From NCBI GenBank assembly GCA_947062675.1, contig CAMSQM010000003.1:1-64000 (forward strand): DNA of 64,000 bases, given 5' to 3'. The number at the start of each line of letters is the position of its first letter. Position 1 is the first letter of the stretch. Positions 1 to 64,000 of this stretch are shown piece by piece. The translations under genes were made by a program, and so were the position numbers. The notes beneath the pieces are model-generated. The model ran no database searches. It saw only the letters and a program-made list of their open reading frames with translations, and was not told the DNA's origin. The DNA is from an uncultured Roseburia sp. Its GTDB lineage: Bacteria; Bacillota; Clostridia; Lachnospirales; Lachnospiraceae.

Positions 1-46
1 AGATCATGCCATGTGACTGGAGTTCAGACGTGTGCTCTTCCGATCT
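1..46 (+). other. Illumina P7/read-2 adapter remnant (AGAT + 8-nt index CATGCCAT + GTGACTGGAGTTCAGACGTGTGCTCTTCCGATCT); assembly artefact, not genomic
   Basis: Bases 13-46 match the 34-nt Illumina multiplexing adapter recalled from standard library chemistry; bases 1-4 fit the end of P7 and 5-12 an i7 index. Confidence 0.97.
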
Positions 47-661
47 GAGAGAGGGGCATTCTGGAAGGATATTCAGAGCAGTATGCTCTGTGTGGCGGCC
101 GGGTTTGGTCTGGGGTTTGTCACGTCGCTTCCGGTTGCGTTTCTGATGGCATGGTATACACCGGTCCAGAAAATTATAGAGCCGTGGATCAATTTTATCC
201 GCAATATCCCGGCGCTGGGATATGCGCCTCTGCTGGTTCTGGTATTCGGTATCGGCCAGAGGCCGGCGATCATACTGATCTGGATCTGTTCGTTCATGAC
301 GATGAGTATTACGATCTATCAGGGGATTAAAAATATTGACGTGACCCTGATCAAGGCAGCGAGGGTACTTGGGGCGAACGATTTTGATATCTTTCTTAAA
401 ATTATATGTCCCGCCACGGTTCCGTTTATTATCACGGCGGTCCGTCTCGGCTTAAGTGCGGCACTGACCACTCTGCTGGCGGCAGAATCCACCGGTGCGC
501 AGGCTGGAATCGGAATGAGGATCCGTTCGCTGGCCAATTCCTTTGAGTCGGCGCCGATGCTGATGTACGTTATTCTGCTGGGAATTATAGGATTAATTCT
601 GGTGAAGATTGTTGACATTATCGAAAGGAAATTAACAGGATGGCAGGAAACGATAAATTAG
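47..661 (+). CDS. ABC transporter permease, SsuC/TauC-like (5'-truncated)
   Basis: Binding-protein-dependent permease with EAA-type loop (AARVLGANDFDIFLKIICPATVPFI); the track ORF start at 32 lies in adapter. Confidence 0.9.
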   Translation, partial: ERGAFWKDIQSSMLCVAAGFGLGFVTSLPVAFLMAWYTPVQKIIEPWINFIRNIPALGYAPLLVLVFGIGQRPAIILIWICSFMTMSITIYQGIKNIDVTLIKAARVLGANDFDIFLKIICPATVPFIITAVRLGLSAALTTLLAAESTGAQAGIGMRIRSLANSFESAPMLMYVILLGIIGLILVKIVDIIERKLTGWQETIN

Positions 662-1431
662 TAAAATTAAAAATAGACAATGTCGTCAAGGAGTATCAGG
701 GGCGCAATGGAAAGACCGTCGCGCTTAACGGGGCCAGCCTGGATATTAAGGAGAACGAATTTATCTGTGTCGTGGGCCCTTCCGGCTGTGGGAAGTCCAC
801 GCTGCTCAATATTATTGCGGGTCTTCTGGAGCCGACCAGCGGAGCCGTATATCTCGACGGCAGAAAGATTGAGGGCACAGGTGTGGAGCGCGGTGTTGTG
901 TTTCAGCAGTATGCGCTGTTTCCGTGGAGGACCGTGCTGAAAAATGTGATGTTCGGTCTCGAGATGAAGAAGGTTCCGAAGGAGGAGGCGAAGGCCACCG
1001 CGCAGAAGTATATTGAGGCGGTGGGGCTGAAAGGGTTTGAGAATTCCTATCCGAAAGAGCTCTCAGGCGGAATGAAGCAGCGTGTGGCGATTGCCCGCGC
1101 ATATGCGGCAAATCCGGAGGTGCTCCTTCTGGATGAGCCGTTCGGCGCGCTGGACGCGCAGACCCGTGTCCAGCTTCAGACAGAGCTGCTCAATACCTGG
1201 GAACAGGAGAAGAAGACCTGTTTTTTTATCACACACGATGTGGATGAGGCGATTATTCTGGCCCAGCGTGTCATTATCATGAGCGCGCGTCCCGGAAGGA
1301 TTAAGAGGATTGTGGATATTGATATACCATATCCGAGAACACAGGAGACCAAGTCGGATAAGCGGTTTCTGGAGCTGAAGGCGGAGATCTGGAATGAGGT
1401 TTACCATGAATTTCTGGAAGTGAGAAAGTGA
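640..1431 (+). CDS. ABC transporter ATP-binding protein, SsuB/TauB-like
   Basis: Walker A GPSGCGKST, signature LSGGMKQR, Walker B LLLDEPFGALD; overlaps upstream permease. Confidence 0.95.
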   Translation: MAGNDKLVKLKIDNVVKEYQGRNGKTVALNGASLDIKENEFICVVGPSGCGKSTLLNIIAGLLEPTSGAVYLDGRKIEGTGVERGVVFQQYALFPWRTVLKNVMFGLEMKKVPKEEAKATAQKYIEAVGLKGFENSYPKELSGGMKQRVAIARAYAANPEVLLLDEPFGALDAQTRVQLQTELLNTWEQEKKTCFFITHDVDEAIILAQRVIIMSARPGRIKRIVDIDIPYPRTQETKSDKRFLELKAEIWNEVYHEFLEVRK

Positions 1432-1562
1432 GATAGGGTATCTGACTGCAGTGAGGCATGCGGCGGCGTGAGGTTACAGATGCTTCGCAATCCCGGGATA
1501 CCTGTGAAGGGACGGGGATGCCGGCACTGCGGCTGAAATATTTTTAAAGGAGGATTTCTATT

Positions 1563-2702
1563 ATGAAGAAAAAGTTTTATGCCCTGTTACTGGCGGCAGC
1601 TGTGACGGTTTCCATGACAGCATGCGGTGGTGATGACGGCGGCAGCGCGAAGAACGGGGACGATGCGTCTGCAGGAAGCGATGCGGCGGGAGATGATGCG
1701 ACCGCAGGCGATGATGCGGCGGGAGACGACGCGTCCGCAGGCGATGATGCGGATGAGAATGTGGCGGACGCCGGGACGGAGAATGCAGGTGCTCCGGGAG
1801 AGTTAGTGGAGCTGAATATCGCTTATATGCCAAATTATGCGTCCCTGTGGTCGGTTCTGACCGGAATGGACCAGGGTTATTTTGAGGAGGAGGGGCTTAG
1901 CATTAAGCTCTGGGAATTTGCGGACGGACCTTCCGAGATCGCAGCGATGGAGGGCGGAAGTATTGATCTCGCATACATCGGACACGGTGCGCACAGGCTT
2001 TGTATTAACGGCCAGGCGACGATTTTTGCTCCGAGCTCAGTGCATAGCACAGATAAAATTGTGGTGCTCACTTCTCACGGGATTGAATCCGTGAATGATC
2101 TGAAAGGCAAAAAGATCGCGTATAATGCAGGTTCCTCTTCCGAGACCGCGTTAAACAGTGCACTGACGGTTTCCGGCCTGACTATGGATGATATCGAGGC
2201 ATATGAGATGGATCCGACCAATATGGTGGCAGCCATGACTTCCGGTGATGTGGATGCCTGCACGGCATGGAATCCGTACAGCAGCCAGATTATGGATAAC
2301 GTCGAGGATGCGGTGGAGATTGAGTTTGCGACTGACGCCGTGAACCTTTCCAGCTGGATCTGTCTGCCGGGTTATGCGGAGGAGAACCGTGATATTCTGG
2401 TCCGCTTCAGCCGCGCCCTTTACAAATCCATGCAGTATGCGGCTCAGGAAGAAAACTGGGATTATGCGGTCGGCCTGTATGCGACGCAGTGTGCGAAGGA
2501 TAAAGAGGCATGTCTGGTGGAGACGAACGATGCGACATGGTTCAGTGCAGACGCGGTAAAGAGCGGGATTGAAGACGGAACCATGGAGTCTTATTACACA
2601 AAGCAGCAGCAGATGTTTATCAGCAGCGGAGACGTAGAGGGAGAGGTGCCGCTGGAGAATTATGTGCTGTTTGATGTGATGAAGGAAGCGCTGGGGAACT
2701 GA
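1563..2702 (+). CDS. ABC transporter substrate-binding lipoprotein (NMT1/SsuA-like)
   Basis: Lipobox-like SMTACGG, Asp/Ala/Gly linker, SBP fold motifs; RBS aaaggagga upstream. Confidence 0.9.
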   Translation: MKKKFYALLLAAAVTVSMTACGGDDGGSAKNGDDASAGSDAAGDDATAGDDAAGDDASAGDDADENVADAGTENAGAPGELVELNIAYMPNYASLWSVLTGMDQGYFEEEGLSIKLWEFADGPSEIAAMEGGSIDLAYIGHGAHRLCINGQATIFAPSSVHSTDKIVVLTSHGIESVNDLKGKKIAYNAGSSSETALNSALTVSGLTMDDIEAYEMDPTNMVAAMTSGDVDACTAWNPYSSQIMDNVEDAVEIEFATDAVNLSSWICLPGYAEENRDILVRFSRALYKSMQYAAQEENWDYAVGLYATQCAKDKEACLVETNDATWFSADAVKSGIEDGTMESYYTKQQQMFISSGDVEGEVPLENYVLFDVMKEALGN

Positions 2703-2757
2703 CGCACGATCTGGTAACGGCGGCAGATAGTCTGTCGCGGAAAGCGGGGAAAACAGA

Positions 2758-2798
2758 CCCTGTGGAGCAGCCTGAATGTCTGTTCCACAGGGTTTTTT
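2758..2798 (+). terminator. Rho-independent terminator after the ABC operon
   Basis: ccctgtggagcag / ctgttccacaggg stem followed by tttttt. Confidence 0.85.
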
Positions 2799-2886
2799 AC
2801 CGGGAAGCGGTCATACTGTGGAAATGTATGGCGCGGCGCGGAAGATAAGAGGCACTGAGAGGCCGTTGCCGGGAAGGAGTCGTAAA

Positions 2887-4773
2887 ATGGTTTGTGGAGA
2901 AAATCTGACAGAGACGGCAGGCTTTGCGGAAGAGGAACTGCTCGGATATCTGCAGCGCATGGTGAAAGATCTGCCGGAAAATTATCATGTAGTATTTTCT
3001 GTGGATGAAAATCTGTTTCCGGAAGGGCAAAACGATGGTTACCGGGTACAAATGGAGGAAACAGGGGGACGTATTACAGGAAATAATGAGAGGAGTCTGC
3101 TTCTGGCGGTTTATGATTATCTTCATTTTACCGGATGCCGTTTTCCGCTTCCGCTTGCGGAGTATGAGATTGTACCCTGCATCGGAAGGGAGAAGCTTCG
3201 GGCGGCTTATGAAAAACAGGCATCTTTTTATCATCGCGGCGTATGTATCGAGGGAGCGGACTCTTTTGAGAATATCCTGAATTATATCGAATGGCTTCCC
3301 AAAATCGGATTTAACAGTTTTTTCCTTCAGTTTCAGACACCTTATGCGTTTCTGGCGCGCTGGTACGAACATCTGGAAAATCCTTATGAGGAAGAGGAGC
3401 GGTATACGCCCGGGGATGCACAGAGGGATCTTCGGCTGCTGGAGAGGGCGGTAAAAAAACGAGGGCTGCTGCTTCATGAAGCCGGACACGGCTGGACGGG
3501 GGAAGCGCTGGGGTATCACACGGTGTCGTGGGATCTGCAGGATGCGGTTCCGGATGCCGGTGTGGTTCACAGGATGGCAATGATAAATGGCAGAAGATCC
3601 CTGTATAAGGGAGTGCCGGCGAATACCAATCTCTGCTATCACAATGCCGACGCGGTGGATGCGTTTGCGGAGCTTGTGACCGCATATGCCAGGCAGAATC
3701 CGCAGACTGATTATGTGCATGTGTGGCTTGCCGATGACTACAATAATCTCTGTGAATGTCCGGAATGCAGGCGGACAACCCTTTCTGACCAGTATGTGTT
3801 GCTTTTGAATGAGATTGACCGGAGGCTGTCGGAGGAGGGGATAAGGACACGTATCGTATTTCTGCTTTACCAGGAGCTGCTTTGGCCTCCGGTGGCGGAG
3901 AGACTGAAGAATGAGGACCGTTTTGTGCTGATGTTCGCCCCGATCAGCCGGACCTTTGAAGTGAGCTATATGTCGGAGGAGTCCGGGGAAGAAGTAGCGG
4001 GCAGGATACCGGTTTTTCAGAGGAATCAGATTGTACTTCCGACGAAGCTGGCAGAGAATATGGCGTTTCTGAAGGGGTGGCAGACTGTTTTCGGGGGAGA
4101 TGGTTTTGTGTACGATTACCCTCTCGGACGGGCGCATTATGGTGATTTCGGGTATATTCATATGGCCAGGGTGATATACGGGGATATTCAGAAGCTGCGG
4201 CAGATGGGAGCTGACGGGTATATCAGCTGTCAGGAGCTGCGGGCAGCGTTTCCAAATGCACTGCCGGATTATGTGATGGCGCGTGCACTTTTTGACAGCA
4301 GGTGTCCGGTGGATGAGATTATCAGGGAATATTCGATGGCGTGTTACGGGGAAGACTGGGAGAAGGTGACTGAGTATCTTGAAAATCTCTATGTTCCGGG
4401 GGGCTGTGACTATGTAAATGGAAAGGGGCCTCGCAGGAATGCGGAGATTGCAGCACAGATGGAGCGTGTGAAACAGTGCTGTGTGGATTTCGGTTCATGT
4501 CTTGCGCGCCATCGCACTTCCTCCGGCGGCTGGGAAACTATTTTCTGGGAAGTTCTCGCATATCACAAAAGGTATGTGGAGCTGTTTTCAGAGACGCTGC
4601 GTCTGTTCTCGTCCGGGGAGGAGGAAGCGGCAGGCGCAGAATGGGAGACACTGCGGGAGCTGATCTGTAAAAATGAACGGAAATACCAGCCGTTTCTGGA
4701 TGTTTACCGTGTTCTGGAAGTTACACAGAGGTATACAGGACTGCACAGGCAGCAGGGAAAGGAAGAGATATGA
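2887..4773 (+). CDS. DUF4838/GH20-like glycoside hydrolase-type protein
   Basis: VWLADDYNNLCECPEC motif typical of DUF4838 proteins; start moved from 2776 (inside the terminator) to ATG 2887 preceded by aaggag. Confidence 0.7.
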   Translation: MVCGENLTETAGFAEEELLGYLQRMVKDLPENYHVVFSVDENLFPEGQNDGYRVQMEETGGRITGNNERSLLLAVYDYLHFTGCRFPLPLAEYEIVPCIGREKLRAAYEKQASFYHRGVCIEGADSFENILNYIEWLPKIGFNSFFLQFQTPYAFLARWYEHLENPYEEEERYTPGDAQRDLRLLERAVKKRGLLLHEAGHGWTGEALGYHTVSWDLQDAVPDAGVVHRMAMINGRRSLYKGVPANTNLCYHNADAVDAFAELVTAYARQNPQTDYVHVWLADDYNNLCECPECRRTTLSDQYVLLLNEIDRRLSEEGIRTRIVFLLYQELLWPPVAERLKNEDRFVLMFAPISRTFEVSYMSEESGEEVAGRIPVFQRNQIVLPTKLAENMAFLKGWQTVFGGDGFVYDYPLGRAHYGDFGYIHMARVIYGDIQKLRQMGADGYISCQELRAAFPNALPDYVMARALFDSRCPVDEIIREYSMACYGEDWEKVTEYLENLYVPGGCDYVNGKGPRRNAEIAAQMERVKQCCVDFGSCLARHRTSSGGWETIFWEVLAYHKRYVELFSETLRLFSSGEEEAAGAEWETLRELICKNERKYQPFLDVYRVLEVTQRYTGLHRQQGKEEI

Positions 4774-5597
4774 GGCACGCATATTATTACTATGGAAAAG
4801 AAGAATTTTTACGGAAACCAAAGCTTCCGGTTGTGGTGATGGGGAATAATGACGAGGTATTTCGCGCTATTGCGGAGGAGATGGCGCAGGAGATCAGACA
4901 AAAAAATGCACTCGGAGAGAAGACGGTGCTGATCTGCCCGGTGGGGCCCGTGGGTCAGTATCCTTATTTTGTGGAGCTTGTGAACGCGGAGGGAATCAGT
5001 CTGAAAAATGTATGGTTCCTGAATATGGATGAGTATCTCACGGATGAGAAAGAGTGGATTCCGGAGGAGGATTCCTTAAGTTTCCGTGGATTTATGAACA
5101 GGACCGTATATTCGAAGATTTGTCCGGATCTTCTGATGCCGGAGGAACAGAGGGTTTTTCCGGATCCGCACAGACCTGAGGCGATGGAGGAGCTGATCGC
5201 AGAGCTGGGAGGTGTGGATATCTGTTTTGGAGGAATCGGCATTAACGGACATCTCGCATTCAATGAGGCGGATGATAATCTGTCCGCGGAAGCGTTTTGT
5301 AATCTTCGCACCAGAGTACTTGAGATCAGCAGGGAAACCAGGACAGCCAATGCGATTGGTGATCTGAACGGGGCGGTGGATGATATGCCGCGTTTTGCAG
5401 TTACCATCGGTATGCGTGAGATTTTTCATGCCCGAAAGGTACGGCTGGGATGCTTCCGGGACTGGCACCGCAGCGTGGTCCGTCACGCAGCTTATGGGGA
5501 GATTTCCGCACACTTTCCGGTTACGCTGATGCAGAATCATCCGGATGTGCTGCTGCGCATCACGGAAGCTGTGGCAAAACTGCCGGATGAGATGTAA
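4770..5597 (+). CDS. Glucosamine-6-phosphate deaminase/isomerase family protein (divergent NagB-like)
   Basis: FLNMDEY and GGIGINGHLAFNEA motifs; ATGA-type overlap with upstream gene. Confidence 0.8.
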   Translation: MRHAYYYYGKEEFLRKPKLPVVVMGNNDEVFRAIAEEMAQEIRQKNALGEKTVLICPVGPVGQYPYFVELVNAEGISLKNVWFLNMDEYLTDEKEWIPEEDSLSFRGFMNRTVYSKICPDLLMPEEQRVFPDPHRPEAMEELIAELGGVDICFGGIGINGHLAFNEADDNLSAEAFCNLRTRVLEISRETRTANAIGDLNGAVDDMPRFAVTIGMREIFHARKVRLGCFRDWHRSVVRHAAYGEISAHFPVTLMQNHPDVLLRITEAVAKLPDEM

Positions 5598-5690
5598 GGC
5601 AGACGCCTGAACGGATGGAAGACATAATGAGGTCCGTGTAAAATACATAACAGGAGCAGGAGAATATACAGGGGTATCAGGGAGAAGAGA

Positions 5691-6875
5691 ATGGAAGATA
5701 TCTATATAGTGAACGGGGAGATTTACAGGGGACATCAGTTTCGAAGGGGGAATCTTGAGATCCGCGGGGGAAAGCTCCGCTGTATGGCTGCGGAGGAAAC
5801 GGTTCCGGCGGGAGCGCGGGTCCTGGATGCGGCTGGCTTAAAAGTGGTTCCGGGATTTATTGATATTCACACACACGGAGCGACGGGGATCGATGTGAAC
5901 TGTGCATCCGCAAATGATCTGGAGAAGACAGGCTGCTTTTTTGCGAAAAACGGGACAACTTCCTGGCTGGCGTCTGTGCTGACGGATACGAAAGAGCAGA
6001 CAGAGTGGTGTATCAGACAATACCATTTGTACCGGAGAGGGGAGCGCAGGGGAGCGGAGCTTCTGGGAATTCATCTGGAAGGTCCGTTTCTGGCATCTGC
6101 TTACAAGGGAGCAATGCCGGAGGAGCTTCTGCGGGAGGGGGATATAAGTCTGGCAGAACACTACCAGAAGCTGGCAGAGGGCGGTATCCGTTATATGACC
6201 GTGTCTCCCGAAGTTCCGGGGGTGCTGGAAATGATTCCGCTGCTGGAAGGGATCGGAATTGTGGCGGCAATGGGACATTCCGGCGCGGATTATGCCACGG
6301 CCATGAGGGCGGTGAGGCAGGGCGTGCGCGCAGTTACACACACAGGGAATGCCATGCGGCTGCTGCATCAGCATGAGCCTGCAGTTCTGGGAGCAGCGCT
6401 GGAATCGGATGCATACTGTGAGGTGATATGCGATGGAAGGCATCTGCATCCTGGGACAGTACGGCTGATTATTAAGACAAAAGGAACGGACCGGGTCATT
6501 GCTGTCACAGACTCGATTATGGCGGCGGGGCTGCCGGACGGAAAGTATCACCTGGGTGTGAACGAGGTGATTGTGGAGGCGGGAGACGCAAAGCTGGCGT
6601 CAGACGGAGTCAGGGCGGGAAGTACACTGACGCAGAAGCTTGCGCTGAAAAACCTGCTGTCCTGGACAGGGCTTCCGCTTGAGGACATTCTGCCGATGCT
6701 GACGGAGAATCCGGCGAATCTGCTTGGGATATCGGATCGGAAGGGGTTTATCGCAGATGGAAAAGATGCAGATCTGGTACTGCTTGACGACGATCAGGAG
6801 ATTGCAGCCGTGATGGTGGCAGGGATATGTGTGTCTGATTGTAATGTGCCGGGAATGGAGTACCGCAGAGCGTGA
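5691..6875 (+). CDS. nagA: N-acetylglucosamine-6-phosphate deacetylase
   Basis: GFIDIHTHG, HLEGPF, MGHSGADY and VTDSIMAAGLPDG motifs. Confidence 0.93.
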   Translation: MEDIYIVNGEIYRGHQFRRGNLEIRGGKLRCMAAEETVPAGARVLDAAGLKVVPGFIDIHTHGATGIDVNCASANDLEKTGCFFAKNGTTSWLASVLTDTKEQTEWCIRQYHLYRRGERRGAELLGIHLEGPFLASAYKGAMPEELLREGDISLAEHYQKLAEGGIRYMTVSPEVPGVLEMIPLLEGIGIVAAMGHSGADYATAMRAVRQGVRAVTHTGNAMRLLHQHEPAVLGAALESDAYCEVICDGRHLHPGTVRLIIKTKGTDRVIAVTDSIMAAGLPDGKYHLGVNEVIVEAGDAKLASDGVRAGSTLTQKLALKNLLSWTGLPLEDILPMLTENPANLLGISDRKGFIADGKDADLVLLDDDQEIAAVMVAGICVSDCNVPGMEYRRA

Positions 6876-7029
6876 TGACAGACTGTTCCGCCGTCTGGTT
6901 TCGGTGGAGAACAACAGACAGCTGTAATAGGTATTTCTTTGTTATGGCAGAAAACAGGGCATTTATCAGGATATTATATTCCCGCGTTGCGGACAGAATC
7001 GGAATAGAGAATGATCAGACCGCCGAAAA

Positions 7030-7416
7030 TCATGGCGCAATTTTCACTTCCATTCCGTCGGCGGGCGTAATGTCTGCACTGGCGGCATACTGCTTTCCGG
7101 GGTCGTAGATTCCCCGGACAATGACGGTTCCGTCTGCAGGGTTTTCGGACTGTACGGTTACAAGGACTGCCCGGATCAGGTATCCGGGGCCGGAGCGGTT
7201 CTGTCGTTCTTCAATATAATAAACGCAGGTTCCTTCCGGGCTGGTAAAGAGAGCTTCCCGTGGAAGAACAAATCCGTTTTCCTGCCAGTCCGGTTCCACA
7301 GCCCGGACGACGGGGAGCATCTGCCGGTAGATGATCTGCGAGGCGATCGTACAGATCAGCAGAATTATGCCGGTCCAGACAGACAGGGTTTTTGCGAGAT
7401 GTTTTTCACGACTCAT
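7030..7416 (-). CDS. Single-TM extracytoplasmic accessory protein of the sugar ABC locus (unknown function)
   Basis: N-terminal TM helix then short beta-rich domain; aaggag RBS; same strand and adjacent to permease genes. Confidence 0.6.
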   Translation of the reverse strand: MSREKHLAKTLSVWTGIILLICTIASQIIYRQMLPVVRAVEPDWQENGFVLPREALFTSPEGTCVYYIEERQNRSGPGYLIRAVLVTVQSENPADGTVIVRGIYDPGKQYAASADITPADGMEVKIAP

Positions 7417-7455
7417 ATGAAATACTCCTTTCCTGCGGGTGCAGGTGATATGGTT

Positions 7456-8217
7456 TTATTTTTCCAGCATAAGTCCGCCGCCTTCCATCAGTTCCTCGCG
7501 GAAGTTCAGAAGCAGAAGAACCGCAGGGAGCATGGAAAGCAGACCACTGTGAAAGCTGAGCGGGAAATTGTTCCGGTCCAGCGAAGCCAGAAATACACTT
7601 AAGGGATACTTTGATACATCCCGCAGAAATACCATCGGCTGTTCCGCCATGTTCCATGCGTCCACAAAGGTCAGCAGGAGCACGCTTGCGGCTCCGGTGC
7701 GCCCGGCCGGAACCATAATTTCCCAGAGCAGTTTCATGGGGCCGGCGCCGTCCATCTGAGCGGAATCCATGAGTTCATCCGGGATGCCGCGAAATGTCAT
7801 CCACATAATAATTGTTCCGAACGGAGAGAACACTGCAGGCAGGATCAGTGCCCAGACAGTGTCAAGCAGCCCCATCCGGTCCAGGATCAGATAGGATGGC
7901 GTCAGAGTGACCTGCAGCGGAAGCAGCAGGACGACCACAAGGATTCCGAGCAGGAAGCGCCTGCACGGAAGAGGATATTTTGCCAGGGCAAGTCCGCCCA
8001 TACAGCTGACCACCAGCTGTCCGGCCGTGATCGCGGCGCAGATTCCCAGACTGTTCCAGAATTTGTAAAGATATTCCGGTGTGCGCAGAAAAGTGAGAAA
8101 GAATCCCTGCGGGCGGGCGATACAGCCCCACAGCAGATAGAACACCGGCCCCAGGGCGGCTGCGGCCGCAGAGAGAAGCGCCAGTGAGCCGGCGCATTTA
8201 CGGATCGTTTTTTTCAT
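7456..8217 (-). CDS. Carbohydrate ABC transporter permease (MalG-like)
   Basis: Membrane permease with DSAQMDGAGPMKLLWEIMVPAGRT EAA loop. Confidence 0.92.
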   Translation of the reverse strand: MKKTIRKCAGSLALLSAAAAALGPVFYLLWGCIARPQGFFLTFLRTPEYLYKFWNSLGICAAITAGQLVVSCMGGLALAKYPLPCRRFLLGILVVVLLLPLQVTLTPSYLILDRMGLLDTVWALILPAVFSPFGTIIMWMTFRGIPDELMDSAQMDGAGPMKLLWEIMVPAGRTGAASVLLLTFVDAWNMAEQPMVFLRDVSKYPLSVFLASLDRNNFPLSFHSGLLSMLPAVLLLLNFREELMEGGGLMLEK

Positions 8218-9077
8218 GTGCGCCTCCTTTGAAACAGCAGGATACAGACAGTTACCAGTACAATGGGAAGGGCGGTCAGCACTGAGGCTGCCGCGAGGCG
8301 GGCATAATTCAGATTTTCAAAATTGTTGTTCAGAAAATGCTGCAGCAGATAAATGCTCTCATGCGGATACTTTCCGCCCAGCAGAAAAGCTTCCCGATAG
8401 GATTTAAAACTATTAATGACGCCGAGCACAGCCGAAAAAGCGAATGACGGCGCAAGTAGCGGCAGTGTGATGTACCAGAGCTGCCGGGGCCGGTCAGCTC
8501 CTTCCATGGCTGCTGCGGCATACAGTTCACTGGGAATCAGGGAAAGACCCGCCAGAAACAGTACGGTGATGTAACCACAGTTTTTCCAGAGATACAGTGC
8601 CAGGAGAACCGGAAATGCAGACGAACTCTCCAGAACGGGGGCGGGAATGAGCCATTCAACCACCATCACGATGCTTGCGATCGGAAGAACCAGCGGAAGA
8701 AGAATGGTGCGGCCGCACAGGCGGGTACCGGGAAAGCCGCCGTGCAGCAGCAGCGCCAGTGCCAGTCCCATCGCCAGCAGCAACGGCACGCCCAGTGCGA
8801 GAAATTTTATGGTATTTCCCGCCGCCAGCAGAAACGATCCGGACTGCAGCAATTTCTCATAGATGGAGAATCCGGCAAAACGCGTCCGTCCGCCGCCCAG
8901 TCCGAAGGAATAGCCGATGACCATGGCGAACGGGAGGACAAAGAAAATCAGCGTGCCCAGCAGGATGGGCAGAATCAGCAGTCCGCCGGTCAGCACCCTG
9001 CGCTTTAAGAGAGACAGGCGCTTTGCAGGTCTGATTTTATTCGTCCAGATAGGACCATTCTTTTTCGATTGCTGCAT
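8214..9077 (-). CDS. Carbohydrate ABC transporter permease (MalF-like)
   Basis: Permease with AAAMEGADRPRQLWYITLPLLAPS EAA loop; overlaps the next permease by 4 nt. Confidence 0.92.
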   Translation of the reverse strand: MQQSKKNGPIWTNKIRPAKRLSLLKRRVLTGGLLILPILLGTLIFFVLPFAMVIGYSFGLGGGRTRFAGFSIYEKLLQSGSFLLAAGNTIKFLALGVPLLLAMGLALALLLHGGFPGTRLCGRTILLPLVLPIASIVMVVEWLIPAPVLESSSAFPVLLALYLWKNCGYITVLFLAGLSLIPSELYAAAAMEGADRPRQLWYITLPLLAPSFAFSAVLGVINSFKSYREAFLLGGKYPHESIYLLQHFLNNNFENLNYARLAAASVLTALPIVLVTVCILLFQRRRT

Positions 9078-10380
9078 AACATTCCTCCCAGTCTGCGGTT
9101 CCTTCCAGATACGGCTGTATCAGGGAATAAAGCGCTCCGTCATAAACGGTGGCAAGACGACAGGTATCTGCACGGTTTTCCATATCGGTCAGATCTGCAC
9201 GCAGGGTCTCGCTGATCTCACCGGGCTGTACCGGCTGTAAACTTAGTTTTTCGGTCATTTTTGCCGCGCATCCGCGCCGTACCGGCCAGCTCGTGCCGCC
9301 AACGATCAGACTGGCATTGTTTCCGCTGTGTTCCAGTGTCCCGCAGCCCTGAATTGTGTCGCTTAACAGAAAGAGCAGAAGCCTGGCGGCGGCGCCGGTG
9401 TTTTCACAGCCGGCTGAGACGGCGGCGGTGATGCAGGGCATAACGGTCAGGCTGCCGTTTTCGTTTGGAACCGGCAGGAGCCTGGCGGTATGACCGCCGT
9501 CTTCCAGAAGCCTTAGGGAGTGAGCCGGATTGACGGGAGCACCTGCCAGGATTGATGCTCCGCCCCGGATACACGATTCAAAATCCATGGCCGCCGGAAA
9601 ATCATCTTCCGAACCGCCGCTTTCTTCCATAATCCGCTTCGTCTGTTTCAGGGTCTCCTGCCAGACAGGGGTCTCCAGACAGATTCCGGCGTTTTCAACG
9701 GAAACCGGGGATACGGATGGGGCGTTCAGCAGCAGAGAGGGGACGGTGACATTCAGGTAAGGGCGCTGCTCCGGTGGCAGGGACAGCAATTGATCCACGT
9801 ATGCGGTTGTATCAGCGGCAGCTGCGTCCTCGTCAAAGCTGCCGGCGGCCAGTCCTTCGCCCGTGGCGATCAGTGCAGGACAGGTATAACTGAGCGGCAG
9901 CAGATAGGATTTTCCCTCGTACATGCCGGCCTCTTTCAGAGCCGGAATGTACGCGCCCCCGTCAAAGCCGGAATCTTCAAACAGAAAGTCAAGATCATGA
10001 AAAATGCCTCCCATAATATGGCGCTCCAGACTGGGAAAAAGCATATACTGATCAGAGTTTTCCGAGACGCGGTTAAAAAAGAGATAAATGTCCGCCCCCT
10101 CTCCTCCCATCAATTCGGTGCGTGTCCGCGTCAGCGCCGCTGTGCGGGCTTCTGTCATGGCATTGTCCTGGTTATTGACGGGCGGCAGATAGACTACTTC
10201 GAGCTCCACATCCGGGTATTTATCTTCAAATTCGGCCAGGATAGGACCTAAATGTGCCTCGGTCAGACCGTTGCCGTCCGCGCAGATGGTGAGCGTTCCG
10301 CCGGCTTTGGATGGCGTGCCGCACGCACAGAGCAGTGAGACGCATAAAACAGATAAAATGGATAAATGTTTTTTCTTCAT
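9037..10380 (-). CDS. Extracellular solute-binding lipoprotein (sugar-type)
   Basis: Signal/lipobox SVLCVSLLCACGT; SBP family 1 features; start set at MKKKHLS. Confidence 0.88.
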   Translation of the reverse strand: MKKKHLSILSVLCVSLLCACGTPSKAGGTLTICADGNGLTEAHLGPILAEFEDKYPDVELEVVYLPPVNNQDNAMTEARTAALTRTRTELMGGEGADIYLFFNRVSENSDQYMLFPSLERHIMGGIFHDLDFLFEDSGFDGGAYIPALKEAGMYEGKSYLLPLSYTCPALIATGEGLAAGSFDEDAAAADTTAYVDQLLSLPPEQRPYLNVTVPSLLLNAPSVSPVSVENAGICLETPVWQETLKQTKRIMEESGGSEDDFPAAMDFESCIRGGASILAGAPVNPAHSLRLLEDGGHTARLLPVPNENGSLTVMPCITAAVSAGCENTGAAARLLLFLLSDTIQGCGTLEHSGNNASLIVGGTSWPVRRGCAAKMTEKLSLQPVQPGEISETLRADLTDMENRADTCRLATVYDGALYSLIQPYLEGTADWEECYAAIEKEWSYLDE

Positions 10381-10598
10381 GGTAACCCCGTTTCTGCGCA
10401 CACGTATGAAATGGAGGACAGGTCCGGTGCGCCTGATAAATGTTTCTTTGCCTGAATTTATTATACTATCGCAGGACACAAAAAACAATTATGATCTGGA
10501 AATAGTTGTGAAACCCCGCTTCTTATGATAAGATAGTAAACATAAAAAACGAACAGATTCACATGACCAGCACAATAAAAACAGCAGGGAGAGATAAG

Positions 10599-11447
10599 AT
10601 GAATTCAGTTTCTGAAAAATTGACAAAGTGTTATGAGAGTGTCCGGTCCCGCACCGGTTTTACCCCGAAGGCAGCCCTGATCCTGGGATCCGGCCTGGGA
10701 GATTATGCGGACGGAATCCGGGTGGAGGATACGCTGGATTACCACGATATCGGGGGATTTCCGGTATCAACTGTCCAGGGGCATAAGGGGAGGTTCATCT
10801 TCGGATATGTGGGGGAGGTGCCGGTGGTCTGCATGCAGGGCCGCATTCACTATTATGAGGGCTATGAAATGTCCGATGTGGTTCTTCCGGTCCGACTGAT
10901 GAAAATGATGGGAGCGGAGACTCTGTTTCTGACAAATGCTGCGGGCGGAATCCAGCTGGGAATGCGCGCGGGGGATTTTATGCTGATCAAAGGTCAGATT
11001 GCAAGCTTTGTCCCGTCACCGCTGCGCGGACCCAATATCGACGAGCTCGGCGTGCGGTTTCCGGATATGAGTCAGATATATGACCCTGGTCTTCAGCGCA
11101 TCGTGAAACGGGCTGCCGTGAAGCTTGGGATAGAGCTGAGAGAAGGGGTCTATTTACAGCTTCCGGGTCCGCAGTATGAGTCGCCGCAGGAGATTGCAAT
11201 GTGCCGCACGCTGGGCGCTGACGCAGTCGGGATGAGCACGGCCTGCGAGGCGGTTGCGGCAAGGCACATGGGAATGCGGGTGCTGGGAATTTCCTGTATC
11301 TCCAATCTTGCCTGCGGTATTTCACCGGTTCCGCTGTCGCACAAAGAGGTGCAGGAGGTGGCAGACCGCGTTGCGCCGCAGTTTAAGGCGCTTGTGACTG
11401 AGGTAATTATAAATATGGCAAAAGAGCAGGAGGAGGGCGGCTGCTGA
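10599..11447 (+). CDS. Purine-nucleoside phosphorylase
   Basis: LILGSGLGDYAD, GRIHYYEGY, NAAGG and AVGMSTACEA motifs; start at MNSVSEKL after gggagag. Confidence 0.95.
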   Translation: MNSVSEKLTKCYESVRSRTGFTPKAALILGSGLGDYADGIRVEDTLDYHDIGGFPVSTVQGHKGRFIFGYVGEVPVVCMQGRIHYYEGYEMSDVVLPVRLMKMMGAETLFLTNAAGGIQLGMRAGDFMLIKGQIASFVPSPLRGPNIDELGVRFPDMSQIYDPGLQRIVKRAAVKLGIELREGVYLQLPGPQYESPQEIAMCRTLGADAVGMSTACEAVAARHMGMRVLGISCISNLACGISPVPLSHKEVQEVADRVAPQFKALVTEVIINMAKEQEEGGC

Positions 11448-11467
11448 GCGGCTGCCGGGGGACGGAT

Positions 11468-12784
11468 ATGAATACACGATTTTACAATGCAAAAATTCTG
11501 GTTCCGCTGGATAATCATAAGTATGATATTGTGACGGGAGAACTCTGGGTAAAGGGAGATACGATCTGTTATATCGGGGACGGGAAAACAGACGGGGCGG
11601 CTGATGCGGCGCCGTCCGGCATGTCCCGTCCGGAAGTTCCCGTCTGGGACCGTGAAACTGACGTGGAAGGCGGGCTGCTGATGCCGGGATTTAAAAACGC
11701 ACACACGCACACGGCGATGACATTTCTGCGCTCCTATGCGGATGATCTTCCGCTGCAGGACTGGCTCAACAGGCAGGTTTTCCCGCGCGAGGGCCAGCTC
11801 ACGGAGGATGATGTATACTGGCTGAATATTCTGGGAATTATGGAGTATCTGACAAGTGGCATCACGTCCAATTTTGATATGTATTTCTTCCCGCCGGTGA
11901 ATGCCAGGGCGTCTGCGGACACGGGATTCCGGACGGTGCAGACGAGCGGGCTCAATAATTACGGCGGTACGGTGGAGCTGATGGAGGAAAATTACCATAT
12001 CGTCCGGGAGCTGAGTGATCTGACGACGTTTCTGGTGGGATTCCACGCGGAATACACGACTTCCAGGGAGCTGATGGAGGGTGTGGCAGATCTTGCGCGG
12101 AAGCTGAAGTCGCCGGTGTGGGTGCACAACGCCGAGACGAAACTGGAAGTGGAGGAGTGTAAGGGGCGCTGGGGTATGACGCCGACGCAGCTTACGGACA
12201 GCCTTGGGATGTATGAGTACGGCGGCGGCGGCTATCACTGTGTCTGGTTCGAGGAGCCGGATTTTGAGATTTTCCGGAAAAGACATCTTACAGCCGTCAC
12301 GAATCCGGCTTCCAATCTGAAGCTGGCCTCCGGTATCTGTCCGACAAAGCGCTTTGTGGACGAGGGAATCGCCATGGCGATCGGGACGGACGGACCGGCG
12401 AGCAACAATTGCCTGGATATGTTCCGGGAAATGTTTTTAACTTCCACTCTGGCGAAGGTGCGGGAGATGGACGCGGAGTGCATCAGCGCGGATGAGATTC
12501 TCTATATGGCGACAACGGGCGGCGCACATGCGATGCAGCTGCAGGACTGTGACAGTCTTGCGGTGGGAAAGAAAGCGGATCTGATCCTGATTGATCTGAA
12601 GCAGCCGAATATGCAGCCGGAGAATAATATCATAAAAAATCTCGTCTACAGCGGCAGTAAACAGAATGTAAAGCTCACCATGGTGAACGGAAAAGTGCTC
12701 TATGAGAACAATCATTTTGAGATCGGTTTTGATCCGGAAGAGATATACAGGCGTGCCAATGAGATTATCGGGCGTATGAAATAG
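11468..12784 (+). CDS. Amidohydrolase (MTA/SAH deaminase, TRZ/ATZ family)
   Basis: PGFKNAHTHTAMTFLRSYADDLPLQDWL, VHNAET and GTDGPASNNCLDMF motifs. Confidence 0.88.
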   Translation: MNTRFYNAKILVPLDNHKYDIVTGELWVKGDTICYIGDGKTDGAADAAPSGMSRPEVPVWDRETDVEGGLLMPGFKNAHTHTAMTFLRSYADDLPLQDWLNRQVFPREGQLTEDDVYWLNILGIMEYLTSGITSNFDMYFFPPVNARASADTGFRTVQTSGLNNYGGTVELMEENYHIVRELSDLTTFLVGFHAEYTTSRELMEGVADLARKLKSPVWVHNAETKLEVEECKGRWGMTPTQLTDSLGMYEYGGGGYHCVWFEEPDFEIFRKRHLTAVTNPASNLKLASGICPTKRFVDEGIAMAIGTDGPASNNCLDMFREMFLTSTLAKVREMDAECISADEILYMATTGGAHAMQLQDCDSLAVGKKADLILIDLKQPNMQPENNIIKNLVYSGSKQNVKLTMVNGKVLYENNHFEIGFDPEEIYRRANEIIGRMK

Positions 12785-12799
12785 GCAGGGGATTCTGAC

Positions 12800-13558
12800 A
12801 TGAAGGTGATTTTTATTCATCACAGCTGTTTCCTCATAGAGGTGGACGAAAAGGTGCTGATTTTTGACTGGTTTGCAGGAGACCGGGTAAACGGGTTTCA
12901 TTTTGGAGGCGTGATTCCGGAATATGAGCCGGACACGCCTGTCTACGTATTTGCAAGCCATAAGCACCGGGATCATTTTGACATGGATGTGCTCCGCTGG
13001 GCAGAGCGCTATGCGGATATTCACTATATTTTTTCAAAAGACTGTAAGATGAGTCCGAATTTTCTCGGAAAACACGGGATTGCGTCTGCGGTGCGGGAAA
13101 AGATCCGCTATGTGACGGCGAATGAAAAGTACCGGATCGGAGATCTCTTTGTTGAGACATACCGGTCGACGGACGCGGGCGTGGCGTTTTACGTGGAGAC
13201 AGGCGGGGCCTCTTTTTTCCATGCCGGTGATCTGAACAACTGGAAATGGGAAGGGGCCGGCGGTCTTGTCAACGGCGCCATGGAGGCATCCTACAAAGGG
13301 CAGATTCTAAGACTTTCCGGAAAAAAGATTCATCTGGCTTTTCTGCCGCTGGATCCAAGGCAGGAGCAGTATCAGGGGCTCGGGATGGATTATTTTCTCG
13401 CTCATGTGGATGTGGATTATGTTTTTCCGATGCATATGTGGAGGGACTATGCAGGGATCCGGGAGTATAAGAAAAAAATCTCAAACGCGGCGATGGCGGA
13501 CAGGATCGTGGAGATCGCGTGTGAGAACCAGGTATTTGAAATTCAGGAAGAAACTTGA
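12800..13558 (+). CDS. MBL-fold metallo-hydrolase (UlaG-like)
   Basis: IHHSCFLIE, SHKHRDHFD, FHAGDLNNW motifs. Confidence 0.85.
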   Translation: MKVIFIHHSCFLIEVDEKVLIFDWFAGDRVNGFHFGGVIPEYEPDTPVYVFASHKHRDHFDMDVLRWAERYADIHYIFSKDCKMSPNFLGKHGIASAVREKIRYVTANEKYRIGDLFVETYRSTDAGVAFYVETGGASFFHAGDLNNWKWEGAGGLVNGAMEASYKGQILRLSGKKIHLAFLPLDPRQEQYQGLGMDYFLAHVDVDYVFPMHMWRDYAGIREYKKKISNAAMADRIVEIACENQVFEIQEET

Positions 13559-13584
13559 CGGATCAGAAACATCTGCGTTATACT
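13555..13584 (+). promoter_or_regulatory. Sigma-A-type promoter TTGACG-N18-TATACT
   Basis: -35 13555-13560, -10 13579-13584; upstream of small ORF and alaS. Confidence 0.65.
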
Positions 13585-13679
13585 GAAATGCAGAAATGTT
13601 TTCCGGAGAACGGGTCTTTGCGCTTATGCCGGATCTGATTTGCACGGAAGATGCGTACGGACGGAACGGAGGTGACGGT

Positions 13680-13787
13680 ATGGCTTTTATCGGCTGGCTG
13701 GGACATTATTTACTGGTATTTCTGGCGCTGGCAGCAGTCGCGGTGCTGGGCGTTTTTGCGGGAAAGAAGCTGAGTGACCGCAGGTAG
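13680..13787 (+). CDS. 35-aa single-TM small protein MAFIGWLGHYLLVFLALAAVAVLGVFAGKKLSDRR
   Basis: Start refined within track ORF 13596; ggaggtgacgg RBS; one TM helix then GKKLSDR. Confidence 0.7.
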   Translation: MAFIGWLGHYLLVFLALAAVAVLGVFAGKKLSDRR

Positions 13788-13833
13788 ACAAGAATCTGCT
13801 TCACGGCAGATGAATATTTTGGAGGAATAAGTC

Positions 13834-16503
13834 GTGAAAAAGTTTTACGGAGAAAACGAACTGCGCAGGATGTTCCTTGCTTTTTTTGAAAGCAGGGAAC
13901 ATCTTGTTATGAAGAGTTTTTCGCTGGTACCGCACAATGACAAAAGTCTGCTTTTAATCAATGCGGGTATGGCGCCGCTCAAGCCCTATTTTACGGGGCA
14001 GGAGTTACCGCCGCGCAGGAGGGTTGCGACATGTCAGAAATGTATCCGCACCGGTGATATTGAGAATGTGGGCAGGACGGCGAGACATCTGACATTTTTT
14101 GAAATGCTCGGAAATTTTTCGTTTGGTGATTATTTTAAAAAGGAAGCGATCACGTGGTCGTGGGAGTTTCTGACGGAAGTGCTGGGGCTTGAGGCGGACA
14201 GGCTTTATCCGTCTGTTTACGGGGAGGATGACGAGGCGTTTGCGATCTGGAACAGGGACATCGGAATCCCTGCGGAGCGCATCACCCGGTTTTACCGCGA
14301 TCAGGAGACGGGAGCGTGCGATAATTTCTGGGAGCACGGCGCGGGTCCGTGCGGACCGTGCTCGGAAATTTATTATGACCGCGGCGTGAAGTACGGCTGC
14401 GGCAGACCGGACTGTAAAGTGGGCTGTGACTGCGACCGTTTTATGGAAGTCTGGAACAATGTATTTACCCAGTTTGAGGGGGACGGCCACGGGAATTATG
14501 AGGAGCTGGAGCAGAAAAATATTGATACCGGGATGGGGCTTGAGCGCCTGGCGGTGGTGGTGCAGGATGTTAATTCCGTGTTTGATATCGACACAATGAA
14601 GGCTATCCGCGACAGGGTCTGCGCGCTGTCAGGAACGACGTATCAGACGGATGCGCTCTCCGATGTCTCCATCCGCCTGATCACGGATCATATCCGCTCT
14701 GCGACATTTATGGTGTCGGACGGTATTATGCCGGCGAATGAGGGCAGGGGTTATGTGCTCCGGCGTATTATCCGGCGCGCGGCAAGGCACGGGAGGATGC
14801 TGGGCATCGAGGGAAGCTTTATGGCCGGTCTCGCCGCGACAGTGATTGCGGAGAGCAAAGACGGTTATCCGGAGCTTGACGAGAAGCAGGAATTCATTTA
14901 TAAAGTGCTGACGCAGGAAGAGGAAAAGTTCAGCCGGACGATCGACCAGGGACTTGCGATTCTGGAAGAGATGCAGGCGGAGCTTGCCGCTGCGGGAGAA
15001 AAGGTGCTTTCCGGTGAAAACGCGTTCCGGCTCTATGACACGTTCGGCTTTCCGGCAGATCTGACCAGGGAGATTCTGGAGGAAAGAGGTTTTTCCATCG
15101 ACGAGGCCGGTTTTGAGGCGGCAATGAAGGTGCAGCGCGAGACTGCGCGCAAAGCCCGTAAAGTGACAAATTATATGGGGGCGGATGCGACCGTGTATGA
15201 GTCCATCGATCCGTCCGTCACATCGGAATTTGTGGGATATGACCGCCTGATCCATACGTCTGAGGTCACGGTGATGACGACGGACACGGAGATCACCGAG
15301 GCGCTCTCCGACGGGGAGTCCGGCACGATTTTTGTGAGAGAGACGCCGTTTTATGCGACGATGGGAGGACAGAATGCGGATACGGGCGAGATCCGGAGTG
15401 CGGACGGTTCGTTTGTATTCTGTGTGGAGGACACGGTAAATCTTCCCGGCGGAAGGGCGGGCCATATCGGAAGAGTCATAAGCGGTATGGTGAAGACGGG
15501 CGATACGGTGGAATTGCGCGTGGACGCCGCGAAACGCTCCGCGACCGGCAAAAATCACTCCGCGACCCATCTGCTTCAGAAAGCGCTCCGCGAAGTGCTG
15601 GGCAGCCATGTGGAACAGGCCGGATCGGATGTCAACCCGGATCGTCTGCGCTTTGACTTTTCACATTTTTCCGCCATGACGCCGGAGGAGCTTAAATCAG
15701 TGGAGGCAATTGTAAATGAGAAAATTGCCGCCGCGCTGCCGGTTGTGACGGAGGTTATGAGCCTTGAGGAAGCCAGAAAGACGGGCGCAATGGCTCTTTT
15801 CGGGGAAAAATACGGTGAGAGTGTGCGGGTCGTTAAAATGGGTGATTTTTCCGTCGAGCTCTGCGGCGGTACGCATGTCGCAAATACCAGCTCGATTGTG
15901 TCGTTTAAAATTCTCTCGGAGACGGGGGTTGCGGCCGGTGTCCGGCGTATTGAGGCGCTGACGGCGCGCGGAGTGGCGGCGTATTATGACCGGATCGAGG
16001 AAGAGCTTTTCTCGGCGGCGAAGGCGGCGAAGACCACACCTGCAGCCCTGACGGAGAAAATCGGACATCTCATGGCGGAATTAAAGGCTCTGCAGAGTGA
16101 GAATGAATCTTTAAAGAGCCGGGCCGCAAAGGATGCGCTGGGGGATGTGATGGACCAGACCGTGGAAGTAAATGGCGTGAAGCTTCTGGCGGCCAGCGTT
16201 CCCGATGTGGATATGAACGGTCTGCGTGATCTCGGCGATCAGCTGAAGGAAAAGCTTGGCGAGGGTGTTGTAGTGCTGGCTTCCGTAAAAGACGGAAAGG
16301 TGAACCTGATTGTGATGGCGACAGACGGAGCGCAGGCGGCGGGAGCCCACGCTGGAAATCTGATTAAGAGTATTGCCGGAAAAGTTGGCGGAGGAGGCGG
16401 CGGACGTCCGAATATGGCGCAGGCCGGCGGTAAGAATCCGGCGGGGATTCCGGATGCGGTTGCCGCGGCGCGGGAGGCGCTCGCAGGACAGGTGCAGGGA
16501 TGA
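13834..16503 (+). CDS. alaS: Alanyl-tRNA synthetase
   Basis: Full-length class II AlaRS, SATHLLQKALREVLG, LCGGTHVANT; GTG start with ggaggaa RBS. Confidence 0.98.
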   Translation: MKKFYGENELRRMFLAFFESREHLVMKSFSLVPHNDKSLLLINAGMAPLKPYFTGQELPPRRRVATCQKCIRTGDIENVGRTARHLTFFEMLGNFSFGDYFKKEAITWSWEFLTEVLGLEADRLYPSVYGEDDEAFAIWNRDIGIPAERITRFYRDQETGACDNFWEHGAGPCGPCSEIYYDRGVKYGCGRPDCKVGCDCDRFMEVWNNVFTQFEGDGHGNYEELEQKNIDTGMGLERLAVVVQDVNSVFDIDTMKAIRDRVCALSGTTYQTDALSDVSIRLITDHIRSATFMVSDGIMPANEGRGYVLRRIIRRAARHGRMLGIEGSFMAGLAATVIAESKDGYPELDEKQEFIYKVLTQEEEKFSRTIDQGLAILEEMQAELAAAGEKVLSGENAFRLYDTFGFPADLTREILEERGFSIDEAGFEAAMKVQRETARKARKVTNYMGADATVYESIDPSVTSEFVGYDRLIHTSEVTVMTTDTEITEALSDGESGTIFVRETPFYATMGGQNADTGEIRSADGSFVFCVEDTVNLPGGRAGHIGRVISGMVKTGDTVELRVDAAKRSATGKNHSATHLLQKALREVLGSHVEQAGSDVNPDRLRFDFSHFSAMTPEELKSVEAIVNEKIAAALPVVTEVMSLEEARKTGAMALFGEKYGESVRVVKMGDFSVELCGGTHVANTSSIVSFKILSETGVAAGVRRIEALTARGVAAYYDRIEEELFSAAKAAKTTPAALTEKIGHLMAELKALQSENESLKSRAAKDALGDVMDQTVEVNGVKLLAASVPDVDMNGLRDLGDQLKEKLGEGVVVLASVKDGKVNLIVMATDGAQAAGAHAGNLIKSIAGKVGGGGGGRPNMAQAGGKNPAGIPDAVAAAREALAGQVQG

Positions 16504-16615
16504 GAATGCCAGGAGGAATCAGCTTTGGACGTGAGAAGTCTCAGGCGGAATTCCGGCAGAAAGTAGACGGACAATTCGGAGAGAAGACTGAATTTTTTTG
16601 AAATAAGAAAAACAG

Positions 16616-16643
16616 TTGACGAAAAAGAATTCTGTGTTATAAT
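16616..16643 (+). promoter_or_regulatory. Promoter TTGACG-N16-TATAAT for rpsU
   Basis: -35 16616-16621, -10 16638-16643. Confidence 0.75.
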
Positions 16644-16720
16644 ATAGGATAGTGCAATGAAATGACCCAAACAGTTGAATATGCACAATACGCAACTGGA
16701 GGGAGGTTAGGTGTGGGATA

Positions 16721-16897
16721 ATGTCCAGTGTGATCGTAAAGGAAAATGAGACTTTAGACAGCGCATTACGCCGTTTCAAGAGAAACTGCGCAAAGGCTGG
16801 TATTCAGCAGGAGATTCGTAAGAGAGAGCATTACGAAAAGCCGAGTGTAAAGCGCAAGAAAAAGTCTGAAGCAGCAAGAAAAAGAAAATACAATTAA
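16721..16897 (+). CDS. rpsU: 30S ribosomal protein S21
   Basis: 58-aa [61 protein letters not shown], below the ORF-track cutoff. Confidence 0.96.
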
Positions 16898-16920
16898 TGC
16901 TGAGATGATTCATGAATGGA

Positions 16921-16952
16921 AAAAGCTGTCGCGATAAGCGACAGCTTTTCTT
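16921..16952 (+). terminator. Rho-independent terminator after rpsU
   Basis: aaaagctgtcgc-gataa-gcgacagctttt hairpin. Confidence 0.8.
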
Positions 16953-17084
16953 GCGTTAAACAGACTATAAATATAGTATAAATATATTTATCACGCAGAC
17001 CGGAAGCGCCGGTTTTGCAGGAAACTGCGCCGCCAGATATATGCAGAGCGTGTGAGATACTATTTTTTATGTCGAAAAAGGCTA

Positions 17085-17113
17085 TTTACAAAGTACTAAA
17101 GTATTGCTATAAT
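17085..17113 (+). promoter_or_regulatory. Promoter TTTACA-N17-TATAAT upstream of eroded phosphatase/kinase locus
   Basis: -35 17085-17090, -10 17108-17113, 17-nt spacer. Confidence 0.7.
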
Positions 17114-17580
17114 TGACGTAAATGAAGGTGTTTGTAGTTTTAAAATGGGGAGACTGGAACAGCAAAGCTGGGATTTGTTATCGGAGACAGTGATGAATAA
17201 TATACCCGGAGACTGTCTGATTGTGCCGCGTTTCATTTTGGGGAAAAGATTGAAATGTAGTCTTTTACGGAGCCGGGGGCTTCGTGCATTTCTGCAGAAA
17301 AACCAGGTGAATGGGTGTTTGTGAGCGGTATTTTTTCTGTCCGGCTCTCCATTGGGGAGAGCGTCTGTATTGCAAATCAGGTATTTGGTTCGATCTGCGG
17401 ATTCGGGATTCCGGATGTTATTGTGAATGACGACATCACGGAGGAAAGTCCGCGAATCTGAGGTACCTGATATGCTTCAGTCGATGAACACAGGACAGGG
17501 GCAATCTCTGTTTTTCTGTGTCTGATCCTGCTGCCGGCACCTGTATCCGGCGCTCTTGTCACGGGTGCCGTGCGGATTTT

Positions 17581-17946
17581 ATCACTCGGAAGGTCTGGTA
17601 TCGGAGGCAGGAGAACTGGCGATGAATACCGGGCTTTCCCGCTATGATACGGAATTCATACGGTGTTGCGGGGGTTGAAATCTGTGTGATTCTGCAGTGT
17701 ATCGGAGCGTGAACAGAGCCTCAGCCGGATACGACTGATCTGCTCTGTTCAGGCGGGGTTCGTCATAAGATCACTGCAGGTGAGACCGGGGCCTGTTTTT
17801 TTCCGGAGTTTTTTCCGGGACCGGATCAGATGAACGAGCGGCGGAGGCATCTGACTGAACTGGCGAAAGAGCGCGGAGAGCGCGATAACATCACGGTATT
17901 TGCGATAAAAGAGGTCGGAGAGACAATGGGAGAAAGATATGGATGA
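17581..17946 (+). pseudogene. Remnant of a PP2C-family Ser/Thr phosphatase gene
   Basis: Frame-disrupted motif series: VILQCIGA-stop-TEPQPDTTDLLCSGGVRHKIT...HLTELAKERGERDNITVFAIKE, matching PP2C C-terminal blocks; its stop overlaps the kinase start. Confidence 0.75.
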
Positions 17947-20200
17947 CATGGAAAGAGAGTTTGCCGAGACCTATGAAATTCTCGGAGAGATCGGAAAAGG
18001 AGGCGGGGGTGTTGTCTATAAGGCATATCATAAAAGGCTGCAGAAGGAAGTCGTCTTAAAAAGAATTCACAGTAATCTGAAAAATATCAATACCAGGGCG
18101 GAAACGGACATCCTGAAAAATATGCGGCATGCCTGTCTGCCCACGGTTCTGGATTTTCTGGAAATCGGCGGGAATACCTATACAGTAATGGACTATATCC
18201 GTGGGAAATCATTGAATGAATGTCTGGATGAAAGACAGCAGTTTCCGCAGACAGAGATCATTGACTGGTTCCGGCAGCTGTGCGAGGCGCTGACGCTGCT
18301 CCATTCACAGAACCCGCCGATTATTCACGGGGATATCAAACCTGCCAATATTATGCTGATGCCTTCCGGGAAGATCTGTCTGATTGATTTTAATATCGCT
18401 GGAGTTTTTGAGGGAGATCACGCCACGGTTTCCGGATACACGCCGGGGTACGCGTCGCCGGAACAGATCCGGTGCTGCTGTCAGTGCATCAGAAAAAGCG
18501 GAGAAGCTGTTCCGGCGGGCTGGCAGCAGGGATTCCCTGAGGAGGAGATGCTTTCCGCGGGTATGGAGGCTCCCCCGGTGTCCGGGTCAGGAGATTCAGG
18601 TGTGCAGGAGGATGTGGTTCTTTTACAGGCAGGGGAGAATTGCGGGGAGCTGCGGTGGAATATACAGGGAGACTTTCTGCCGGAGGCGGGCGGGAGGGTT
18701 CCGGCAGAAATGCAGTGTGCGGCTTCGCGGGATGAGAACCGGGAGACGGTGGATGTGCGGACGGATATTTACAGTCTGGGAGCGACGATATATCATCTTC
18801 TGACCGGAGAAAGGCCCGGACTGGCACCGGTGCCGGAGATCCGGGAGCGGATTGCGGATATAAATGAACCTCTGGCGGGGATTGTTATGAAATGCCTGAA
18901 AGAGGATCCCGCGGAGCGCTATCAGAAGGCGGAGGAGTTCTCCCACGCGCTGGGCAATATCTATACTTCCACGAGCGCCTATCAGAGCCTTCTGAAAAAA
19001 CAGAAATTCGCGCGTGCGCTGCTGTGCGCCGGTATCGTCGGGTTTCTTGGGCTGGCTTATGCCGGGAGTCTTAAGATGCGGCAGGAACAGGACTATGCTT
19101 ATCAGGAGCTGGTGAGCCGGGAGAGCGGGGCTGCGGACAGGGAAGACTGGGAAGAAATGGAGGCGTACTGTTCACAGGCGTCCGGTCTGTTTCCGGAGCG
19201 TGCGGAAGCTTATCAGATTAAGGGGGAGGCGCTGTACCAGAGGGGAGAATACGAGGAGGCAGTCCGTTTTCTGACCGGGGCAGCGCTCCCCTATACGGAG
19301 GAAGGGGACGGACGCGCGAATCTGTTTGTACTGGTGGCAAACTGCTATTTTGAGATGGAGGATTACGCACAGGCAAAAACAGCGCTGGAAGAGGCGCTTG
19401 GCTTCGGCGGAACCGAAAACAGCGGAACAGGAAACAGTACGGTGTACCGGGATTATGCCGTGACGCTCGCACGGCTTGGCGATACCGCAAAAGCGACGGA
19501 AATTCTGGGAATCGCGATCCGTCAGGGACTGGGCGATGACGGACTTCACTACACCAGCGGGGAGATTGCCTGCGCGTCCGGAAAATATCAGGATGCCTTG
19601 GAAGAATTTGCAGCCGCAGCCGCTGATTCGGATGACGGATATCTGAAAATGCGTGCATATGTGATGCAGGAAGAGATCATGGCGAAGCTGGAACAGACAC
19701 CGGAACGCTGTGAGGAGAGGATTGCACTGCTGGAGAAGGCACAGGAGGAACTGCCGGTGCAGTATCTGAATGCCATACTCAGACAGCTTGTGCAGGCGTA
19801 TCTTGATTATGCAGATTCGGGCGGTGGAAAGCAGGCATGCCGGGACGCGATCGGAGTGCTGAGGGAGATGGAATCCTATCAGTGGGATACGTACATTATA
19901 CACCAGAATGTGGTGATTCTGTGTCAGAAGCACCAGCTGTTTGAGGAGGCAGAGCAGGAACTGGGGAACATGCTTAAGCTGTACGGGGAGGATTACAGGA
20001 CTTATAAACATCTGGCATTTCTGGAGGTCTCCAGAGAAAACCAGAAAGAAATGGGAGATCGGGATTACACATCGTTCCGTTCCAGGTATGAGCGGGCGCT
20101 GGAGCTTTATGAGGAGCAAAATACACACAATCAGACCGACGCCGATATGGAAACACTCAGGAGACTTTATCTGGAGGCGGAGCAGGGCGGCTGGTTTTAA
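17939..20200 (+). CDS. Transmembrane Ser/Thr protein kinase with C-terminal TPR-like repeats
   Basis: GEIGKGGGGVVYKA, VVLKRI, IIHGDIKPANIML, LIDFNIAG, GYASPEQ, TDIYSLGATIYHLLTG; TM helix ALLCAGIVGFLGLAYAG then TPR-type helices. Confidence 0.93.
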   Translation: MDDMEREFAETYEILGEIGKGGGGVVYKAYHKRLQKEVVLKRIHSNLKNINTRAETDILKNMRHACLPTVLDFLEIGGNTYTVMDYIRGKSLNECLDERQQFPQTEIIDWFRQLCEALTLLHSQNPPIIHGDIKPANIMLMPSGKICLIDFNIAGVFEGDHATVSGYTPGYASPEQIRCCCQCIRKSGEAVPAGWQQGFPEEEMLSAGMEAPPVSGSGDSGVQEDVVLLQAGENCGELRWNIQGDFLPEAGGRVPAEMQCAASRDENRETVDVRTDIYSLGATIYHLLTGERPGLAPVPEIRERIADINEPLAGIVMKCLKEDPAERYQKAEEFSHALGNIYTSTSAYQSLLKKQKFARALLCAGIVGFLGLAYAGSLKMRQEQDYAYQELVSRESGAADREDWEEMEAYCSQASGLFPERAEAYQIKGEALYQRGEYEEAVRFLTGAALPYTEEGDGRANLFVLVANCYFEMEDYAQAKTALEEALGFGGTENSGTGNSTVYRDYAVTLARLGDTAKATEILGIAIRQGLGDDGLHYTSGEIACASGKYQDALEEFAAAAADSDDGYLKMRAYVMQEEIMAKLEQTPERCEERIALLEKAQEELPVQYLNAILRQLVQAYLDYADSGGGKQACRDAIGVLREMESYQWDTYIIHQNVVILCQKHQLFEEAEQELGNMLKLYGEDYRTYKHLAFLEVSRENQKEMGDRDYTSFRSRYERALELYEEQNTHNQTDADMETLRRLYLEAEQGGWF

Positions 20201-20214
20201 TAAAGGAGGAAGAG

Positions 20215-20346
20215 ATGTCACTGGGTGTAATGATGTTTTCCGGGGGAATCGCGGGGGCTGCGCTGTGCCTGATTCTGCTTCTGTCTTCCTGGAAACTCTT
20301 TGCGGTTCAACGGAAAAAGCTGCTGGAATTTCTGGAAAAAATGTGA
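20215..20346 (+). CDS. 43-aa membrane microprotein MSLGVMMFSGGIAGAALCLILLLSSWKLFAVQRKKLLEFLEKM
   Basis: Perfect aaaggagga RBS, one TM helix; not in ORF track. Confidence 0.65.
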   Translation: MSLGVMMFSGGIAGAALCLILLLSSWKLFAVQRKKLLEFLEKM

Positions 20347-20362
20347 GTGGGAGAAATGGTCG

Positions 20363-23344
20363 ATGAAAAGCAGATTCGGTGAACTGATGAAAAAGTCAGG
20401 GACGGCAGGAACCCGTAAACTGCTGGTGGCAGTGCTGACAGTGACGTTTGGCGTTGGCAGTATCGGTCTGGCCTACGCGGGCGGCAATACGAACAGCCGG
20501 CTGGAAAGAGAACTTTCCCTGGGAGACAGATACCTGGAAGATATGGACTATGAGCAGGCTATCGCTGCGTACGAGGATGCACTTGCAATTGATGACAAAT
20601 GCGTGGAGGCATATCTGGGATTGTCGGAAACCTATTTGAAGATGGGTGATATCGACAAGGCAATTGATATCCTTCTTCGAGGTATTGAAAAGACGGGTTC
20701 CCAGGAGCTTATGGACAGGCTCAGTGAACTCAGGGACGGGCAGGAGCAGGATGATCCGGAGGAAGAAGCGGCTGAGGAGAAGCCTGAAGGCGGAGCCGGT
20801 GGCGCAGGGGACAGCGGAACAGACGCGGCAGACGCGGATGGCGGAACACCGGAACCGTCGGCGGGTGGCGGAACCCTGGATGAGGATGAAGAATCCGGAG
20901 AGGATCCTGATAAGCCGCAGGAACACCCGAGAAGGCCGGAAAACGGGGAGAGTGATGATGCGGAAACCCCGGATGGAGAGGATAATTCTCAGGATGATGC
21001 CGGAAATGCGGACGGGACCGGGGACGCGGGCAATTCCGGCGATACCGGAAACACGGATGGCTCCGGTGGCGCAGGGGGCAGCGGAAATGCAGATGGTTCC
21101 GGAGGACCGGGAAATACCGGAAGTACAGATCTCCCGCCGGGACGGCTGGAGGCAGAAGATACAGACGGCGGAGAGGATACCGGCAAAACGGATAGTGACA
21201 GATGGCCGGACGGCGGTATCAGCCCGGAAGACCCCAAAGACACGGAAATACCGGAAATACCGGAAACCCCGGAAGATTCCACAAATACAGAAGATTCCGG
21301 CCAGCCGGAAGTTCCGGAAGGAACCGGCCAGCCCGGGGAAACAGATCAGCCCGGAAATACGGAAGAAACGCAGGAACCGGGGAACACGGAAACGCCGGGA
21401 GATACGGTTCAGCCCGGAAATCCGGCCCCTCCGGAATTACCCGGAAATACAGATGGAACGGAGAAACCGGGAAGTACAGAGAATCCGGGCGGAGAGCAGG
21501 GAGAACGGGATTATGGTACGATTATCGGAAGGGTTGCGGCGGCGGCCAGTCCGGAGAATGTAATCAGCGGTGCGGAAATTCAGATCTACACAAGCGGCAA
21601 CAGGGAGCTGAAGGAAGTAGTCACCACGGATGAGGCCGGGAATTACCGGGCGACGCTCCCGGGCGGTGAGTACTACATTGTTGTCAAAAAAGAGGGGTAT
21701 CTGACGCTGATGGATTATCAGGTGACAATCAGAAATGAACAGACTGTTTATATTGAGCTTTATCTGATGGCGGAAGATAACGGAAGCACGGAGAAGACAG
21801 GAAAAGTCAGAGGCAGCATTACAAATGCTGTCACTGGTCAGAACATTCCCGGGGTGGCGCTGACACTCAGGAGCGGCTGGAATCATGTGAGCGGAGGGGA
21901 AACCGTGGCATCGCTGGTCACAGACGGCAACGGATATTATGAGACAGAGCTGCCATATGGAAACTATACGGTGCTGATGGAGAAAAACGGCTATATTTCC
22001 AGCCACTTTAACATTACTGTGACAGCCGGTGGTGTGCTGAACGGGAACGGAACACTCAATCCGTCTGCTGAGGGCACCATTCCTCTGGGAGATATGCGCG
22101 TTATTCTGACATGGGGGGAGACACCCAGGGACCTGGATTCTCATCTCACAGGGCCGACTGTCGATGGGAACGGGCAGTTCCATGTGTATCCTACCACGAA
22201 AACTTATGCTGTCGGAAATCAGGTGATAGCAAATCTGGATGTTGATGATACGAATTCCTTTGGCCCTGAGACGGTTACCGTGTATCAGATGAATACGCAG
22301 GGGATATACAGGTACTATGTACATGATTTCACGAATAAGACAGATGGATCAAACAGACAGATGTCGGATTCGGGAGCTCAGGTCAATGTTTATTTCGGTG
22401 AAGTACTGTATGCGACATTCCATGTACCCGCTAATCAGGCTGGAACGAGATGGCATGTTTTTGATCTGGATGCCGGACGAAAGATTCTGACACCGGTCAA
22501 TGAGATGGCTCACGGCCTGGTGCCTTCCAGCAGCCGGATGATGGAGAAGGGAAAGCGGGGGGAAGCCGTGGAAGATACGGGAGCCGGATTGATTTCAGAA
22601 GAGATGCCGGTCCTTTGGGAGAGTGATCCGCAGGAGCAGCCGCGTGGTGCCGGATTATCCGGAGGCGTGAAAAACAGTGTGCTTCCGGAGCGCAGCGGTG
22701 AAGAAGAGAATAACACAGACGGGCGGCCCCGTGGAGATGACATCCGGGATGAGGTGTGGCAGGAAATAGCTGTGCCGGATCCGGGGAATGAGGAGGGATT
22801 TGTGCCTGAACCGGATGAGGGAGAAGATGCAGGACCGGAAGGCGGGGAGGATTCCATGCCGGAAGACAGAGAGGAGCTGCAGCCGGAAGAACCCGAAGAA
22901 GGCGGAGCAGAGCCGCAGCCGGAAGAATCCGAAGAAGGCGGAGAGGAGCCGCAGCCAGAGCCGGAGGTGACAGAACCGGAAGGCGGAGAGGAGCCGCAGC
23001 CAGAGCCGGAGAAATCCGGAATAGTTGTACCGGAGGAATCGCAGCCAGAGCCGGAGATGGTTGTACCGGAGGAATCGCAGCCTGTGCCGGGGGAGCCGGA
23101 GATGGTTGTACCGGAGGAATCGCTGCCGATGCCGGAGGAGCCGCAGCCTGCGCTGGAAGAGACGGGGCTGGAATCGTGGACGGTGACACAGGCTGCTGAT
23201 CCGGCATGTGTGCCGGAGGCGGAGAGCGCGCAGGCCGGGTCCGGCGGCCGCGAGCCATGGAACAGCGGACAGGATAAAATCCACCGGGAGGATGCCGGAC
23301 TTCCTGAAAAAAAGGTAGAGTGGGAAGAGCTGGTGACAGAGTAA
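20363..23344 (+). CDS. TPR protein with low-complexity linkers, two carboxypeptidase-regulatory/Cna-B-like domains and a DUF2135-like domain
   Basis: N-terminal TM, TPRs (GDRYLEDMDYEQAIAAYEDAL), IIGRV...GNYRATLPGGEYYIVVKKEGY and GSITNAVTGQNIPGVALTL repeats, LTWGETPRDLDSHLTGP block, Glu/Pro-rich tail. Confidence 0.8.
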   Translation: MKSRFGELMKKSGTAGTRKLLVAVLTVTFGVGSIGLAYAGGNTNSRLERELSLGDRYLEDMDYEQAIAAYEDALAIDDKCVEAYLGLSETYLKMGDIDKAIDILLRGIEKTGSQELMDRLSELRDGQEQDDPEEEAAEEKPEGGAGGAGDSGTDAADADGGTPEPSAGGGTLDEDEESGEDPDKPQEHPRRPENGESDDAETPDGEDNSQDDAGNADGTGDAGNSGDTGNTDGSGGAGGSGNADGSGGPGNTGSTDLPPGRLEAEDTDGGEDTGKTDSDRWPDGGISPEDPKDTEIPEIPETPEDSTNTEDSGQPEVPEGTGQPGETDQPGNTEETQEPGNTETPGDTVQPGNPAPPELPGNTDGTEKPGSTENPGGEQGERDYGTIIGRVAAAASPENVISGAEIQIYTSGNRELKEVVTTDEAGNYRATLPGGEYYIVVKKEGYLTLMDYQVTIRNEQTVYIELYLMAEDNGSTEKTGKVRGSITNAVTGQNIPGVALTLRSGWNHVSGGETVASLVTDGNGYYETELPYGNYTVLMEKNGYISSHFNITVTAGGVLNGNGTLNPSAEGTIPLGDMRVILTWGETPRDLDSHLTGPTVDGNGQFHVYPTTKTYAVGNQVIANLDVDDTNSFGPETVTVYQMNTQGIYRYYVHDFTNKTDGSNRQMSDSGAQVNVYFGEVLYATFHVPANQAGTRWHVFDLDAGRKILTPVNEMAHGLVPSSSRMMEKGKRGEAVEDTGAGLISEEMPVLWESDPQEQPRGAGLSGGVKNSVLPERSGEEENNTDGRPRGDDIRDEVWQEIAVPDPGNEEGFVPEPDEGEDAGPEGGEDSMPEDREELQPEEPEEGGAEPQPEESEEGGEEPQPEPEVTEPEGGEEPQPEPEKSGIVVPEESQPEPEMVVPEESQPVPGEPEMVVPEESLPMPEEPQPALEETGLESWTVTQAADPACVPEAESAQAGSGGREPWNSGQDKIHREDAGLPEKKVEWEELVTE

Positions 23345-23395
23345 AAATCAGTCGGAAACAGACAGTTCACTTTTTTAAGAGAAATTTTACAGGGG

Positions 23396-23434
23396 AAATC
23401 ACAGCCGGATACTGAGGCCGGCTGTGATTTTTTT
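23396..23434 (+). terminator. Rho-independent terminator
   Basis: aaatcacagccgg / ccggctgtgattt stem then T-run. Confidence 0.85.
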
Positions 23435-23600
23435 ATTACTTTTTTTCAGAATAAAAATATGTTATAGTTTAACACAGGACGTCTTATGCCCGGAACAATG
23501 GTTTTCTAAGAAAGAAACGGAACAGGCTGCTTTGATGACAGAGTGACGTCATGTGACTGTGAAGTGGCGGGAAGCGCAGACCGGGGAGAGGGGAATAAAG

Positions 23601-23629
23601 TTGACATCCTGTTTACCGGGATATAGTAT
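23601..23629 (+). promoter_or_regulatory. Promoter TTGACA-N17-TAGTAT
   Basis: -35 23601-23606, -10 23624-23629. Confidence 0.55.
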
Positions 23630-23753
23630 AGAATCTGGAAAAGCAGGAAAGAAAGTGCGGCGTAAGTATGCCGGGGCCGGCTGTGGTATCGGTTATCCCG
23701 GCGACAGTCAGGGGCATTGTGTGGATCAGAAGTCCAGGGAAGGAGTATGTTTT

Positions 23754-25022
23754 ATGAACATTCAGCGTGGTTTCAGGGATAAAATCGAAAAGTATGCCGA
23801 TCCGGACAGGGAGATTACGGTTGAAATGAAAGTGGACGGCGGAGATATCTATGATTTCTGCTGTTTCGGTGTGGATGCGGAGGGAAAGCTTTCGGATGAC
23901 CGCTACATGGTATTTTATAACCAGACCCGGTCGCCGGAAGAGGAGATTGCCTATTCGCCGGCAGGGACCGGGGCATGCTTTGTGTGCCGCCTTAACAGGC
24001 TTCCCGCAGCCATCAGTAAATTGGTATTTACGGTGAGCATAGACGGAAACGGGACGATGGGAAATATTGTTTCCCATATTCTGACAATCAGACAGGATGG
24101 GCAGACTGTCGCGGAAATGTGTCTGACAGGGAATGATTTTCAGGCGGAAAAAGCCATCATTGCCATTGAGATATACAGAAAAGATGTCTGGCGGTTTGCC
24201 GCCGTGGCGGGTGGTTTTAACGGCGGCCTTGGCGATCTTCTCCGGTATTACGGCGGGGAAGAAATCAGCCCTCAGGAGCAGCCTTCCGGGCCGGCGCAGC
24301 CGGAGCCGGAGCCGCAGCCAGAGCCTGTGAAGGTATCGCTGGAAAAGAGGCTTGAGAGAAGTGCGCCGCAGCTGGTTTCCCTGGCAAAACCGCTGGAGAC
24401 TGAGCTAAAAAAGCGCAACCTGATGAATTGTACCGCCCGTGTTGCCCTGGTTCTTGATATCTCCGGCTCCATGTGCGTAAGGTACGGCGATGGGACTGTC
24501 CAGGAAATTGTGAATAAAACGCTGCCTCTTGCAGTACAGTTTGACGATGACGGTGAACTGGATTTCTGGTATTATGGCAGCCGTCCGAAGAGAATGCCTT
24601 CCGTGAATATGAGTAATTACGGGGAGGCGGTTCCCCGCAACTGGAGCGGGCTGATGAATTCTCTCGGGGGTGGAAACAATGAGCCTCTTGTCATGCAGGA
24701 AGTTCTTGCGGAATACCGGAAAAGCAGACTGCCCGTGTATGTATTATTTATCACGGACGGCGGTGTCGGCTCTGAGCGTAAAATAAAAAAGATACTGACG
24801 GAGGCATCGCATGAACCGGTCTTCTGGCAGTTCGTCGGAGTGGGCGGGTCTGGTTATGGCGTGCTTGAGAGGCTTGATAATATGGACGGCCGTTATGTGG
24901 ACAACGCAGATTTCTTTGCGCTGGATGATTTCAGAAGCGTTCGCAGCTCTGAACTCTACAGCCGTCTGCTCGACGAATTTCCACAGTGGCTGGCGGATAT
25001 AAAGCGGAAAGGAATGATTTAA
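23754..25022 (+). CDS. TerD-like + vWA domain protein (TerF-like)
   Basis: YMVFYNQTRSPE and WRFAAVAGGFNGGLGDLLRYYGG TerD blocks; MIDAS ALVLDISGSM; start at MNIQRGF after aaggag. Confidence 0.82.
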   Translation: MNIQRGFRDKIEKYADPDREITVEMKVDGGDIYDFCCFGVDAEGKLSDDRYMVFYNQTRSPEEEIAYSPAGTGACFVCRLNRLPAAISKLVFTVSIDGNGTMGNIVSHILTIRQDGQTVAEMCLTGNDFQAEKAIIAIEIYRKDVWRFAAVAGGFNGGLGDLLRYYGGEEISPQEQPSGPAQPEPEPQPEPVKVSLEKRLERSAPQLVSLAKPLETELKKRNLMNCTARVALVLDISGSMCVRYGDGTVQEIVNKTLPLAVQFDDDGELDFWYYGSRPKRMPSVNMSNYGEAVPRNWSGLMNSLGGGNNEPLVMQEVLAEYRKSRLPVYVLFITDGGVGSERKIKKILTEASHEPVFWQFVGVGGSGYGVLERLDNMDGRYVDNADFFALDDFRSVRSSELYSRLLDEFPQWLADIKRKGMI

Positions 25023-25038
25023 ATAATTTGTAAATACA

Positions 25039-25068
25039 TTGTAAAAATACCACGACATGATCTATAAT
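25039..25068 (+). promoter_or_regulatory. Promoter TTGTAA-N18-TATAAT
   Basis: -35 25039-25044, -10 25063-25068. Confidence 0.55.
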
Positions 25069-25112
25069 GGAAGACAGCACGATACACAAATACATAGGAA
25101 AAGGAAAAAACA

Positions 25113-26921
25113 ATGGGGATTTCAATGATTCTTACACTTCTCAGCGGGGTGGCTTTGTTTTTGTACGGAATGGCGCTGATGGGGGACGGTCTGAAAAAAG
25201 TGGCCGGCAATAAGCTGGAGCTGATTCTTTACCGTCTCACAAACACGCCGCTCAAGGGCGTGCTGCTCGGCGCCGCTGTGACGGCGGTTATTCAGTCGTC
25301 CTCGGCGACCACGGTGATGGTTGTGGGGTTTGTGAACTCCGGCATGATGAAAGTATCACAGGCGATCGGGATAATCATGGGGGCGAATATCGGCACAAGT
25401 ATTACGGGCTGGATTCTGTGCCTGTCCTATCTCGACAATGCGAACGGGGTCGCGCAGCTTTTGTCCACCGCGACGATCTCGGCGATTGTGGCGATAGCCG
25501 GTATTGTATTCCGGATGTTTTCAAAGAGGGTGGTTTACCGCAGTGTCGGGGATATTATGCTGGGATTTTCCATACTGATGACGGGGATGCAGTCGATGAG
25601 CGGCGCGGTAGCCCCGCTGCGGGAGAACGGGCAGTTCATTAATATGCTGACGATGTTTTCCAATCCGTTTATGGGGATTGTGCTTGGTATTCTGATCACG
25701 GCGGTGCTGCAGAGCGCCTCCGCCTCGGTCGGTATTCTGCAGGCTCTCTCGGTGACGGGGAGCATCAGTTTTGCGACGGCGCTGCCGATTATTATGGGAA
25801 TCGGGATCGGGGCGGCCTGTCCTGTCCTTCTATCCGCGGTCGGGACGAACCGGAACGGAAGGCGGACGGCGCTGGTGTACCTGAATAATGACCTGTTCGG
25901 GATGGTGTTCTGGTCGGTGGTGTTTTACACGGCCGATGCAGTTGTACATTTTGCGTTTATGGATATGGTGATGAGCCCGTTTTCCATCGCGCTGATGAAT
26001 ACCGTCTACCGGACGGCAACAATTTCGCTGCTGCTGCCGTTTGTGAAGTATATTGAGAAGCTTGTGTTTTTTCTGGTGCGGGATACACCGGAGGACGTCG
26101 AGGACACGGCGGACTTTGATCTTCTGGAGGAGCGTTTTCTGGCGTATCCGGCGCTTGCGATTGTGCAGAGTCATATGGCGATGAACGGAATGGCGAAAAA
26201 GGCGCGGAAAAATATCGGACGAGCGATTTCTCTGGTGGAGGATTATTCCAGGGAGAAGTTCGCCAAGGTGCAGGAGAAGGAAAACCTGATTGATAAGTAT
26301 GAGGATAAGCTTGGCACTTATCTGATGCAGCTGACCGGAAAGGAAATGACCGAGGGACAGACCAAACAGGTGTCCAAGTTTCTGCACACGATCAGCGATT
26401 TTGAGCGCCTGGGCGATCACGCGGTCAATATTTCCATCGTCGCAAATGAGCTGCACGATAAGAAGATTACATTTTCCGAGGATGCGTGGTATGAGCTGGG
26501 CGTGCTCAAAGCCGCAATCCGGGAGATTGTCTGCACGACGGTGGATTCATTTCAGGAGGATGATCTTTTATCCGCGGGCCGTGTGGAGCCCCTTCGCGAG
26601 CTGATCGGTATTCTCTGCGATGAGATGAAGCTGCGCCATATTGCAAGGCTCCGGACCGGGGCCTGCGATATGAAACAGGGCTTTGCGTTTAATGATCTTT
26701 TAAACAATCTGGAACGGATCGCCGATCACTGTTCGAATGTCGCGGTGGCCATGATCGAGCTTGAAGCGCGGAATTTTGACACACATGAATATTTAAAGAG
26801 CGTGCGGGAAATGAAAAATGCGGATTACACGGCGTATTTTGAAGAGTATCAGGCGCGGTATAACATTAATTCGTTTACAAAAAAGCAGAAAGGGAAATCG
26901 GAGAAGAAATCTAGGTCCTGA
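25113..26921 (+). CDS. Na/Pi cotransporter family protein with C-terminal PhoU-like domain
   Basis: Duplicated QSSSATT / QSASASVG repeats and PhoU-like helices (FERLGDHAVNI, NLERIADHCSNVA). Confidence 0.95.
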   Translation: MGISMILTLLSGVALFLYGMALMGDGLKKVAGNKLELILYRLTNTPLKGVLLGAAVTAVIQSSSATTVMVVGFVNSGMMKVSQAIGIIMGANIGTSITGWILCLSYLDNANGVAQLLSTATISAIVAIAGIVFRMFSKRVVYRSVGDIMLGFSILMTGMQSMSGAVAPLRENGQFINMLTMFSNPFMGIVLGILITAVLQSASASVGILQALSVTGSISFATALPIIMGIGIGAACPVLLSAVGTNRNGRRTALVYLNNDLFGMVFWSVVFYTADAVVHFAFMDMVMSPFSIALMNTVYRTATISLLLPFVKYIEKLVFFLVRDTPEDVEDTADFDLLEERFLAYPALAIVQSHMAMNGMAKKARKNIGRAISLVEDYSREKFAKVQEKENLIDKYEDKLGTYLMQLTGKEMTEGQTKQVSKFLHTISDFERLGDHAVNISIVANELHDKKITFSEDAWYELGVLKAAIREIVCTTVDSFQEDDLLSAGRVEPLRELIGILCDEMKLRHIARLRTGACDMKQGFAFNDLLNNLERIADHCSNVAVAMIELEARNFDTHEYLKSVREMKNADYTAYFEEYQARYNINSFTKKQKGKSEKKSRS

Positions 26922-27045
26922 AAAGAACATAGAAAAGTGACAAAAATCATAAAAATGTGCTACAGAAGTCCGGGCTGCCTGAACTATAATCAGTGTAGAA
27001 CATAAAACGGGACAGGCACCGTTTCCGGTGCGGAAAGGAACAGAT

Positions 27046-29328
27046 ATGACGATTGAAAAGATCAGGGAACTCGTCAGTCAGATGACGCTGGAGGAAAAGG
27101 CGGGGATGCTCTCAGGGGCAGACTTCTGGCACACAAAAGGGGTGGAGCGTCTGGATATCCCGCAGACCATGGTATCCGACGGCCCGCACGGACTGCGCAA
27201 GCAGGATGAGCAGGGGGACCACCTTGGCGTCAATGATTCGATTAAGGCTGTCTGCTTTCCGGCAGGCTGCGCGTCGGCATCCAGTTTTGACCGCGCTCTT
27301 CTCACAGAGATGGGAGAGTATCTCGGGGATGAATGTCAGGCGGAGGGGATCAGCGTTCTGCTGGGACCGGCTATGAACATCAAGCGCTCTCCGCTCTGCG
27401 GACGTAATTTTGAATATCTCTCGGAAGATCCCTATGTGGCAGGCGAGATGTCGGCGGCGCTCGTAAAAGGCGTCCAGAGCAGACATGTGGGAACAAGTCC
27501 GAAGCATTTTGCCCTGAATAATCAGGAGGGCAGGCGTATGAGCGTCTCCGCGGAGGCCGATGAGCGCACAATGCGTGAGATATATCTGGCTGGTTTTGAG
27601 AGAATGGTAAAGGCGACGAAGCCGTGGACGATGATGTGCTCCTACAACCGCATTAATGGCACTTATGCGGCTGCAAACGAGTGGCTGCTGACGGAAGTCC
27701 TGCGGAAGGAATGGGGATTTGACGGCTATGTGATGTCGGACTGGGGCGCTGTGGATGAGAGGGTGGCTGATGTGAAGGCGGGCCTGAACCTGGAAATGCC
27801 CGGAAACGGCGGACTCAACGACAAGCGCATTGTGGAAGCCGTGAAGAACGGGGAGCTGCCGGAGACGGTTCTCGACGAGAATGTGGTGCAGCTTCTGAAT
27901 ATTGTCTTCCGCTTTGAGGAGAACAGGGATAAAACGGCGGTATTTGACCGCGACCGTGATCATGAGATGGCGCGGCGCGTGGCATCGGAGTCCATGGTTC
28001 TGCTGAAGAATAACGGTGTGCTGCCGCTGAGCGGGAATGATAACGTGGTATTTATCGGAAAATATGCATCGGAGCCGCGTTTCCAGGGAGGCGGGAGCTC
28101 TCATATCAACAGCCATAAAGTGACTTCCGCGGCTGAGGCAGCGGCAGGTATCGCAGGCGTATCATTTGTGAAGGGGTTCGACGACGCGAAAGATCAGACG
28201 GATGAGGCGATGGTGCGGGAGGCAGTGGAAGCTGCAAAAGCGGCTGGGACTGCTGTGATTTTTGCCGGACTGCCGGACAGCTTTGAGTCCGAGGGGTACG
28301 ACAGGACTCATATGCGGATGCCGGAAAGTCAGAATCATCTGATCGAAGCGGTCGCAGCCGTACAGCCGAACACAGTCGTGGTGCTTCACAACGGTTCCCC
28401 TGTGGAGATGCCCTGGATTGACAAAGTGGCGGCAGTCCTCGAGTGTTATCTCGGCGGTCAGGCAGTCGGCGCGGCCCAGGTGGATGTCCTGTTCGGAAAG
28501 GTGAATCCGAGCGGAAAGCTCGCGGAGACATTTCCCGTGCAGCTGGAGGACAATCCTTCTTTCTTAAATTTCCCGGGAGAGGGAGATACTGTCTGCTACA
28601 GGGAGGGAATATTTGTCGGTTACCGCTACTACGATACGAAAAAGATGGACGTGTTATTCCCGTTCGGGCACGGACTTTCCTACACGACGTTCGCTTACGG
28701 GAACCTGACTGTGGACAGGGATAACATAAAGGATACGGACACCGTGACAGTCACCGTGGATGTGACCAATACGGGATCATGTGCCGGAAAGGAAGTTGTG
28801 CAGCTGTATGTGGCGGGGCCGCATAAAAATGTGATCCGCCCGGAAAAAGAGCTGAAGGGATTTGAGAAGGTCAGTCTTGAACCCGGAGAGACGAAGACTG
28901 TCACGTTTACGCTGGAAAAACGTGCGTTTGCGTACTGGAATACCGTACTCGCCGACTGGCATGTGGAGACAGGCGTCTACGGTGTGAAGGTTGGGGCGTC
29001 CAGCCGCGATATCCGTCTGGAGCGAAAGATCAGCGTCACCTCCACACAGGCGGTACCGCACACTTACACCATTCATTCCACGATGGGGGATGTGATGGAA
29101 AATCCGAAGCTGGCTCCCATCCTTGCAGATACGATGGCGAAGATCAGCGAGACGCTGGGCGGGCAGAAGAAAGAGGAAGGCGAGGCGGCCAGCGCGGCGA
29201 TTTCCGAGGAAATGAGCGCGGCGATGATGCGCGATATGCCTCTTCGCTCGGCGATGAGTTTTACCGGCGGAAAGGTTTCCTACGAAGATCTCGTGAAGAT
29301 GGTGGAGCAGATGAACAGTGTGGAATGA
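27046..29328 (+). CDS. Glycoside hydrolase family 3 beta-glucosidase-type enzyme
   Basis: LLGPAMNIKRSPLCGRNFEYLSEDP, GYVMSDWGA nucleophile block, fibronectin III-like C-terminal domain. Confidence 0.93.
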   Translation: MTIEKIRELVSQMTLEEKAGMLSGADFWHTKGVERLDIPQTMVSDGPHGLRKQDEQGDHLGVNDSIKAVCFPAGCASASSFDRALLTEMGEYLGDECQAEGISVLLGPAMNIKRSPLCGRNFEYLSEDPYVAGEMSAALVKGVQSRHVGTSPKHFALNNQEGRRMSVSAEADERTMREIYLAGFERMVKATKPWTMMCSYNRINGTYAAANEWLLTEVLRKEWGFDGYVMSDWGAVDERVADVKAGLNLEMPGNGGLNDKRIVEAVKNGELPETVLDENVVQLLNIVFRFEENRDKTAVFDRDRDHEMARRVASESMVLLKNNGVLPLSGNDNVVFIGKYASEPRFQGGGSSHINSHKVTSAAEAAAGIAGVSFVKGFDDAKDQTDEAMVREAVEAAKAAGTAVIFAGLPDSFESEGYDRTHMRMPESQNHLIEAVAAVQPNTVVVLHNGSPVEMPWIDKVAAVLECYLGGQAVGAAQVDVLFGKVNPSGKLAETFPVQLEDNPSFLNFPGEGDTVCYREGIFVGYRYYDTKKMDVLFPFGHGLSYTTFAYGNLTVDRDNIKDTDTVTVTVDVTNTGSCAGKEVVQLYVAGPHKNVIRPEKELKGFEKVSLEPGETKTVTFTLEKRAFAYWNTVLADWHVETGVYGVKVGASSRDIRLERKISVTSTQAVPHTYTIHSTMGDVMENPKLAPILADTMAKISETLGGQKKEEGEAASAAISEEMSAAMMRDMPLRSAMSFTGGKVSYEDLVKMVEQMNSVE

Positions 29329-29354
29329 GTCTGAGAGCTTTTGAAAAATGATTC

Positions 29355-29383
29355 TTGACATTTCCGTTGCACGGTGCTACACT
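29355..29383 (+). promoter_or_regulatory. Promoter TTGACA-N17-TACACT for trpBA leader
   Basis: -35 29355-29360, -10 29378-29383. Confidence 0.75.
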
Positions 29384-29389
29384 TCTTTT

Positions 29390-29779
29390 ACAGAACAGAG
29401 TAAAATCGTTGAGCAGAAGTAGTACCTTGCAGGGTACCTTTCAGAGAGTCTGCGGCCGGTGTGAGCAGACAGGGACCTGCGGCGGGAATGGATCTGCGAG
29501 AGCAAAGCGAAAGGAGACGGATGGCGCCTCTCAGTAGCGGATGCCGTGTCCTCACGTTACAGGGGTATGATATCGAAAACGGTCGTTGCCCGTTTCTGTA
29601 TCGGAAGAGTCTGAACATGATTGGTGGCGGATATTTCCAGTTTGATGGGGATATCCGCTTTTTTGTTATACATGCAGATTTACTGCGCCCGCACCGTCAT
29701 GTGAAGAGAAAGAGGGTGGCACCACGGATACTACCGTCCCTGGCTGGAGAGCGAAAGCTTTCCGGCCAGGGGTTTTTTT
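29390..29779 (+). ncRNA. T-box riboswitch (predicted tRNA-Trp specific) with terminator
   Basis: AGUA/GAA loop-E strands around candidate specifier UGG (29489-29491), AGAGA + GGTG apical loop, T-box agagggtggcaccacgg (29711-29727), terminator 29738-29779. Confidence 0.92.
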
Positions 29780-29933
29780 ATTTCACAGGAAAGCCCCGTC
29801 GGCGGAAACCATTAAAGCGACTGCTGTTCTGTGAAATAAAAAGCCCTCAGGGCGGGATCGCGCTGCGGCGGAGAAGAATCATGCTGCCGGGCAATCCACG
29901 GCAGGTATTTTTAAATGACAGGGAGGAGAGATT

Positions 29934-31145
29934 ATGAACCGGAAAACTTATTATGGAAATTATGGGGGACAGTATGTGGCGGAATCGCTGATGAATGTGC
30001 TGGGGGAGCTGGATACGGCTTTTGAGGAAGCCATCCGCGATCCTTCCTTTCTCAGGGAATTCCATTATTATCTGGAACAGTATGTGGGGCGGGAGACACC
30101 GTTGTATTATGCCGCGCGGCTCAGCCGGGCGTACGGGATGAAAATCTATTTGAAACGCGAGGATTTAAACCATACGGGGGCGCACAAGATTAATAATGTG
30201 ATCGGACAGATACTCCTTGCGAAGCGCATGGGAAAGAAGAAAGTGATCGCGGAGACCGGGGCCGGTCAGCACGGCGTCGCGACGGCCACAGGGGCGGCGC
30301 TGGCCGATATGGAGTGCACGGTATATATGGGGGAGGAGGATATGCGGCGCCAGGAGCTGAATGTGCTGCGTATGCGGATGCTGGGAGCCCGCGTGGTGAG
30401 CGTGCGCTCAGGCAGCAATACTTTAAAAGACGCCACAAACGAGGCGATCCGCAGCTGGTCTGAGACGGCTGGGGACACATTTTATGTGATCGGTTCGGCG
30501 GTCGGCCCGTATCCGTACCCGAAGATCGTAAAAGAGTTTCAGAGTGTGATCAGCCGTGAGGCGAAAAAGCAGATTCTTGCGGCGGAGGGGCGCCTTCCGG
30601 ACGTCGTTGCGGCCTGTGTCGGCGGCGGGTCTAATTCGATCGGGATGTTTGCGGATTTTATCGGCGAGGCGGGGGTAAAGCTGATCGGCGTGGAGGCTGC
30701 CGGGAGAGGAATTGAAACGGGAGAACATGCATCCGCGATGGCGGCCGGCCGGCCCGGGGTGCTTCACGGCATGCGTTCGTATCTCCTTCAGGATGAGGCC
30801 GGCAATATACAGCTGGCGCATTCCATCTCCGCCGGCCTCGATTATCCGGGAGTGGGGCCGGAGCACGCATTTTTAAAGGATACCGGAAGGGCAGAGTATA
30901 CGGCTGTCACAGATGCGGACGCCATGGAGGCGCTGTCTGTCCTGTGCAGACTGGAGGGCATAATTCCTGCCATAGAAAGTGCCCATGCGGTCGCGTATGC
31001 CCGGGTTTACGCAAAAGAACTCGCGGAGCGCATCGGGCCCGGAAAGGCTGCGGAACAGATTATGATCATATGTCTCTCGGGCCGCGGGGATAAGGATGTG
31101 GCCGCGATCGCGGATTACAGGGACGGAAAAGGATATCTGAATTAA
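29934..31145 (+). CDS. trpB: Tryptophan synthase beta subunit
   Basis: [37 protein letters not shown]. Confidence 0.98.
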
Positions 31146-31171
31146 CAGAATAAACAAAAAAACAGAAAGAA

Positions 31172-31984
31172 ATGAGGGAAAAAATGAATCGTATCGAACA
31201 GAAAATGAAGCATCTGCAGGAATCAGGAGAAAAAGCGGTGATCACATATCTGCCCGTCGTCCTGCCGGACCTGGGCAGGACGGCAGAAATAATCAGGGCG
31301 CTGGATCGGGGAGGCTGCGACGCCGTGGAGCTTGGAATTCCGTTTTCCGATCCGGTCGCGGACGGCCCGGTGATCGCGGATGCCTTCTGCCGTGCGTCGG
31401 GTAACGGGATCACCTTCGACAAGGTATCTGCCCTGACAAGGGGGCTCAGGGAAGAAGGTGTGGAGATCCCGGTTCTGTTTGTGCTGTATTATAATACCGT
31501 TCTGAACTGCGGGGTAAAAGCTTTTGTGGAAGAATGCGCGGCGGCGGGCGCAGACGGCGTGATGATTCAGGATCTGCCGTTTGAAGAGCAGGGGGAGATC
31601 AGACAGTATCTGGATGAGACAGAAAATATAATTCTGATTCAATATATATCCCCGCTGTCCGGAGACCGGATTCCGATGATTGCGGCGGGAGCGCGGGGAT
31701 TTCTCAGCTGTATGTCTTTTCAGCAGGACGGCGGTGAGACGGGGGAAGTTTCTGACCGACGCAGGGACTTTCTTACAGATGCAAAATCGGTGTCGGGGCT
31801 TCCTGTGCTGATAAACGCCGGCGCCGGGACTTTGGACAGTATAAAACAGATGCGGTACCCGGCAGACGGTGTGATTACCGGAGCGCATTTAGTCCGGATC
31901 ATGGAGGAAAGCGGTTATGCGCCGGATGCGGCAGAGGCATACTGCCGCGCGGCAAAAAGCGCGCTGAATGGAAGAGCGGGATAA
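31172..31984 (+). CDS. trpA: Tryptophan synthase alpha subunit (start may be 31184)
   Basis: VELGIPFSDPVADGPVIADA motif; follows trpB. Confidence 0.97.
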   Translation: MREKMNRIEQKMKHLQESGEKAVITYLPVVLPDLGRTAEIIRALDRGGCDAVELGIPFSDPVADGPVIADAFCRASGNGITFDKVSALTRGLREEGVEIPVLFVLYYNTVLNCGVKAFVEECAAAGADGVMIQDLPFEEQGEIRQYLDETENIILIQYISPLSGDRIPMIAAGARGFLSCMSFQQDGGETGEVSDRRRDFLTDAKSVSGLPVLINAGAGTLDSIKQMRYPADGVITGAHLVRIMEESGYAPDAAEAYCRAAKSALNGRAG

Positions 31985-32074
31985 GCGCCGGGGAGTATTT
32001 ATTCCGGAGGGGTTGCGGAAACCGTGAGAGATGGTGTAAAATCAGCATCAGAAACCATTCTGAGGAGAGTATCC

Positions 32075-33118
32075 ATGATTTATTTTAACAGTGACTATAC
32101 GGAGGGATGTCATCCTGCGATTCTCGCAAAGCTGGCGGAGACGAATCGGGAGCAGACGCCCGGGTATGGAGAGGACGATTATTGTAAACTGGCGGCGGAT
32201 AAAATCCGGGAGGCCTGTCAGGCGCCGGAAGCAGATGTGCATTTCCTGACCGGCGGGACGCAGACGAATATGACGGTGACCGCCGCGGCGCTAAAGCCCT
32301 ATCAGGGGGTGATCACAGCCTCCTGCGGGCACATCAACGTCCACGAGACGGGAGCGCCGGAGGCAGCGGGGCATAAGTGCCTTGTGATGGAAACGCCGGA
32401 TGGCAGGCTGACTGCGCGGCAGATTGCGGCGTACACGGATGCACATTATGCGGACGAGAGCGCTGAACATATGGTTCAGCCGAAAATGGTATATCTGTCG
32501 TATCCGACGGAGACAGGAACGATTTATAAAAAAGAAGAGCTGCGGGAGATCAGCCGTGTCTGCAGGGAGCGCGGCCTTTTTCTGTTTCTTGACGGAGCGC
32601 GGCTGGGATACGGTCTGATGTGCAGGGAAAATGATCTGACACTGGCGGAGATTGCGGAATATACCGATATATTTTATATCGGCGGCACAAAGGTGGGAGC
32701 CCTCTTCGGGGAGGCGGTTGTGATCACCAGGGAGGAGCTGAAGGTGGATTTCCGCTATCACATCAAGCAGCGCGGCGCCATGCTCGCCAAGGGAAGACTT
32801 CTGGGGATACAGTTTCTCACGCTGTTTGAGGACAACCGCTATTTTGAGATTTCCGCGCATGCGGCGCGCCTGGCAGAAAAATTAAAAGAAGAATTGATAA
32901 AAATGAACATTCCTTTTTACAGTGATTCCCCGACGAACCAGCAGTTTGTGATACTGCCTGACGCACTGCTCGAGCAGCTGAAAAAAACATATGTTTTTTC
33001 ACATGTGGCCCGGGTGGACGGGACACACAGCGCTGTTCGTCTGTGCACCAGCTGGGCGACGCGGGAGGAGGATGTGGATCAGCTGCTGGCGGACATCCGC
33101 GGGCTTTTGGGACTCTGA
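32075..33118 (+). CDS. Low-specificity L-threonine aldolase family (beta-eliminating lyase)
   Basis: FNSDYTEGCHPAIL, LTGGTQTN, DGARLGYG, YIGGTKVGALFGEAVV. Confidence 0.9.
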   Translation: MIYFNSDYTEGCHPAILAKLAETNREQTPGYGEDDYCKLAADKIREACQAPEADVHFLTGGTQTNMTVTAAALKPYQGVITASCGHINVHETGAPEAAGHKCLVMETPDGRLTARQIAAYTDAHYADESAEHMVQPKMVYLSYPTETGTIYKKEELREISRVCRERGLFLFLDGARLGYGLMCRENDLTLAEIAEYTDIFYIGGTKVGALFGEAVVITREELKVDFRYHIKQRGAMLAKGRLLGIQFLTLFEDNRYFEISAHAARLAEKLKEELIKMNIPFYSDSPTNQQFVILPDALLEQLKKTYVFSHVARVDGTHSAVRLCTSWATREEDVDQLLADIRGLLGL

Positions 33119-33138
33119 CAGACAGGAGAGAATAGAGT

Positions 33139-34155
33139 ATGCCACACAGGAAAAAAATACTGCTGCTTGCGACCGGCGGTACGATCGCATCCCGGAAATC
33201 AGAGAGCGGCTTAAAACCGGGGATATCGCCGCAGGAACTGATCGCTTTTCTCCCCGGGGTGGAGGAGATCTGCGACATTACGGCCGTGGAGCTTTTAAAT
33301 CTTGACAGTTCCAATATGGAGCCCGCGCACTGGAAGAAGATGGCGCATGCCATAAAAGAGAATTACGGGGCGTATGACGGTTTTGTTATTGCCCACGGCA
33401 CGGATACCATGGCCTACACGGCCGCGGCGCTTTCTTATATGGTACAGAATACGAAAAAGCCGGTGGTTATCACAGGCTCCCAGAAGCCGGCCGACCTGGA
33501 GATCACAGATGCAAAGACGAACCTGCTCGACAGCTTCCGCTACGCGACTGATGATCATTCCCAGGGGGTACAGATCGTGTTTGACGGGAAGGTGATCGCG
33601 GGGACGAGGGCGAGAAAGACACGTTCCAAAAGTTATAATGCATTTTCCAGCATGGATTTTCCGTGTCTTGCCGTGATTCAGGATGGCAGTATCATGCGTT
33701 ATCTTCCGATGCTTCCCTATGAAGAGGAAGTCTCTTTTTATGAGGAACTGGATGAAAATGTATTTCTGCTCAAAATGATACCGGGCATTCGACCGCGGGT
33801 GCTGGGGAGTATTTTTGAGCAGTATCACTGCATTATTGTCGAGAGCTTTGGCGTGGGCGGCATTCCGCGGTCGGTTTCGGGGGAATTTTACCGGCTCTGT
33901 CAGCAATATCCGGACCGGCTTGTTATTATGGCGACGCAGGTGGCGCATGAGGGGAGTGACATGACCGTCTATGAGGTGGGACATGATATCAAGAAGCACT
34001 GTCATTTCCTTGAGTCCTACGACATGACGCTGGAGGCCGTTATCGCAAAGGCGATGTGGATGCTGGGCAATTATAAAATTGCAGAGGATAATATTGAGGA
34101 GATTTTTTACCGGAAAATCAATTACGATGTCATATTTGGAAGAGAGGGGCGGTGA
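33139..34155 (+). CDS. Type I L-asparaginase
   Basis: LLATGGTIAS and VIAHGTDTMAYTAAAL motifs. Confidence 0.94.
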   Translation: MPHRKKILLLATGGTIASRKSESGLKPGISPQELIAFLPGVEEICDITAVELLNLDSSNMEPAHWKKMAHAIKENYGAYDGFVIAHGTDTMAYTAAALSYMVQNTKKPVVITGSQKPADLEITDAKTNLLDSFRYATDDHSQGVQIVFDGKVIAGTRARKTRSKSYNAFSSMDFPCLAVIQDGSIMRYLPMLPYEEEVSFYEELDENVFLLKMIPGIRPRVLGSIFEQYHCIIVESFGVGGIPRSVSGEFYRLCQQYPDRLVIMATQVAHEGSDMTVYEVGHDIKKHCHFLESYDMTLEAVIAKAMWMLGNYKIAEDNIEEIFYRKINYDVIFGREGR

Positions 34156-34194
34156 GGGCGGGAACAGAATTTTTGATAAATTCCGGAATATTGA

Positions 34195-34223
34195 TTGAAC
34201 TATTTTTTTACTTAGTGTAAAAT
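34195..34223 (+). promoter_or_regulatory. Promoter TTGAAC-N17-TAAAAT
   Basis: -35 34195-34200, -10 34218-34223. Confidence 0.55.
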
Positions 34224-34265
34224 GATACTAGCTATTATTATTCTGGAACAGAGGAGAATTTAATT

Positions 34266-34643
34266 ATGACGTTAGATAATGTAAAAATCCTGATCGGTGA
34301 TGATTCCATTCTCGCAAGAAAGCAGTTAAAGGACGTGATTCTGTCGTTTGGCAACCCCATCTTTTTCGAGGCGGCCAATGGGCAGGAGACCGTGGACATC
34401 TACAAAAAAGAATCTCCTGATCTTGTTTTTATCGACATTGTGATGCCTGTCAAGGATGGAAATACGGCTATCCGGGAGATTATCAGCTACGACAGGGATG
34501 CGGATATCGTGATTGTGTCTTCCATCGGAACCCAGTCACAGCTTAAGATGGCGATTGAGGCCGGCGCAAATGACTTCATCCAGAAGCCGCTGAACGCGGA
34601 TCAGGTTCATCACATTATTGCTTCGAGATTTGAAGGGAGATAA
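34266..34643 (+). CDS. CheY-like stand-alone response regulator
   Basis: ILIGDDS, VFIDIVMPVKDG, VIVSSIGT, IQKPLN receiver motifs. Confidence 0.93.
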   Translation: MTLDNVKILIGDDSILARKQLKDVILSFGNPIFFEAANGQETVDIYKKESPDLVFIDIVMPVKDGNTAIREIISYDRDADIVIVSSIGTQSQLKMAIEAGANDFIQKPLNADQVHHIIASRFEGR

Positions 34644-34646
34644 TTT

Positions 34647-35540
34647 ATGTATGCTCAGTTTTTTGGCAATTATCTGCTCACAAGGGATATTGTCACCAAG
34701 GAACAGTTGATCACCGCTCTGCAGAAGAAAGATTCCCAGCACATGAAGCTTGGAACGCTTGCAATTCACGCGGGATATATGACTGCAAATGAGGTTGACA
34801 GGATTGTCATTCTGCAGACCCATCTGGATAAGCGGTTCGGGGAGATCGCGATCCATGAGGGATACCTGACCGAGTCGCAGGTGGCGGAGCTTCTGAAGAA
34901 ACAGAAGCCGGATTTTCTGCGGCTGGGACAGGTACTGGTGGAAGACGGCATTCTTGACAACAATCAGCTTCAGGAAGCGATTATCAATTACCAGTCCGAG
35001 AGCGAATTTGATGATTTCATCTATTCCGACGAGACCAGGGAGATTATCAGTCACCTTCTGGAGAACTTTTTTGTCGCGACGGAGCGCCCTCTGACCAGAT
35101 ATGAGCTTGCGTATTTTCAGCTGCTGTTCAATAATCTCGTCCGTTTTATCGGGGATGATTTTACACCGGTAGCGCCTTACCGGGCGAAAGAATACCCGAC
35201 CAGTTACTGCGTGTCGCAGGGGGTGTATGGAAAGTTTACGATGCGGATTTACCTTGATATGGGGGAGAAGACTGCAGTCGAGTTTGCCTGCCGGTATGCG
35301 AGGGAGATTTTTCCCGAATTTGACGAGTATGTGCAGGCAGCCCTTGAGGATTTCCTGAATCTCCACAACGGGCTCTTCACGGTCAATCTCTCCAACGACT
35401 ATTCCGTCGAGCTTCAGCTGACGCCGCCCGGCGTTGAGACGCCGGAGCTGCTGACGTTTACTTCAGAGACCTATCTTCTGCCGATTGTCTATCCGTTTGG
35501 AACCTTCCACTTTATCATAGAGATGTCAGCGGAGGAGTAA
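34647..35540 (+). CDS. Two-part protein: N-terminal MshEN-like repeats and C-terminal CheX-like domain
   Basis: Repeated LG.LAI..GY.T..EV / FGEIAIHEGYLTESQV units, then FVGDDF-like/ALEDFLNLHNGLF CheX-type region. Confidence 0.6.
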   Translation: MYAQFFGNYLLTRDIVTKEQLITALQKKDSQHMKLGTLAIHAGYMTANEVDRIVILQTHLDKRFGEIAIHEGYLTESQVAELLKKQKPDFLRLGQVLVEDGILDNNQLQEAIINYQSESEFDDFIYSDETREIISHLLENFFVATERPLTRYELAYFQLLFNNLVRFIGDDFTPVAPYRAKEYPTSYCVSQGVYGKFTMRIYLDMGEKTAVEFACRYAREIFPEFDEYVQAALEDFLNLHNGLFTVNLSNDYSVELQLTPPGVETPELLTFTSETYLLPIVYPFGTFHFIIEMSAEE

Positions 35541-35557
35541 TATACATGATTTCCGCC

Positions 35558-35587
35558 AAAAACCCGGCCTTCATGGCCGGGTTTTTT
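35558..35587 (+). terminator. Rho-independent terminator (A-run/T-run, possibly bidirectional)
   Basis: aaaaacccggcc-ttcat-ggccgggttttt. Confidence 0.85.
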
Positions 35588-35645
35588 ATACAAAAATGAT
35601 CGCTGTGCGGGCCTGTGTTCCGGATCCCGGAACACAGGAAACAAT

Positions 35646-37151
35646 TCAGGCTTCGTCTGCGGGAAGACCGAGAATCTTTTTTACGGTCTGCCGCATTTCA
35701 TCCGTCCCGCACACGGTGTCGTGGAGAACGGCAGCGTTGCGGATCTCTTCAATTGCCGCCGGAACCTTCCGGTTTCCGATCCGGCTCAGTTCGTCGGCCA
35801 GTTCAAAATCGGACATGGCGTTATACCGGCTGTCAATTGCGCCCATCACGCTGCGCGTGAACTTAAAGGGGCTTGCGGTGGAGACAATCACGGTCTTTGT
35901 CGCGGTATCCCCTGTGTCTTTCCGGTACTTCTCCCAGACGGCTGTCGCGACGGCTGTGTGTGTGTCGATGATATATCCGGTCTTTTCGTAAAGTGCCCGT
36001 ATGGTCCCTGCAGTCTCATCCCCGTCGGCATAATTGCCGTAAAAATCGTTGAGCTGCGCTTTCATTTCCGGCGTGATCTCATATTTACCGTTCGTGGAGA
36101 GCGCACGCATCAGAGCGGCATTTCGCTCTGCGTCGTTTCCGGCAATCCGGTAGATCAGCCGTTCCAGATTGCTGGAAATCAGGATGTCCATGGAGGGTGA
36201 GTTTGTCAGTACAAATTCCCTGTTTTTGTCGTAGACGCCTGTCGAAAAGAAATCGTACAGAACGCGGTTCTCATTGGACGCACAGATCAGCTTTGCGATC
36301 GGAAGTCCCATCTGTTTTGCGTAGAATGCCGCAAGTATATTTCCGAAATTGCCGGTTGGCACGACAAGATTGATCTTTTCCCCGTCTTTAATGACGCCCT
36401 GTCCGGAAAGCTTCGCGCACACATAGACATAGTAGACAATCTGCGGCACGAGCCGTCCGATATTGATGGAGTTGGCTGAAGAAAACTGGAAGCCTGCAGC
36501 GTCCATCTCTTTCGCCAGCGCGGCGTCGGAGAACAGCTGCTTGACGCCGGTCTGTGCCTGGTCAAAGTTGCCGCGGATACCGATCACGGAAGTATTGCTG
36601 CCCTTCTGGGTCACCATCTGGAGCTTCTGAATGGGGCTGACCCCGTCCCTGGGATAAAAAACAATGATTTTTGTGCCCGGCACATCCGCAAAACCAGCCA
36701 GCGCCGCTTTTCCGGTATCCCCGGAAGTCGCAGTCAGGATCACAATCTCATTTTTCACATGATTCTTTTTCGCCGCGGTCACGAGCAGGTGCGGCAGAAT
36801 GGAGAGCGCCATGTCTTTGAAGGCGATTGTGGCGCCGTGGAAAAGTTCCAGATAATACGCGCCGTCCGCCCGGGTGAGCGGTGCAATCTCCTCCGTGTCG
36901 AATTTGCTGTCATACGCAGACGCAATGCAGTGCCTGAGCTCCTCCTCCGTGAAATCCGTCAGAAATTTTTTCATGACCTCGTACGCGGTCTGCTGGTAGG
37001 TCATTCCGGCGAGCTCTTTAAGACTCACATCCAGGACCGGCAGCTGCTCCGGCACAAACAGCCCTCCGTCTGCGGCGAGGCCTTTTAAGATGGCCTGGGA
37101 GGCAGTTGCTTTTTCGCCGGCATCTCTTGTGCTTACATACATCATATCCAT
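35646..37151 (-). CDS. thrC: Threonine synthase
   Basis: FHGATIAFKDMAL, TSGDTGKAAL, VPTGNFGNILAA. Confidence 0.96.
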   Translation of the reverse strand: MDMMYVSTRDAGEKATASQAILKGLAADGGLFVPEQLPVLDVSLKELAGMTYQQTAYEVMKKFLTDFTEEELRHCIASAYDSKFDTEEIAPLTRADGAYYLELFHGATIAFKDMALSILPHLLVTAAKKNHVKNEIVILTATSGDTGKAALAGFADVPGTKIIVFYPRDGVSPIQKLQMVTQKGSNTSVIGIRGNFDQAQTGVKQLFSDAALAKEMDAAGFQFSSANSINIGRLVPQIVYYVYVCAKLSGQGVIKDGEKINLVVPTGNFGNILAAFYAKQMGLPIAKLICASNENRVLYDFFSTGVYDKNREFVLTNSPSMDILISSNLERLIYRIAGNDAERNAALMRALSTNGKYEITPEMKAQLNDFYGNYADGDETAGTIRALYEKTGYIIDTHTAVATAVWEKYRKDTGDTATKTVIVSTASPFKFTRSVMGAIDSRYNAMSDFELADELSRIGNRKVPAAIEEIRNAAVLHDTVCGTDEMRQTVKKILGLPADEA

Positions 37152-37326
37152 TGTTTATCCTCTTATCTTTTCACATATTTAAGTCCGGTGCTTTAGACAT
37201 TATAAGGGAAACGGCGAGTGTGTGTCAATGAGGAGTTCACGGGGAGAACCGGAGTCTGTTTTATCCGGGGGATTGCGTGATCCGTCTCTCCTGTTTATAA
37301 TGGAAGAAAAACGGGAGGCTTCAGGG

Positions 37327-37668
37327 ATGGATCTTTTAATGATATTTGATGTGATGATGCTGTGTCTGGGCGTGTACATGACAGTCGCGGCGTTTGTGAT
37401 GAAAAAAAGCGGACGGATCCGGGCGGTAATTCTGACGGAACAGGAAATCGCGGTCTGCCGCGATAAAAATGGCTTTATCGCATATATGTACTGGCGGGAA
37501 GCCGTGGCGGGAGGTGTGCTGATTCTGGCGGGGGCATCCGGGTTTATAAACGATCTGTTTTTTCATGCGAGGCCGTGGGACATGGTAAAAATGGCGTCTG
37601 CCCTGGCGGCATTTTTGTGGTTCTGGTGTGGGATGAGTGCGGCGAGGGAGCGTTTCCTGAAAAAGTGA
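37327..37668 (+). CDS. Small multi-TM membrane protein, unknown function
   Basis: Three hydrophobic helices; gggaggc RBS before ATG 37327. Confidence 0.6.
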   Translation: MDLLMIFDVMMLCLGVYMTVAAFVMKKSGRIRAVILTEQEIAVCRDKNGFIAYMYWREAVAGGVLILAGASGFINDLFFHARPWDMVKMASALAAFLWFWCGMSAARERFLKK

Positions 37669-37806
37669 CGGACATGTCTTTCCGGAGCAGTATTTTTCAC
37701 ACGGCCGTCACATGAGAGCAGTATGATACAGTCGGCGGTACCGGCGCTTTGTGCGCCGTTCCGCGGAACACTGGCAGATGAAAATCATATGGAAAGGAGC
37801 AGCGGT

Positions 37807-38496
37807 TTGGACAGAATACTGGTAGTGGACGATGAAGAAAAGATCCGCGCGATAATCCGTAAATACGGGGAGTTTGAGGGATACGGGATTGTGGAGGCGG
37901 AGAATGGAAAGGAAGCGGTGGCTCTCTGCAGGGAGCAGGAGTTTGATGTGATTATCATGGATATTATGATGCCGGATATGGACGGCTTTTCCGCGTGCAG
38001 TGAGATCCGGAAGATCCGGAAGACGCCGGTTATAATGCTATCCGCGCGGGGGGAGGAGTACGACAGGATTCATGGTTTTGAGCTTGGGATTGATGATTAT
38101 GTCGTGAAGCCGTTTTCCCCCAGGGAACTGATGATGCGCGTAAAAGTGGTCACGGGGCGCAACCGGAACGTGGACGAGGGGAAAGAACACGAAATATTTG
38201 AGGCGGAGGGACTTCGCATTGATTTTACGGGGCGGATCGTCAGTGTGGACGGGGAGCGCGTGGAGCTTTCCCCCAAGGAGTATGAGCTGCTTTTTTATCT
38301 GGTGAGCAACCGTGGGATTGCGCTGCGCCGGGAAACGCTGATTTCGGAGGTGTGGGGGTATGATTATTACGGGGATGACAGGACGCTGGACACGCATGTC
38401 AAACTGCTGCGGAGCCGGCTGGGGGAATACCGGAAATTTCTGGTGACGTTAAGGGGGGTGGGATACCGCTTTGAGGCAGGAGAAAATCAGTATTAA
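37807..38496 (+). CDS. OmpR/PhoB-family response regulator (TTG start, or ATG 37789)
   Basis: ILVVDDEEKIR, DVIIMDIMMPDMDG, winged-helix GVGYRFE; aaaggag upstream of TTG. Confidence 0.93.
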   Translation: MDRILVVDDEEKIRAIIRKYGEFEGYGIVEAENGKEAVALCREQEFDVIIMDIMMPDMDGFSACSEIRKIRKTPVIMLSARGEEYDRIHGFELGIDDYVVKPFSPRELMMRVKVVTGRNRNVDEGKEHEIFEAEGLRIDFTGRIVSVDGERVELSPKEYELLFYLVSNRGIALRRETLISEVWGYDYYGDDRTLDTHVKLLRSRLGEYRKFLVTLRGVGYRFEAGENQY

Positions 38497-40132
38497 ATGG
38501 AAGATCTTTCTTTATCTGCTCACCTTTGCGGGGATACTTCTGCTGGTGCTGTGGCTGATTCAGATCTGTTATCTCGATACATTTTACAAAAAGATAAAAA
38601 CCAGATATGCAGAAAAAATAATCTCGGAAACGATTGCCATACTCAGGAGCGGAGAGGAGGATGCGGAGGAGAAAATTGATGAGCTTGCGGCCGAAAATAA
38701 TGTTGCTGTTTTTGTGACGGATATGGAGGGAAATGCGCTCTACGATGCGGAATATATTGCCAATTCACGCATCGGGTCCATGTCTGTGGACCGCTTTAAG
38801 GAATACTGCATGCTCGCCAGAGACAACGGCGGTTATGCGAAGATTGAATTCTTTGGCGAATACAGCAAAGAAAAGAGGGATCTGATGCTGCCGCGGGGAG
38901 CGGGGCAGTTCCGGGATGAAGGCACACAGGACGGGACGGAGACGTCGGAAAAGCCGCAGGAGGATCCGGAAGATATGGCCGGCAGCATACCGTCAGGGGA
39001 GTGGAAGCAGGCAGGGAGGGATGACCTGGTGTGGCAGAAAATGCCGGAACATACGGAGGAACAGGAGCAGTCCCGCGGCGGGGAGCTGAAGAGTTTCCGG
39101 CAGAACTGGGGGCAGGAGCAGATCGAGAGTGTGATATATGTCTGTATTGTCAGTATTCCCGGGGAGAGTTATGTCCTTATGGTGAATACCCAGCTGACTC
39201 CGGTGGACGCCACGGTGAGCACATTGAGGATTGAACTCATCTGGATTACAGGAATTATGATTATTCTGGCGCTTGTCATTGCGCTTCTGATTTCCAGGAA
39301 GGTCTCGAAATCGCTGATCCGGATCAACGAAGCCGCAAAAGAAATGGCGCGCGGCAATTTTTCCATACGCTTTGACGGAAAGGATTACCGGGAGGTGGCG
39401 GAACTGTCGGATACGCTGAATCTGACGGCTGCGGAGCTGGATAAGACCGAATCCCTGCGCCGTGAGCTGATCGCCAATGTGTCACATGATCTGCGGACTC
39501 CGCTGACGATGATTATCGCGTATTCCGAGGGGATGCGTGATCTGCCGGGGGAGAATACGCCGGAAAATGTGCAGGTGGTGATAGATGAGGCGGAACGCCT
39601 CTCCGGGCTGGTCAGCGATATGCTGGATATTTCCAGGCTCCAGGCGGGAGTGGAGAAGATACATGTCGTCCGCTACAATCTGACGGAGAGCATAGAATCC
39701 CTCCTTCTTCGCTATAACAGGTTAAGGGAGTGGGAGGGATACAGTATCCTGTTTTCACGGGAGGACGATGTGATTGTGGAGGCGGATGAATATAAGATTT
39801 ATCAGGTGATGTACAATCTGATCAATAATGCGATAAACTATGCAGGGGAGGACAGGTGTGTCCGGGTCCGGCAGATCAAAAGAGAAAGCTTCGTGCGGAT
39901 AGAAATCCTGGATCACGGTGAGGGGATTGCGCCGGAGGCTCTGCCTTACGTGTGGGACCGCTATTACAGGGTGGACAAAACGCATAAGCGCGCGCTGATG
40001 GGGACGGGGCTCGGACTTTCAATTGTGAAAAGTATTCTGGAGCTGCATGGCGCAGCTTACGGGGTGGAGAGCACCCTGGGAGAGGGTTCCGCTTTCTGGT
40101 TCGAGCTGAAAATTGCGCCAGAGCTGCCCTGA
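38471..40132 (+). CDS. HAMP sensor histidine kinase
   Basis: ELIANVSHDLRTPLTMI H-box, NAINYAGED N-box, GTGLGLSIVKSI G-box; overlaps the response regulator. Confidence 0.95.
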   Translation: MRQEKISIKWKIFLYLLTFAGILLLVLWLIQICYLDTFYKKIKTRYAEKIISETIAILRSGEEDAEEKIDELAAENNVAVFVTDMEGNALYDAEYIANSRIGSMSVDRFKEYCMLARDNGGYAKIEFFGEYSKEKRDLMLPRGAGQFRDEGTQDGTETSEKPQEDPEDMAGSIPSGEWKQAGRDDLVWQKMPEHTEEQEQSRGGELKSFRQNWGQEQIESVIYVCIVSIPGESYVLMVNTQLTPVDATVSTLRIELIWITGIMIILALVIALLISRKVSKSLIRINEAAKEMARGNFSIRFDGKDYREVAELSDTLNLTAAELDKTESLRRELIANVSHDLRTPLTMIIAYSEGMRDLPGENTPENVQVVIDEAERLSGLVSDMLDISRLQAGVEKIHVVRYNLTESIESLLLRYNRLREWEGYSILFSREDDVIVEADEYKIYQVMYNLINNAINYAGEDRCVRVRQIKRESFVRIEILDHGEGIAPEALPYVWDRYYRVDKTHKRALMGTGLGLSIVKSILELHGAAYGVESTLGEGSAFWFELKIAPELP

Positions 40133-40171
40133 CAGGCGCGGCGGGGATTTCCCCGCCATCTCCGGAAGCGT

Positions 40172-41536
40172 TCAGCGCCTGCTCATCGGGATAAACGCTC
40201 TGCGTCTTCCCACATTCCGGTAAGCAGGACGCATGATTTTCCCGTTAATGGCCAGTTCTTCGAGCCGGTGCGCGCTCCAGCCGGCGATGCGGGCAATGGC
40301 GAAAATCGGTGTGTAAAGTTCCACCGGCAGACCGAGCATGCTGTAGGCAAAGCCGCTGAAAAAGTCCACGTTCGGGCTGACGCCTTTGTATATTTTGCGT
40401 TCCCTGGCGATAATCTGCGGAGCAAGGCGTTCCACAGCGGAGTAGAGTGCAAATTCTTTTTCACATCCCTTTTCCGCGGAGAGCTTTTCGACGAAGGAGC
40501 GGAAAATCTGTGCGCGCGGGTCGGAGAGAGAGTAGACGGCGTGCCCCATACCATAGATCAGGCCGGCCCGGTCAAATGCTTCTTTATTCAGGAGCGCGGC
40601 CAGGTAGCGGCTGATCTCCTCTTCATCCTCCCAGTCGGTCAGGTGCTCTTTCATATCCTCAAACATCCGCACCACCTTGATGTTGGCGCCGCCGTGCTTG
40701 GGTCCTTTTAAAGAGCCTAAAGACGCGGCGATCGCGGAGTATGTGTCGGTTCCGGAGGAGGACACCAGATGCGTTGTGAACGTGGAGTTGTTACCGCCGC
40801 CGTGCTCCATGTGCAGAATCAGCGCAATATCCAGAAGCTTTGCCTCCAGCGGGGAAAATTTACTGTCCGGCCGCAGAATCCGCAAAATATTCTCGGCGGT
40901 GGAATATTCCGCCTGCGGGGAATGGATAAAAAGGCTGGCGCCGTCGTGGTAATGCCGGTATGCCTGATAACCATATACGGATAGGAGCGGGAACAGACTG
41001 ATCAGCTGTAAGCACTGTCTTAAGACATTGGGAAGTGAAATATCATCGGCAAGGTCATCGTAGGAATAAAGAGTTAAGACGCTTCTCGCAAGGGTGTTCA
41101 TCATATCCCTGCTGGGAGCTTTCATGATGATATCTCTGACAAAACTGGTGGGAAGGGTACGGTAGTCGCCGAGCATCCGGGTAAAGTCTGTCAGCTGTTT
41201 CTGATCCGGGAGCTCACCGAAGAGAAGAAGATAGGTACATTCTTCAAAACCGGAGTGGCCGTTCTCAGGGATACCGGCGATAATATCTCTCACATTGTAT
41301 CCCCTGTAAAAGAGCTCGCCCTCCGCGGGAACCGATCTGCCGTCCACTTCCTTTGTGGAACACACCTCGGAAATCTTGGTCAGGCCGACCAGGACGCCCT
41401 TTCCGTTCAGGTCACGAAGACCGCGTTTGACATCATATTCCGTATATAAATCGGGATTGATCCATGCGCACTGTTCACTCAGGGTGGAAAGCGCCTGCAG
41501 TTCGGGGGTGATATCGCAAAAACGATTCGTTGTCAT
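40172..41536 (-). CDS. Citrate synthase
   Basis: ELFYRGYNVRDI, EHGGGNNSTFTTHLVSS, GPKHGGAN, GMGHAVYSLSDPRA. Confidence 0.95.
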   Translation of the reverse strand: MTTNRFCDITPELQALSTLSEQCAWINPDLYTEYDVKRGLRDLNGKGVLVGLTKISEVCSTKEVDGRSVPAEGELFYRGYNVRDIIAGIPENGHSGFEECTYLLLFGELPDQKQLTDFTRMLGDYRTLPTSFVRDIIMKAPSRDMMNTLARSVLTLYSYDDLADDISLPNVLRQCLQLISLFPLLSVYGYQAYRHYHDGASLFIHSPQAEYSTAENILRILRPDSKFSPLEAKLLDIALILHMEHGGGNNSTFTTHLVSSSGTDTYSAIAASLGSLKGPKHGGANIKVVRMFEDMKEHLTDWEDEEEISRYLAALLNKEAFDRAGLIYGMGHAVYSLSDPRAQIFRSFVEKLSAEKGCEKEFALYSAVERLAPQIIARERKIYKGVSPNVDFFSGFAYSMLGLPVELYTPIFAIARIAGWSAHRLEELAINGKIMRPAYRNVGRRRAFIPMSRR

Positions 41537-41797
41537 AGTAACCCTCCTTTTCTATGTAATTGTAAGACCCTGTTATCATAGCATAAATTTGTATTTTTAT
41601 ACAAGAAATATGTGCAAAATTTATAAAAAGTTTAAAAATAGTTAAAATCTGTCTGAAGCAGTGGAGAGAAAAAGCTTGAACTGTGAAAAAATATGCGATA
41701 TAATGAAACTGAGTTCTGCCCGTCAGGCTGAACATCAGAAACGGGCAGAGAAAGCATGACTGGGACGGGAACAAAATCGAAAAAGGGAGAACGGTAT

Positions 41798-43489
41798 ATG
41801 CTAAGAAGAATCGAACACATGAAGATGAAGCAGAAGCTGGATTATGGCTATTTTGTCGTAATTGGTCTGATGATTCTTTCCGGGATCATCAGTATCGGGG
41901 GTCTGCTCAATCTGTACGGGAACCTGAGCAATTACATCAATAAGGCCCAGAGAGCGGATACGGCGGTCAAGATCTGCGAGATTAACGTCAATGTCGCTGC
42001 GCGCAGCATCCGTGAGATGACGCTGAACAGTGATACCAGTACATATCAGAACTATAAAAATCAGGTGGCGGTGCGGATGGAGGAAGTCCGTTCCGAACTT
42101 AACGCCCTGAAAGAAACCAGGGTGGTGGAGGAATCCCTTTATAATGAGTATCTCACGGCCCTCGAGAAATGGGGAACGGTGGGATATGAGATCATGGAGA
42201 GGACGGAGGCCGGCAACAGGGATAAGGCGGTCGAGGAGATCCTGACAGTCTGTGTCCCCGCGCTCGACAATGTGGAAAAGCTGATGGATGAGCTTGGCAC
42301 GGTGACGCAGCAGAAAAAGGAATCGGCGATCAGGCTCAGCCAGATCGTGGCTGCGGGAAGCGCCGGTCTGATTGTGATTTTTGTGATTGTCGCTACCGTA
42401 CTGGCGCTGCAGATTGGAAAGCGGATAGTGAACTCGATTCTGGTACCCCTTCGCGAGCTTGAGATTGTGGCAGGGGAGCTCTCGGCCGGCAACCTGCACA
42501 GCGAGCTGGAATACCGCTCTGAGGACGAGATCGGCAGTCTGGCGCACAGTCTGCGAAAATCCATCCGTATACTGGGATCCTATGTGGATGATATTTCCAA
42601 TTCCATGGAAGAATTTTCCAACGGCAACTTTGATGTTCAGCCCAGAGTGGAATGGAAGGGAGATTTTGTGGGTATCCGGGATTCATTTGCGCTGTTTGAG
42701 CGGAGCATGTCGGATACCGTAAAGGGAATTCAGAGAGTGGCGGACCGCGTGTCGGGCGATGCACAGCAGGTGGCTTCGAGCTCCACGTATCTGGCACAGG
42801 GAGCGTCCGACCAGGCGGCGGTTACCGGAGAGCTCACGGCAACTCTGGCTTCTGTATCCGATCAGGTGTCGCAGAACGCGGGCAACGCCAAGGAAATCAG
42901 CCGCAAGGTGGACAGTCTTGGCACGGAGATTATCCAGAGCAACCGGAAGATGAAGGAAATGGTGGATTCCATGGGCGAGATCAGCAACTCATCCAGGGAG
43001 ATCAGCAAGATTATCGCGACCATCAATGATATAGCATCCCAGACGAATCTTCTTGCGCTGAACGCATCGATTGAGGCAGCGCGGGCAGGAGAGGCCGGAA
43101 AAGGATTTGCGGTCGTGGCGGATCAGGTATCCGTGCTGGCGGCGCAGAGTTCCGCGGCGGCGAAGGAGTCCACGGCTCTGATTGAGTCATCCGTGAACGC
43201 GGTGGAAAAGGGTATGGTGATCGCGGACGAGACGGCGCAGCAGCTGGAAAATGTTGTGGAAAATTCCAGAATCATCACCCAGGAGGTCAACGGGATCGCC
43301 GATGCGCTTGAGGCGCAGACTGCGGCGATCGCACAGATTGACGACGGCGTGGAACACATCAATGAGGTTGTCAAGACCAATTCCGCGACATCCGAGCAGT
43401 GTGCGGCGGCCAGCCAGGAGATGAGCGGTCAGGCGGAGAATCTCGAGGGACTGATCCGGAAATTCAGGGTTAAAAAGACGACTGCCTGA
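41798..43489 (+). CDS. Methyl-accepting chemotaxis protein (4HB-like sensor, HAMP, MA domain)
   Basis: Hairpin tip INDIASQTNLLALNASIEAARAGEAGKGFAVVADQV; two TM helices. Confidence 0.96.
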   Translation: MLRRIEHMKMKQKLDYGYFVVIGLMILSGIISIGGLLNLYGNLSNYINKAQRADTAVKICEINVNVAARSIREMTLNSDTSTYQNYKNQVAVRMEEVRSELNALKETRVVEESLYNEYLTALEKWGTVGYEIMERTEAGNRDKAVEEILTVCVPALDNVEKLMDELGTVTQQKKESAIRLSQIVAAGSAGLIVIFVIVATVLALQIGKRIVNSILVPLRELEIVAGELSAGNLHSELEYRSEDEIGSLAHSLRKSIRILGSYVDDISNSMEEFSNGNFDVQPRVEWKGDFVGIRDSFALFERSMSDTVKGIQRVADRVSGDAQQVASSSTYLAQGASDQAAVTGELTATLASVSDQVSQNAGNAKEISRKVDSLGTEIIQSNRKMKEMVDSMGEISNSSREISKIIATINDIASQTNLLALNASIEAARAGEAGKGFAVVADQVSVLAAQSSAAAKESTALIESSVNAVEKGMVIADETAQQLENVVENSRIITQEVNGIADALEAQTAAIAQIDDGVEHINEVVKTNSATSEQCAAASQEMSGQAENLEGLIRKFRVKKTTA

Positions 43490-43524
43490 GACGGGCAGTG
43501 CAATTAGTAAAAATTTACAGATAA

Positions 43525-43578
43525 AGAAACTGCCACAGAAAGAAGCAGAAACAGGGCTTCTTTTCTGTGGCAGTTTCT
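43525..43578. repeat. 22-bp near-perfect inverted repeat (hairpin) downstream of MCP gene
   Basis: agaaactgccacagaaagaagc / gcttcttttctgtggcagtttct, one-base bulge. Confidence 0.85.
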
Positions 43579-43652
43579 GTAATATAGAGGAGAAGTCATG
43601 TTCAGTCGTTTTTTCTGAAAAAAATTCCCGTGGTAATATCATAAAACAGACG

Positions 43653-43706
43653 TTGACAAAACAGGTCTATTATTATAGACTAAAAACAGGTCTATAATAA
43701 TAGACC
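43653..43706 (+). promoter_or_regulatory. Promoter-overlapping tandem palindromic operators of blaR1/blaI-like operon
   Basis: TTGACA at 43653; GGTCTATTATTATAGACT (43664-43681) and GGTCTATAATAATAGACC (43689-43706). Confidence 0.8.
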
Positions 43707-43795
43707 ATTCTTTTATCACAGGGCTGCCTGCGCCGGATTGCTACAGACACCCTGATGGCGTCACGCCGCGTAAACACTCAGGAATGGAGGTTTTT

Positions 43796-45508
43796 ATGGA
43801 ATGGATTCTGATGGAACAGATGCAGCCTGTTTTTGAAGAGGTTAAGCAGATGGCGTTATCCGCCGTCATTGTGATTCCGGTAGTCCTGATCTGCCGTTTT
43901 GTGCTGCGCGGCCTGCCCAGGAGGATCACGTATCTGTTGTGGGGGATTGTCGCGCTGCGTCTTCTGTGTCCGACGATGCTTTCGTCTGAATTCAGTGTGC
44001 TTCGCTTTTCTGGTCAGGCAGGACAGAGGCAGGCGCGGGCAGCGGAGGCGGAGAGGCGCTGGCGTCCGGAAGCGGCTGACGGGGCACTGTGGATGGCGGA
44101 TGGGGAAGAATACCGGCCGGAAGAGGCCGGGCAGGGGAGACTGCAGGCAGAGGAAGGCGCGGAATACCGGTCAGGGATGACAGGTTCCGGGGAGGTGCAG
44201 AGTGCGTTACCGGAGCAGGTGCGTGAATGGTATTCTGCCGGGGAAACGGACGGTCCGGACCGCTGGTGTCTGGTCTGGCTGGCCGGAGTGTCTGCCATGC
44301 TATGTTACGCTGCCGTTTCCTGTGTGATTCTAAGGAGGCGTCTGCGTTTTGCGACGAAGCGGACAGACGGAGTATATGAGAGCGAGGCTGTGGATTCACC
44401 GTTTGTTTTTGGATTTTTCCGGCCGGTTATCTATATTCCGTATGGTCTGGCGGGTGAGGAGCTGACATACATTCTGGCGCATGAGCGCTGTCATGTCCGG
44501 CGCAGGGATTATCTTGCCAGATGGCTTGCCACATTTCTGCTCGCCGTGTACTGGTTCCATCCGCTGGTATGGATTTCTTATTTCCTCATGAGCCGGGATA
44601 TGGAGATGAGCTGCGACGAGTATGTGCTGCGGGGTGCGGCGGAGGAGCAGAGGCGGGAGTACGGCATGCTTTTGCTGAAATATGCGGGCAGGAGGGAGAG
44701 GATTGTGCTGCCGTCCTTCGGGGACAACGGGACCCGCCGGCGGATTTTACATGTTCTGCGGTATAAGAAGGCGACAACGGGATCCGCTGTTGCTGCTTCG
44801 CTGTTTCTGGCGGTGGTCGCGGCGATGTGTCTGACAGACGCGCGCGTTCCGGAAGACGGGAACGGGGCGGACGGAGTCGAAAGTCGTGTGGAGGAGGAAC
44901 AGGGCGGTCCGGTACGGACGGATTCTCTGGATGGGAACGTGTCAGGAGACGGACAGATGCAGCAGGCGGCCGGGGAGGCGCGGGAGAGAGAGCTGTCTGA
45001 GGACCGGCGTGCCGCCGCCGCGAAGCTGTACGCGGCCCGCTGTCCCTATATCGGTGACGCGCCTGCAGTCGGGAGGCTTCTCGCGACGATCCGGGAAGTT
45101 CTGGGAGAGCAGGGCGTGGGTTATACGATAGAACTTCAGACGGAGAAGGAACCGTATGCGCTGATAATACATTTTGAAGAGCCTGTGGACGAGGATTGCC
45201 TGTGGAAGACGGCAGTGTTATTTATGGCTCTGACGGGAAACGGCGGACAGATGGGCTGGGATTATAAAGTGGCGGGGAAAACGGATTCCCGGAATATTTT
45301 TCTGTCGGATATAAATACGGCTCTGAATGTGGATGATATCAAAGAGTATGGGGAGTCCGGTGAAAAGGTACTCAGACTGCTGGAACTGCTTGACACAGCC
45401 GAAGGGCAGCAGACTGCCATGAACACCGGCGAAGCCGGGGGAAAGCAGATTTATGAGGAAAGGCTGCAAACTGAACAGGTTCAGTTGGGATCGCAGGGCA
45501 GAATCTGA
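43796..45508 (+). CDS. M56 (BlaR1-type) membrane metallopeptidase with DUF4825-like C-terminal domain
   Basis: ILAHERCHVRRRDYLARW (HExxH-like), MSRDMEMSCDEYVL; LYAARCPYIGDAPAVGRLL DUF4825-like tail. Confidence 0.88.
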   Translation: MEWILMEQMQPVFEEVKQMALSAVIVIPVVLICRFVLRGLPRRITYLLWGIVALRLLCPTMLSSEFSVLRFSGQAGQRQARAAEAERRWRPEAADGALWMADGEEYRPEEAGQGRLQAEEGAEYRSGMTGSGEVQSALPEQVREWYSAGETDGPDRWCLVWLAGVSAMLCYAAVSCVILRRRLRFATKRTDGVYESEAVDSPFVFGFFRPVIYIPYGLAGEELTYILAHERCHVRRRDYLARWLATFLLAVYWFHPLVWISYFLMSRDMEMSCDEYVLRGAAEEQRREYGMLLLKYAGRRERIVLPSFGDNGTRRRILHVLRYKKATTGSAVAASLFLAVVAAMCLTDARVPEDGNGADGVESRVEEEQGGPVRTDSLDGNVSGDGQMQQAAGEARERELSEDRRAAAAKLYAARCPYIGDAPAVGRLLATIREVLGEQGVGYTIELQTEKEPYALIIHFEEPVDEDCLWKTAVLFMALTGNGGQMGWDYKVAGKTDSRNIFLSDINTALNVDDIKEYGESGEKVLRLLELLDTAEGQQTAMNTGEAGGKQIYEERLQTEQVQLGSQGRI

Positions 45509-45556
45509 AATTCTGCCCGCGTCCTCAGCGCTAAGCGTTTCGGCATGGAGGTAAAG

Positions 45557-45919
45557 ATGGAAGATTTAAGGCTTTGCGACAGCGAGTACCGGTTTATGAT
45601 GCTGGTCTGGGAATCTGCTCCTGTGGGTTCCGGCAGACTGGCGGCGCTCTGCCTGGAGAGGCTGGGATGGAAGAAATCGACGACTTACACCGTGATCAGA
45701 AAGCTTTGTGAGAGAGGATTTATACGGAATGAAAATGCCGTGATAACCGTGCTCGTCGAAAAAGAAAGGTGTCAGGCCGTGGAATCCGGATATTTTCTGG
45801 AGCGCACATTCGGGGGTTCGCTGCCACAGTTTCTGGCTGCGTTTCTGGGGAGCAGAAAGCTCACGGACGAGGAGGCAGAGGAGCTTAAACAGATGATTGA
45901 CACGTACAAAGAGCCATAG
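45557..45919 (+). CDS. BlaI/MecI-family transcriptional repressor
   Basis: LMMLVWESAPVGSGRL...KKSTTYTVIRKLCERGFI winged helix. Confidence 0.9.
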   Translation: MEDLRLCDSEYRFMMLVWESAPVGSGRLAALCLERLGWKKSTTYTVIRKLCERGFIRNENAVITVLVEKERCQAVESGYFLERTFGGSLPQFLAAFLGSRKLTDEEAEELKQMIDTYKEP

Positions 45920-45994
45920 AATGCCGGTCCGGGTGATTACAGGGACAAAATTGTGGAATACTATACTGAAAGAACACTAAAAGGAGAGTATGGT

Positions 45995-46222
45995 ATGACA
46001 CAGGTACAGGTACTGATCAATGCGCCGGAAAAAGCCGAGAGGCTCTGTAATATACTGAGCCGCTATGATGGTTCTTTTGACCTCGCGAAAGGAAGCTACA
46101 GCGTGGATGGAAAGTCCATTCTCGGAGTCTGCACAATGGATCTGTCGGCGCCGCTGACGCTCTCGATTTACGGGGAGCCGGAGCCGGTCATGGAAGAGAT
46201 CCGGGATTTTGTGGTAAAATAA
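45995..46222 (+). CDS. HPr-fold protein lacking the catalytic His (Crh-like)
   Basis: SYSVDGKSILGVCTMDLSAPLTL matches the HPr Ser46 region; no GLHARPA-type site; aaaggag RBS. Confidence 0.75.
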   Translation: MTQVQVLINAPEKAERLCNILSRYDGSFDLAKGSYSVDGKSILGVCTMDLSAPLTLSIYGEPEPVMEEIRDFVVK

Positions 46223-46415
46223 GAGACGGGGGGCGGGCGGTATGCCGGCCTCCCTGTTTTCGGAGATATTTTTTTCATATCTGATACGGGTTTCTCCCGA
46301 TCTGAATCAGTTCTTTTGTCTATTATCCGCTCAGATATATCTGAATGAACCGGATATTCATAGTGCAGTTTTTCCTGTAATACCGGGGGCCCGGCATCCT
46401 CTGCGCGATCCGGCT

Positions 46416-47318
46416 TTATGCAGAAGTGCCGAAGTTCCGGTAAAAACGAACAAATTCTTCCAGGGATTTTGACGCGCCGCTTCCCGTTTTATAGACAAAG
46501 CCGACATGGCGCTTTGGAATGGGGTGTTTCAGCGGGATTTCCACGAGCGTTCCGTCGGCGAGCTCGCGGCTGACAAAACTGCGGATCACACAGGCGACGC
46601 CGGCCCCGATTCTGGCGAAATCGATCAGCAGATCCATGTCGGAGATGTCGATGGTGTCCTGAATGCGGATCTGATGGTCCTGAAAGTAACTGTCGATGTA
46701 CTGCCGCGTCATATTGTTTTTATCGAGGAGCATCAGGGTTGCGGAGGAGAGAATGTCGTCTTTTGGGACGCCTCTGGCGTGCAGGTTGCGGAGGTAATCT
46801 TTCGCCGCGACGAAGGTGTCCTCGATCTCTTCGAGAAAATCAAAGCGGGTATTTTTCAGGGAATCCGGTTTCCCGACCAGTCCGATATCGATTCTGCCGT
46901 CGTCGAGGAGCTGTAAGGTCCCGTTTGTGGACTGACAGGTGATGGAGATGGAAATATTCGGGTTCAGGCGGATAAATTCTTTCAGGCAGGGCAGCAGCAG
47001 GTGCCGGCACAGCGTGGAGCTGACGCCGATGCGCAGGTGGCCGATGCCAAGCTCTATGGAGCGTTTCAGCTTTTCCTCGCCGATGGAGAGAGTCTCGAAA
47101 GCCGCGCGGACATGGTCGTGGAGCAGCTTTCCCTCCGCCGTCAGGACGACGCCCCTGGAACTCCTGGAGAACAGGCGGCAGCCAATGCTCTCCTCGAGCT
47201 TCTGGATGGATTTGCTGATGGCGGGCTGGCTGATATAGAGCTCCCTGGCGGCTTTTGAGATATTGCCTGTGCTGGCGACGGTGTAAAATATGCGGTAGGA
47301 CGACAGGTTCTGATTCAT
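46416..47318 (-). CDS. LysR-family transcriptional regulator
   Basis: N-terminal HTH FYTVASTGNISKAARELYISQPAISKSIQKLEESIGCRLFSRSSRGVVLT. Confidence 0.96.
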   Translation of the reverse strand: MNQNLSSYRIFYTVASTGNISKAARELYISQPAISKSIQKLEESIGCRLFSRSSRGVVLTAEGKLLHDHVRAAFETLSIGEEKLKRSIELGIGHLRIGVSSTLCRHLLLPCLKEFIRLNPNISISITCQSTNGTLQLLDDGRIDIGLVGKPDSLKNTRFDFLEEIEDTFVAAKDYLRNLHARGVPKDDILSSATLMLLDKNNMTRQYIDSYFQDHQIRIQDTIDISDMDLLIDFARIGAGVACVIRSFVSRELADGTLVEIPLKHPIPKRHVGFVYKTGSGASKSLEEFVRFYRNFGTSA

Positions 47319-47479
47319 TGCAGGCCTCCTTGTTTATGATAAATCCAGTATATCATGAGAAATAGTTATGGTAAATATATTTATTATGTATTTTTCTTAT
47401 GACAGGTGGTATGGTACAATCAGAATCAGATCAGCTTCGGAGGCGGAAGCTGCAAAATAAGATCAGGAGGAAATGATAT

Positions 47480-48742
47480 ATGGGTATGACGATGACACAG
47501 AAGATTCTTGCAGCGCATGCAGGGCTTCCCACGGTCAGCGCGGGAGAGCTGATCGAGGCAGAGCTGGATCTCGTTCTCGGAAACGATATCACTTCGCCGG
47601 TGGCTATTCATGAGATGGATAAAATGAAAGCGGAGGGCGTGTTTGACAGGGATAAGATTGCGCTTGTGCTGGACCACTTTGTGCCAAATAAGGATATCAA
47701 ATCGGCGCAGCACTGCAAATGTGTCCGCGAGTTTGCATGCAGACATGAGATCACGAATTTTTTTGATGTGGGAGAGATGGGGATTGAGCACGCGCTGCTC
47801 CCGGAAAGAGGGCTGACCGTGGCCGGGGATGTAATTATCGGCGCGGATTCACACACCTGCACATACGGCGCGCTGGGCGCATTTTCCACCGGAGTCGGGA
47901 GTACGGATATGGCGGCGGGCATGGCGACAGGAAAGGCGTGGTTTAAGGTTCCCCCGGCAATCCGTTTTCATCTGACGAACAGACCGGCGGAATGGATCAG
48001 CGGCAAAGACATTATCCTGCATATTATCGGAATGATCGGGGTGGACGGCGCGCTTTACAAATCCATGGAATTTGTGGGGGATGGCATCGCATATCTTTCG
48101 ATGGACGACCGTTTTACAATCGCCAATATGGCGATCGAGGCGGGAGGCAAGAACGGGATTTTCCCTGTGGACGCGCGAGCGAAAGAGTATCTGAAGGCGC
48201 ATGGGAAGCGCCCGTATACCGTCTATGAGGCGGACGCAGACGCGGTGTACGATGCGGAATATACCATTGATCTGAGTGCGCTGAGGCCGACCGTGGCATT
48301 TCCGCACCTTCCGGAAAATACAAAGACGATTGATGAGGCGGGCGATCTGAAAATTGATCAGGTTGTGATCGGCTCCTGCACGAACGGGAGAATGGAGGAT
48401 CTTCGGACCGCGGCTTCCATCCTGAAAGGAAGGAAGGTGGCGAAAGGGGTGCGCGCCATTGTGATTCCGGCGACGCAGCAGATTTATCTGGACGCGATGG
48501 AGGAGGGCCTGTTAAAGATTTTTGTGGAGGCGGGAGCTGTGGTCAGCACGCCGACCTGCGGCCCGTGTCTCGGCGGATACATGGGAATTCTGGCGGAACA
48601 TGAGCGCTGCGTGTCCACCACAAACCGGAACTTTGTCGGGAGAATGGGGCATGTGGAGTCTGAGATCTATCTGGCCAGCCCGGCAGTCGCTGCGGCGAGC
48701 GCGGTGACCGGAAAACTCTCAGGCCCGGATGATCTGGCATAA
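47480..48742 (+). CDS. leuC: 3-isopropylmalate dehydratase/homoaconitase-type large subunit
   Basis: [41 protein letters not shown] Fe-S Cys motifs. Confidence 0.9.
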
Positions 48743-48859
48743 CCGCGACGGCGCGCGGATCTGCGCGCGGAACGAAAACTGTGCGGGCAAAAAGCCCTGG
48801 GCCGTGGCGCGTGTGGAATGACAGAGAAGAAAATACAGAGAACAGGAAGGAGATCAGAC

Positions 48860-49351
48860 ATGAAGGCAGCGAAGGGCCATGTGTTCAGATATGGCGACAA
48901 TGTGGATACGGATGTGATTATTCCCGCGAGATATTTAAATTCTTCCGATCCCGGGGAGCTTGCGGCTCACTGTATGGAAGACATCGACAGGGAGTTTGTG
49001 AAACAGGTGAAAGAGGGGGATATTATCGTGGCGGAAAAGAATTTTGGCTGCGGTTCCTCGCGGGAACACGCGCCGCTTGCGATTAAGGCGGCGGGAGTCA
49101 GCTGCGTGATCGCAGAGACATTTGCCCGGATTTTTTACCGCAACGCCATCAATATCGGACTGCCGATTATCGAATGTCCGGGAGCCGCTGCTGCGATTGC
49201 GGCGGGAGATGAGGTGGAGGTGGATTTTGATACCGGGGTCATCACCGATAAGACCACGAACGCCACATTTCAGGGGCAGGCGTTTCCGCCGTTTATGCAG
49301 AAAATCATCGACTGCGGCGGGCTGGTAAATTATATCAATGAGAATCAGTAA
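48860..49351 (+). CDS. leuD: 3-isopropylmalate dehydratase-type small subunit
   Basis: [32 protein letters not shown]; start at MKAAKGH after aaggag. Confidence 0.93.
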
Positions 49352-50198
49352 AAGTGTCCGCGGCGTCTGTGCCGGGTATCTGCTTCAGATAATTTAAGAA
49401 GCGGGCGGAGACGCGGATGGCGGTATATACTTCTGCGTATTCTTTCGGGGAAAGGACATCGACATAATTTTCCGGGAAGTTCTTCCGGATGCCGGCAGCC
49501 TTCGCGAGGTCAGCGGCCTTGTTATAGGCGACGGCTGCTTTTTCCTCGGTCGGGTAGGTCCCGATCAGATAATTGCCATTGATGTGAATCCGCGCGCGGT
49601 AAAGCACCCGCCCGCCGCGGGAGATTTTCAGCACACCGTGAAAGCGGCTGTTTATAATGATGTTTGAGTAGCGGTAATCAAAAGGATCCCCGTTGGCGAA
49701 ATCATAGTCCCGTCCGGCCACCGCGTAGGGGCGGATGCCGTAGCGCGCGTTGATGGAGTACTGCATTCCGTAGTCGCTGACAAAAAGATGCCCCTGCCGC
49801 TGCTGGATTTTGTGACTGGAATAGTAAAACAGATCATCAATGTCGAATTTCAGCTCCGTGGACGGGGAGAGAAAGTAGCTGAAATAGCCTTTTCGCAGAT
49901 ATATCGGATTTTTAAAATAAAGTCCGTTGTCGCGGAAGTTCAAAAGTACGACGGCCTTTTCCGCGGGAAGAACATTTTTGGCGGGCTGCCCGTCCGGGTG
50001 CAGGCAGGAGTGGTCGGACAGGCTGTGGATATCGATGGAGTGATCCGCGAGGATAGCGGAGGCCTCCCGGTATGCCAGAGCGGCTTCTTCTTCAGTGGAA
50101 AAGCTCCCAAGGCTGATATGTTTGCTGTGGTAGCTGATGCTGGAACGGTAGTAAATGCTGCCGTTTTTTCGTGTTGCGGTGGAAACTCCGGGGAGCAT
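49335..50198 (-). CDS. AP2-domain protein (two AP2-like repeats flanking a degenerate HNH-like segment)
   Basis: [44 protein letters not shown] and [56 protein letters not shown] in between. Confidence 0.75.
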
Positions 50199-50401
50199 AC
50201 AGACCTCCTGTGTGCGATATTTGTCACTCTGCATTTCTGTGACGGATACAGGATAGCACGGTTTCCGGAAAATTGCAAGATGCGGTCACCCGCAGGGCTG
50301 CGGCTATGGTTTTAATATGGAGGTAAAGAAATCTGCGTATCGGGGTCTGCTCCCGCACAGGAGGGGATCATGCGGGAAAGGTATGGGATATGGAGGAAAA
50401 G

Positions 50402-50827
50402 ATGGAAAAAGCAGTAGTTGATCAGAAGAAACTGGCCGCCGAGGCGATTGCGGCAAAGGAGCGCGCCTATGTTCCGTATTCCCGTTTCCGGGTGGGAGCG
50501 GCGCTTCTCGCGGAGAGCGGCAGGGTTTACAGGGGCTGTAATATTGAAAATGCGGCCTATACGCCGACAAACTGTGCGGAGCGCACCGCATTTTTTAAGG
50601 CGGTGTCCGAGGGGGAAAAGAAATTTCTGGCGATCGCAATCACGGGGGACGCGGATGATTATCTTTATCCGTGCGGGGTCTGCCGCCAGGTGATGGCGGA
50701 GTTCTGCGATCCGGACACCTTTCAGATCATTCTGGCGAGGGACGGGAGCCGGCAGCAGGTTTTTACACTGCGAGAGCTCCTTCCCGGGGCATTTACGGCG
50801 GAAGAGCTGAAAAAGGGACAGAGGTGA
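50402..50827 (+). CDS. cdd: Cytidine deaminase
   Basis: YSRFRVGAALL, CAERTAFFKAVSEG, PCGVCRQVMAEF zinc motifs. Confidence 0.96.
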   Translation: MEKAVVDQKKLAAEAIAAKERAYVPYSRFRVGAALLAESGRVYRGCNIENAAYTPTNCAERTAFFKAVSEGEKKFLAIAITGDADDYLYPCGVCRQVMAEFCDPDTFQIILARDGSRQQVFTLRELLPGAFTAEELKKGQR

Positions 50828-50885
50828 GAGGCACATGTCTGCCCCGTCGGGGCAGACGGGATGATTCATAATGGGAGGTGTTTTT

Positions 50886-51395
50886 ATGGCAAAATTAGTG
50901 GCATTTTATTCGAGGGCCGGTGAAAATTATTTCGGGGGAGAAAAGCGCTATGTTAAGGTGGGCAATACGGAAAAGGTTGCCCGGATGATCGCGGAGGCTG
51001 CCGGTGCGGATCTGTTCCGGATCGAGCAGAAGGAGCCGTATGCGGCAGATTACGCGACATGCGTTGAGCAGGCAAAAAAGGATTTTCTGGAACAGGCAAG
51101 GCCGGAAATTCTGGGAAATCCGGAAAGTATGGGGCAGTACGACGAGATTTATCTCGGTTTCCCGAGTTACTGCGGGACGATGCCGATGGCAGTATTTACA
51201 TTTCTGGAGAAGTACGACTGGACAGGAAAGAAAATTTATCCGTTTGTGACACATGAGGGGAGCGGCTTTGGCAGAAGTGAGAAAGATCTCGGAACGGTGT
51301 GTGCCGGGGCAGAGATCGGAACGGGGCTGTCGATCGTGGGAAGTAAGGCGGATGACGCAGGGGCGGAAGTGGAGAGATGGCTTACGATTCTCTGA
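50886..51395 (+). CDS. Flavodoxin family protein
   Basis: LVAFYSRAGENYF, GNTEKVA, DEIYLGFPSYCGTMPMAVFTFLE. Confidence 0.92.
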   Translation: MAKLVAFYSRAGENYFGGEKRYVKVGNTEKVARMIAEAAGADLFRIEQKEPYAADYATCVEQAKKDFLEQARPEILGNPESMGQYDEIYLGFPSYCGTMPMAVFTFLEKYDWTGKKIYPFVTHEGSGFGRSEKDLGTVCAGAEIGTGLSIVGSKADDAGAEVERWLTIL

Positions 51396-51408
51396 TGACG
51401 TCCGGAAA

Positions 51409-51451
51409 ACGCAGCAGACCGGGGAGTCCGGGCTGCTGCGTGATTTTTTTT
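51409..51451 (+). terminator. Rho-independent terminator
   Basis: acgcagcag / ctgctgcgt stem then T-run. Confidence 0.85.
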
Positions 51452-51547
51452 GGAAAAATCTAAAAAATCCTTGACTGTAAACCTGCCTGACACCTTATAT
51501 TGAGGGAGAAAAGCGGAGGCGTACAGATTTTGGCATGGAGGATTATT

Positions 51548-52387
51548 ATGACAATCAGGGAAGTGGAAAAAGAGCTCGGGATTACCAGGGCAAATGTGCG
51601 GTTTTATGAAAAGGAGGGACTGATTTTTCCAAAAAGGAATCCGGTCAATGATTACCGCGATTATTCCGCGGAAGATGTGGAGATTTTAAAAAGAATTCTT
51701 TATCTGAGAAATCTGGAGATGCCCATCGAAACCATACGCCGGCTGCAGCAGGGAAAACTGTCGGTGAGGGAAGCCATGGAGCAGCAGCTTTTGCATTTTA
51801 CGGCGCAGGAAGAGCGGGCGGAAAGGTCGCGGGCGGTTATCAGAGAGATTCTTTCCGGGAGGGAGGAAGCATTTCTGATGTTTCCCATGCCGGAGGCGGA
51901 GGGGCAGATTCCGGCGCCCTCCCTGCGGGATGCGCTGGGCGGACTGTGGTATTTCCGGGAACAGCTGGTGGCGTGGGGATTTCTGCTGATCCAGCTGATC
52001 TATACGGTGGCTGTTCTGCCGATGCTGCCGGAGCAGATTCCGGTGTCCTGGAGCGGAGTGGCGGTCACGGCGGAGAGCAGCAGGCTTACATTTCTTCGGT
52101 GGCCCCTGATATCGCTTTTGTTTTCCTATGTGCTGCGTCTGATTCTCTACAACAGACTGGTGGGAGGACTGCGCTGCTATCTGGACGAACTGAATGCGAT
52201 CTTCACGGTGGGAGGCGTCGGCTTCGGGTTTTCCATGCAGGTGTACACGGTGCTGTACCTGATGGGGATACGTGTGAACGCGGATGGGTTCCTCCTGGGG
52301 TGTATCGCGGCATATCTTCTTCTGGTCCTGGGAATTGTGCTGATATCGCAGATAAAGAGACGGCGCGGAAATGAGGTGGAGCGATGA
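51548..52387 (+). CDS. MerR-family regulator fused to a membrane domain
   Basis: MTIREVEKELGITRANVRFYEKEGLIFPKRN HTH; about four hydrophobic segments C-terminal. Confidence 0.85.
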   Translation: MTIREVEKELGITRANVRFYEKEGLIFPKRNPVNDYRDYSAEDVEILKRILYLRNLEMPIETIRRLQQGKLSVREAMEQQLLHFTAQEERAERSRAVIREILSGREEAFLMFPMPEAEGQIPAPSLRDALGGLWYFREQLVAWGFLLIQLIYTVAVLPMLPEQIPVSWSGVAVTAESSRLTFLRWPLISLLFSYVLRLILYNRLVGGLRCYLDELNAIFTVGGVGFGFSMQVYTVLYLMGIRVNADGFLLGCIAAYLLLVLGIVLISQIKRRRGNEVER

Positions 52388-54099
52388 CATGGATCGTTTT
52401 TGCCGTTGCGGCGGGGATTGTGTGGCTGTGGTGGAGATGGCAGGAGGGGATCCTGGCGCGCAGGAGAGAGGCCGCGGTGCGCAGGGCGGAATTCGGGAAA
52501 AATCCGATGGATCTGCCGTCAGGGGAGCGCACAAGAGGACTTCTCGATGAAATTGCGGTCTATTACAGGGAGATGACGGATGTGTCCGGCGATGCGCAGA
52601 CAGATCCGGTCACCTGGAATGACCTGGAGATGGACGAGGTATTTCTGCGCGTGAATCACACCAGAAGCTACATCGGGGAACAGGTACTCTTCCGCAGGCT
52701 TCACGCGGGACCGGCACGGGAGGACATTGGGAATGAGGAACGCCTGGAGGAAAAAATCGCTTTTTTTATGAAAGAGGAGGCGGCGAGGGAGTCGATGGAA
52801 ATGTCACTGGCGCGGATCGGAAAACGCAGGGAGGATTATTATCTGCCTGTGTTCCTTGGAAATGCAAAGTCGCTGAAAGTGGAGCATCTGTGGCTGTACC
52901 GGGCGCTTCAGCTGCTTCTGGCGGGGAGCTTTCTGACCGGAATGCTTTCCCAAAATCCGGTCTGCCTGGCTGTTTTTATCGGAACAGCGCTTGTGAACGC
53001 TGCGCTGTATGCGGTGAGCAGAGAGAAATATGAGGTGTACCTGTATGCACTCGGGAGCGTGAAAGAGCTTCTGCGCTTTTGCCGGAAGCTGACGGAGGAT
53101 CCGGAGTGGATGAGGCGCTTCGGGACAGAGAGGCTGGTGCAGGCGGTCGGCAGCCTGAAAAAGATGGAGCATCTGATCGGAAGCTTTCAGGTGAAAAAGG
53201 CAGGCGTTCTCACGGGAGATGTGATGGAACTTTTGCGCGACTATGTAATCGGGGCGACGCTGTGGGATATCACACTGTTTCAGCGCATTATAAATCTGAT
53301 CGACGGAAAGCAGGAGAGCCTGAATGTGCTGTATGAGACGGCGGGGGAGGCGGATATGGCGGTTTCAGTGGCGTCATTCCGCAGGAGTGTGCCGCAATAC
53401 TGTATTCCGGTATTTGCGGACGGGGGCGGCGTCTGTGCGAAGGGGCTGTATCACCCGTTGCTGCGGGAACCCGTCTGCAATGATATCATTCTGGAGAGGG
53501 GATGCATGATTACCGGTGCAAATGCGTCGGGAAAGTCCACATTTATCAAGGCGCTGGCGGTGAATGCGATTCTGGCGCAGACTATCCACACCTGCACGGC
53601 AGAAACATTCTGCATGCCACGGATGCAGGTGCTTACCTCCATGGCAGTGCGGGATGACATAGTCTCAGGGGAGAGCTACTATATCCGCGAGGCCGGTTAT
53701 CTGAAACGGATTGTCACGGCGGCTTCCGGTCCGGCGAGGGTGTTTTGCCTGATTGACGAAATTCTGCGCGGGACGAACACGGGGGAGCGGCTGGCGGCCT
53801 CGGAGGCGGTCTGCCGGTATCTGGCGGTTCGCAATTGTATCGCGGTTGTCGCAACGCATGATCCGGAGCTGGCGGAGTCCGTGCGAGATCTCTACGACTG
53901 TTATCATTTTAAAAGTGAAATCCGCGGTTCGGATATCTGCTTCGATTATAAAATATACAGGGGGCTGGGAGTGAACCGGAATGCGGTCAGGATTCTTGCG
54001 TACATGGGGTTTCCGGGGGAAATTGTGGAGATGGCGGAGCGGCTGTGCGGGCCGGATGGCGAAGTGGATCAGCCGGCGGAGTTTCAGACGGGGAAGTAA
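52384..54099 (+). CDS. Membrane-anchored MutS-like ATPase
   Basis: N-terminal TM helix; ITGANASGKSTFIKALA Walker A, FCLIDEILRGTNTGER Walker B, VVATHDPEL; 4-nt overlap with merR-like gene. Confidence 0.9.
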   Translation: MTWIVFAVAAGIVWLWWRWQEGILARRREAAVRRAEFGKNPMDLPSGERTRGLLDEIAVYYREMTDVSGDAQTDPVTWNDLEMDEVFLRVNHTRSYIGEQVLFRRLHAGPAREDIGNEERLEEKIAFFMKEEAARESMEMSLARIGKRREDYYLPVFLGNAKSLKVEHLWLYRALQLLLAGSFLTGMLSQNPVCLAVFIGTALVNAALYAVSREKYEVYLYALGSVKELLRFCRKLTEDPEWMRRFGTERLVQAVGSLKKMEHLIGSFQVKKAGVLTGDVMELLRDYVIGATLWDITLFQRIINLIDGKQESLNVLYETAGEADMAVSVASFRRSVPQYCIPVFADGGGVCAKGLYHPLLREPVCNDIILERGCMITGANASGKSTFIKALAVNAILAQTIHTCTAETFCMPRMQVLTSMAVRDDIVSGESYYIREAGYLKRIVTAASGPARVFCLIDEILRGTNTGERLAASEAVCRYLAVRNCIAVVATHDPELAESVRDLYDCYHFKSEIRGSDICFDYKIYRGLGVNRNAVRILAYMGFPGEIVEMAERLCGPDGEVDQPAEFQTGK

Positions 54100-54235
54100 C
54101 GGGGTGCGGAAGAGAGGCGCCGTGTGTTACGGCGGTTTTTGTCAGGAAGCAGAGGTTTCTTTTCCGCCGGATCTGTGTTACAATCGGGATAAATCTGTCA
54201 TGTGCAAAAAATCAGCGAAGAAATGGAGCGAAATT

Positions 54236-54556
54236 ATGGAAGAATTACTGAAAGTATCGAAAAAGCAGCTGCAGTTCCAGAAAGTCATCGCATGCTGTCT
54301 GGTACTGATCGCCGTGGTACTGGGCGCCGTCGGCTTTTCTTTTGTGGGCCAGGTGTCCAGGATGACGACAGCGCTCGAGGAGGCCACGGCAAAGATCGCC
54401 GGGATCGACGTGGAAGGGATCAATGCCTCTGTCCGGGAGACGCAGAAGCTGATGGAGAGCGTCGGGGAATTTTCGGACGCCGTGGACAGCGTCACGGACA
54501 AGGTGGGAAAACTGGATAACTGGTTTTCCGGGTTTCTGGGAGCAGGCGGGCGGTAA
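54236..54556 (+). CDS. Small TM + coiled-coil protein, unknown function
   Basis: TM helix VIACCLVLIAVVLGAVGFSFVG followed by predicted coiled-coil. Confidence 0.6.
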   Translation: MEELLKVSKKQLQFQKVIACCLVLIAVVLGAVGFSFVGQVSRMTTALEEATAKIAGIDVEGINASVRETQKLMESVGEFSDAVDSVTDKVGKLDNWFSGFLGAGGR

Positions 54557-54577
54557 GACGGAAAATAAAATGCTGAT

Positions 54578-55201
54578 TTATTTTTTCCCGGACCGCCGTC
54601 GTTTTTTCTTTGCGACGCTGTAGCCGAAGCTGCCGAGCCGCTTTCCGAGCAGAAAATATTCCCCGTGGGAGTAGGTCACAAGACCTGTGGCGTTTAAGTT
54701 GTATTTTCCCGTATCGTCGAGCTGTGCGTCGTCGATGGTGACCGCGGCAACATCGGCGATAATCATATTGTGACTGCCAAGGGGGAGGATACGGTTCACC
54801 CGGCATTCGATGCTGACAGGACTCTCGGCGATGCCGGGAGCGGAGATCTCTCGCGAGGGAAGAGGCGTTAAGTGCATTTCGCGGAATTTATCCACGTCGC
54901 GGCCGGAGCGCACGCCGCAGTAATCCGCCGCGCGCACGAGCGCTTCCGTCGTCAGGTTGACGACAAATTCGCCGGATGCTTCTATCATATGGTAGGAATA
55001 GCGCTCCGGACGGATGGAGACGGAGAGCATCGGAGGGCTGGTGCAGACGGTGCCGGCCCATGCGACGGTGATGATATTCGGTTTTCCGTTCAGCGCCGGA
55101 TTCCGGCATTCAGGGTCGCTGCCGCCCGGGTACTGGCAGCTTACCAGGACGGCGGGCAGCGGGTAGAGCATGTTTCCGGGTTTGAATGCATGTTTTGCCA
55201 T
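54578..55201 (-). CDS. Flavin reductase-like (DIM6/NTAB) family protein
   Basis: PNIITVAWAGTVCTSPPMLSVSIRPERYS, EFVVNL motifs. Confidence 0.9.
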   Translation of the reverse strand: MAKHAFKPGNMLYPLPAVLVSCQYPGGSDPECRNPALNGKPNIITVAWAGTVCTSPPMLSVSIRPERYSYHMIEASGEFVVNLTTEALVRAADYCGVRSGRDVDKFREMHLTPLPSREISAPGIAESPVSIECRVNRILPLGSHNMIIADVAAVTIDDAQLDDTGKYNLNATGLVTYSHGEYFLLGKRLGSFGYSVAKKKRRRSGKK

Positions 55202-55282
55202 GGGAACGGCCTCCGTTTTTTATAGTTCAGATTCCCCTGTCACAGGGGCTTTTTTAGTTCAGCCAGGTGTACGGCTGCTTTT

Positions 55283-55798
55283 TTATTTCATGAGGATGTC
55301 CATCAGGTAGGCATAAACATCCCCGTTCTGTTTTTTCCAGTTGCTGCAGATGGCTTCCGCCTGCTCTTTTTTCCGCACGGTGAGCGTTAAGTCGATCAGA
55401 TCCGCGTTCCGTTCTCGGTACTGACAACGCACCGCATAGCGGTGGTCCGGCGTCCGGTAGTAGTCGGCGATCACTGAGTTGGTAGCGCGCAGTTCCATCT
55501 GGTTTCTGCCGAAGAAGGCGATGATATCCTGCTCGATGGCGTCGGTGATTTTGTCGCGGAAAAACTCCAGTGTCTTTTTCCCGGCGGCGGTGATAAAGTA
55601 GCGGGTATTGTTGTGCGTGGGCTCAGAGCGGATCAGATCCGCGTCCGCCAGGTCGCGGAGCACCTGTTGTACGCGGAAATAGTCGGTGTATTCCTGATCC
55701 AGGAAAAAACCGGATATCTGGGTGCTGGTCAGGGGAAAATCCACTTTGTCGAGCATATTTAAGATTGTGAGCTTGTAAATGGTAAATGGTTCTGCCAT
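55283..55798 (-). CDS. DUF4364 family winged-helix protein
   Basis: YKLTILNMLDKVDFPLTSTQISGFFLDQEYTDYFRVQQVL. Confidence 0.85.
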   Translation of the reverse strand: MAEPFTIYKLTILNMLDKVDFPLTSTQISGFFLDQEYTDYFRVQQVLRDLADADLIRSEPTHNNTRYFITAAGKKTLEFFRDKITDAIEQDIIAFFGRNQMELRATNSVIADYYRTPDHRYAVRCQYRERNADLIDLTLTVRKKEQAEAICSNWKKQNGDVYAYLMDILMK

Positions 55799-55816
55799 AA
55801 TGTCCTTTCCCAGAGG

Positions 55817-56986
55817 TTATCTGCCGATATATGCTTTCACGGCCCGGCTGACTGCGTCGGCGACGCGCGGGTCGAAGGCTTCCGGCATAATACACTCGTC
55901 GCAGAGCTGATCGTCCGGAACAAGTCCGGCGATGGCCTCCGCCGCGGCGAGCTTCATTTTTTCCGTGATCCGCTCTGCCCTGCCCTCCAGTGCACCCTTA
56001 AAAATGCCCGGAAATGCGACGACATTGTTGATCTGATTGGGAAAATCGCTGCGTCCGGTTCCGATGATCCTGGCGCCGGCGGCTTTTGCCACATCCGGCA
56101 TAATCTCGGGAACCGGATTGGCCATTGCAAAGAGAATGGAATCGCGGTTCATGGAGGCGACCATCTCAGGGGTCACGATGTCCGGAGCCGAGACGCCGAC
56201 AAAGATATCCGCTCCCTTCAGGGCGTCCGCGAGAGTGCCGTGTGCATTTTCGATGTTTGTCAGCTCTGTCATTTTCTGCTGCATCCAGTTTAAACCCGGA
56301 TAGTCTTTTCCGATAATGCCCGCGCGGTCACACATTGTCACATGAACAAAGCCGTAGGTCAGCAAAAGCTTTGTGATGGCGATTCCGGCGGAACCGGCCC
56401 CGTTCACGACGACGCGGCAGTCTTCTTTTTTCTTTCCAGTGACTTTTAAGGCGTTTATAATGCCTGCGAGGACGACGATTGCAGTGCCGTGCTGATCATC
56501 GTGGAAGACCGGAATGTCCAGTATTTCCTGTAAACGCTCTTCGATCTCGAAGCAGCGCGGGGCGGAAATGTCCTCAAGGTTGATGCCGCCGAACGCCGGG
56601 GCTATGTTTTTGACGACGGAGATGATTTCTTCCGTGTCCTGTGTGTCAAGACAGAGCGGGATGGCGTTGACCCCTCCGAATTCTTTAAACAGAACACATT
56701 TTCCCTCCATAACCGGCATTGCGGCGAGAGGACCGATGTTTCCCAGGCCCAGCACGGCACTCCCGTCGGAGACGACGGCGATAGTGCTGGCTTTTATGGT
56801 ATAGGCGTAGGCTGCTTCGCGGTCTGCGGCGATTGCCCGGCAGGGCTCGGCGACACCTGGTGTGTAGGCGATGGCGAGGTCTTCCCTGGAATTTACTTTT
56901 GACTTTGCGACGGTCTCTATCTTGCCGTTCCATTTCCTGTGCATGGCAAGAGCGGTTCCGGCGGTGTCGGAATGTTTGTTATCCAT
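55817..56986 (-). CDS. NAD(P)-dependent malic enzyme
   Basis: AIAYTPGVAEPC, VFHDDQHGTAIVVLAG, GAGSAGIAI. Confidence 0.96.
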   Translation of the reverse strand: MDNKHSDTAGTALAMHRKWNGKIETVAKSKVNSREDLAIAYTPGVAEPCRAIAADREAAYAYTIKASTIAVVSDGSAVLGLGNIGPLAAMPVMEGKCVLFKEFGGVNAIPLCLDTQDTEEIISVVKNIAPAFGGINLEDISAPRCFEIEERLQEILDIPVFHDDQHGTAIVVLAGIINALKVTGKKKEDCRVVVNGAGSAGIAITKLLLTYGFVHVTMCDRAGIIGKDYPGLNWMQQKMTELTNIENAHGTLADALKGADIFVGVSAPDIVTPEMVASMNRDSILFAMANPVPEIMPDVAKAAGARIIGTGRSDFPNQINNVVAFPGIFKGALEGRAERITEKMKLAAAEAIAGLVPDDQLCDECIMPEAFDPRVADAVSRAVKAYIGR

Positions 56987-57206
56987 ATGTTATCTCCCTG
57001 TGATATCTGTAAAATTATTCTTTCTTTTTTCATTTTCCATCATAGCAAAAAAAAAATTACAAATCAAGAAAATCAGGACTTCCTATTTCGAAAAAAGTGT
57101 TGTATAATACCTTTATCGTAATTTCATTTTGTCGTTTCAGACATAATTCCCAAAGCGATTGAGAACCTGAGAAAATTCAGGAATGAAAAAGAAATGGAGC
57201 TATTGT

Positions 57207-58799
57207 ATGAGAGAAAAGTATGAGAGCCTGTCAGCAGTTGTGTTGAAAGACCTTGCAAGGGCGAGGGGACTTAAAAATATTTCAAGTATGAAAAAAAGTG
57301 CCCTGATTGAGCTGATGCTGGCCGAGGACGAACGCCAGGCGGGAGAAAAACAGGAGAAAACGGAGAAATCCGAGCGGACGCTGCGGGAGCATGCTGCGGC
57401 GGCGCGCGACGGTTCCCGCGAGAGTGCGCAGGGACGTGAGGCATCGCAGGGGCGCGACAGTTCCCGCGAGAATGGGCAGGGACGTGACGGGGGATTCCGT
57501 GAAAGTGCGGCACCCCGCGACGCAGGTTCCCGCGAGAGTGCGCAGGGGCGTGACGGAGGCTCCCGTGAGAACGCGCAGGGGCGCGAGACATCGCAGGGGC
57601 GCGACGGAGGCTCCCGTGAGAACGCGCAGGGGCGCGACAGCACGTCGCCGGATGAGACGATTATGAATCTTGACAGCGGTATTACGGCGAACGGAATTCT
57701 CGAGGTTATGCCGGACGGCTACGGTTTTATCCGCTGTGAAAATTATATGCCGGGGGAGAATGACGTGTATGTTTCCCCGTCACAGATCCGCAAATTTAAT
57801 TTAAAGACAGGGGATATTGTGTCCGGAAATACGAGGGTCAGGACGCAGCAGGAGAAGTTCTCCGCGCTGCTGTATGTGACGACCATCAACGGGTATCACC
57901 CGGGCGTGGCGCAGCGGAGGAAGAATTTTGAAGATCTGACCCCTGTTTTTCCAAACCGGAGAATCCGTCTGGAGCGTCCGGGTTGCAGCGTCGCCATGCG
58001 CATAGTGGATCTGGTGTCCCCGATTGGAAAAGGGCAGCGCGGGATGATCGTTTCCCAGCCCAAGGCAGGTAAGACGACGCTGCTGAAAGAGATTGCAAAA
58101 TCCGTGACATCCGGTGATCCGGATATGCATCTGATTATTCTTCTGATTGACGAGCGCCCGGAGGAAGTGACGGATATCAAAGAGGCGATCGAGGGAGATA
58201 ATGTGGAGGTGATTTATTCCACTTTTGATGAGCTTCCGGAACATCACAAGAGGGTGTCCGAGATGGTGATTGAGCGCGCCAAGCGTCTTGTGGAACACGG
58301 CAAGGATGTGATGATTCTGCTCGACAGTATCACAAGGCTGGCGAGGGCTTACAATCTGACGGTCCCGCCGAGCGGCCGCACGCTCTCCGGAGGTCTTGAT
58401 CCGGCTGCGCTGCACATGCCGAAACGCTTTTTCGGCGCGGCCCGCAATATGCGCGAGGGAGGAAGCCTCACAATACTGGCGACGGCGCTTGTGGATACGG
58501 GGAGCAAGATGGATGACGTGGTGTTTGAGGAGTTTAAGGGAACCGGAAATATGGAGCTTGTGCTCGACCGCAGGCTTTCCGAGAAGCGTGTCTTCCCTGC
58601 GATTGATATTGTGAAATCCGGCACACGGCGGGAGGACCTGCTGCTGGAGGCACAGGAACAGGAGGCGGTGGATGCGATGCGCAAAGCGATCAACGGTATG
58701 CGCACGGATGATGCCGTGGAAAATATCCTGAATATGTTTGCACGCACCAGAAACAATCAGGAATATATCAATATGGTGAAAAAGACCAGAATCGTTTAA
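57207..58799 (+). CDS. rho: Transcription termination factor Rho with low-complexity insertion
   Basis: [24 protein letters not shown]-domain; [32 protein letters not shown]-rich repeat between N-domain and OB fold. Confidence 0.97.
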
Positions 58800-58805
58800 A
58801 AAAGC

Positions 58806-58834
58806 TTGCCTTTGCAGAATCCGTATGCTATAAT
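58806..58834 (+). promoter_or_regulatory. Promoter TTGCCT-N17-TATAAT upstream of rpmE
   Basis: -35 58806-58811, -10 58829-58834. Confidence 0.6.
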
Positions 58835-58962
58835 GAGACCGCTGTTTGTTCAGGGACATCCTTTGCAATAAGTATCATATGCGAACGGGGCATACGGGTG
58901 TAAAAGGAGAGAACGGATCAGACATGGAACGATTAAGAACATACAATAAAGAGGTGATAATC

Positions 58963-59166
58963 ATGAAAGAGGGAATCCATCCGGATTACTATCAGGCGAC
59001 AGTGACCTGCAACTGCGGCAATACATTTGTGACAGGTTCGACAAAGAAAGAGATTCATGTCGAGATCTGCTCGAAGTGCCATCCGTTCTACACAGGTCAG
59101 CAGAAGTCAGCGCAGGCCCGTGGACGTATTGACAGGTTCAACAAAAAATACGGCATTAACCAGTAG
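58963..59166 (+). CDS. rpmE: 50S ribosomal protein L31 (Cys-containing, zinc-type)
   Basis: [45 protein letters not shown]. Confidence 0.97.
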
Positions 59167-59186
59167 AATGATTTTCTGTTGCAATA

Positions 59187-59253
59187 TCATGCAGTATGAG
59201 CAGGGGTGCGGATCTTACGAAGTGAGTCTGTACTGCCTGCTTATACTGCATGA
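59187..59253. repeat. 18-bp inverted repeat between rpmE and DUF1385 gene
   Basis: tcatgcagtatgagcagg / cctgcttatactgcatga, one G-U position, 31-nt loop, no T-run. Confidence 0.8.
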
Positions 59254-59289
59254 TTCATGTTACAGAACTTTGGGCGGTGAGAGAGCATT

Positions 59290-60186
59290 ATGAGATATTC
59301 AGGAATCGGCGGCCAGGCGGTTATGGAAGGTGTGATGATGCGCAGCGGGGACAGATATGCCGTCGCTGTGAGAAAATCTGACGGACAGATTGACGTCCGT
59401 GTTTTTCCGTATCAGGGACTGGTCCGGAATCAGAGAATCCGGAATCTGCCGGTGCTGCGCGGTATTGTGAGTTTCGCGGAGTCGCTTGTCACGGGGATGC
59501 GCGCGCTGTCGCTCTCTGCCTCGCTCTGTGAGGAGGAGGGCAAAGAGGAGCCGCAGGAGGACGCGTCGATGGGTTTTTCCTTCTTTGCGGCGGTTGTCCT
59601 GGCAGTCGGTATTTTTATGGTACTGCCGTACTGGATATCCTTGTTTCTGCAGCGGTATATTTCGTCCGGGGTTATGATGGCGCTGGCGGAGGGCGCGGTG
59701 CGTCTGCTGATTTTTACCGGATATGTGACGGCCATTTCATGTATGCCGGATATTAAGCGTGTGTACAGGTATCACGGGGCGGAGCATAAATGCATCAACT
59801 GTATTGAGCAGGGAATGGAGCTGAGCGTGGAGAATGTGAGAAACAGTTCGCGGCAGCACAGACGCTGCGGGACAGGATTTCTGCTGATCGTCATGTTTGT
59901 GAGTATAGTGTTTTTTCTGTTTATCCGTGTGGACAGCAGAGTGTCCGCACTTTTGCTGCGGGTGCTCCTGGTGCCCGTAATTGCAGGTATTTCCTATGAA
60001 TTTATCCGGATTGCAGGGCGCAGTGACAATGCGCTGGTAAATAGTTTGAGCAGGCCGGGCATGTGGCTGCAGAATCTGACGACAGGGGAGCCGGATGACG
60101 CTATGATCGAGGTTGGGATTGCGTCCGTGGAGGCCGTTTTTGACTGGCGTTCCTTCGTGGCAGAGGACGGAGCCGGAGAGCGGTGA
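59290..60186 (+). CDS. DUF1385 membrane protein
   Basis: GGQAVMEGVMMRSGDRYAVAVR, YHGAEHKCINCIEQG. Confidence 0.93.
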   Translation: MRYSGIGGQAVMEGVMMRSGDRYAVAVRKSDGQIDVRVFPYQGLVRNQRIRNLPVLRGIVSFAESLVTGMRALSLSASLCEEEGKEEPQEDASMGFSFFAAVVLAVGIFMVLPYWISLFLQRYISSGVMMALAEGAVRLLIFTGYVTAISCMPDIKRVYRYHGAEHKCINCIEQGMELSVENVRNSSRQHRRCGTGFLLIVMFVSIVFFLFIRVDSRVSALLLRVLLVPVIAGISYEFIRIAGRSDNALVNSLSRPGMWLQNLTTGEPDDAMIEVGIASVEAVFDWRSFVAEDGAGER

Positions 60187-60240
60187 AGCCTCCCGTGCCC
60201 TGTGGATGCCTGTGCTTTGGACAGGGAGCGTGAATGACAT

Positions 60241-61101
60241 ATGACTTACAGAAAAGTGACGGAGTACGGCGAGGGAATCCTTCAGGATGCCGGGATTGCG
60301 GATGCAAAAAATGACGCATGGCTTCTGATGGAGACCGTTTGCAGGATAGACCGGAGTTTCTATTATCTGCACATGGAAGAAGAGTTTCCGGAGGAACAGC
60401 TGCATGAATATGAAATCACGCTCAGAAAACGCGCTGAGCATATTCCACTGCAGTATATCGCCGGCGGGACCGAGTTTATGGGACTGAAATTTAAGGTCAA
60501 TTCGGGGGTGCTGATACCGAGACAGGATACCGAGACCCTGGTGGAGGAAGCCTTAAAGACCGTGAGGCCGGGGATGAAGGTGCTCGATCTGTGCACCGGA
60601 TCAGGCTGTGTGATTGTGAGCATTCTGCACAACGCGCCGGGGGTGAAGGGGTATGCGACGGACATCTCCAAGCTGGCGCTGAATGTGGCGCGGGAGAATG
60701 CGAGGCTGAACGGGGTGCAGGTACTTTTTGAGCGCAGCGACCTGTTTGATAATGTGCAGGAGACTTTTGATATGATTGTATCCAATCCTCCCTATATTGC
60801 GAGCGGAGAGATTCCGGGTCTGATGCCGGAAGTGCGCAGTTTTGAGCCTCTCGAGGCACTGGACGGGGGAGAGGACGGGCTATATTTCTACCGGAGGATT
60901 GCCGCGGAGTGCGCCGGATATATGAATCCGGGCGGGCAGATTTTTCTGGAGACAGGCTGGGACCAGGGGCGTGCAGTCCTTAAGCTTCTGCGGGACGCCG
61001 GGTTTTCCATGCTGCGGATAGTAAAGGATCCGGCGGGGCGGGACCGTGTTGTCACGGGCAGGTATGATGTCTGCAGAGGAATGGGAGCGTCGCCGGAATA
61101 A
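60241..61101 (+). CDS. prmC: Peptide chain release factor N5-glutamine methyltransferase
   Basis: [30 protein letters not shown]; precedes prfA. Confidence 0.95.
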
Positions 61102-61117
61102 GAGAAAGGATATTTAT

Positions 61118-62191
61118 ATGTTTGACAAACTGGAAGATCTGCTGATACGTTATGAGGAGCTGATGAGCGAGCTCAGCGAACCGGATGTGGCGAACAATCC
61201 GGAGCGTTTCCGGAAGCTTATGAAAGAGCAGAGTGACCTGACTCCCGTGGCTGACGCATACAGAAGTTACAAACAGTGCAGACAGAATATGGAGGATTCT
61301 CTCGCCATGCTTGAGGAGGAGTCGGACGAGGAGCTGCGCGCGCTTGCAAGGGAGGAGCTTGGCAGTGCCAGGGCCGGCGTGGAGGAGCTGGAGAAGAAGC
61401 TTAAGATTCTGCTGCTGCCGAAAGATCCGAACGATGAGAAAAACGTGATTGTGGAGATACGGGCTGGTGCGGGCGGGGACGAGGCCGCGCTTTTTGCGGC
61501 GGAGATTTACCGCATGTATCAGCATTATGCCGAGGCAAGAAACTGGAAGACAGAGATTGTGGAGGCAGACGAGACCGGCATCGGCGGCATGAAAAGCATT
61601 ACTTTTATACTCAGCGGGCAGGGCGCGTATTCCGTGATGAAGTATGAGTCCGGCGTTCACCGCGTACAGCGTGTGCCGGAGACGGAGTCGGGCGGCCGGA
61701 TTCATACCTCGACGATCACGGTTGCAGTGATGCCGGAGGCGGAGGAGGTGGACGTCCGCATCGACGAGAAGGATATCCGGATTGATGTGATGCGCGCGTC
61801 CGGAAACGGCGGTCAGTGTGTCAATACCACCGATTCCGCAGTGCGTCTGACTCATTATCCGACCGGAATTGTGGTATACAGCCAGACGGAAAAGTCACAG
61901 CTTCAGAATAAAGCGAAAGCGTTCGCGCTTCTGCGGGCGAAGCTCTATGATATGGAGTGCCAGAAAGCGCACGACGCGGAGGCGGAGGCGCGCAGGAGCC
62001 AGATCGGCACGGGGGACCGCTCGGAGAAGATAAGGACTTATAATTTCCCGCAGGGGCGCGTGACTGACCACCGGATTAATCTGACTTTGTACAGGCTGGA
62101 TAAGGTGCTCAACGGGGATATTCAGGAGATTATTGATGCGTGCATTGCGGCGGATCAGGCGGCAAAACTTGCGAAAATGGGGGACGCCTGA
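61118..62191 (+). CDS. prfA: Peptide chain release factor 1
   Basis: [36 protein letters not shown]. Confidence 0.98.
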
Positions 62192-62318
62192 GGATTCTGT
62201 TATGTCGGAATGCTTATATCGCGGTGAACTGTGTGAACCGGAAAAGGGATATGAAAGAAATCCAATCCTGATTTCCGGGAAAAACAGCAGATAATTCTGC
62301 AGGAGGAACAAAAGAGAG

Positions 62319-62807
62319 ATGGGTAAGGGAAGAGGTCTGATCGAGGAGTTCAAAAAGTTTATAATGCGCGGGAATGTCATGGACATGGCTGTCGGTGTGA
62401 TTGTCGGAGGGGCGTTCACCTCCATTGTGACATCGTTAAACCAGGATATTCTGACGCCGGTTCTCGGAATATTCGGCGGGACGGACTTCTCAAATCTGAA
62501 GGTGACGCTTGGAACCGGGGAGTCTGCTCCGGTGCTCTGCTATGGAAATTTTATCACGGCTGTAATCAATTTCCTGATCACAGCGTTTGTGATCTTTGTT
62601 CTTGTGAAAGTGATCAACGGTATCGGTGACCGATTCCTGAAAAAAGAGGAGGCAAAGGAGCCTGAGCCGCCGGCGGTGAAGACCTGTCCGTACTGCATGA
62701 GTGAGATTGCGGCGGAAGCGGTGCGCTGTCCGCACTGTACCTCCATGCTGGCGGAGGAGACAGGCGCGGAGAATATTATTTCCGGATCCGTGGAAAGCGC
62801 GGGCTGA
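62319..62807 (+). CDS. mscL: Large-conductance mechanosensitive channel with C-terminal zinc-ribbon
   Basis: EEFKKFIMRGNVMDMAVGVIVGGAFTSIV; KTCPYCMSEIAAEAVRCPHC tail. Confidence 0.95.
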   Translation: MGKGRGLIEEFKKFIMRGNVMDMAVGVIVGGAFTSIVTSLNQDILTPVLGIFGGTDFSNLKVTLGTGESAPVLCYGNFITAVINFLITAFVIFVLVKVINGIGDRFLKKEEAKEPEPPAVKTCPYCMSEIAAEAVRCPHCTSMLAEETGAENIISGSVESAG

Positions 62808-62859
62808 GATGATATATATGTTTTTTCCGGAGCGTCTGACTCCGGTGTCGTCCCAAAAG

Positions 62860-62889
62860 AAAAGCAGCCCGGGATTCCGGGCTGCTTTT
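62860..62889 (+). terminator. Rho-independent terminator after mscL
   Basis: aaaagcagcccgg-gatt-ccgggctgctttt. Confidence 0.8.
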
Positions 62890-62977
62890 CTGGTATAATG
62901 ATGGATATGCCGTTTCATATGCAGGAAATATGTCTGCCGGCGGATTCCTCTGCCAGGGCTCATAAAGTCCGGCGGTC

Positions 62978-64000
62978 TCAGTCATAGTAAGCGACAAAGC
63001 TTCCCTTTAATGTCCCGTAACTGCCGGAATTTACGGGCTTTACATGTACGATCTCGTAGGTGTAAGTGGTTCCGACGGTCAGCGGCTGCGACAGATGCAC
63101 TTCGCATTCATCGTCATCCCAGTCCACATAGGATGATGAGGATGAGTAAGCGCTGCCGTTCTGATCACGGACGATCACATAACTTTTACCGTATTCAAAA
63201 GCGATGTCTTTGTTGAACTCAAAGGTCACGGTATACTCTGTCCTGCCGTCGTCATAGTCCTCGTCATACTCCGCTTTTCTGACATAAAGATTATTTTTCC
63301 GGGCCGGGACTTTTGCGGTGATGGTGACCGTACCGTAGGAACCGGATCCGACCGCCTTAATTCCTGAGATCTTTATGGTATAAGTGCGGTCATATTTCAG
63401 GTTCTCCACGTAAATTTCGCAGTCGTCGTCATCCATCTCAGCCAGATAACCTTTGTAGGTTTTTCCCTTGTTGTCCTTAATGGAGGTGACTTTTGCGCCG
63501 GACTTCCACAGAACTTTTGTGGTGAACTTTACGTCAATCTCACTTTTATCCTCATCGACGGTGACTTTTGCGACTTTTACATTTGATTTGCCTGTTTTCT
63601 GCGCGGGGACCTTTGCTTTTATGGTCAGTTTGCGGTAGCCGGATGTGCCGCGCCGTTTGATGCCGTTGATCACAATGGTATAGGTGCGTCCCTCTTTCAG
63701 GGAGGGCACGGAGATGTCGCAGTCGTCGCTGTCGCGGCTGGCAAGAAAGGCGCGGTATGACTTGCCCTTGTTGTCTTTTACGGTGACTTTTGCACTGGAT
63801 TTCCAGGTGACACGGGAGATAAAATCGACCTCAAATTCAGGGACGCCGTCCTCGTAGTCCAAAGAGACGCGTTTTACCTGAATGCTGTTGCCGGTGCCGG
63901 AAGTCTTTGCGGTAAATTCCAGGCGTCTGGAATCCGCGAAGGCGGTCTGTGGCAGAATGCCGGCCAGAACGAAGACGGCAAGTAGCAGGGAGCATAATTT
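62978..64000 (-). CDS. Secreted repeat protein with three acidic beta-domain repeats (5'-truncated at window end)
   Basis: Reading upstream of the track ORF gives an in-frame signal-like KLCSLLLAVFVLAGILPQTAFADS to base 64000; three units each ending in DDxC(D/E)-type and TYTI-GIK-SGSYGT blocks. Confidence 0.75.
   Translation of the reverse strand, partial: KLCSLLLAVFVLAGILPQTAFADSRRLEFTAKTSGTGNSIQVKRVSLDYEDGVPEFEVDFISRVTWKSSAKVTVKDNKGKSYRAFLASRDSDDCDISVPSLKEGRTYTIVINGIKRRGTSGYRKLTIKAKVPAQKTGKSNVKVAKVTVDEDKSEIDVKFTTKVLWKSGAKVTSIKDNKGKTYKGYLAEMDDDDCEIYVENLKYDRTYTIKISGIKAVGSGSYGTVTITAKVPARKNNLYVRKAEYDEDYDDGRTEYTVTFEFNKDIAFEYGKSYVIVRDQNGSAYSSSSSYVDWDDDECEVHLSQPLTVGTTYTYEIVHVKPVNSGSYGTLKGSFVAYYD

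Follow-up and report, generated by a model that had tools for sequence, protein, structure and literature searches.

Do the genes for a membrane kinase, a 43-residue membrane protein, a large surface protein and a TerD-vWA protein that stand in tandem in an uncultured Roseburia genome form a single stress-sensing system, or are they neighbors of different origin? The window analyzed here, the whole stretch of 64,000 nucleotides at the start of contig CAMSQM010000003.1, belongs to a draft genome of 3.0 Mb in 87 contigs (94.9% complete) whose relatives are Lachnospiraceae. The locus was read in this one assembly, in which a misjoin or a missing contig is possible; in the scan of the genome's contigs, an alignment used as the query gave matches and a single protein gave none. 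On the plus strand, between alaS-rpsU and the gene for a Na/Pi cotransporter, approximately 850 bp of non-coding DNA is followed by genes for a 753-aa kinase, a 43-aa ORF, a 993-aa protein and the 422-aa TerD-vWA protein, in the order and at the coordinates previously given for these consecutive elements. The preliminary description had taken all of them, together with an eroded PP2C phosphatase gene, as the best candidate for an undescribed system, possibly an envelope or metal/stress phospho-relay linked to Ter. Kinases, PP2C phosphatases and vWA proteins are known partners in Ter neighborhoods.

The left boundary is rpsU, encoding ribosomal protein S21 (16721-16897, plus strand; Ribosomal_S21, E 2.5e-24), and the right boundary is the cotransporter gene (25113-26921, plus strand; Na_Pi_cotrans, E 1.1e-57); both lie outside the cassette, by which we mean the kinase, the small protein and the surface protein. 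The promoter claimed at 17085 corresponds to a promoter-like site at 17085-17113 (plus strand), TTTACA-17-TATAAT with TG before the second hexamer, which agrees with 11 of 12 consensus positions and is called by consensus match only. The block was absent at the flanks of alaS-rpsU in 29 relatives and at the flanks of nptA in 29 relatives, and in no relative did the TerD-vWA gene or the cassette lie next to the Na/Pi cotransporter. Because the flanks occur in relatives without the block, the block appears either to have been inserted sporadically or to have survived in this lineage only. The site 3' of alaS or alaS-rpsU is apparently variable, with different genes following among relatives (L303-L331).

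The non-coding DNA was searched by translating positions 16900-17960 and comparing them with proteins of related loci, and then with the Tad locus of G042, a genome of the same genus (GenBank 'uncultured Roseburia'). The first piece recognized (17345-17443, plus strand) matches approximately residues 50-83, in the N-terminal part of TadA, a CpaF-type ATPase, with 56% identity to TadA of L271. It scored 34.3 bits, whereas 1000 shuffles gave at most 25.8 and 417 control stretches at most 25.4; Pfam assigns the TadA references to the T2SSE ATPases (E 2e-60). A TadA motif region, RESEVPDMLQSMNTGQGQSL, comes next (17445-17510, plus strand; 59% identity to the G042 TadA fragment, E 0.004); individually, the TadA fragments are short, at 22-33 residues. 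The N-terminal ~55 codons of a DUF5702 Tad pseudopilin lie in two frames at 17492-17657 (plus strand), in pieces 63% and 68% identical to the G042 DUF5702 protein (E 7.6e-6), and the C-terminal third of a PP2C gene, broken by an in-frame stop and a gap, occupies 17686-17934 (plus strand; 46% identity to the G042 PP2C, E 4.7e-17). The best scores for TadA, DUF5702 and PP2C each exceeded those of all 1000 dinucleotide shuffles and of all 417 other stretches of the window.

These fragments are colinear (TadA, TadA motif, DUF5702, PP2C), with several frame changes, and stand in the canonical order of a Tad locus 5' of the cassette. Points in DUF5702 and PP2C that are ~7 kb apart in G042, as estimated from coordinates, are 35 bp apart here. 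No intact TadA-type ATPase gene is present at the locus, which holds fragments only (17345-17510), and of the pilin and pseudopilin genes (Flp, TadE, DUF5702) none is intact, the DUF5702 N-terminus being the only trace. The eroded PP2C of the preliminary description was thus partly right: a PP2C piece is there, but it makes up only the last ~250 bp, and the remainder holds pieces of TadA and DUF5702. Because the fragments are colinear, the frame shifts several times and the PP2C piece contains a stop, the remnant is, judged by sequence, a decayed whole Tad locus and more than a decayed phosphatase. In the G042 Tad locus (L332:4834-18000, contig C1), TadA is only a 139-aa fragment and the genes 5' of it are non-Tad, phage-like by eye; the G042 locus may be disrupted too.

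At the other end of the block, the TerD-vWA gene (23754-25022, plus strand) encodes the domains that had been claimed, a TerD domain (PF02342, E 4.7e-23) and then a TerF-type vWA domain (vWA-TerF-like, PF10138, E 5.7e-73). The 422-aa protein shares this architecture with TerF of ter operons but is solitary here, and the genome's own TelA/TerD/YceG cluster is elsewhere, on contig C46. It is conceivable that kinase, PP2C and TerD-vWA protein work together as a single Ter-type relay for stress or metals in which the Cna/TPR protein is the envelope sensor, as their consecutive arrangement on one strand and the company of kinase, PP2C and vWA in Ter neighborhoods would suggest. However, a strong intrinsic terminator closes the cassette at 23396-23435 (hairpin 23396-23430, plus strand; 13-pair stem, T run, -20.7 kcal/mol, z -6.1), and a promoter-like site, TTGACA-17-TAGTAT, lies 5' of the TerF gene at 23601-23629 (plus strand; 10 of 12 consensus positions). 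Because both lie between the cassette and the TerD-vWA gene, the two are not one unit, contrary to what was first supposed, and we judge the TerD-vWA protein, which by these signals has its own transcription unit, to be outside the cassette.

TerF also stood beside none of the 75 other kinases compared here. Its relatives in G206 (58% identical), G394, G369 and G040, and the TerD-only relative in G078, had no kinase, microprotein-linked kinase, TPR or PP2C gene of the cassette type in the stretches fetched around them, some of which are on short contigs. A TerF-type vWA domain above the family cut-off occurred in 5 of 299 Lachnospiraceae genomes. Furthermore, the PP2C that was to complete a Ter triad is dead and is the phosphatase of a Tad locus. 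The co-location check proposed with the preliminary description went against TerF in other genomes, where vWA, PP2C and kinase did not form one co-located unit, and the Ter link falls with it. We consider the relay extremely improbable; the TerD-vWA protein is most likely an orphan TerF, a neighbor by chance.

What remains between the Tad remnant and the terminator begins with the kinase (753 aa; 17939-20200, plus strand). It had been described as a transmembrane Ser/Thr kinase with TPRs, and a kinase domain (Pkinase, E 1.1e-37), a TPR ectodomain and one transmembrane segment were indeed found. Its AlphaFold model (pLDDT 81) contains a disordered insert of ~75 residues (193-268) after the SPE motif. 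The Hanks-type residues, VAIK Lys, HxD Asp, Asn and DFx Asp, are all present, and K41, E55, D132, N137 and D150 are invariant in an alignment of 15 kinase homologues; the kinase has a predicted conserved active site. Throughout the family, DFN replaces DFG and the middle residue of HxD is variable (HGD/HSD/HCD/HRD; alignments A1/A3, window 17939-20200). A Hanks-type domain, one transmembrane segment and an ectodomain are also features of the PASTA kinases (PrkC/Stk1/PknB), but the window kinase differs from these by its TPR ectodomain in place of PASTA and by DFN; it scored 148.6 bits with the PASTA kinase model NF033483, for which the cut-off is 450, and Pfam found no PASTA repeats.

A tree built from 75 kinases placed the window kinase with that of G042 (SH-aLRT 100) and then with that of G212 (99), both of which are Tad-linked. 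Kinases of Tad and type VII loci were intermixed in this tree, so that kinship by itself does not tell which machine a kinase serves. Codon-position identity to G042 was 64/70/41%, values that, as read from the alignment, show purifying selection in the past, with the periods before and after the decay pooled.

The 43-aa transmembrane protein proved to be a conserved one-span ORF (20215-20346, plus strand) and a partner of the kinase family. A first profile, made from six copies, had 47 matches at E<0.01 among 10,872 small ORFs, and 46 of these adjoin a kinase. With the second-round profile, 57 of 58 matches did so, compared to 5.6% of small ORFs generally. Nothing better than E 1.4 was obtained among 6474 small ORFs from loci of other bacteria, and no model in Pfam or NCBIfam matched the microprotein. 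By these profile matches, it is a real family and a near-obligate neighbor of such kinases, located 3' of kinases of ~600-800 aa and 5' of those of ~950 aa. An N-out/C-in orientation is suggested, because the C-terminus is basic.

The third gene (20363-23344, plus strand) encodes a surface protein of 993 aa, with an N-terminal transmembrane segment, TPRs, long acidic and Pro-rich linkers, two CnaB/CarboxypepD_reg-like domains and an unnamed beta domain (Pfam: CarboxypepD_reg, E 5e-20; TPR_19, E 3e-10). The preliminary description had named it a TPR-CnaB-DUF2135 protein, of which the TPRs, linkers and CnaB-like domains stood and DUF2135 did not, there being no Pfam match to it at E <= 0.1. The TPR N-terminus is 56-62% identical to three G042 TPR proteins. 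The C-terminal part, with its CnaB/transthyretin-like domains and the unnamed beta-rich domain, is found again in TPR proteins from type VII-like loci as well as in further surface proteins, and the protein therefore looks modular. An AlphaFold model of the CnaB region matched CnaB/TTL-like pilin and adhesin domains in fold; these matches are indicative only, because model confidence was low (pLDDT 61).

Kinase, TPR/Cna surface protein and microprotein, for which co-location in other genomes had also been proposed as a check, do occur together there. In G042 the genes run in the order DUF5702, TadE, prepilin peptidase, TPR/WG, DUF6382-FHA, PP2C, kinase, microprotein and three TPR proteins, and the gene order of the G212 Tad locus is the same. 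The window has in common with these and other Tad (Flp) pilus loci of Lachnospiraceae (G042, G212, G090 and others) the PP2C-kinase-microprotein-TPR order and the homology of the upstream genes. It differs from them in that all pilus genes, the FHA reader and the PP2C are lost or fragmentary, and in that its surface protein carries a CnaB-type C-terminus, which the G042 TPR proteins lack. When a Tad locus was defined by at least two of four marker genes, 15 of 76 kinases were in Tad loci with no FtsK/EssC or WXG100 in reach, and these 15 were accompanied by the microprotein in 14 cases, by PP2C in 13 and by DUF6382-FHA in 11. A survey of tad loci from 2011 (PMC3244431) makes no mention of a kinase, FHA protein or phosphatase.

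The window kinase family was also found in type VII-like loci. Under a stricter label, in which an FtsK over 1200 aa or a WXG100 protein marks type VII, 24 of 75 kinases were in type VII-like loci and 17 were with Tad genes; since the loci were chosen by kinase similarity from related genomes, such counts express association and not frequency. Apparent EssC matches on ~770-aa proteins with five transmembrane segments (L241, L243, L246, L247) were judged to be FHA cross-hits and carry no type VII label in the tree. A giant Ig-repeat protein, kinase, (microprotein), TPR/CnaB protein, one-span FHA protein and FHA-FtsK ATPase form a recurrent order in nine loci (L131, L136, L139, L252, L253, L256, L258, L261, L265); the Ig-repeat proteins are often 2200-2900 aa, and no WXG100 was seen in the fetched stretches.

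The T7SSe and T7SSj systems, in the text of Garrett et al. 2024 (PMC11217815) as read here, include a kinase TsxD (TseD/TsjD, with a TPR C-terminus in TsjD), a PPM phosphatase TsxF, the DUF6382-FHA protein TsxJ and the one-span proteins TsxH/TsxK, and Tad genes adjoin T7SSg and T7SSh; that text does not assign the kinase cassette to Tad loci, for which we came across no account of it. The window kinase has the TsxD features, being a membrane kinase with a conserved active site and a helical/TPR C-terminus, and the likeness extends to the phosphatase, the DUF6382-FHA protein and small one-span proteins, with the microprotein fitting the printed description of TsxH/TsxK (the comparison is by description only). 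Because T7SSe/T7SSj have been described with related versions of the kinase, the phosphatase, the FHA protein and small membrane proteins (PMC11217815), the term 'undescribed system' was too strong. What stands of the proposed envelope phospho-relay, apart from its link to Ter, is a predicted phospho-signaling module with a surface TPR/Cna protein and the microprotein.

Given these likenesses, it might be asked whether the cassette was acquired free-standing, or whether it is part of a type VII secretion system and not of the Tad locus; similar kinase-microprotein-TPR/CnaB sets do occur in type VII-like loci, and for 33 of the 75 kinases the stretch that was fetched contained neither machine. 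In contrast to T7SSe/T7SSj, however, the window locus has no FtsK/EssC-type ATPase, with no FHA-FtsK ATPase (TsxC) among the ORFs around the cassette, and the genome, at 94.9% completeness, has no WXG100 protein (TsxA). The fragments directly 5' of the cassette are those of Tad and PP2C genes in canonical order, and the nearest kinases are Tad-linked. A T7SS origin of the remnant was ruled out on the same grounds, its genes being Tad and WXG100 being absent from the genome, and we regard a free-standing or type VII origin of the cassette as very unlikely. FHA domains occur at three places in the genome, in short proteins (frames of 179-388 aa).

Thus, it appears, with a probability that we put at roughly 70%, that a second Tad-pilus gene cluster once stood here and that the locus is what was kept of its 3' end, with its kinase orphaned and possibly acting in trans. 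All genes up to and including PP2C would have collapsed to ~600 bp of fragments, leaving the kinase, microprotein and TPR-CnaB genes open, and the kinase would be an orphan because its phosphatase, reader and pilus have been lost from the locus. The decay, the gene order, the kinship of the kinase and the linkage of the microprotein can be read in the DNA, and from them we infer signaling and action in trans.

It could be argued that the three genes are simply a dying relic, open only since decay has yet to reach them and without present function. The partners have disappeared; a search of other relatives did not turn up the complete block, which is missing from both flanks there. On the other hand, the three genes span ~5.3 kb without a stop or frameshift, right beside a fragment with several frame changes; the catalytic residues are kept, and the surviving genes lie between a promoter-like site and a terminator. 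These observations make a mere relic unlikely, although it is the rival to which we give the most weight.

If the locus is the orphaned end of a Tad cluster, its predicted topology would place the kinase domain inside the cell and the TPR solenoid outside, with the TPR-CnaB protein anchored by its N-terminus and extending its long linkers outside. The TPR ectodomain of the kinase and the TPR surface protein may meet in the cell wall and report the state of the pilus or envelope, and the microprotein, in the membrane beside the kinase, may tune or stabilize it. In a complete cluster, the kinase would phosphorylate Thr sites, the DUF6382-FHA protein would recognize these at the base of the pilus, and PP2C would reset the switch.

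A possible target for the orphan kinase is present in the same genome (G000). Contig C30 carries an intact-looking Tad locus (~10300-20800; L230, L113) with genes for TadA, a T2SSF protein, a Flp1-like pilin, DUF5702 (the genome's only intact copy), DUF6382-FHA (E 2.6e-48), an A24 peptidase and a rhomboid protease, and no kinase or PP2C gene is found beside it. Because C30 has a DUF6382-FHA reader with no adjacent kinase or PP2C, action of the window kinase on it in trans is possible. A separate cluster on contig C4 (50000-65500; L231) contains a DUF4280 (PAAR-like) protein, PP2C, two FHA places, DnaJ, a vWA protein and several large proteins without any Pfam match, and resembles no recognized system.

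The locus is best read as the orphan survivor of a Tad-pilus regulatory cassette that has relatives in type VII systems as well. More widely, and as a tentative proposal to which we give somewhat less than even odds, the TPR-ectodomain kinase, its near-obligate one-span microprotein and a TPR surface protein, with PP2C and DUF6382-FHA, may be a portable envelope phospho-switch that two unrelated machines, the Tad pilus and type VII secretion, have in common across Clostridia, one that can outlive its machine and be kept, as here, as a free-standing sensor acting in trans on another pilus locus. The ~45-residue conserved membrane microprotein would serve as a marker for the cassette, and neighborhoods of the kinase/PP2C/TerD-vWA kind can be accidental. 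One interchangeable cassette would then underlie the phosphorylation-based control of both Tad pili and type VII secretion, and the orphan cassette, together with a second, kinase-less Tad locus in the same genome, would amount to a natural deletion experiment.
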